A DNA stretch of 35,366 nt from Candidatus Ozemibacteraceae bacterium. GTDB lineage: Bacteria; Muiribacteriota; Ozemobacteria; Ozemobacterales; Ozemobacteraceae. Below the pieces are notes generated by a model. The model saw only the letters and a program-made list of their open reading frames with translations. It was not told the DNA's origin and ran no database searches. A program made the position numbers and the translations under genes. Below, piece by piece: positions 1-35,366 of this stretch. Position 1 is the stretch's first letter, and the number at the start of each line of letters is the position of its first letter. The stretch covers positions 1 through 35,366 of the forward strand of contig CALLCO010000233.1 in NCBI GenBank assembly GCA_937998695.1, written 5' to 3'.

Positions 1-657
1 CCTCAAGTTGCGCATACATCCCTGGCTGGTTTTTCTTCACCGGTAGCACATAGTCTCCCCCCTGGCTACGAATCTGTCGAACGATGCGCTTCTGACAGCC
101 CATAGCATCAATCGTGACAATGGCACCTCGCAGGTTCATTGCTCGGAGAAGCTTTGGTATGGCGACAATCTCGTTCGACTTTTCGCCGACGGCGATCTGT
201 CCCATCGAGATTCAGAGCTCCGAGTCCCAGGCACTGACTAGGTGGAAAGGGGTCTTCTCGGTGGCATGGTCGGCGCTCCGACGCAGAGTTTTCCCATCCA
301 CAGCGATCTTCCGTGGCTCATTTCCTTCAGCAGGAGCTTGGGCTTTACGGTCATGGAGGACCTGGATCCATGTGGTCAGAGCCTGGGACAGCGCCTCGGG
401 GGCAAGTCGCATAAAGACCTCGCGAAAGACGTCATGCGAGGGAATACCGTGTGGCAGGGCGAGGAAACGGCGAAGCCACCGTTCGTGGGCCCGGCAAAAT
501 CTTCGCAATCAGTCCATCCTTCCCCCTTCGCCAAGCAAGTAATGAGGGTGATCACGATGATATCAAGGAGAAGATGGCGGCGATTCTTCTCCTTCCGGGG
601 GTCAGGGATGATTGAGATTGCGGAAACAAGGTCGAGAGAAAGATGACGGATGCCCAT
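1..657 (-). pseudogene. ISAs1-family (DDE) transposase, frameshifted and with an in-frame stop; truncated by the window edge
   Basis: Minus-strand pieces read ...DPRKEKNRRHLLLDIIVITLITCLAKGEGWTDCEDFA / RAHERWLRRFLALPHGIPSHDVFREVF...KIAVDGKTLRRS...[80 protein letters not shown], the ISAs1 transposase pattern. Frameshift near 491-496; TGA stop at 212-214 followed by in-frame homologous sequence down to position 1. Confidence 0.88.
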
Positions 658-864
658 GCGAGGAAACCCTCCAGTTTGGAGTATTTCCTCTTCAATAGCG
701 CAACCGCGCAGAAAAGTACAGAATCCTCTCTCAGAGCCGATCTAATTCCCGTTTGCCCTGGAGCGGTGTACAGCGTGGGCAGGGCCCCTGGCACCCCTCC
801 CCCCGGAGACGGGAATGGGCTCAGGTGGTGGGTTGGTCCGTGCGGGAATGGCGACCAGGGGTTC

Positions 865-2007
865 TCATCGGCGGGCACGGATGGGCCAGGCGGCGACGAG
901 CCGTCCACCCTCGACGACGTTCAGGACAGGATGCAAATTGACGGCGGCGCAGGCATGGTTGGGGACGAACCGGACCTGGTCGCCGGGCCGGACGTCGCCC
1001 GGGCCGGCCGGCAGGTCGATCACGCCGTGTTCCTCCGATAGCCGGGCGAGCACCCAGTCGGGGTGATTGATGAACCGGCCGTAGCCGGTGAGTTGGCTCA
1101 AGCCGTGGGCGCCGCGGTCGAGGCCGATGGCCTTGCTGCCGGCGTCGATGACCAGGCGGTCGGGGTAGACTCCAATGACGGTGGCGAGCACGGTCAGGGC
1201 GCAGTCTTCCCACGTGCAGACCTTAAGCATCACCTGCATGGCATCGTGGAAGACGTAGTTGCCGGGGCGCATCTCCGTGACGCCGGACACGAAAGGGCTG
1301 ACCGTCATGGTGGGGGTCGAGCCGACGCTGACGATGGGCACGGGTATTCCGGCTTCACGCAGCATTCGGGCAGCGGTCACGACGGCTTCACCCTCCTGGC
1401 GACCGATGGCGGCCAGCGCTTCAGGGCTGGTCGCCCCGTAGGCGTGGCCGGCATGGGTGAACACCCCTTCCAGGGTAAGGCCGGGAAGCCCGTCGATCAG
1501 CCGGGCAAGGGCGACCAGTTCGGGGCCGGGGGGAAGACCACAACGATGGTGACCGCAATCCACCTCCAACCGGATCGGGATGGTCAGACCGGCCCGGCGG
1601 GCGGCTTCGTCGAGGAAACGGGCCTGATCGGGGTGATCGAGGGCCACCGCAAGCCTGTTCTCCATCCCCTCGTCGGCGTGATTTCCGTTCGACGTCCCCG
1701 GGCTCGTTCTGGGTCGCATCAGGGCGAGGAGTTCCCGCAAGCGAACCTCATCGACCACCGGATAGGCCAGGAAGATATCGTCGAACCCGGCCTCGAGCAG
1801 GGCGGCGGCTTCCCCCACCGTGGCGGCGGTGAACCCGGTGGCACCGGCTTCCTGCTGGCGCCTGGCCAGATCGGGGCACTTGTGCGTCTTGACATGCGGT
1901 CGCAGAACGACCCCGGCCTGGGTGGCGAGGGCCATGGCGCGGGCGAGGTTGCGCTGGAGGATCGATGCTTCCACGAGGAGGCAGGGTGTGGCCAGTTCGG
2001 CGAACAT
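865..2007 (-). CDS. D-threonine aldolase / D-serine dehydratase-like (alanine-racemase N-terminal fold) PLP enzyme
   Basis: 380 aa; N-terminal TPCLLVEASILQRNLARAMALA...LRPHVKTHKCPDLARRQQEAGATGFTAATVGEA (PLP-Lys region) and C-terminal metal-site-like PNHACAAVNLHPVLNVVEGG. Confidence 0.88.
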   Translation of the reverse strand: MFAELATPCLLVEASILQRNLARAMALATQAGVVLRPHVKTHKCPDLARRQQEAGATGFTAATVGEAAALLEAGFDDIFLAYPVVDEVRLRELLALMRPRTSPGTSNGNHADEGMENRLAVALDHPDQARFLDEAARRAGLTIPIRLEVDCGHHRCGLPPGPELVALARLIDGLPGLTLEGVFTHAGHAYGATSPEALAAIGRQEGEAVVTAARMLREAGIPVPIVSVGSTPTMTVSPFVSGVTEMRPGNYVFHDAMQVMLKVCTWEDCALTVLATVIGVYPDRLVIDAGSKAIGLDRGAHGLSQLTGYGRFINHPDWVLARLSEEHGVIDLPAGPGDVRPGDQVRFVPNHACAAVNLHPVLNVVEGGRLVAAWPIRARR

Positions 2008-2100
2008 GCAAAACCCCCGATGCGATGTTGGAGTTTGTCCGTGGTCGTCTGTAGACGTCCGTGGAGGGCGGATTTCCCCACCCCCCCTCAGGCCGTGTGC

Positions 2101-2106
2101 TAGAAT
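2101..2106 (+). promoter_or_regulatory. possible extended -10 element (TGC-TAGAAT) upstream of the SH3-like protein gene
   Basis: TGTGCTAGAAT just upstream of an AAGGAGG ribosome-binding site (2122-2128) and ATG 2138; no good -35. Confidence 0.35.
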
Positions 2107-2137
2107 GGGTGTACACGATACAAGGAGGTATCAAGGT

Positions 2138-2668
2138 ATGGCAAGGAACAGAGCGACCCGGATTGGGATGTTGGTCCTGCTGGCCCTCGTGGCTGTCGTG
2201 TCCGCCGTCGAAGCCAAGAACGTGGTGCTTCCCACCATGTACGGCTATGGGGTGGTCTCCCAATATGGCGGGTGGGTCTATCCGTACATCACTCATCCAG
2301 CTTTTGGGGGGTACTACACACCTTACTACGGCCCCTACAACTACTATTACCTTTCGGGGTATTACCCGTACTACGGGATGACCCCCATGTGGAACGGTGT
2401 GCAGTGGGTTTATGGCGCCGGCGGCTACGCCGCGGCCAGCCGATCCCTCAATCTGCGGGCCAACCCCTGGAAGAAATCGGGGAACGTCATCGGCTCCCTC
2501 GATGCGGGAGAACCGGTCTACCTCTATGCCCGGTATGGCAACTGGTGCCTCGTCCAATCGGCGGCCAACCCCTACAAGCGGGGGTACGCCTATGCCGGTT
2601 ACCTGCAAGGGGCCTGGGCGGGCTCCTGGAACGGCTGGATGAACTATTACGTTCCGCGCGGCTGGTAG
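2138..2668 (+). CDS. Exported SH3-domain-like protein with Tyr/Gly/Pro-rich N-terminal region
   Basis: ATG 2138 preceded by AAGGAGG; signal peptide MARNRATRIGMLVLLALVAVVSAVEA; C-terminal SLNLRANPWKKSGNVIGSLDAGEPVYLYARYGNWCLVQ resembles a bacterial SH3 (SH3_3) domain. Confidence 0.75.
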   Translation: MARNRATRIGMLVLLALVAVVSAVEAKNVVLPTMYGYGVVSQYGGWVYPYITHPAFGGYYTPYYGPYNYYYLSGYYPYYGMTPMWNGVQWVYGAGGYAAASRSLNLRANPWKKSGNVIGSLDAGEPVYLYARYGNWCLVQSAANPYKRGYAYAGYLQGAWAGSWNGWMNYYVPRGW

Positions 2669-2675
2669 ACCGACC

Positions 2676-5078
2676 TCAACTCCCGCCGAACAGCACGTTG
2701 ACCGCGTAGCTGGCGATCATAAAACCCCAAACCAGGATCACCAGCAACCAGACGACCATGGTCACCTTGGCCCGCTGCCCTTTGGCCTCCTCGTCCTGCC
2801 CGGTCAGCATCCGTTTGACATCGACCGGTTTTCCACCACCCTCGCCCTCGGAAGCGGCAATGGCGGCCTTGGCCGCGGCGCGGTCCCGGGCGGCCTGTTG
2901 GGCCTGGGCGGCGGCGGTTGCCTGTAGATCGTCGGAGAAGGCTTTTTCTTCGTCGGCGAGAAGTTGCTCGACGGTCACCGTCTTTTCGAGGGCGACGGCC
3001 AGGTTCTCGGCGATCTGGGTGACGACTGCGAGCTTGGCGGGGCCGAGAAGCCGTCCCGCCGTTTTCGCGGCCCGGAAGGCCTCGCGCAGCATTTCTCGGT
3101 CGGGGTTGGCGGCCAGGACCACTCCCATTTTCTCGATCAGCTCGGGCGTGGTTTCCTTGGTGAACGCGTTGATCAGCGCGTCGCGAATCAGGGAAAAATC
3201 GACCAGCACGGTAGCGGGCATGGCCAGTTGTCGCTGGCGTGAACTGGGTGAGCGCAGCAACCCCTGCAGAAGGCTTTTGATCCGTTCGCTGTCGATGGAA
3301 GAGAAGATACGCGTGGCAGTGACACGGATCTTGCCGTTCTTGCTCTGCATGAGTTGCGGCAGATAGAGAGACAGATACTCGCTGTCGAGCTTGGACAAGG
3401 CGTCGATGGCGGCGCAGACCTCGTCGGGGTTTTCGGCGTTGAGGAAGCGGCGGATCATGCCGGCGTCCTCGCTGGTGCCGAAGCGACCGATGGCCTTGAG
3501 CACGGCAGCCAGCTCCTTTCCCTTGGCTTCCCGCATCAACTGGGGGATTCTCGACCGGAAAGAGGAGTATTCCTCGTGTGTGAGTTTACCCAGCACCTGG
3601 ACGCGCTTGACGAAATCGAGGGACTGGTACTCTTCGATGACAAAGATCGCGGCAGGGGCAGGGGCCGGACGCTTCTGTCGGAGTGAGGGAGGGTCGAGGT
3701 CGGGATGGATCTCCAGGGGCGAGGCGGCGGGAGCGCCAGGAGCCGGAACCACCCCGGCCGGTGCCGAGACGGGGGTGGTGGCAGGCGGGCGGAACGATGC
3801 TGGCGCGGCGTCGGGGGTCGCGGTCGGAGTGCCAACAGGGACGGGCGGAGGTGATGGCGGCGCGGGGGACGGACGAGCGGGGGGAGTGATCGAGGGGGCG
3901 CTAGCAGGCGATGTGGCCGGGGTGGAAGCCCCTGTGGAAGGCGGCGGGGGGGGCGAGGTGGGCCCGGGGGGCACGTTCCGAGTTTCCGGCACGGGCACGG
4001 GAGCCGCCGTGGCCGAAGGCGTGAATGTACCAAGGGGCGCGGAGGGCGCGAAACCCGAGGTCGAATACCTCGCTTTGGTGAGCCGCTCCTCCTCCTGGCG
4101 TACCCGTTCCTTCAACTGGTCGAGGTACTCCTGGGCGGTGCCGGTGAAGACCCCCTGCTCGCACAGGGTGCGGGCTACCCCCATCAGGATGCCCTTAACC
4201 AGGTTCTGATGCTGATCCTTGAGTTTGCGGCAGATCCAGTAGAGGCGGAACGGCAGATCGGGGTGGGCGTGTTCTTTCATGATCTGGCTGATCCGCATCA
4301 GGAGCTTGGGGTCGCTGTTCTCGGCGACAAATCGCACGAGGAGCGATTCGACATCGGGGTAGGGGAACAGGCCGGCGTAGTGCAGGGCCAGATGTTGTTC
4401 CTGCTTGTTCCCTGACTGGAGCATGGCCCCCAGGTGCGTGAGCGCCGCAGACTTGTCATACCGGAACAGGGCCCGGATGGCCTGGCCGCGGATCGCCGGG
4501 AGCGGGCTCGTCAGCAGGGGGGTGATCAGGCTTTGCAGATTGCCCGGGTCGACCACTTCAAGGGCTTCGAGGGCCGAGGTGAGGACCGTCGGATCGGGGT
4601 GGCGGGACAGCCCGACGAGGTGGTCGGCATCCTGCAGGTTGCCGTATTTCTTGAAGAACAGGCAGAAGGTCGGCAAGATCAGGGCAGGGAATTCATACCA
4701 TTTGGCAGCCCGCAGCAAATCGACGGCCAGGATGGCCTCGGTGTGTTCGAGGCAGGAGACGGCCAGGGCCAGATCTTCCAGTTTATCCCGCTGTGGAAGG
4801 AGCTTCTCGAGGTGGTCGGCCTGGACCTCGACCGGTTTGCCGCGCAAGGCGAGGCCAATGCGCCGCCAGGTTTTGCGGATCTGGAAGATGAGAATGGGAT
4901 CCTGGATTTTGACCAGCGCAGCCTCGAGCAGGGGAGGGATGCTCTTGGTGGGCGGTTGGGCCTCGATGGCCTGCAAAGTCGAGAGGACGATGGTCCCGTC
5001 CGGGCTGGCCAGCCCGGCCGCGATCTGGTTGAGGGTCAGCTGGATCTTGGGAGGGACCACAGGCAAATGGTAGCACAC
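2676..5078 (-). CDS. HEAT-repeat protein with long Pro-rich linker and C-terminal transmembrane helix
   Basis: 800 aa ORF; repeated alpha-helical HEAT-like units on both sides of a Pro/Ala/Thr-rich linker; C-terminal hydrophobic VTMVVWLLVILVWGFMIASYAVNVLF. Exact start uncertain (GTG at 5078 in the ORF track). Confidence 0.75.
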   Translation of the reverse strand: MCYHLPVVPPKIQLTLNQIAAGLASPDGTIVLSTLQAIEAQPPTKSIPPLLEAALVKIQDPILIFQIRKTWRRIGLALRGKPVEVQADHLEKLLPQRDKLEDLALAVSCLEHTEAILAVDLLRAAKWYEFPALILPTFCLFFKKYGNLQDADHLVGLSRHPDPTVLTSALEALEVVDPGNLQSLITPLLTSPLPAIRGQAIRALFRYDKSAALTHLGAMLQSGNKQEQHLALHYAGLFPYPDVESLLVRFVAENSDPKLLMRISQIMKEHAHPDLPFRLYWICRKLKDQHQNLVKGILMGVARTLCEQGVFTGTAQEYLDQLKERVRQEEERLTKARYSTSGFAPSAPLGTFTPSATAAPVPVPETRNVPPGPTSPPPPPSTGASTPATSPASAPSITPPARPSPAPPSPPPVPVGTPTATPDAAPASFRPPATTPVSAPAGVVPAPGAPAASPLEIHPDLDPPSLRQKRPAPAPAAIFVIEEYQSLDFVKRVQVLGKLTHEEYSSFRSRIPQLMREAKGKELAAVLKAIGRFGTSEDAGMIRRFLNAENPDEVCAAIDALSKLDSEYLSLYLPQLMQSKNGKIRVTATRIFSSIDSERIKSLLQGLLRSPSSRQRQLAMPATVLVDFSLIRDALINAFTKETTPELIEKMGVVLAANPDREMLREAFRAAKTAGRLLGPAKLAVVTQIAENLAVALEKTVTVEQLLADEEKAFSDDLQATAAAQAQQAARDRAAAKAAIAASEGEGGGKPVDVKRMLTGQDEEAKGQRAKVTMVVWLLVILVWGFMIASYAVNVLFGGS

Positions 5079-5207
5079 TCTCCCCGGATCTGGGAGATCT
5101 CGACGAACTCCGGTTGATCAGGTCGGACCAGGGAGCAGGCAACCAGCGAAAGACCCTTGGAGAGATTGATCCCCAGTTTTCATGGATTCCGGAGGTTTTA
5201 GGCCCCT

Positions 5208-6092
5208 TCAGAACCCGACGCTGGCTCCGAGGTAGAGGTAGGGGTCTTTCTCGAGGGAAAGCCCCAGCACTTCGAGCTGGGCGTTGCGGGTGCCGAACCG
5301 CACGCCCGCATTGAACGAGGCACGGGTCGAGTCGTCCTTGTACAGATCCCGATAATTGGCAAACTTCCCCTCGCAGAACAAAGAAACGGAGTCGTTCCAG
5401 GCATATTCGAGACCGACGCCGCTGACCAAAAACTGCTTGGGCTCGAGGGTCAGGGTTTGGCCAAGGCCGAGATCGATCTTCTGTTTGTCGGTGAAGCAGT
5501 ATTTCAGGTTGAGATACCCGTAGAACGCTTTGGCCAACTTTTCTGAAATGGTCAGATAGACATGGCGAAGGTTCTCGATTTGCGACAGGTCGGCGCGGTT
5601 GAGCTCGTAGGCATCCATGGGGGCAAAGGAAAAGCCCATGCAGAGGTCCTGTTCGGCGTTGTGCGTCGAGTATTTCATGCCGAAGGTGGTCGAGTCTTCA
5701 TTATAGGTGAGACCGGCCAGAAGAGGGTCAGCCGACCGCTCGTAGCGCAGGTTGAGCACGGACAGCTCGAGGTTCGGCTTCGCCTGGTAAACCAGTCCGG
5801 TGAAGTGCTCGTTCTTCGACAACCGGTACCGGGTGCGATTCAGAGTCAGGTCGCGCTTGGTGATGCCGCCTTTGTAGGTGACGATGGCGGTGCGGTCTTC
5901 CTGGATTTCGGGAGTGGGAATGCTGATTAACCCCGTGGTCCCCGACAAGGTGGTCCCCAGGTGCATCGGCTTGTACACCGGCAACTGCTCCACCTCGGGA
6001 TCGACGGTCAGAATCTGCCCAAATGAACGAGAGGCCACAAGAATGATCGACAAAAGAACGAGGATAAAAACCTTGAACCTGGTTCGGATCAT
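5208..6092 (-). CDS. Outer-membrane beta-barrel-like exported protein (YjbH-like flavour)
   Basis: Signal peptide MIRTRFKVFILVLLSIILVASRSFG; GTTGLISIPTPEIQEDRTAIVTYKGG near the N-terminus; alternating amphipathic strands; terminal F (LYLGASVGF). Confidence 0.6.
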   Translation of the reverse strand: MIRTRFKVFILVLLSIILVASRSFGQILTVDPEVEQLPVYKPMHLGTTLSGTTGLISIPTPEIQEDRTAIVTYKGGITKRDLTLNRTRYRLSKNEHFTGLVYQAKPNLELSVLNLRYERSADPLLAGLTYNEDSTTFGMKYSTHNAEQDLCMGFSFAPMDAYELNRADLSQIENLRHVYLTISEKLAKAFYGYLNLKYCFTDKQKIDLGLGQTLTLEPKQFLVSGVGLEYAWNDSVSLFCEGKFANYRDLYKDDSTRASFNAGVRFGTRNAQLEVLGLSLEKDPYLYLGASVGF

Positions 6093-6106
6093 TCTGGCTT
6101 CTTCCC

Positions 6107-7831
6107 CTAGTAAGTCGTTTCAACGTTGGAAATATAGGTGGTGACTTCTGGCTGGACAGATACAAAGTTCCACGCATAGGTATAGTTATCATCTTTTTTC
6201 AATCGAACCCACGAGATATTTGAACCTTCAGGTATATTCACGGAACCAGTTACAATTTTTTTTCCCTTTTTTCCAATGTAGACGAGGTATTTTTTACTGG
6301 GGTCCAAATGCGTAAATTTGAACGTTCCATATCGGTTGGGGTCCATGGCATTAGATGACTCGATACTGGTGAATTTTATGAATTCAGGGTTCAAATCCCA
6401 ATTGGTTTCGGTGATGATTCTTTCCTCTCTACGTAAAGGTGTACTTATTGTAGCTATACCAGTTTTTGTTGTAAGGTAATACTCAGCCAAAAGAACCCAT
6501 GTATCTGTAGGTACCTTGCCATCCTCAGGGTTCAAATATCTCCCCGCGATCGATCCTTTTCCCATCTCTTGGTTATAGATCAATTGATAAGAAAGAGTGG
6601 CCGGAACGCTACCTGAAGAGATAGTGGAAAAGCCAACCGTGAGTGAGTGAAAGCCAAGTTTAGAAAAGGTCATCTTATGCGTTCCGATGGGAACGTTCTC
6701 GAATATAAATCGACCAAAACGATCCGTAAGGTAGTTGCTATGACCCTCCAAAGAACAATTTACATATTCAAGAGGTTGCCCGGTGAACGAGTCGGTGATC
6801 GTTCCTAAAACCCTCACACCCTTCTCCTTGGCAGGGTCTTGGGTCAGCAGAATTTCGGCGATTAGGGGGGAAGTCGTCCCATCGGGGTGAAGGAAAAAAC
6901 CGGCCTTTCCAGGATAGAACGGAGAATCGGAACTTCCAATGGTTAATTCATAAAAATTCCCCGAGGTGGCTTGAACAAAAAATTCTCCGCTGCTCGTAGT
7001 CGTGGCAACTTGGGTGGTTCCCATGAAAACAGGGATCATCGGGATCGGTTCCCTGTTCGTTCCGTTCTTTACGATCCCCCGCATGGTCCAGTTTTTGGTA
7101 GTGACTGGAGGCAAGCGAATGATGGCAGGGGGCACAACCACGCCCGTGGTCTTCAATTCGATGTTCAGGCGGGGTACTGCCGCATATTGAGGGGTTTGTC
7201 GGATTTCAAGCGAGTACGTTCCAGCCGGAAGATCGGTAAATTCGAATTTTCCGTCGGCACCGGTCGAGGTGGAATTCAGTTCCGTGCTGCCAGACCACAG
7301 GATGACACTCTGAAGAGCGACGGGTTTGGAGGTGCTGTCGTCGTAAACAAAGCCGGAAATGGGAAACTTTCTTGCCGCCGGATTACTGGAAATAATTTCG
7401 GACAAGAAAATTTCCGGGCTGGCTGGAGAAGTGGAACCGTTTTCAAAGACCTGAACGACATAGGTCGTGGAAGCGAAAGTCGCGGAGTCACGTGCAATCA
7501 CCAGATCATACAACGCTGCCCCGACCCCGGAAAACGTAAAACGTCCATCTGCGGTCGTTCTGGTTTTTTTCAGAAGGGTATTGGCCCATATCAGTTCGAC
7601 AGGAATGTTGCCGAGCGGCTGCCCCGACCCTTTCGCTTTGACGAACCCAGAAAGATCGATTGTACCAGTCCCAATCCTCGTGGTTTCAACCACTGGACTG
7701 TTTGTTGAACCAAGTGCCCCAACGGGGAGAACGTTCGAATGTTCCTTGCAGCCGATGAGGATGCCGGCGAAGAGAGCGATGACGAGGAAGCCGAAGGCAA
7801 GGCGGGTGAGGTTCTGCCGATTTCCGAGCAT
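6107..7831 (-). CDS. Lipoprotein with multiple carboxypeptidase-regulatory-like (CarboxypepD_reg) beta-sandwich repeats
   Basis: Lipobox-like FAGILIGCKE; recurring G-x-V-x-D-x-x-x-x-x-P/GKFxFxxxPxGxYxLxI units (e.g. SGFVYDDSTSKPVALQSVILW...GADGKFEFTDLPAGTYSLEI; LGTITDSFTGQPLEYVNCSL...DRFGRFIFENVPIGTHKMTF); RBS AGGGGGA upstream. Confidence 0.75.
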   Translation of the reverse strand: MLGNRQNLTRLAFGFLVIALFAGILIGCKEHSNVLPVGALGSTNSPVVETTRIGTGTIDLSGFVKAKGSGQPLGNIPVELIWANTLLKKTRTTADGRFTFSGVGAALYDLVIARDSATFASTTYVVQVFENGSTSPASPEIFLSEIISSNPAARKFPISGFVYDDSTSKPVALQSVILWSGSTELNSTSTGADGKFEFTDLPAGTYSLEIRQTPQYAAVPRLNIELKTTGVVVPPAIIRLPPVTTKNWTMRGIVKNGTNREPIPMIPVFMGTTQVATTTSSGEFFVQATSGNFYELTIGSSDSPFYPGKAGFFLHPDGTTSPLIAEILLTQDPAKEKGVRVLGTITDSFTGQPLEYVNCSLEGHSNYLTDRFGRFIFENVPIGTHKMTFSKLGFHSLTVGFSTISSGSVPATLSYQLIYNQEMGKGSIAGRYLNPEDGKVPTDTWVLLAEYYLTTKTGIATISTPLRREERIITETNWDLNPEFIKFTSIESSNAMDPNRYGTFKFTHLDPSKKYLVYIGKKGKKIVTGSVNIPEGSNISWVRLKKDDNYTYAWNFVSVQPEVTTYISNVETTY

Positions 7832-8468
7832 GATGTCCCCCTGCGTTGATAAAAGACTGTTTTCCTCATCGGCGCCATAAGCAAGATTTTTTAGGGTGGA
7901 GGAGAAATCTCCTGCGAACGATCGGTGATACGGGAGTGAGTCGAAGCAGGTGATTCAATACCTGCCAGCGGGGGGGCGATAGGCGCCAATGTCAAGCTTC
8001 GGCTCGTCACGGATCGTGTACATTCCGGCACAGGTCGGGCTCCGGTTGTGCCCGAACTGGCATCAAGATGTTCCAGTCCATCATGGCACGGGCCGATTGG
8101 CTGTAAAACAAGTCACCATGTGGGCTTCAGCGAAATTGCGGCCATACACATTGGAGAGGCTTCGATCGTTGGTGGATTTCCTTGGGGTAGTAAACGAAGC
8201 CGAAGCTTCAGAATGGCCACCAAACCTTTGAAGCATACGCACATCACGTTTTTTCGAGTGATACCCCACAAAAAATAGATCGTCTCCGAGGGTGGCCTTA
8301 GGCCTTGGTATGGATGGACAAGTATTTTGCGATGCACCATCCGGGAGATGACAAAGAAAATGCGGCTGAGGTGGGTGTAGCTATTGGGAGATAGGCCACC
8401 GGAAAACGTCTCCTGATTGGTGCATCTGGAGATATGCGCCACCAAAGAAAAAAGTTTTCCTGGGGGGG

Positions 8469-8498
8469 TTGACATGAGCGGCCGATGCTCTTTACAAT
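8469..8498 (+). promoter_or_regulatory. sigma70-type promoter for the HU-family gene
   Basis: TTGACA (8469-8474), 18-bp spacer, TACAAT (8493-8498), followed by GGAGAAGG RBS and ATG 8548. Confidence 0.75.
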
Positions 8499-8547
8499 CA
8501 ACCCATTGTCCTAAACCCCAAAACAAAATCGGAAGGAGAAGGTACCC

Positions 8548-8829
8548 ATGAACAAAGCGGATCTCGTGAAGACCATCAGCGGCAAAGCGAAGTTGAATCA
8601 GACCACCGCCCAGAAAGCTCTCGAAGTTATGCTCGAGACCTTCAAAGACACCCTGAAGAAGGGCCAGAAGATTCAGCTCATCGGCTTTGGCTCCTTTGAA
8701 GTCGCCAAGCGCGCCGCCCGCAAGGGTGTCAACCCCCAGACCAAAAAGCCCATCAGCATCGGCGCCAAGAAGGTCGTGAAGTTCAAGCCCGGCAAAGAGC
8801 TGAAGGAAATGGTCTCCAAGGGCAAGTAA
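8548..8829 (+). CDS. hup: HU/IHF-family DNA-binding protein
   Basis: 93 aa MNKADLVKTISGKAKLNQTTAQKALEVMLETFKDTLKKGQKIQLIGFGSFEVAKRAARKGVNPQTKKPISIGAKKVVKFKPGKELKEMV. Confidence 0.97.
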   Translation: MNKADLVKTISGKAKLNQTTAQKALEVMLETFKDTLKKGQKIQLIGFGSFEVAKRAARKGVNPQTKKPISIGAKKVVKFKPGKELKEMVSKGK

Positions 8830-8852
8830 GCCCCCCTCCCCAAGCGCTCACC

Positions 8853-8877
8853 CGCCCCGGTTCGCCGGGGCGTTTTT
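8853..8877 (+). terminator. Rho-independent terminator after the HU gene
   Basis: Perfect 8-bp stem CGCCCCGG-TTCG-CCGGGGCG followed by TTTTT. Confidence 0.92.
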
Positions 8878-8906
8878 GCGTACCCCGACCGGATGCTCGG
8901 CAAAGC

Positions 8907-8953
8907 CCGATTCATGGGGATAAAACCGATTCATGCAACAGGCTCATATGAGC
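8907..8953. repeat. 10-bp direct repeat (CCGATTCATG, 19-bp period) plus 12-bp perfect palindrome GCTCATATGAGC
   Basis: CCGATTCATG at 8907-8916 and 8926-8935; palindrome at 8942-8953; located between the HU terminator and the symporter promoter. Confidence 0.6.
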
Positions 8954-9064
8954 GAAAGCAAAGGAACTCAGGGCGGGAGAGGGACCCGTGGCGGGGAGTC
9001 TGACCCTCGCTTGCCCTCCGAAGCGCCTCTCGGGCGATAATGCGCGCGGATTTCGGAACTGGGG

Positions 9065-9093
9065 TTTACCTCAGGACGCGATTGTGCTATACA
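9065..9093 (+). promoter_or_regulatory. candidate promoter of the symporter operon
   Basis: TTTACC (9065-9070), 17-bp spacer, extended -10 TGC-TATACA (9088-9093); RBS GGAGG ahead of ATG 9137. Confidence 0.55.
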
Positions 9094-9136
9094 TTTCCGT
9101 TTTCACTCATAGAGATCAGAGAATGCCGGAGGTTCT

Positions 9137-11113
9137 ATGCCCGACAAGAAGAATGCGGCTCCTGCCCGCGAACACTGGGGATCGCGAATCGGCCTGATCC
9201 TGGCCATGGCCGGGAATGCGGTCGGCCTGGGGAATTTCCTGCGGTTCCCCACCCAGGCTGCCAGCAATGGTGGCGGGGCTTTCATGATCCCGTATTTCGT
9301 CGCCCTCCTGTTCCTGGGCATTCCGCTGATGTGGGTCGAATGGGGCATCGGCCGCTACGGTGGCAGCCTCGGGCACGGCACCCTGCCCGGCACCTTTCAC
9401 AAGATCGTGAAGAACCGGTGGGCCAAATACATCGGCGTGTTCGGGCTTGTGCTCTCGTTCTTCATCGCGGTCTATTACGTATTCATCGAATCGTGGACCC
9501 TGTCCTTCGCCTATTTCTCGGCCACCGGGCGGTATGCCGCCCTGGAAGGGGCGAGCTACGAAGCCCGGAGCAAGGAAATGGGCCGTTTCCTCAGCGAATT
9601 CCAGGGGCTGCCCCCGAAAGTCAAACTCCACAAGGACGTCACCCGTGACCAGATCGCCGAGGTGCGGGGAAAGACCGAGCCGGCCGAGGTGCCCGCCGCG
9701 CTCTTGTACCATCCGGACCAGCATGGCACCTGGGATCCCGCCGACCCTACCCTCGATCAGGAGCGCTGCCCCTATACCGAGGTTACCCTGCGGGCCAAAT
9801 ATTTCCCCGATTTCAGCCTCACCTACTTCTTTTTCCTCGTCACCAGCCTCGCGAATTTCTATTTCCTCTATCGAGGCCTGTCGGCAGGGATCGAACAGTT
9901 GGGCAAGATCGGCATGCCCATCTTGTTCGGGTTCGCGGTGGTTTTGGCGTTTCGGGTCATCACCTTCGGCACTCCCGAGGGTTCAGCCTGGAACGTCGCC
10001 GACGGGTTCAACTTCCTGTGGACCCCGGATTTCAGCAAGCTCGGCCAATCGGCCGTCTGGCTGGCCGCCGCCGGCCAGATCTTCTTCACGCTGTCCCTGG
10101 GCACCGGGGCCATCCAGACTTACGCCAGCTACCTGACGAAGAAAGACGACATCGTCCTGACCGGCTTGGCGACCGCTTCAATGAACGAGTTTGCCGAGGT
10201 CATCCTGGGCGGCACCATCGCCATCCCAGCCGCCGTGGCCTTTTTCGGGCCCCAGGCCACCGAGGCCATCGCCAAGAGCGGGTCGTTCAATCTCGGGTTC
10301 CAGGCGCTGCCGATGATCTTCTCCCAGATTTCGTTGGGAGGCTTCTTCGGGTTCATCTGGTTCTTTCTGCTGTTCATCGCCGGCATCACCAGTTCGGTGG
10401 CGCTCCTGCTGCCCCCGATCACCTTCCTCAAGGACGAGTTTAAACTCAGTCACGACAAAGCGGTGTTGTGGATCGGCGGGCTGTATTTCCTGCTCGCGCA
10501 CGGCCCCGTGCTGTTCCTGGGGAACGGCGTCCTGGACGAGATGGACTACTGGGCGGGCACCTTCCTGCTGGTGGTGCTGGCGCTGGTCGAGATCATCATT
10601 TTCATCTGGATCCTCGGGCCCGCCCAATCCTGGAAGGAAATGCACCTGGGCGCCGACATGAAGATCCCGCGCATCTTTCAGTACATCGGGCGCTATATCA
10701 CCCCGCTCTACATCCTGGTCATTTTCCTGGCCTGGGGCTACCAGAACGGCTGGAGCACCCTGATCATGGACGGCGTGAAGGTGGCCGACCGCCCCTACGT
10801 CTGGGCCACCCGCCTCGTCATGCTGCTGGTGATCGGGGCGTTCCTGCACCTCATCCACTACCGGTTCCAGGAAGACCACCCTGAGGAATCCTTCCTCACG
10901 CCGCTCACCCTGTGGGGTTTGCCGACGGTCGTGCTGATCGCCTCCTACCCCGGTCTGCTGGCGATCAAGACCAACGCCCTCCTGTTCGTCGTCTGCTCCT
11001 GGATTTTCGTCATCACCCTGTCGGGTTTCTGCATTAAGACCATGTTGTCGGTACCCCCCAAGCGGCATGACGACTTTCCCGACGAGGTGGAGGACGCGGA
11101 TGCAGGGAACTGA
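9137..11113 (+). CDS. Neurotransmitter:sodium symporter (SNF/NSS) family transporter
   Basis: REHWGSRIGLILAMAGNAVGLGNFLRFPTQAASNGGGAFMIPYFVALLFLGIPLMWVEWGIGRYGG is the hallmark NSS TM1-TM2 region; many hydrophobic TM segments follow. Confidence 0.96.
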   Translation: MPDKKNAAPAREHWGSRIGLILAMAGNAVGLGNFLRFPTQAASNGGGAFMIPYFVALLFLGIPLMWVEWGIGRYGGSLGHGTLPGTFHKIVKNRWAKYIGVFGLVLSFFIAVYYVFIESWTLSFAYFSATGRYAALEGASYEARSKEMGRFLSEFQGLPPKVKLHKDVTRDQIAEVRGKTEPAEVPAALLYHPDQHGTWDPADPTLDQERCPYTEVTLRAKYFPDFSLTYFFFLVTSLANFYFLYRGLSAGIEQLGKIGMPILFGFAVVLAFRVITFGTPEGSAWNVADGFNFLWTPDFSKLGQSAVWLAAAGQIFFTLSLGTGAIQTYASYLTKKDDIVLTGLATASMNEFAEVILGGTIAIPAAVAFFGPQATEAIAKSGSFNLGFQALPMIFSQISLGGFFGFIWFFLLFIAGITSSVALLLPPITFLKDEFKLSHDKAVLWIGGLYFLLAHGPVLFLGNGVLDEMDYWAGTFLLVVLALVEIIIFIWILGPAQSWKEMHLGADMKIPRIFQYIGRYITPLYILVIFLAWGYQNGWSTLIMDGVKVADRPYVWATRLVMLLVIGAFLHLIHYRFQEDHPEESFLTPLTLWGLPTVVLIASYPGLLAIKTNALLFVVCSWIFVITLSGFCIKTMLSVPPKRHDDFPDEVEDADAGN

Positions 11114-11580
11114 TGCCGCTACCCCCTGACGCGGTCCGGGGCCTGATCCGGAAACTCCGCGCGGAAGGCGAGAACGCCCCTTCCCTCGATGCCTTCCTGG
11201 GAGAGATCGCCCCGACGCTCGGCCCCGATGCCCCGCTGATCGAGGCGATCCGCGAACGGGCCCGCCTGGAGCGGGCCACCGATATCCTCAAGGCCCAGGA
11301 GGCCTGGTTCCAGACGCTTGGGTGGTTCCTGGCTCGGTTGTTCATGTGGGGAAGCCTCGGCGCAGGCCTGGTGTGCCTTCTGCTGTGGGGCCGGCCGGCC
11401 GCTGACCCCTTCACCTTCGGCATGGCCGGGGCCGCCGTCTATTACCTGCTCATCCAGGTGGTGACCCCCCGCCGGCTGGCGCGGGAACGGGCCACGCTCG
11501 AAGCCGTGCGGGCGGAACGACGACAGGAGATGCTGGCCCGCCTCGAGGAGCTCGAGCGGGAGTATGACCGCCCCCGATGA
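11113..11580 (+). CDS. Small membrane protein of unknown function (two predicted TM segments, charged helical C-terminus)
   Basis: 155 aa; start overlaps the symporter stop (TGATG) and its stop overlaps the next start (ATGA); hydrophobic WFLARLFMWGSLGAGLVCLLLW and MAGAAVYYLLIQVV. Confidence 0.75.
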   Translation: MPLPPDAVRGLIRKLRAEGENAPSLDAFLGEIAPTLGPDAPLIEAIRERARLERATDILKAQEAWFQTLGWFLARLFMWGSLGAGLVCLLLWGRPAADPFTFGMAGAAVYYLLIQVVTPRRLARERATLEAVRAERRQEMLARLEELEREYDRPR

Positions 11581-14500
11581 GGCGCCTGAAGGGGTGCCTG
11601 GTCTGGGGCCTGGCGCTGACGTTCCTGATTCTGGTGGGAGGGTGGGCTCTCTTCCCGCCCGCCCTGGTGCTCCCTGAATCGGTCCGCGCCGAGATCCTCC
11701 GGCGGCTCGAGGCCCGGCTCGGCCTGGCCATCAGGGCCGGCCACCTGCGGCTTGCCCACGTGGCGGGCCGGGTCGAGATCGCCAGTCTGGCCGTCGCGAT
11801 GCCTGGCGAAACGCCTTTCCTGACGGCCAGTGAAGCCGTGCTGACCTTCCCGACCGGCACCGGCCTGACCGATTTCGTGCTGGGGCGGGCCGAGCCGGAA
11901 ACCCTCGAGATCGACGGCGTGCACTGCGACTTCAAAGCCTCGCATCCCGACCTGACGATGGCACCCAGCGCCCGCCCGGGGAAACCCCCGCCCCTGAACC
12001 GGGTGCGGCTCGGCCGTCTCCATTTGTCCACCTGGGCGGGCGAATTCGGCTTCCCCGCGCTGGACCTCCACATCAACCGGCCGGCCGGCCTAGCACGGGC
12101 CGAGCTCCACCTCGCCGAGAGCCCATTCGGCGGCGAGGTGCGGGCTTCGGGTACGGTGCCCCTGGCTTCCGGCGAGGCCGATCTGCAGGTTCAGATTCGG
12201 GAATTCCAGGCCGGGGCCATTCCCGGGCTTTTATGGGTGCAGTGGTGGTATGGCCTGCGCGTGGCCGGGGGCACCTTCGATGCCGACCTGGCCTGGCATG
12301 GGCCAATCGACCGCTGGCTGGGGAAGGGGGCGCTCGACCTGGTGGCCCTGGCCCGCCGCGAAGTGACCGGCCGTCTGGCCTTACGGGGGGTCGAGATCGG
12401 CTTCCAGGGGTTGCAGGGGCAAATCCGGCTCGATCTCGAGCGACCCGGGCCGACGACCGCCAGTTGGTCGCTCGGCCTGGCGGCGGCCACCGGCAGCCTC
12501 ACGCTCGACGGGTCCTGGAATGCCTCGTCCGGACTGCCAGGGCGGATCGAGTTCCAGCTCGTGGCCTCCGGGTTCCAGGTTGAGCCGGACTGGCTGACCC
12601 GGGCCAATCAGGGGCGCGAGACCGGCATCGAGCCGGGACTGATCGCGGCCCGATGCCGCGGCTGGACCGACGGGACCAGGGTGGAAACCCAGGGCCAGGC
12701 GACCGGCACCCGATGGTGGTACGAGGGAAAACCGCTGGGCGAGGTCCATCTGACCTGGGATCAGGTGGACTCGAGCGCGGTGGCCACCTTCACCGCCCAG
12801 CCCTTCGGGGCCACCCTGGCGGGTTCAGCCCGTCTCGAGCGCCTGGCCACCGGGCCCCTTGTCGGCGAGGTAGTGGGGCGGGTCGATGGCCTCGATCTGG
12901 CCAAGGTTCCCCTCGTGGCAGACCTGGAGCGGGCAGGAATCTGCCGTGGCCCGTTCCGATTGCGATTCCCGGCGCCCGAGGGGAAGGTGGCCTACGAGGC
13001 TGACCTGGAGGTGGTTCGTGGCAGGGTAGGGGAGTTCCGACCCCGTTTTCTGAGTGCCCGACTGAAAGGAGTTGGTGGACAGTGGGAACTGTACGACCCC
13101 TTGGCCATCTTCGATAACGGAGGACGGATCACTCTGAAGGGCCGTGTCAGTCCGAACGGGTATGCCGCGGACGCGTCGTGCGAGGGCGTGGACCTGGGGG
13201 TGTTCGGCCTGTCGCCAACCATCGCCTCGGGGCCGGTCTCGTTTGCCGGTAGTCTGTCCGGGCCGCTCGATGAACCTGTCCTCCGCGGCAACCTCTGGAC
13301 GGACCAGGGGGTCCTGTTCGGTCACCCCCTCACCTCATTCAAGGCTGGCCTGGAACTGGCCAAGGGCCGCCTGACGCTGACTCCGATCCAGGCACAGGGG
13401 CCGGGGGACGCCCAGCTCGACGGCTATCTGGCCTACGATTTCCGTCTGCGCCGCCTGATCGGATGCCATATCGGCGGCCTCGATCTCGATCTCAACCTGG
13501 TCAAACCGTTGTTGGGTCCGAACGGGAACCACCTTGACGGACGGGTGTCTGGCTATCTCCGGTATCCAGACCAGGCCGGGAGGGACATGGTGGGCTACAG
13601 CCTCCGTTCGATCGGATTGCGTGTCGGGTCGGAGACAATCGACGCCCTCGAGATCGAGGGCACGTACGAGGGGGGCCAGGGCGAGATCCGGCGACTGGAA
13701 ATCGATGCCTTCAGGGGTACCATCACCGGTCAGGGCCGTTTCCTCGACCCGGGAACCTTCCTGGGCACCCTGCGGGCCGATCGTCTCCAGGTGTCACAGA
13801 TCAGATCACTGCAGTCGTGGTTGCCTGCGGTGAAGGGAGAGGTCACGCTGGATGGGCATCTCAACTGGTCGCCCGGCACCCGCACCGGACGCTTTACCAT
13901 TGTGGGGAAGGATTTATGGGTGGGCGATCGCGACCTCGGCACTCTCGGCGCAGACGTGATCATCGATCCCGAACGACTGCAGGTGGCCACCGCCAGTTTC
14001 GACCGAATCGGGGTCAGCGCTGCCGGCGAATTGCGCTGGGGCGGCCGTCAGCCCTATCGGGCCACTCTCCATCTCGACCGGACCGACCTGTCGTTCATTC
14101 CCGTCGCCCATGGTTGGAAGGCTTTTGGCAAAGATGACTTGGTCGTCGACGGTCAGTGCCGAGTGGAAGGAACCCTGGCGGATGGCCCCCCTGACATGGT
14201 CGATGCCACGCTCGCCCGCGTGCAGATCCGTCGCGGCCAGGATGTGATCACCGCCCCGCGGCCCATGGAAATCCGCTACCAGAACGGCCTCTTCGAGTTG
14301 CGTCAATGCGAGCTGGGGTTCAAAGAGGGGCTATTCGGGGTGCAAGGCACCTATGAACCGGGCGGAACGATGGCGCTCACGGTGACCGGGTCGAAGTTTT
14401 CGTTGCTGGCCCTGGGCAACCTGCTCGAAATCCCCGGTTGGTCGGTGGATGGTGATCTTTCCCTGCAGGCCACCCTGCACGGGACCGCCGACCGGCCCAG

Positions 14501-15944
14501 CCTCAAGGGTATGGTCCGGATCCATGCCTGCTCGATGGTCGGCCGGGTGGTGCCCGAGATGCGGATGGTAGGCGAGCTGACCCCCGCACGACTGCGGCTC
14601 GACGAATTGCTGATACGCCTCCCGCATCTGCAGGTAACGGCAGCCGGAACGGTGCCCATTCCCAATGGGGGTTCCTCAGACACCATGGATCTTCGGGTGC
14701 AGGTTGCCTCGGGCCCTCTCCTCGACCTTCCCACCTATCTGCCGGAAGTCTTCCAGCACGCGAGCGGGACAGTCCGGGCGGGCCTGCACCTGACCGGGCA
14801 CCCCCGGCGGCCGGCGGTCGCCGGGGATTTCCAGGTGAGCGCGGACAGCCTGGCCTTCCGCGGGATGCGCACCCCACTGAAGCAGGTGGTCATCGCCGCC
14901 CGCACCCAGAATGGCGTGATCGAGGTGGACCCGATCGGGGCCCGCCTGGGGCGCGGGACTCTGGGGGGCCGGGGCCGGCTCGACTTCCAGAGCGGGCTGG
15001 GTTCGATGACCATCGATCTGCACGGGGAAAAACTGGATTTCGCCTGGGGCGGCCTGGAAGCCAACGGGGTGAATCTGACGGTCACGGGCCGGGGCGATCC
15101 CTACCATCCCGTGGTCCGGAGCCTGGTCAAGATTCCGCGGGGTCGGTTCAACGTGGCGGAAAGTCTGGGCGGGCTGCTTTTCAGCCGGTTGCCCCTTCCC
15201 CTCGAAAGCCTCGACTATCGGGTCGATTTCGAGGTGCCCCGCAATTTCTGGGTGCGGCATACCTTCCTCAATGCCGAAATGCGGGGGAAGGTCGGGGTCA
15301 GCGGGACCCTCGAGACCTTCCGTCTCGACGGGTCCGTGCAATGTGTGCAGGGCTGGATGTTCTTCCAGCGGCGGAAATTCCTGGTCGAGAATGGGGAACT
15401 GCGGTTCGGCGACCGGGAGGGGATCATCGACCCGCACCTGTTCCTGAAATCCTCGACCAACATCCAGAACACCCAGGTCTTCCTGACCCTTAACGGGCAT
15501 TTGTCCAGTTTCACCTCACGCCTGTATTCCAGCCCGCCCATGGCCGAAGGCGATCTGTTCGCCCTGCTGACCCTCGGCCGCAGCCTCGAGCAAGCCCAGC
15601 AGACCGATGCCCGCGACCTGTTCGAGAAAGAGATCCTGGAAGGTCTGAAAAACACCTACCTGTCAGGATTGCTGGGCTCTACCCTCTCGACCGCCTTCAA
15701 TCTCGACGAACTCTATCTGGGGTCGCTCTTCGATCGCACGACCGGGATCACCAGGTCGTTCCTGCGCATCGGGAAATACATCGGACGCAATTTCTTCTTT
15801 GCCTATGAAGGGACCATGTCAAACGAAGGGCAGAAGACCTACATCATCGAATACCGCCTGCCACGGGGGTTCCTGCTCAATCTCGAGGTCGAAAAGCCCA
15901 TCAACCGCACCCGGATCGGCGTCAAATACGACTGGAGGTTCTGA
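11577..15944 (+). CDS. TamB-like (DUF490/AsmA-type) large translocation/lipid-transport protein
   Basis: 1455 aa; single N-terminal TM; long beta-helical repeats; C-terminal TamB signature (MAEGDLFALLTLGRSLEQAQQ...LGSTLSTAFNLDELYLGSLFDRTTGITRSFLRIGKYIGRNFFFAYEGTMSNEGQKTYIIEYRLPRGFLLNLEVEKPINRTRIGVKYDWRF). Confidence 0.92.
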   Translation: MRRLKGCLVWGLALTFLILVGGWALFPPALVLPESVRAEILRRLEARLGLAIRAGHLRLAHVAGRVEIASLAVAMPGETPFLTASEAVLTFPTGTGLTDFVLGRAEPETLEIDGVHCDFKASHPDLTMAPSARPGKPPPLNRVRLGRLHLSTWAGEFGFPALDLHINRPAGLARAELHLAESPFGGEVRASGTVPLASGEADLQVQIREFQAGAIPGLLWVQWWYGLRVAGGTFDADLAWHGPIDRWLGKGALDLVALARREVTGRLALRGVEIGFQGLQGQIRLDLERPGPTTASWSLGLAAATGSLTLDGSWNASSGLPGRIEFQLVASGFQVEPDWLTRANQGRETGIEPGLIAARCRGWTDGTRVETQGQATGTRWWYEGKPLGEVHLTWDQVDSSAVATFTAQPFGATLAGSARLERLATGPLVGEVVGRVDGLDLAKVPLVADLERAGICRGPFRLRFPAPEGKVAYEADLEVVRGRVGEFRPRFLSARLKGVGGQWELYDPLAIFDNGGRITLKGRVSPNGYAADASCEGVDLGVFGLSPTIASGPVSFAGSLSGPLDEPVLRGNLWTDQGVLFGHPLTSFKAGLELAKGRLTLTPIQAQGPGDAQLDGYLAYDFRLRRLIGCHIGGLDLDLNLVKPLLGPNGNHLDGRVSGYLRYPDQAGRDMVGYSLRSIGLRVGSETIDALEIEGTYEGGQGEIRRLEIDAFRGTITGQGRFLDPGTFLGTLRADRLQVSQIRSLQSWLPAVKGEVTLDGHLNWSPGTRTGRFTIVGKDLWVGDRDLGTLGADVIIDPERLQVATASFDRIGVSAAGELRWGGRQPYRATLHLDRTDLSFIPVAHGWKAFGKDDLVVDGQCRVEGTLADGPPDMVDATLARVQIRRGQDVITAPRPMEIRYQNGLFELRQCELGFKEGLFGVQGTYEPGGTMALTVTGSKFSLLALGNLLEIPGWSVDGDLSLQATLHGTADRPSLKGMVRIHACSMVGRVVPEMRMVGELTPARLRLDELLIRLPHLQVTAAGTVPIPNGGSSDTMDLRVQVASGPLLDLPTYLPEVFQHASGTVRAGLHLTGHPRRPAVAGDFQVSADSLAFRGMRTPLKQVVIAARTQNGVIEVDPIGARLGRGTLGGRGRLDFQSGLGSMTIDLHGEKLDFAWGGLEANGVNLTVTGRGDPYHPVVRSLVKIPRGRFNVAESLGGLLFSRLPLPLESLDYRVDFEVPRNFWVRHTFLNAEMRGKVGVSGTLETFRLDGSVQCVQGWMFFQRRKFLVENGELRFGDREGIIDPHLFLKSSTNIQNTQVFLTLNGHLSSFTSRLYSSPPMAEGDLFALLTLGRSLEQAQQTDARDLFEKEILEGLKNTYLSGLLGSTLSTAFNLDELYLGSLFDRTTGITRSFLRIGKYIGRNFFFAYEGTMSNEGQKTYIIEYRLPRGFLLNLEVEKPINRTRIGVKYDWRF

Positions 15945-16139
15945 TCAAGCCCGGCAGCCGGCGCGATGGAACAGGGTTGGTCGTCCCAGTGCCAGGCGTT
16001 CGGCCTCGTTTTCTGGGCAAGGGCACGCAAGGGCACTCCAGGAAGGAAACGGGAAGACATGTGGGAATGCGGGCGCCCAGGACAAGGAAAGTGGTGTGCG
16101 TCCACCAGAGGTACGGTATCATCTCGGGGTGACGAGGGT

Positions 16140-18956
16140 ATGAAAGAACGTCTCGAGCGGTTGTTGAACATCCGGCCGGGGGAGTGGGGGGATCTGGTCG
16201 CCCTGTGGGTGTTCAATACCCTGATTTGGACCGGCCTCGCCCTGGGCGAGTCGGTCGCGGAGACCCTGTTCCTGAAGCGGGTGGGGGTCGACCTGCTGCC
16301 GCACATGTTCATCTTGTGCTCGCTCGTGGCCATCCCGCTGAGTCTGTTCTTTCACGAGTTGCAGCAACGGTTCGGCAAGATCGAATTGTCGGTGATCCTC
16401 GTCGGGGCGTCCGTGACCGGTCTGGGGCTCTGCCTGATGGTCATCGAGCGCGGGTGGATCATTTTTGACCTGCCCATCGGCTTCCCGCTGTTGTATATCC
16501 TGCAGAATGCACTGGCCACGCTGCTGGGGGCCCATTTTTCCATCCTGATCGCCTCCCATTTCACCACCCTCGACGCCAAGCGGCTGGTCCCCCTGATCTT
16601 GTCAGGATCCATCGCCGGCGCGATGTTCGGCGGGGTGGTGGTGGCCTTCGCGGCCGAGCAGTTCGGGGTGGTCAACCTCCTGTTCCTGTGGATGGTGCTG
16701 CTGGCCGGGTCGCTCGCCTGGTTCATGCTGTTCTGTCGGCACCGGTTCGCCGCCCCGGTAGGAGTCGGAGACCGGGAAGCCACGCCCAAGTATGCGGTCG
16801 AATCGTGGCTGGAACGGTTCGGCTACGAGGCCCGGGCTGTGGTCGATTCCCCGCTGTTGCTGCTGCTGGCCGCCTCGACCCTGTTCATGACGATCAGCCG
16901 GTTCTTCATCGAATACCAGTATTCCGAGATCTTCGGGGCCCACTTCCATGACGAAGTCGAACTGGCGACCTTTTTCGGCCGGTTCACGATCCTGTCGAAC
17001 GTGGTGGCGCTCGCCTTCCAGAGCCTGATCACCAGCCGGATGATCCAGTGGCTGGGCGTCTCCAACGCCAACCTGTTCTATCCGGTCTCGACCTTCCTCG
17101 CGTTTCTCGGGACCACCCTCTCCTACACGCTCTGGCCGGGAGTCTATGCCCGGTTCAATCAGGAAGGATTCCGGCGAGCGGTCTTCCAGCCCGTGAGCAA
17201 CCTGTTCTACAACGCCATTCCGACGAAGCGGCGGGCCCGTTCGATCGCCTTCAACGAAAGCATCATCATTCCGGTCGGGTCCATTCTGGCGGGCGCGCTG
17301 TTGATGGGGGTCCAGACCCGCCCCTGGGCTTTCTCGGGCATCTCCCTGATGATCTGCGCCCTCTGGATCGCCCTGACCTGGGGCCAGCGCGAGGTGTACA
17401 GCAAAAGCCTGCTCGACCTGCTGAAACGCTCGCTGATCGAACGGTTCACTCCCGAAGAAAAAGACCTGGGAACCCTCGATCCCCAAACGCAGGTGCTGGT
17501 CATCGAGGCCATGAAAGACCCCAACGACGACGTGGCCGAACTGGCCGCCGACCTGTTGATCAAATTCGGCAGCACCAATGCCCGTCTGGCCCTGCTGCGT
17601 CAGGCCTCCACCGCGCGACCTTCGCTGCAGAAGATCCTGTTGCGGAAGATGTCGGCCTTCCCCAGCCCTGACACCAAAGGCTTCCTGCTGCGCTGCCTGG
17701 GCAGCGACGATGATTCGGTGCGGTTGACCACGCTCCAGACGCTGATTCGCTACCCGCACGATGAAGAGATCCGGATGCGGGTCGGCGAATTTCTCGAGAG
17801 TCCCGACGTGCGTCAACAGGCCGCCGCGGCCGCCGCCGTCATCCGGGGCGGCGATCTGGTCCAGATGATGAAGGCGTTGCTGATCCTGCAACGGCTCACC
17901 TTCAGCAAGGATCCCGAAGAGATCGTCCTGGGCATCCAGACTCTGGGGGAAACCCGCGACGAACGGTTCTGGGTCAACCTGCGCACCTACCTGTCCAGTC
18001 CGCAGCCCGATCTGCGTCTGGCCGCCATGCGCTCCATGGATCTGATGATCCAGGCGGGCGAGGTGGTCGAGCATCTCGAGATCCTGTACCGCCTGCTCAA
18101 GGACAAGGTCCGGGAGATCCGCGCCCTGGCCATCAAGATCATCGGCCGGGTCCATCACCGGCAGAGCATCCCCCACCTGATTGACGCCCTGTCCGACCCC
18201 AGCCCGCGCAACCGGCGACTGGCCCTGGAAGCCCTCTCCACCTACGGCGGGGAGATCATTCCCGACCTGCTGATGGTCATCGACGATCCCCAGGCCACCC
18301 TGCACGGGCAGTTGGGGGCGGTGCGCCTGCTGAGCCTGTCCCAGGACCCGCCGATCCGCCAGAAACTGACCAGTTTCGGCATGCAGAAGATCCGCTCCGT
18401 GTTCGAGACCAAGATCGACGAAGGGGTCGTGCGCGCTGACCTGCCGCAACCGCAAGCCGAATTCCTGGCCATGGTGTTGTCGGAGAAGGCACAGGACCTG
18501 ACCCGGGTGGTGCTCGCCCTGGTCGCCCCCGAGCAGAACCAGGCCGCCCGGACCCTGTTCAAGAGCCTGTATTCAGCGAACCAGGAGTCGATGAGCAATG
18601 CCATCGAGATCCTGCAGACCATGGGCGAGGGAACTCTGATCTACCACTTGCTGCCCATTCTCGAGGGGTTGTCGTTCAAGCAGATCGCCGACTACGGATC
18701 GCGTGTCTTCGGCATTCCGCGCCCTGATGGCCGGCAGGTGCTCGGACGCCACCTCAAGTCCCTCGACCAGAATGTCAAGGAGGCGGCCATCTTCACGATC
18801 GCCTCGATCGGCCTGACCGAGCTGGTTCCGGCCATCCGCAAGATCAAGGAGACCGAGACCGGTTCGGCTTCCTTGCAGGAGATCTGCGCCTGGGCCCTTG
18901 ACCAACTGGGGAAGGCCGGGCTATTCTCGGCTCCGGCCGCCCCCGCGAGCACCTGA
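16140..18956 (+). CDS. Npt1/Npt2-like (ATP/ADP translocase-related MFS) transporter fused to C-terminal HEAT repeats
   Basis: Start set at ATG 16140 (GACGAGGGT RBS region). ~12 TM segments (ETLFLKRVGVDLLPHMFILCSLVAIPLSLFF...DAKRLVPLILSGSIAGAMFGGVVVAF) followed by ~500 aa of HEAT-like repeats. Confidence 0.8.
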   Translation: MKERLERLLNIRPGEWGDLVALWVFNTLIWTGLALGESVAETLFLKRVGVDLLPHMFILCSLVAIPLSLFFHELQQRFGKIELSVILVGASVTGLGLCLMVIERGWIIFDLPIGFPLLYILQNALATLLGAHFSILIASHFTTLDAKRLVPLILSGSIAGAMFGGVVVAFAAEQFGVVNLLFLWMVLLAGSLAWFMLFCRHRFAAPVGVGDREATPKYAVESWLERFGYEARAVVDSPLLLLLAASTLFMTISRFFIEYQYSEIFGAHFHDEVELATFFGRFTILSNVVALAFQSLITSRMIQWLGVSNANLFYPVSTFLAFLGTTLSYTLWPGVYARFNQEGFRRAVFQPVSNLFYNAIPTKRRARSIAFNESIIIPVGSILAGALLMGVQTRPWAFSGISLMICALWIALTWGQREVYSKSLLDLLKRSLIERFTPEEKDLGTLDPQTQVLVIEAMKDPNDDVAELAADLLIKFGSTNARLALLRQASTARPSLQKILLRKMSAFPSPDTKGFLLRCLGSDDDSVRLTTLQTLIRYPHDEEIRMRVGEFLESPDVRQQAAAAAAVIRGGDLVQMMKALLILQRLTFSKDPEEIVLGIQTLGETRDERFWVNLRTYLSSPQPDLRLAAMRSMDLMIQAGEVVEHLEILYRLLKDKVREIRALAIKIIGRVHHRQSIPHLIDALSDPSPRNRRLALEALSTYGGEIIPDLLMVIDDPQATLHGQLGAVRLLSLSQDPPIRQKLTSFGMQKIRSVFETKIDEGVVRADLPQPQAEFLAMVLSEKAQDLTRVVLALVAPEQNQAARTLFKSLYSANQESMSNAIEILQTMGEGTLIYHLLPILEGLSFKQIADYGSRVFGIPRPDGRQVLGRHLKSLDQNVKEAAIFTIASIGLTELVPAIRKIKETETGSASLQEICAWALDQLGKAGLFSAPAAPAST

Positions 18957-18975
18957 ACCAGAGGCCCCGACATCC

Positions 18976-19866
18976 ATGATCCTCATCGAAAAGATCCTGT
19001 TCCTGAAGAAGATCTCGATCTTCCAGAGCCTGACCAGCCAGGAACTCCGCATGATCGCGGAGGTGCTCAGCGACGAGGAGTTCGCCTCGGGCGAGGTGCT
19101 GTTCAACGAAGGCGAACTGGGCGAGTGCATGTATCTGCTGGTCGAGGGGAAGATCTCGATCTATACGGGGTTGCCGCCCAAGACCAAGAACCTGGCGATC
19201 TTCGAACCTGGCGACTTCTTCGGGGAGATGGGGCTCTACGACGACAAACCACGGGCGGCCTCGGCCATGGCCAGGGAGAATTCGCGGGTGCTGGTGCTCC
19301 ACAAGACCGATTTCTGCGACCTCATCGCCGAGTATCCGCCGGTCGCGCTGGGCATCATGAAAGAGCTCAACCAGCGTCTGCGGGCCACCAACCTGAAGCT
19401 GACCTCGTTCGAGGGCAAGTTCATCGACAAGGCCACGCAACTCTACACTCGCGAGTATTTCAACGATTGCATGGCCACCGAATTCCTGAAATCGAAAAAG
19501 GATGCCCTGCCGTTGTCGTTCCTGGTGATCCGCGTGGTGATGGGGCAGAGGCGCGAGCCCGACCCACCCTCCGGGTTTCTGCTCGACCAGTTGCTGTGCG
19601 ACATCGGCCGCATCCTGACCCTGCACCAGCGGCCCACCGACCTGGTGGCCCGCTTCGCGCCGGACAAAGTGACGGTGCTGCTGGCCGAAGCGAGCCGGAC
19701 CGGCGCGGAATCCTTCCTGCGCCGGGTCAAGCGCGACATCGACAAACACCAGATCATTTTCACCGAGACCCGGCATCTCGAGATCCAGGTCCAGTTCATG
19801 ATCTTCAACTTCCCCGAGGATACCCAGGAACGGGACGCGATGCTGGGCCTGCTCGAGAAGTGCTGA
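18976..19866 (+). CDS. Cyclic-nucleotide-binding domain protein with a C-terminal degenerate GGDEF-like domain
   Basis: cNMP-binding pocket motif FGEMGLYDDKPRAASAMARENSRVLVL; C-terminal LYTREYFNDCMATEF and DLVARFAPDKVTVLLAEA align by eye to the GGDEF patterns LYNRRYFDEAL and DLVARYGGDEFAVLLPET. Confidence 0.88.
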   Translation: MILIEKILFLKKISIFQSLTSQELRMIAEVLSDEEFASGEVLFNEGELGECMYLLVEGKISIYTGLPPKTKNLAIFEPGDFFGEMGLYDDKPRAASAMARENSRVLVLHKTDFCDLIAEYPPVALGIMKELNQRLRATNLKLTSFEGKFIDKATQLYTREYFNDCMATEFLKSKKDALPLSFLVIRVVMGQRREPDPPSGFLLDQLLCDIGRILTLHQRPTDLVARFAPDKVTVLLAEASRTGAESFLRRVKRDIDKHQIIFTETRHLEIQVQFMIFNFPEDTQERDAMLGLLEKC

Positions 19867-19894
19867 AGGCCGCGGGTTTCCGCCAGAGACCGGG

Positions 19895-22204
19895 ATGGGA
19901 AGGCCCAGGGCGGGCTTGCCGGCATCCTCTCCGGTGATCGGGGAATCATCGCCCGTGGGGAGCATCGCCCCATCGGGAGAAGCAGCTCGGGCCCGGCGGG
20001 AAAGCCCCACCAGCGAGCACGGGGCGGGGGAGGCCGCCGGTTCACCTCACGGGCCGTCTGCCTCCGGTCGCCGGGGCACGTTCCTGCTCTGGGGATCGGT
20101 GGTTGCCATCGGGTTGGCTCTGTTCCTGCCTACGCTTCACCCCGGAATCACCTGGTACAACTCCGGCGAACTGGCCGCCGCCGCCATGACCCTGGATGTG
20201 CCGCACCCGCCTGGATACCCGCTGTTCACGCGACTGGCCAACCTGGCGGTCCGCCTGCCCCTGGGCGGGGAACCAGCCTGGCGGGTCAACCTCCTGTCCG
20301 CCCTGCTCGGGGCGGCGGGCGCGGGCTTCTTTGCCCTCTGGTTGCACGGAGCTGGCCTGCCGGCCGCCGGGGCCCTGGCGATGGCCGTCTGGGCGATGGG
20401 CTTCACCACCTTCTGGGAACAAGCCACCAACGCCGAAGTCTACACCCTGGAGGTGTTGCTCCTGGCGTTGTTCCTGTGGGTCGGCTGGGGGGCGCGGGAA
20501 GGTCCGGTCGGACGGGGCCGGGCCTTTGCCCTGGGATGTCTGGCCGCCCTGGGCGTGGGGAACCGGCCGACCTTCGCGGTGCTGGGCCTGGCGCTGGTTC
20601 CCGGCTGGTATGACACCGGCCTGGCCGCCCGGCTCGAGCGCCGGACCCTGATCTGGGGCCTGCTCGGGGCGCTGGTGGGGGCGCTTCCCACCCTCGATCT
20701 CTTTCTGCGGCTGCAAAATCCTGACCGGGTCCTGATGGACCCGCTGGTCGGCCAGGATCTGGAAGGCTTCTGGCGGGTGTTCACCGCCGCGGATTTCCGC
20801 AAGGCCCTGTTCGTGTTCCCCCCCGGGGAACTGCTGGCCCGGGCGGCCGACTGGGTCCGGTTCATGGCCGGGGATGGCGGCCCGGCCATGGTCATCCTGC
20901 CGTGTCTGGCCCTCTGGCACCTGTTCCAGACCTCACGTCACCCCGCTCCAGCCGAGGGTCTGGCGGAGGCGCGCGCGACGACCCCAGGCCTGGCAGGCGG
21001 TCCCCCGGCGCCGGAAGCCGATCTCCGCCCTGGCCCTGACCCGGCCATGGTGGCCTGCCTGTGGATCTTGATGGTCAATTCCGGCTTCGTGTTGAACTAC
21101 AACGCCTTCGAGGCCCAGACCATGCTGCTGCCAAGTGTGCTCGCTCTCTGCGGGTTGAGCGGTCTGGGGGTCTGGCGGCTGACGGGCCGTCAGCCTGGAA
21201 CGGGCATCTTCATCCTGTGCGTCGTCGCCGCGGGGGGAGTCCTGCTCGGGGCCAGCCGCCTGTCCCCGCGCGACCAGGAGGCGGCCCGCTGGGCGGAACG
21301 GATGACCGCCGCCGTGCCCCGGGGGGCCACTTTGCTGGTCAGCAACGACGTCGAGTTCCGGCCCTTGTGGTACCTTCGCCTGGCGCATGGGTTTCGCCCA
21401 GATCTGACCCTGGGGTTGATCGATGCCCTCGGACCCGAGGAAATTGAGATTCTGCGGCGTGAATCTCGAGCCAGGCCGGTCCTGGGAAGCCTGGTTTACC
21501 CACCCAATGTGCGCGAACTGCTGCGTCCCCATTTCCTGCTTGAGCCGGCTGGCTTCTTGACCCGCCTTCGGCCACTGGTCTCAGAAGTGGTCGAGGCGCC
21601 CTCGCCAGGGTGTCCAGAACTGATTCTGGGCGATGGAAGCCGTCTCCAGGTCACTGGCGCCGAGGTGCGAACGTGGCCATTGCAAGGTTCCATGGCCAGA
21701 GGGAAGGGGAAAAACGTCGTTCGGGTCGTTGCCTATTCATACACTCTGTTTCCGACGAAAGCCGAGTCTTTTTCCCAGACGATCGGCGCATTTTTGGTGG
21801 GAGCTGGGGGCTTCCTCACTCAGGCCCATGGGGTGCTGACCGCGTATGATCTCCATCGGCCCCTGGACATGCTTCCTGGCCCCCCCTTCGGTTCCACCGA
21901 AGGTCGGGGGGTGGTCCTGCGCCGGGAGTTCGTTCTTCCTCCCGACCTCCCCCCCGGAACCTGGACGGTGCGTCTCCTGCGAATCGATCCGGAGGCCGCC
22001 GGACCAGGGGTCATCTTGGATACTCTCCCCGCAGAGCTCCTGTTGAACCTCGAGGGGGCCACCGAGGTATTCCGGCTCAACTACGGACTGGGAGACCGTC
22101 TCCTGGTGGGAGCTGCCCCGACCTGGGATGCCCTGGTTGCCCGGTTGTGTGCCCCGGGCGGTGCCCCCTCCTGGCTTGACCTGGGGCCCTGGAGCCTGGA
22201 CTGA
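19895..22204 (+). CDS. DUF2723-family multi-TM protein (protein O-mannosyltransferase/TMEM260-like)
   Basis: FLPTLHPGITWYNSGELAAAAMTLDVPHPPGYPLFTRLANLAVRLPLGGEPAWRVNLLSALLGAAGAG...TTFWEQATNAEVYTLEVLLLALFLWVGW. N-terminal start uncertain. Confidence 0.88.
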   Translation: MGRPRAGLPASSPVIGESSPVGSIAPSGEAARARRESPTSEHGAGEAAGSPHGPSASGRRGTFLLWGSVVAIGLALFLPTLHPGITWYNSGELAAAAMTLDVPHPPGYPLFTRLANLAVRLPLGGEPAWRVNLLSALLGAAGAGFFALWLHGAGLPAAGALAMAVWAMGFTTFWEQATNAEVYTLEVLLLALFLWVGWGAREGPVGRGRAFALGCLAALGVGNRPTFAVLGLALVPGWYDTGLAARLERRTLIWGLLGALVGALPTLDLFLRLQNPDRVLMDPLVGQDLEGFWRVFTAADFRKALFVFPPGELLARAADWVRFMAGDGGPAMVILPCLALWHLFQTSRHPAPAEGLAEARATTPGLAGGPPAPEADLRPGPDPAMVACLWILMVNSGFVLNYNAFEAQTMLLPSVLALCGLSGLGVWRLTGRQPGTGIFILCVVAAGGVLLGASRLSPRDQEAARWAERMTAAVPRGATLLVSNDVEFRPLWYLRLAHGFRPDLTLGLIDALGPEEIEILRRESRARPVLGSLVYPPNVRELLRPHFLLEPAGFLTRLRPLVSEVVEAPSPGCPELILGDGSRLQVTGAEVRTWPLQGSMARGKGKNVVRVVAYSYTLFPTKAESFSQTIGAFLVGAGGFLTQAHGVLTAYDLHRPLDMLPGPPFGSTEGRGVVLRREFVLPPDLPPGTWTVRLLRIDPEAAGPGVILDTLPAELLLNLEGATEVFRLNYGLGDRLLVGAAPTWDALVARLCAPGGAPSWLDLGPWSLD

Positions 22205-22221
22205 TCTGGCCTTCTGATTCC

Positions 22222-22250
22222 TTGCATTTCGCCTGCCCTGCGTCTATAAT
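22222..22250 (+). promoter_or_regulatory. sigma70-type promoter upstream of the GlyS-like gene
   Basis: TTGCAT (22222-22227), 17-bp spacer, perfect TATAAT (22245-22250). Confidence 0.75.
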
Positions 22251-22288
22251 TGCCCGTACTTTCTCGAAGCATCGGACGAGGAGGGAGT

Positions 22289-24292
22289 TTGCCGTCCAAC
22301 CTGTTGCTGGAAGCGGGGTTCTGGGGACTACCGGCAGGTGTCGCCGGGCGTGATCCCCGGGACCTTCCGGCCATCCTGGCGGATCTCCTGGAAAAGGAGC
22401 GCTTTGGCTCCGCCCGGATCAAGGTCTGGTTCAGTGCTGCCCGCTTCGGGGTGCTCATCGAGGGACTCTCCGGAACCCAGACCGAATTGGCCACCGAGGT
22501 CAGGGGCCCTCGGGCCAGCCAGGCCTTCGACATCAACCGGGTCCCCACTCCTGCCGCGACGGGGTTTGCCAATTCCCAGGGAGTTACCATCAAAGACCTT
22601 GTGGTAAAGGAGGTCGAAGGCGAGTCCTTTGTCTTTGCCCGGAAACTGACCCCGGGTGGGCAGCTTGTCACCCTCTTGCCCCGATTGGTGCCGCTGCTCC
22701 TCGCCACCCCTGCCTGGAAGGTACCCCCGTGGAAGGCCGATGGGGTATTGCCCCAACCCCCGGCCTACGTTTGTCTCCTGGTCGATGACAAGGTCCCGTC
22801 CCTTGTCGTGGAAGGGGTGTCGGTTGGCCGGGAGGTCGGACTGCGGGAAGGTTTGACCTTCCGCTTGGTGCCCCTGGATCAACCGACCGACTACCCGAAG
22901 GTCATGAACGACTGGGGCATCCTGGCGATGCCGGTCGATCGGCAAAAACGGCTCGAGTCCGACATTCAGGCGACCCTGTCGACATTGGGAACGGCTCGCA
23001 AGGATCGGACCCTTTTGGAAACCCTGTCCTTCGAGCAGGAACGGTCGTATCCGTTTCTCCTGGACAGCCCACCCGAGCTCGCCACCTTGCCCAAGGAGCT
23101 GGCGCTGGAACTGCTTTCTCAAGCCCCCTCCTATATCCCTTGCGAAAACGCCAAAGGGGAACTGACCGGCCCCTCCCTTCTCGGGTTGAACCCGTTCGCC
23201 CCACCATCGCCCGCGGAATTAGCAGTGCGGGCGTCCGATCTCCGACGCCGGATCCGCGCCCTCGGGAAAACTTGGGCTCAGGATGTGGAAAAACCTCTGA
23301 CCGATCGCGTCAACGACCTGAAGACCCGCCCTTCCCCAGATGGAATCGGAAGCCTGCACGATCATGCCCTGCGGGTGGCCCGCCGAGCCGGACTGCTGAA
23401 CCGGCTCCTGGCCTGGAATGTCCCTGGCCCTCTTCTGGAGAAAGGGGTCATGTATTTCGCCGCCGGCTGGGCAATGGCCGTGGCCGAGCGGCTCCCGGGC
23501 CTGGCCCCTCGCCTTCCGCCATTGGTCGCCGAGGTGCAGGCCGTCGAACCGGCTTTGGTCGCGCTCCTCAAAGAGGTGGCCGCCACCTGGGAGACCAAGG
23601 GGAGCCTGCCGACCACTCCCGCCGCCACGTTGATCCAGCTGGCCTGGCTCCTCAACCGGAGCCTGCCGGGGTCGCCCACCCGCGAAGCCTGCCAGGAACG
23701 GATCCTGCACCTGTTGTGCACCCGGGAGATCCGCCTCGATCTGGCTCGCTGCTTCACCCTGGAGGAGGATCCCCCCCAGTTCGATGCCGAACCATGGCGG
23801 ATCTTGTTGGAAAAGCGCCTGCAGAAGGAAGCCATCTCCCGCGACAAGGGGGATTGGCTGCTGCGCCGGCCCGGCCTCGATCCGGTGTCGATCCTGCAGG
23901 CCTTGCGGGCCTGGCCGAACGGACCCCCGCCCGAGACCTCGGCCCTGGCCACCCTCAAAACCCGGATTCACTACCGCCTGCAACAGGTCAAGATCGAGTC
24001 GCTCCGCCTGACCGGGGAAGAAGTGGCGTTTGCCACCCTCGAGCAGAAGGTCGCCGCCATGGAAGCGGTTCCGGCCGGCGCCTGGCCGGCTCTCTATGAG
24101 AAGCTGGTGGAGGGTTTCGCCGACATCGAACTGGCGATCAACAGCCTGCCGCCGGTCATCGACGAAACGTCGTCGGCGCTGGCCGGGTTGTTGCGTCTGT
24201 TGAAGCGCGTCGAGGCCCAGCTGGAGCGTTTCCCCTTCCCGAAAGCACCCTCGGCCGAGCCCACCCCAGGAGGGGGGCTGCCGACGGCATGA
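22289..24292 (+). CDS. Divergent glycyl-tRNA synthetase beta-subunit (GlyS)-like protein
   Basis: Start placed at TTG 22289 after GGAGG because the track start (TTG 22250) lies in the promoter -10. Reads co-linearly with GlyS: LLLEAGFWGLPAG, KVWFSAARFGVLIEGLSGTQTELATEVRGPRASQAFDINRVPTPAATGFANSQGVTIKDLVV, DYPKVMNDWGILAMPVDRQKRLESDIQ, TLLETLSFEQERSYPFLLDSPPELATLPKELALELLSQAPSYIPCENAKGELTGPSLLGLN, ...LYEKLVEGFADIELAINSLPPVIDE...LAGLLRLLKRVEAQLERFPFP. Confidence 0.72.
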   Translation: MPSNLLLEAGFWGLPAGVAGRDPRDLPAILADLLEKERFGSARIKVWFSAARFGVLIEGLSGTQTELATEVRGPRASQAFDINRVPTPAATGFANSQGVTIKDLVVKEVEGESFVFARKLTPGGQLVTLLPRLVPLLLATPAWKVPPWKADGVLPQPPAYVCLLVDDKVPSLVVEGVSVGREVGLREGLTFRLVPLDQPTDYPKVMNDWGILAMPVDRQKRLESDIQATLSTLGTARKDRTLLETLSFEQERSYPFLLDSPPELATLPKELALELLSQAPSYIPCENAKGELTGPSLLGLNPFAPPSPAELAVRASDLRRRIRALGKTWAQDVEKPLTDRVNDLKTRPSPDGIGSLHDHALRVARRAGLLNRLLAWNVPGPLLEKGVMYFAAGWAMAVAERLPGLAPRLPPLVAEVQAVEPALVALLKEVAATWETKGSLPTTPAATLIQLAWLLNRSLPGSPTREACQERILHLLCTREIRLDLARCFTLEEDPPQFDAEPWRILLEKRLQKEAISRDKGDWLLRRPGLDPVSILQALRAWPNGPPPETSALATLKTRIHYRLQQVKIESLRLTGEEVAFATLEQKVAAMEAVPAGAWPALYEKLVEGFADIELAINSLPPVIDETSSALAGLLRLLKRVEAQLERFPFPKAPSAEPTPGGGLPTA

Positions 24293-24358
24293 ACGTCTCC
24301 CTTCATTTTTCCCGGCAAAAGATGTAATCTTATCCAACTTTTCTCACGAGGAAGATCA

Positions 24359-26854
24359 ATGGACACCAACGATTCCCGCACCAATCCTCCCGCCGCTCCC
24401 CCAGCCAAGCCACCCGCCCCCCCGGCGTCCGGCGAGGTCCATCCGTTGCTCCCCCTGCGGGATGTGGTCGTCTTCCCCTACATGGTCGTCCCTCTCTTCG
24501 TTGGCCGCAAGAAATCGATCCGGGCCATTGAGGAAGCCATGATGAAGGACCGCAAAATCATCCTGTGCTCGCAGAAGCAGGCCAAGACCGACGACCCGGC
24601 GATGACGGACCTCTACGAGACAGGGACCATTGCCGAAATCCTCCAACTGCTCAAACTTCCCGACGGGATCCTGAAGATCCTCGTGGAGGGGACGACCCGG
24701 GTCAAGATCAAGACCTTCACCAAGACCGACGAGTATTTCGAGGTGCAGGTCGCCGAAGTGGTCACCGCCGACCAAAAGACGATCGAGATGCAGGCTTTGA
24801 TGCGCAACGTGATCAGCCTGTTCGAGCAGTATGTCAAGATCAACAAGAAGATCCCGCTCGAGGTGATCATGGTCGCCAACAACGTCGAGGAACCCGGCCG
24901 GCTCGCCGACATCATCACGGCGCATCTGACCCTCAAGGTCGAGGAGAAGCAGGAGATCCTGGAAGCCTTCGAACCCAAGGCCCGCCTCGAAAAGATCGCC
25001 ACCATCCTGAACCGCGAGCTCGAGATCATGATGGTCGAGAAGAAGATCCGCGGCCAGGTGCGCAAGCAAATGGAGCAGATCCAGAAGGAATACTACCTGC
25101 GCGAGCAGATGAAGGCCATCCAGAAAGAGCTGGGCGAGGGCGAGGAGCGCGGCGAGGAGATCGAGGAGCTGAAGGAAGCCGTCGCCAAGGCCAAGATGCC
25201 AGAAGACGCCCGCACCAAGGCGGAGAAGGAGATCGTCAAACTCGCCAAGATGCCGCCCGGGTCAGCCGAGGCGACCGTCTCGCGCAACTACATCGACTGG
25301 CTGGTCTCGCTGCCCTGGTCAAAAGCGTCCAAAGATCGCATCGACCTCGAGAAATCGGAAAAGATCCTCGAGAAGGACCATTTCGGCCTGAAGAAGGTGA
25401 AGGAACGGATCCTCGAATACCTGGCCGTCTGCCGTCTGAAAAAATCGATCAAGGGGCCGATCCTGTGCCTGATCGGGCCGCCGGGCGTGGGCAAGACCAG
25501 CCTGGGCAAGTCGATCGCCCGCTCGCTCAACCGCAAGTTCGCCCGCATCTCGCTGGGGGGCATGCGCGACGAAGCCGAGATCCGCGGGCACCGCCGCACC
25601 TACATCGGGGCCATGCCGGGCCGCATCATCCAGGCCCTGCGCGACACCGGCACCAAGAACCCGGTCATCCTGCTCGACGAGATCGACAAGATGGGCATGG
25701 ACTTTCGGGGCGACCCCAGCGCGGCCCTGCTCGAAGCGCTCGACCCCGAGCAGAACCACAGCTTCAGCGACCACTACATCTCGACGCCCTTCGACCTGTC
25801 GAAGGTGATGTTCCTGACCACGGCGAACGTGCCGCACACCATTCCCCCGGCCCTGAAGGACCGTCTCGAGATCGTCTTCCTGCCCGGCTACACCGAGGAC
25901 GAGAAGGTCGAGATCGCCAAGCGGTACCTGATCCCCAAGCAACTCGAATCGAACGGCGTCAAGAAGTACAAGGTCGGCATCGAGGAGTCGGCGATCCGCA
26001 AGATCATCCGCGAATACACCCGCGAGTCGGGCGTGCGCAGCCTCGAGCGAGAACTGGCCTCGGTCTGCCGCAAAGTCGCCCGCCAGATCGTCACCGAGAG
26101 CAAAGAGAAAACGGAAGATCAGCTCAAGCAGAAGTTCGAGGCTACCCCCTTGGTGATCGACGACAAGAAGGTCGAGACCTATCTCGGGGTGCCGACCTTC
26201 CACCCCGACAAGAAGGAAGAGCGCGATGAAGTCGGCGTCGCCACCGGCCTCGCCTGGACCGAAGTCGGCGGCACCATCCTGCCCATCGAGGCTGCGGTCA
26301 TGCCCGGCCGCGGCAAGATCATCCTGACCGGCTCGCTGGGCAACGTCATGAAGGAATCGGCCCACGCCAGTCTGTCATTCCTGCGATCCCGAGCCGCCCA
26401 GCTCAAGATGCGGCCGATCGATTACGACAAGATCGACCTGCACATCCACTTCCCCGAGGGCGGGGTGCCCAAGGACGGCCCCTCGGCCGGCATCGCCATC
26501 ACCACCGCCATCTACTCGGCGCTCAACGAGGTGCCGATCAGCCACGACGTGGCGATGACGGGGGAGATCACCCTGCGCGGCAAGGTACTGCCCGTCGGCG
26601 GCATCAAGGAGAAGCTGCTGGCCGCCCACCGCAACAACATCACCACGATCATCCTGTCGGAGGAGAACGAAAAAGACCTGTCCGAAATCCCCGAGGAAAT
26701 CCGCACAGTTATGACCATCCATCGGGTCAAGAACTGGGAGCAGGTCATGAAACTCGCCTTGAAGGGCGAGCCCAAGACCACCCCGCTGCGGTTCGCCAAC
26801 TACCCCTTCGACAAGCCGGCCGCCCGCAAATCTGGACGAAAAGGCAAATCCTGA
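24359..26854 (+). CDS. lon: ATP-dependent protease Lon
   Basis: HPLLPLRDVVVFPYMVVPLFVGRKKSIRAIEEA; GPPGVGKTSLGKSIARSLNRKFARISLGGMRDEAEIRGHRRTYIGAMPGRIIQAL; catalytic PKDGPSAGIAI; GKVLPVGGIKEKLLAAHRNNI. Confidence 0.98.
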   Translation: MDTNDSRTNPPAAPPAKPPAPPASGEVHPLLPLRDVVVFPYMVVPLFVGRKKSIRAIEEAMMKDRKIILCSQKQAKTDDPAMTDLYETGTIAEILQLLKLPDGILKILVEGTTRVKIKTFTKTDEYFEVQVAEVVTADQKTIEMQALMRNVISLFEQYVKINKKIPLEVIMVANNVEEPGRLADIITAHLTLKVEEKQEILEAFEPKARLEKIATILNRELEIMMVEKKIRGQVRKQMEQIQKEYYLREQMKAIQKELGEGEERGEEIEELKEAVAKAKMPEDARTKAEKEIVKLAKMPPGSAEATVSRNYIDWLVSLPWSKASKDRIDLEKSEKILEKDHFGLKKVKERILEYLAVCRLKKSIKGPILCLIGPPGVGKTSLGKSIARSLNRKFARISLGGMRDEAEIRGHRRTYIGAMPGRIIQALRDTGTKNPVILLDEIDKMGMDFRGDPSAALLEALDPEQNHSFSDHYISTPFDLSKVMFLTTANVPHTIPPALKDRLEIVFLPGYTEDEKVEIAKRYLIPKQLESNGVKKYKVGIEESAIRKIIREYTRESGVRSLERELASVCRKVARQIVTESKEKTEDQLKQKFEATPLVIDDKKVETYLGVPTFHPDKKEERDEVGVATGLAWTEVGGTILPIEAAVMPGRGKIILTGSLGNVMKESAHASLSFLRSRAAQLKMRPIDYDKIDLHIHFPEGGVPKDGPSAGIAITTAIYSALNEVPISHDVAMTGEITLRGKVLPVGGIKEKLLAAHRNNITTIILSEENEKDLSEIPEEIRTVMTIHRVKNWEQVMKLALKGEPKTTPLRFANYPFDKPAARKSGRKGKS

Positions 26855-26868
26855 CCGGACCGACCACC

Positions 26869-28044
26869 ATGAAGATCACCGCCGCGACCTTCCATGCCTG
26901 CGTGACCAGCCTGGAGGCGTTGCCGCCCGAAAAGTTCCCCGTCATCGCCCTGGTTGGACGCAGCAACGTGGGGAAATCTTCGCTGATCAACACCCTGGTC
27001 GGCCGGCGCGAACTGGCCAAGACCAGCGCCACCCCTGGCAAGACTCTGACCATCAACTTCTATCTGATCAACGACCGGTTCTACCTGGTCGATCTGCCCG
27101 GGTACGGGTACGCCAAGGCGTCACGCATCACCCGCCAGCGCATCCAGAAGATGATGGACGAATTCTTCGAGGGTTGTCCCGAGATCAAAGGGCTGGTCCA
27201 GGTCATCGACGCCCGGCATCCCCCCTCGCCGCTCGACCTGCAAATGCAGGCCTGGGTGCGCGAGCGAGGATTCCCGTATCTGGCGGTTCTGACCAAGGTC
27301 GACAAGCTGACCCAGCAGCAGGTTCAACGCCAGCGCCGGGAGCTCCTCAAGGATCTCGGCGTCAGCCATGCCGTGATGTTCTCGGCCAAAACGCGGCAGG
27401 GCCGGGAAGAACTGCTCGAGTCGTTCGGCACCCTTCTCGACAGCGGCGCGTTCTCCTCCCGCGGGGGTGGCCAACCCCGGCGAGAGGCCGGTGGAGAGGC
27501 GCGTTCCCGCGGTCAGCGGCAGGGTGGGGGAGGACGCGAGCGACACCCCGAACAACATCCTGCCTCCGGCCCGGGCAAGCCCCGGAAAGACCACGGAGGG
27601 GAGCCGGCCGGAACGACCGCCGCCTCCGGCGGACCTGCCCCCGACAGAGGCCGCCCACCCTCGGAACCAACTCAGGAAGAAACCTCCGGGTTCGGCCCCG
27701 AACGACAGCCCCGTCGCCGCCAGCGGCCCCGGAGTGGGGGAGGGAGCAGTGGCGGTGGGCAGCCCGGGCCGACAGGGCAGCCGAGACAACCCGGTGCGTC
27801 AGGCCCGGCTGGACAGCCCGGAGCGTCAGGCCCGGCCGGACAGCCCGGAGGGCGTGATCGGGGCAACCGTTCAGGGCATTCCCGTGGACCCGGCGACCGG
27901 AATCGCCCGGCGAGTCCGGCCCAGCCTCGGGGAACCCCGACTTCCCCAGAACCTGCCCAAAACCCTCATCGACCAATGCGGGAGCCAGTCGCCCCGATTT
28001 CTTCAGACCAGAACCATCCAGACAAGGGAGAGAATCCGTCATGA
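26869..28044 (+). CDS. engB: EngB/YihA/YsxC-family ribosome-biogenesis GTPase with a ~190-aa low-complexity C-terminal extension
   Basis: FPVIALVGRSNVGKSSLINTLVGRRELAKTSATPGKTLTINFYLINDRFYLVDLPGYGYAKAS...VLTKVDKL...SAKTRQG, followed by a Gly/Pro/Arg/Gln/Ser-rich tail. Confidence 0.95.
   Translation: MKITAATFHACVTSLEALPPEKFPVIALVGRSNVGKSSLINTLVGRRELAKTSATPGKTLTINFYLINDRFYLVDLPGYGYAKASRITRQRIQKMMDEFFEGCPEIKGLVQVIDARHPPSPLDLQMQAWVRERGFPYLAVLTKVDKLTQQQVQRQRRELLKDLGVSHAVMFSAKTRQGREELLESFGTLLDSGAFSSRGGGQPRREAGGEARSRGQRQGGGGRERHPEQHPASGPGKPRKDHGGEPAGTTAASGGPAPDRGRPPSEPTQEETSGFGPERQPRRRQRPRSGGGSSGGGQPGPTGQPRQPGASGPAGQPGASGPAGQPGGRDRGNRSGHSRGPGDRNRPASPAQPRGTPTSPEPAQNPHRPMREPVAPISSDQNHPDKGENPS
27796..27849 (+). 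repeat. Two tandem 27-bp repeats encoding ASGPAGQPG in the EngB tail
   Basis: GCGTCAGGCCCGGCTGGACAGCCCGGA (27796-27822) and GCGTCAGGCCCGGCCGGACAGCCCGGA (27823-27849), one mismatch. Confidence 0.9.
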
Positions 28045-29639
28045 ACTTCCGCTCCACCCGCCTCCTCCTGCTGTCGACCGCCCTGCTGCTGGTCGCGGCC
28101 TCGGTCTGGGCCGGGCCTTCGGCCAGCCAGATCGAGCGGAACATCCGGCAAGCCGTCGATCTTACGTTCTCCTCTCCGGTGGAGTCGGCCCGCCTGTTCG
28201 AAGCCTCTTTCCGGCAGGCCCTGGACATGACCCGGCCCCAGTTCCCCAAGTCCACCCGGGAGCTGGGTTTCGCCCTGGCCAGCAAATGCCTCCATCCCAA
28301 CCTCTTCCCCGAGGTACGGGTGGCCATGGACACCAGCCTGGCCCTTTTCCCCGAGGGGCGTTTCCGCAAGCACATCCTGGTGCAGCGGGCCCTGCTCGAC
28401 TATGCCGAGGGCCGTTATGAGGATGCCGAGCGTGGTCTGGCCGAAGCCGCACCCCACTTTACGGGGCGCGAGCTGGCCAAGTTCAAGACCCTGCAAATGA
28501 ATGGCCTGTTCGTGGCGAACAAGTATGTCTCCGGCGGCGAGCTGCTCGAGACCTGGCATGGTCAGAAGCCTTCCGCCACTACCCGCCGCAACGTCAAGCG
28601 CTGGGCGGGGTCGGAGAAACAGGTGGTCGAGGCTCTCGCCAAAGCCCAGGCCGGGAACCTCGACGCCTTCGCCGCCGCCCGCGAGCTGCAGGATGCCGTC
28701 ACCGCCGGCTATTTCGTGAAAGACGCTCCCGAAGCCGCCCTGCGTGCCATCCAGTCGCGTGACGCCGTCACCCCCCGGAACCATGGGCAGGACGTTAACT
28801 GGCTGGGGTTGACCCGCACCTCCTGGCATTCGTTGCCGGCGATCCTGCGCCACGGGAAATATCTTAACCTGCTGGAATCCTTCCCCGAGGCCGACCCTGC
28901 CCTCCGGGGACAGGTCATCCGCCAGCTGTGGCTGGTCCTGCGCTACGAAATGGGCCGACCCAGCGAGGCTGAGCGCTGGCTGGCCCGCCTTGCCGAAGTC
29001 CCCGGATTCGCCCAGATCGCCGCACTGGAAAAGGCCCTGTCCGATCTGACCGAGCCCTCCCTGGCCCTCGCCCAGGGCCAGGAACTGGTGCAGCGGATCG
29101 AAGCCTGCCAGGACCTCTTCCCCTACGATAATGGGGTCCTGCCGGTGATCGAGCTCGATTTCGTGCGCGAGGTGCGCATGCTGACCGAGTTGATGTCCGG
29201 CCGCACCGAAAGCCTGGCCCATCTGGTGCGACCGTTTCGGTCGATCTGGAAGGTTCGCACGGTGCCGGTGCACCTTCTGTACCTCATTGCCGTCGATCAG
29301 AAACTGGCGGCCTATGAGGAATACAAGCAACTGATGCCCGCCCTCGCCGGGCGTGACCGCCGGTTGGTCAAGGATTTCCTCTTCCCCCTCTACAAACAGC
29401 CCACCCCCCAGGAACGCCAGCTGCTCAGCGCCTTTGCCGCAGCGGAGGCCTTCCCGACCCTGGCTGTCGATCGCCTTCTCGAGGTGCTGACCCTGATGCC
29501 GCCCCAGCGCCCCATCCAGGTCAACCACGCCCTCGCCCTGCTGGCGGAACTGTACCAGAAGCACCGGAGCTACATCGAGGCCCAGTCAGTCTGGACGACC
29601 TTGCGAACCCTGTATCCGTCGAGCGTCTGGATCCGCTGA
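28041..29639 (+). CDS. Exported TPR-like alpha-helical protein of unknown function
   Basis: ATGA overlap with the engB stop; signal peptide MNFRSTRLLLLSTALLLVAASVWA; helix-rich TPR-like segments (RKHILVQRALLDYAEGRYEDAERGLAEAAPHF). Confidence 0.65.
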   Translation: MNFRSTRLLLLSTALLLVAASVWAGPSASQIERNIRQAVDLTFSSPVESARLFEASFRQALDMTRPQFPKSTRELGFALASKCLHPNLFPEVRVAMDTSLALFPEGRFRKHILVQRALLDYAEGRYEDAERGLAEAAPHFTGRELAKFKTLQMNGLFVANKYVSGGELLETWHGQKPSATTRRNVKRWAGSEKQVVEALAKAQAGNLDAFAAARELQDAVTAGYFVKDAPEAALRAIQSRDAVTPRNHGQDVNWLGLTRTSWHSLPAILRHGKYLNLLESFPEADPALRGQVIRQLWLVLRYEMGRPSEAERWLARLAEVPGFAQIAALEKALSDLTEPSLALAQGQELVQRIEACQDLFPYDNGVLPVIELDFVREVRMLTELMSGRTESLAHLVRPFRSIWKVRTVPVHLLYLIAVDQKLAAYEEYKQLMPALAGRDRRLVKDFLFPLYKQPTPQERQLLSAFAAAEAFPTLAVDRLLEVLTLMPPQRPIQVNHALALLAELYQKHRSYIEAQSVWTTLRTLYPSSVWIR

Positions 29640-29746
29640 GCGGGTCGTGCGTTTCCCGAGGATGGTCCGCGGGAAAACGCCGTCCTACGGTGCCCGTGGG
29701 CCCTCCCCATTCCTGGGGTGATCCCGCTATGCAACGGAGGTCTGGC

Positions 29747-32317
29747 ATGAATCGTCTGTGTTGGTTGGCCCTGGTGGCCGTGGTGTTCGGATGCGCCGTC
29801 GGGGCAGAAGCCGCGCCCCTCTTCGACTACAGCGGGATCTTCCCCGCCGACCGGGCGCCAGGAGCGACCATCACCCATTTTCTCCTGCTGGACAAACCGA
29901 AACGTCTGGCCTTTCGGCTCGTGAATCCGGCCGGACAGCCCTTGCCGGGGGTACGGGTGGTTGAGGTGAGCTCGGCGGCCGATGGGGCCGTGTCCCGAGC
30001 TGACCCCCGGGGTCTGTCCCAGGTCGAGCTGACCGTGCCGGGCATTTATGAAGTCAGGGTTGGCACCGCCGACCCCCCAGGGAAGGAACTGGCCTTCCGC
30101 CTGGAAGTCATCGACGAGGGCCCGGTTTCTCCCGCCGGGTCGGTCCCGGCGAGCACGGGCACGGGGACGGCGTCGCCCCCCCCTGCGCTGCCTCCGACCG
30201 GGCCAACGCCTGCGGCCGGAGTGGCGGTCTCTGCGGGTTCAACTGCCACGGCCAATGCGGAACCTCCGCCCATCCTCAATCTTCCGACCCCCGTGGGGCC
30301 CACCCCCGATGTGCTCTCACCTTCCATCCCTATACCGGGAAGCCTCCCCGAAGGGCCCCTACCATCCGCGGGCATCCCTGCCCCGGGCATGCCCACCGCC
30401 GCTGCCGCCTCAGAGGCTCTGAAAGCACCTGGAACCTCCTCCGTCTCCGCTGCGGGCCCCGCGGCCACCGGTACGACACCCACCCCGGCACCGTCCCCTG
30501 CCAACCCCGGGGGCGGGTATTCAGCGCGTCTGCTTTCTCCGGCTGGCGTGGGGTTCGCCAATCCTTTCAAGCCGGTCGAAGTCAGGTTCGACCGCGAACT
30601 GCCCGCCGGCACCCGTCTCGAGGATGTCGTCCAGGTCTTCCACCTCGACGCCGCCGGCCGAGAACGCCCCGTTCCCGGCAGTCTGGTTCCGTCGGGCCCC
30701 GACGGAGCCCGGTTCATCCCCGTGAGCTACCTCCGGGGTGCCGTTTTCCAGGTGCGGGCGCTCGACCCGGCGAGTCGACAACCGGTCGGGACCTTCCGGT
30801 TCCAGACTCTGCCTGAGCTGCTTCTGAAAGCCGAACCGGTGGCCGATGGTCTCCGGATCGACCTGTCCTGGCCGGAAATCAAGGACCTTTTGCCCACCCA
30901 GGAAGGACAGGTCGTCCAGTTGGGCGATGTCGTGGTCCAGGTCCGCGGAGAGCGGGAACCGCCCCTCGAATTCGCCGTGACCCCCGAGCTTCCCCCCTTC
31001 GGAAACCAGGATGGAATCGGTTTCCAGGGGCAACCGTTCCGGTTGGTGTTGACCGTGCCGCGGGCCCGCCTGCCCCGCGACGGACCGCTGAACGTCATTC
31101 TCCTGGCCAGGGTGACTGAGGTTCCGCAACCCCTCGAGGTCCTTCGGACCACGTTGCCCAATCTGCCCGGAAGCGACGATTCCCTGGCCGATGCTCCGGC
31201 CGATGAGGGAGAGTCCATTCCCTCGCCAGGGACCTTAGCCTCTGGGCCCGGCATCATCGCCGCGGCGACCGGCGTGGCGGTGCTGCCGTCCTCTCCGGTG
31301 CCTGCCCCGGCTTCGCCACCAGTGCCGGTGGTTGCCCCGTTGCCTCCTCCTCCTCCTCCTCCTCCTCCGCCGCCGCCGCCGCCTCCTCCTCCTCCTCCGC
31401 CTCCTCCTCCTCCGCCGCCGCCGCCTCCGCCGCCGCCGGAGCCGATCGTCCTGAAACCGGTGGTTCCCATGGCCGATCCCGGTCCCCGTGCCACCCTGCA
31501 AAAGGTTGGCTCCTTCAAAGTGGGGGAAGGCGGGCCCAACGACTTCATGGCCTGGCCCCGCGGCCTCACCTGGGGGCCTGACGGCAGTCTATGGGTCACC
31601 GACAGCCAGAATCGCCGGGTGTACCGGTTCACCGAGGAGGGACGCCTGATGAAGGCGTTCGGGCAAAAGGGGAAGGGACCCGGCATGCTCGGCCTGCCCA
31701 TCGACCTCGCCGTGGCCCGCGAGGAAGTGTTCGTGACCGATACCGCTGCCCACGCGGTCCATGTCTTCTCGACCGACGGCACCTTCCTCCGCACCATCGG
31801 GACCTGGGGCACACGCCCGGGGCAGATCGATCTGCCCCACGGACTGTTCCTCGCCTCCGACCAGGTGGTGCTGGCCGACCGGGGCAATGCGAAGATCCTG
31901 CGCTTCGGATTCGACGGAACCTACCGGGGTGGCTTCGGAACCCGCGGTGAGATCCCTGGGGCACTGAAGAACCCGATCGCCGTGCAGGGTACCGCCACCG
32001 ATCTGCTGGTACTCGAAGAACAAGGGCGTCTCCAACGCTTTTCCTGGGAAGGAAAATTCCTCGGCCAGCTGGCCTATACCGCCCGGGAACCGAGCGGGAT
32101 GCAGCTCGATCCCTGGGGCGGCCTGTGGGTGGCCGATGCTGGCGCCAACCGGGTGGTCCGCCTGGACGCCCGTGGGAACAGCCTCCTGGCCCTCGAATCG
32201 GGCGAAGGGGCCAAGCCCTGGGTGCCAACCGCGGTCGCGATCCGGGCCGACGGCCTGGTCGCGGTGGCTGACGGCGAAGGGAAATTGATCCGGCTCTATC
32301 GCCTGATGGCTCCCTGA
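29747..32317 (+). CDS. Exported protein: Pro/Ala-rich region, Ig-like segment, 32-residue polyproline tract, C-terminal NHL-repeat beta-propeller
   Basis: ATG 29747 after ACGGAGG; signal peptide MNRLCWLALVAVVFGCAVGAEA; C-terminal NHL-type blades (WPRGLTWGPDGSLWVTDSQNRRVYRFTEEGRLMKAFGQKGKGPGMLGLPIDLAVA...). Confidence 0.8.
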   Translation: MNRLCWLALVAVVFGCAVGAEAAPLFDYSGIFPADRAPGATITHFLLLDKPKRLAFRLVNPAGQPLPGVRVVEVSSAADGAVSRADPRGLSQVELTVPGIYEVRVGTADPPGKELAFRLEVIDEGPVSPAGSVPASTGTGTASPPPALPPTGPTPAAGVAVSAGSTATANAEPPPILNLPTPVGPTPDVLSPSIPIPGSLPEGPLPSAGIPAPGMPTAAAASEALKAPGTSSVSAAGPAATGTTPTPAPSPANPGGGYSARLLSPAGVGFANPFKPVEVRFDRELPAGTRLEDVVQVFHLDAAGRERPVPGSLVPSGPDGARFIPVSYLRGAVFQVRALDPASRQPVGTFRFQTLPELLLKAEPVADGLRIDLSWPEIKDLLPTQEGQVVQLGDVVVQVRGEREPPLEFAVTPELPPFGNQDGIGFQGQPFRLVLTVPRARLPRDGPLNVILLARVTEVPQPLEVLRTTLPNLPGSDDSLADAPADEGESIPSPGTLASGPGIIAAATGVAVLPSSPVPAPASPPVPVVAPLPPPPPPPPPPPPPPPPPPPPPPPPPPPPPPPPEPIVLKPVVPMADPGPRATLQKVGSFKVGEGGPNDFMAWPRGLTWGPDGSLWVTDSQNRRVYRFTEEGRLMKAFGQKGKGPGMLGLPIDLAVAREEVFVTDTAAHAVHVFSTDGTFLRTIGTWGTRPGQIDLPHGLFLASDQVVLADRGNAKILRFGFDGTYRGGFGTRGEIPGALKNPIAVQGTATDLLVLEEQGRLQRFSWEGKFLGQLAYTAREPSGMQLDPWGGLWVADAGANRVVRLDARGNSLLALESGEGAKPWVPTAVAIRADGLVAVADGEGKLIRLYRLMAP
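31343..31438 (+). repeat. (CCT/CCG)32 trinucleotide tract encoding 32 consecutive prolines
   Basis: Direct count: CCTx8, CCGx5, CCTx5, CCG, CCTx4, CCGx4, CCT, CCGx4 = 32 codons. Confidence 0.97.
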
Positions 32318-32328
32318 GCATCTCCTCC

Positions 32329-33006
32329 ATGCACTCCATGACAGGTTCCCGTCTACGCCCCTTCGCAGGATACGCCCCCCCCTCGCCGATTGGGAAAGCC
32401 TCTTGCGTTGGTGGGAAGGGGCCGCGATGGCTCCTCGGGCTCTTGCCTCTCCTCATCCTCACCATGGCCGCCGGCAGGGCCGACCCGGGCGGTTCGATGC
32501 AGGTGATCCGCCAGGAAGGCCGGGCCTGGAAGATGGAAGCGCCGGGGCGGCTGGTTCCTTTGGCGACGGGTTCGTTCATCGAACCGGGGCAGGGCCTTCG
32601 TACGGGTGACGACGGACAGGTCCGCCTCACAGGCCCGGGTGGTCTTCAGCTCCGGCTCAAGGAAGAAACTGGATTGTGGTTTTTCGATCAGGCTCAGGGG
32701 TGCCGGCTCGACCGGGGATGTCTGGGGCTCCGCCTGCCCCCGGGCCACGCCTCCAGTCCGGTCAGGGTTGCCACCCCCCATGTGGGGGTCGAAATCGCTT
32801 CGGGAATCACGGTCATCAAGGTGGTCCCGCTGCTGACACGGGTGGCAGTGTTGCAGGGACGGGCGAACGCCACGCATCGCAACGGATGGCGCCTCGACCT
32901 GGGTCCACGCGAGGAGGCCGCCGCCGCTTTTCCGGAGCTTTCGGCATCCTACCAGACTCTTGACGATCTCTACTACGCCTGGTACTGGCAAGATCCCCGG
33001 CCGTAG
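32329..33006 (+). CDS. Exported FecR-domain-like protein
   Basis: Signal-like hydrophobic stretch; GRLVPLATGSFIEPGQGLRTGDDGQVRLTGPGGLQLRLKEETGLWF...VRVATPHVGVEIASGITVIKVVPLLTRVAVLQGRANA follows the FecR pattern. Confidence 0.65.
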   Translation: MHSMTGSRLRPFAGYAPPSPIGKASCVGGKGPRWLLGLLPLLILTMAAGRADPGGSMQVIRQEGRAWKMEAPGRLVPLATGSFIEPGQGLRTGDDGQVRLTGPGGLQLRLKEETGLWFFDQAQGCRLDRGCLGLRLPPGHASSPVRVATPHVGVEIASGITVIKVVPLLTRVAVLQGRANATHRNGWRLDLGPREEAAAAFPELSASYQTLDDLYYAWYWQDPRP

Positions 33007-33085
33007 TTTGAGCCGGGTGCGTCATCCCTCCGCCACCAGTGCAGGCATTGCCTGGCGTAGTAAGACTACCGCATTTGAAACATCC

Positions 33086-33304
33086 ACCCTGGGGTCGGAT
33101 TCGCCGGAAGACACCAATGGAGCAGGCCGGATCGGTCCGAGGGAGAGGCCGATTCGACGTCTCGGGAGGCCTGGATGGCCTCGCGCCTCGCAGATCGCCA
33201 TGGATGGCGATTCTGCGAGGTTCTGACGACGAATCGGGCCGAACCCGAGGCCACCGATCCGAGCCTGCGGACTGGTTGTCTGGAGGCGAACCCGGCCCCA
33301 GGGT
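33086..33304 (+). ncRNA. Candidate structured RNA: nested stems enclosing a three-way junction (alternative: foldback/MITE-like element)
   Basis: P1 33086-33105/33285-33304 (18 WC + 1 GU of 20); P2 33109-33116/33273-33281; P3 33122-33136/33253-33268; P4 33137-33143/33244-33250; P5 33147-33161/33225-33240; hairpin H1 33166-33182; hairpin H2 33186-33220. Confidence 0.6.
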
Positions 33305-33475
33305 TCAGGAAACGACGGAAGTCATATGAGGCCCCGATCCCGGGGGGTCTGCCGGCCATCTCTTTCACCAGTCAGCCGGCCAGCAAAATGCCGCGCTTCC
33401 CTGGGGAAACGGCCTGCCGTGCCCTCTGCCGGGCCAACCCCCGAGGCCGGGCCGAGGCGGGGCTCCGATCGGAAG

Positions 33476-34183
33476 CTAGAACTGGCTGGCCTGGAAGAAG
33501 TGGAGGATCCGGGCCTTCAGAACCCCGCCCTCCCGGATGTCGCCGACGAGCATCACCTGCATGTCTCCGATGTCCGGGACATACTCGCGGATCTCGCTGG
33601 CCGTCGTGTCGAAGGTTTCCTTGCGCAGGAGGCCGGAATTGGGATTGTACATACGCAGGAAGTATCGCACCGAAGCCCCCGGAATCGACGAGAACTGAAC
33701 GGTCAGATAGCGGGTGAAGGAGTCCCACATTTTGACCGGTGCCGAGGGGAAACGCGGCAACACCGTCCATGACAGGGGGTTCGGCCTGTATTCCTTGGTT
33801 TCCCCTCCATGCAGATATTTGAGGACATAGGTCCCGGTCGGAAAGCCGTCGGTCGGCCTGGTCAGCAGCCGTTCATATCGGCCCGTGACGCTCTCGAACG
33901 ACAGATCGGAGCCGGGTATTTTCACCCCCTGCTGGTTTTCGATCCAGCCGCCGCTCACTCCGGTGCCCTTTGCGGTGGCGAACAGCACATCCATGTTTGA
34001 GGATCCTTCCTGGGTCATCTTGCCGGGCACCAGGGCGAGTTCGAGTGCCCCGCCGGTCGCGCCTCCCCCGCCTCCTCCTCCGCCGCCGCATCCCACCAGG
34101 GCGAGGAGGATAACGGCGCCCAACAGCCAGACCGCCAAGGGAATCATCTGGCGGTGACGGGCAAGGCATCTCGATGTCCACAT
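33476..34183 (-). CDS. Lipoprotein of unknown function with a polyglycine linker after the lipobox Cys
   Basis: Start at ATG 34183 (GAGG 7 nt upstream); MIPLAVWLLGAVILLALVGCGGGGGGGGGATGG lipobox and Gly linker; beta-rich remainder. Confidence 0.65.
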   Translation of the reverse strand: MWTSRCLARHRQMIPLAVWLLGAVILLALVGCGGGGGGGGGATGGALELALVPGKMTQEGSSNMDVLFATAKGTGVSGGWIENQQGVKIPGSDLSFESVTGRYERLLTRPTDGFPTGTYVLKYLHGGETKEYRPNPLSWTVLPRFPSAPVKMWDSFTRYLTVQFSSIPGASVRYFLRMYNPNSGLLRKETFDTTASEIREYVPDIGDMQVMLVGDIREGGVLKARILHFFQASQF

Positions 34184-34322
34184 GACCAACCTCGTTCGAC
34201 CCCCGAATGTCTCGGTGGATTGTGAACCGCATCTTACCACGTCACCAGACACCGGACAACGGGACATGCAGGGCTCCCCCCCAGATCTGGAATCATGTCA
34301 ACTTTCGGGGCAGGGGGATTGC

Positions 34323-34351
34323 TTGACATGGGGTGAGAGGACCGGTAGAGT
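34323..34351 (+). promoter_or_regulatory. sigma70-type promoter immediately upstream of the glycosyltransferase start codon
   Basis: TTGACA (34323-34328), 17-bp spacer, TAGAGT (34346-34351). Confidence 0.6.
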
Positions 34352-34357
34352 TCCGGC

Positions 34358-35366
34358 ATGCGGATCATCCATTCTCTTGAAGGCGCCTCCTGGAGCGGGG
34401 GGCAGCAACAGGCATTGTTCCTGTGCCAGGGCCTTGCTCGGGCGGGGCACGAGGTCCTTCTGGTCTGCCAGACCGGAAGTGTGCTGGCCCAGCGCGCTGC
34501 CACCGCCGGGGTGAAGGTGCGACCCGTGCCCTTCCGCCGGGAGCTCGACCCGGCCTCCCTGCTAGGTCTGTACCGGGAGTTCCAGGCCTTCCGGCCCGAC
34601 CTGATCAACGTCCACCGGGCGTGGGCGCATACCATGTGGGCATTGGTGGCGCTGGTCACCCGGTTCCGGGGGCTGGTGGTCACCCGGCGGGTTCTTTTCC
34701 GGCCCGATTTCAACCCGATCAGCCTGGTAAAGTATCGCACTTCCGCGGTTCGGGGGTACATCGCGGTCAGCGACGCGGTGGCCGACCGTCTGACCTCGCT
34801 CGGCATCGCTCCCCGGCGGGTGAAGGTCGTCCATCCCGCGACCGACACCGACCGGTTCGACCCCGCGCGGATCCCACCTCTCCGCGAGCCACTACCCACT
34901 CCGCCCGGGGCAGTGGTGGGCCTGATGGTGGCCAACTATCACCCCAACAAGGGGCATCTGGTGCTGCTCGAAGCCTTCCAGCAAGCTGCCCCGCGGTGGC
35001 CGGACCTGCACCTCGTCCTGGCCGGCACCGGAACGGACGGTCCCGAGATGCGTGACCGGGTGGCGGCGGCTGGCCTGACCGGGCGGGTCCACCTGCTCGG
35101 CTTTCGCGATGACGTGCCGGCCCTGATGGCCGCCAGCCGGTTCACCATCAACGCCAGTTTCGAGGAAGGCCTGGCCGGCACGGTCCGGGAGTCGGCGGCG
35201 ATGGGGGTGCCGGTCCTGGCCTCCGACAACGCTTCGAACCGGGAACTCGGCCGGCGGCTCCCCCTGGCCTGGTTCCGGCCCGGCTCGGCAGCCGATCTCG
35301 CCGGCGCCCTTCTCCGCTTTCAGCACCGTTCCCCGACGGCCCCTGAGCGCCTGGCCCTGCGCCAGG
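34358..35366 (+). CDS. GT4-type (group 1) glycosyltransferase, incomplete at window end
   Basis: Open from ATG 34358 to the edge (so absent from the ORF track): MRIIHSLEGASWSGGQQQALFLCQGLARAGHEVLLVCQTGS...RGYIAVSDAVADRLTSLGIAPRRVKVVHPATDTDRFDP...HLVLAGTGTDGPEMRDRVAAAGLTGRVHLLGFRDDVPALMAASRFTINASFEEGLAGTVRESAAMGVPVLASD. Confidence 0.93.
   Translation, partial: MRIIHSLEGASWSGGQQQALFLCQGLARAGHEVLLVCQTGSVLAQRAATAGVKVRPVPFRRELDPASLLGLYREFQAFRPDLINVHRAWAHTMWALVALVTRFRGLVVTRRVLFRPDFNPISLVKYRTSAVRGYIAVSDAVADRLTSLGIAPRRVKVVHPATDTDRFDPARIPPLREPLPTPPGAVVGLMVANYHPNKGHLVLLEAFQQAAPRWPDLHLVLAGTGTDGPEMRDRVAAAGLTGRVHLLGFRDDVPALMAASRFTINASFEEGLAGTVRESAAMGVPVLASDNASNRELGRRLPLAWFRPGSAADLAGALLRFQHRSPTAPERLALRQ

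Follow-up and report, generated by a model that had tools for sequence, protein, structure and literature searches.

The window analysed here, a 35,366-nucleotide stretch of DNA from a Candidatus Ozemibacteraceae bacterium (contig CALLCO010000233.1), carries a strongly self-complementary element in the 477-bp spacer between a FecR-like gene and a lipoprotein gene, which are convergent. Directly upstream of the FecR-like gene lies an 875-aa ORF (29690-32317, + strand); the middle of the protein holds a very long polyproline run, and its C-terminal half looks like a beta-propeller (NHL-like). The element and its parts are as follows.

33061-33326, + (the strand showing the GGA loops): whole MITE copy of 266 bp, delimited by the ends common to 17 full copies
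33057-33060, no strand: left target-site duplication GTAG, in the place of the 4-bp YTAR-like duplication of the family
33061-33071, +: left terminal inverted repeat (TIR) TAAGACTACCG (family form TATGACTACCG), from end searches and full-copy comparison
33101-33290, +: conserved putative RNA core, TwoAYGGAY-like, positions 1-190 of covariance model R1 (193.7 bits, a score given by construction, as the window is among the 20 R1 sequences)
33166-33182, +: apical hairpin H1, GAGGCC-TGGAT-GGCCTC, with a GGA loop and a stem that covaries across genera
33186-33220, +: apical hairpin H2, CCTCGCAGATCGCC-ATGGAT-GGCGATTCTGCGAGG, with the loop AUGGAU, the best conserved part across genera
33316-33326, +: right TIR CGGAAGTCATA (family form CGGTAGTCATA), from end searches and full-copy comparison
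33327-33330, no strand: right target-site duplication TGAG, decayed, at the position of the family duplication

The original prediction described a single, unusually stable intergenic structure at 33086-33304, built from helices P1-P5 and the hairpins H1 and H2. All of these helices were found in their places, and the predicted fold agrees with them. The stability also withstood comparison with shuffled sequence: the region 33040-33330 has a fold energy of -171.3 kcal/mol on the + strand, against -113.8 +/- 5.3 kcal/mol for the shuffles (z -10.8), and of -168.3 kcal/mol on the - strand (z -11.5), and none of 200 shuffles was as stable on either strand. The extent had been drawn too small, the true element being 33061-33326, and the structure is not a single one: it is a dispersed repeat, present dozens of times within its own genome.

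BLAST of the element against this genome (G000; 4.53 Mb in 324 contigs) placed strong matches (85-97% identity) at about 40 sites, many of them at contig ends, where a repeat that breaks assemblies is expected to lie. End-pattern searches recovered 38 left and 32 right ends in G000, where reversed control patterns had no matches. The covariance model R1, built from 20 sequences of four genera, all of them Riflebacteria, gave 46 matches in the same genome, partial copies at contig ends included. The 17 full copies with TATGACTACCG and CGGTAGTCATA ends are mostly 263-266 bp long, three being longer (273-280 bp); the repeats of the window copy, TAAGACTACCG and CGGAAGTCATA, are a local, slightly degenerate form of this family TIR. 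When the left and right flanks of each copy were compared with mispaired flanks from other copies (500 shuffles), a direct repeat of 4 bp alone stood out, with agreement at 49 of 68 positions, where mispaired flanks averaged 35.4 and never exceeded 44. These duplications are YTAR-like and are perfect in 6 of the 17 copies; the non-palindromic perfect pairs ATAG/ATAG, CTAT/CTAT and CTAA/CTAA exclude inverted-repeat extension as their source. In the window copy the duplication has decayed (GTAG/TGAG), and two of its four bases agree.

The same gene pair was examined in a genome of the same genus (G001), where the FecR-like and lipoprotein genes are collinear with those of the window and the spacer measures 161 bp vs 477 bp, although what remains of that spacer is too diverged to define a base-exact empty site. 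No copies of the element were found in G001 or G002, either by DNA or by the structure model. The family is thus short, non-coding and multi-copy, with TIRs, target duplications and an empty locus in a relative, as is characteristic of a MITE, and it spreads as a TIR-bounded unit of ~265 bp that duplicates its target over 4 bp. We regard it as nearly certain that the structure in the window is one copy of such a mobile element, a non-autonomous DNA transposon. A foldback MITE had been the alternative named in the original prediction, to be recognised by many copies with target-site duplications; BLAST and the comparison of flanks revealed both, together with the TIRs and the locus empty in G001.

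Among known elements, the family resembles IS5-derived MITEs in its length (about 265 bp), in being without a transposase gene, in its TIRs and in its 4-bp YTAR-like duplications; YTAR is the target duplication motif of IS5 (PMC10359306). It differs from them in a structured, covarying core that is kept across genera and shells, and no IS5-type parent matching the family was found in the assembly. The ends of the Riflebacteria elements include TATGACTACCG and GTGAACTTTCGCAC. No autonomous transposase with family ends was found near the matches to DDE_Tnp_1, the one transposase family covered by the search, in the fragmented G000 assembly. A broken DDE transposase fragment (PF01609) with one in-frame TGA is present at 26-319 of the window on the - strand, and no element-like ends were found near it. 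At L082 in G000, where a right end stands alone, the ORFs show no transposase when read by eye.

The element is not confined to one genus. The central hairpins matched three genomes of other genera of the same family (G005, G007 and G010) at low significance, and the regions, when folded, had unrelated arms with the same architecture, a long stem with internal loops, a three-way junction and two apical hairpins. With R1, G005 had 11 matches, G007 had 13 and G010 had 16; G009 had 4 weaker matches, and the remaining 35 genomes of the phylum Riflebacteria had no match at E <= 0.001. Further subfamilies inside the element-bearing genomes have the same architecture, yet other sequences. The elements of G007 have GTGAACTTTCGCACTTTTTTC ends, and their duplications measure exactly 5 bp, with agreement at 33 of 40 positions (mispaired mean 15.9, maximum 28); the duplications are perfect in L139, L141, L134, L241 and L242. 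The terminal repeats of the G010 and G005 elements are different again. The core is carried in at least two transposon shells, one with 4-bp and one with 5-bp duplications, and has therefore outlived a change of terminal repeat and duplication length. At L224 and L247 in G005, two element subfamilies seem adjacent or nested, and the right flank of L224 resembles an L247-type element with an internal deletion.

The covariation proposed as a check of the helices was assessed in two alignments. In a sequence-based MAFFT alignment, double changes occurred at 33 of 58 pairs, pairing cells reached 95.5% (80.2% shuffled, at most 46% slid) and the covariation score was 0.439 (0.166 shuffled, at most 0.096 slid). 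In a wider set of 24 sequences that included Agathobacter rectalis, double changes rose to 54 of 58 pairs and the score to 0.634 (0.189 shuffled, at most 0.105 slid), in an alignment that was fitted to the model and hence leans towards it. The pairs covary across genera far beyond both controls, and the alignments show that the predicted fold of the core, rather than its sequence, is kept between genera. GGA is found in the H2 loop of nearly all representatives and in the H1 loop of about two thirds; the H1 loop, UGGAU in the window, reads CGA or TGA in several lineages, and the H2 loop varies among AUGGAU, AUGGAA and others, with AYGGAY fitting most copies. An RNA is expected to show an excess of G-U over A-C cells, and the excess was modest (47 vs 34, with two constitutive G-U pairs left out).

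Recent copies behave otherwise than this deep conservation. Within a recent burst in G000, 3.5% of paired and 6.5% of unpaired positions had changed, with 72 pairs broken and 3 compensated; the loops were not spared, and GGA was lost in some copies. Inserted copies look largely unconstrained, so the deep conservation must come from source elements, and it is on these, not on each inserted copy, that selection appears to act. The decay of copies also favours a role at the level of the element, whether as a decoy or in transposition, over a benefit to each neighbouring gene.

The kinship of the core was assessed with models used in both directions. Rfam gave no match for the window at the gathering threshold; the best match in E-value mode was RsmW at 21.9 bits, far under the RsmW threshold, and RsmW shares the Rfam clan CL00106 with RF01731 (TwoAYGGAY). 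RF01731 itself had no matches at E <= 0.01 in 40 Riflebacteria genomes, control genomes included. Below its gathering threshold of 43 bits, its best scores were 33.0 bits (L133, G005) and 29.9 bits (L139, G007), in both cases over the full length of the model (1-168) and on the correct strand and place. As RF01731 remained below threshold in Riflebacteria, the test was reversed with R1. A BLAST search with the family consensus located an RF01731 locus in A. rectalis (NZ_CP143948), and a score of 159 bits confirmed it; R1 matched this locus over the full model (1-190) at 45.1 bits (E 9.7e-12). Across 250 kb of NZ_CP143948, R1 made four matches, and the three that were tested with Rfam are RF01731 (149-159 bits). 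R1 contains no TwoAYGGAY sequences, and its recovery of RF01731 in A. rectalis establishes homology; from these reciprocal matches we hold with high confidence that the core of the element is a TwoAYGGAY homologue.

The likeness extends to the long stem, the junction, the two apical hairpins, the H2 letters GCCAUGGAYGGC and the flanking letters UGGA-GC ... GCGUAG, with models that match both ways. Unlike the described family, the copies in Riflebacteria stay under the family threshold and have stems that are longer and rod-like; in some cases their H1 loops are without GGA, and they lie in high copy number inside TIR-bounded mobile elements. A search with the H2 letters as a pattern also matched Alphaproteobacteria, Mesorhizobium and others; these matches were judged to be chance because the model aligned mostly the H2 letters only, and two longer alignments among them (29.2 and 22.3 bits) kept little of the stem. 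What had been proposed as an undescribed structured ncRNA is therefore structured in its core but not undescribed, and a plain undescribed ncRNA is ruled out by the copy number, the TIRs, the duplications and the homology to RF01731. The case also shows that being a MITE need not keep a strongly structured intergenic element from being a real RNA as well.

The four A. rectalis copies have cores that are 72-89% identical. Their outer arms (L259-L263, 26 nt and more) are 81-96% complementary within each copy; across copies the arms reach only 50-65% identity, where shuffled sequence gives about 0.57 in alignment. By this comparison the arms drift in sequence and stay paired. All four copies lie between genes that are co-directional with them.

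In the rating of Weinberg et al. (2010, PMC2864571), TwoAYGGAY is likely to be an RNA and unlikely to be cis-regulatory. Its two hairpins match the CsrA-binding motif, and sequestration of CsrA has been proposed for RF01731 (PMC4333381). We found no paper that demonstrates a function for this class, which was described in 2010. The reading that we favour, with a probability of roughly 0.55, is a MITE that carries a divergent TwoAYGGAY RNA, whose GGA loops would serve as a decoy for CsrA or as a means of CsrA control. It starts from the mobility of the element and its homology to RF01731 and adds transcription and CsrA binding, which we infer. The MITE would be moved by a DDE transposase supplied in trans and would be transcribed by read-through or from a promoter. 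The + strand transcript is predicted to form a long rod with two hairpins at its tip, and the GGA loops of these hairpins could hold a CsrA dimer. The element may in this way act as a CsrA decoy, or may place the neighbouring transcript under CsrA, and selection would fall on active source elements and not on every inserted copy.

Each of the five element-bearing genomes has one csrA gene. CsrA binding as the function of the element is conceivable, at somewhat less than even odds: most genomes that lack the element have csrA too, and the CGA or TGA in the H1 loop of several lineages is not an expected CsrA target. Against the favoured reading also stand the modest excess of G-U over A-C, the decay of recent copies and the lack of a promoter match; no terminator-like match was found either. 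The sRNAs CsrB, RsmY, RsmZ and RsmW are regulated genes at one or a few loci. The window family shares with them the GGA in hairpin loops, and RsmW and RF01731 share an Rfam clan; its own form, however, is a long rod topped by two apical hairpins, its copies are many and mobile, and its CsrA binding is predicted. Among the mechanisms considered, the CsrA decoy comes first, though unproven, and its main rival is a role of the DNA in transposition.

Under that rival, which we hold to be a serious but minority possibility, a folded single strand or cruciform would be needed for transposition and the resemblance to CsrA-binding RNA would be secondary; the apical hairpins might, for example, be recognised at excision, or a lagging-strand hairpin might aid mobilisation. 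Selection apparently acting on source elements is what a feature related to moving predicts, both strands fold almost equally well, and the outer arms remain complementary while free in sequence. However, the core is found with different TIRs and duplication lengths, one strand repeatedly shows the GGA loops and, within internal loops, G-A mismatches, and Rfam and the literature treat TwoAYGGAY as an RNA. TIR elements with 4-5-bp duplications fit cut-and-paste of double-stranded DNA, for which an internal fold is not needed.

Integron attC sites offer another DNA-level comparison, being likewise imperfect palindromes with conserved unpaired features. In G007 (contig C545; L312 496-3161), half of a TwoAYGGAY core adjoins an integron-type integrase gene that is broken or split (TIGR02249, 256 bits vs a cut-off of 265). 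This IntI-like integrase was rejected as the autonomous partner, as the match at the far TIR is weak and of low complexity, and the pairing did not recur in other genomes. No cores were found beside the integrase relatives tested in other genomes, and no integrase relative was found in G000. The window family, unlike attC sites, has TIRs and target duplications, and no cassette arrays were seen; in place of a regular association with an IntI-type integrase there is the single half core in G007.

A functionless foldback MITE is improbable. It would have arisen by inverted duplication, and correction of one arm by the other during replication (template switching) would mimic covariation. The decay of copies once inserted fits such an origin, and correction could yield arms like those of A. 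rectalis, complementary within each copy and dissimilar between copies. The same correction would nevertheless erase the internal loops and the two-hairpin apex, yet both recur, in sequence as well as in position, across genera and in another phylum, and the H2 letters are the most conserved part.

Least probable is a 3'-end or terminator element for the two convergent genes of the window locus: although the window copy and 9 of 19 G000 copies (18 with an ORF on both sides) lie between convergent ORFs, there is no terminator-like site, divergent ORFs flank 6 of 12 G010 copies (an ORF was called on both sides of 10), G001 has the same gene pair without the element, and copies stand in every orientation to their neighbours by these rough ORF calls, which leaves the locus-specific 3'UTR role put forward in the original prediction unsupported.

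The CsrA decoy reading, if true, would describe a bacterial DNA transposon that carries, in place of a gene, a conserved regulatory-type RNA fold; with dozens of copies, CsrA control might in principle be shifted genome-wide. In another phylum, TwoAYGGAY thus forms the conserved inner part of transposable elements that are present in high copy number and have at least two shells. This points to an RNA class able to spread by mobility, and gives it a testable role. A broader proposal, that TwoAYGGAY-class RNAs are cross-phylum mobile modules acting as selfish CsrA decoys in several unrelated shells with freely changing complementary arms, is tentative, and we lean against it.

The class was also met in phage-related sequence. 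Of eight IMG/VR contigs tested, four that are prophage-like (L274, L275, L282 and L286) carry RF01731 at scores exceeding the Rfam threshold. In the Pseudomonas phage record MT121968.1, a DNA relative at 5289-5467 lies between a tail protein gene and an annotated transposase gene.
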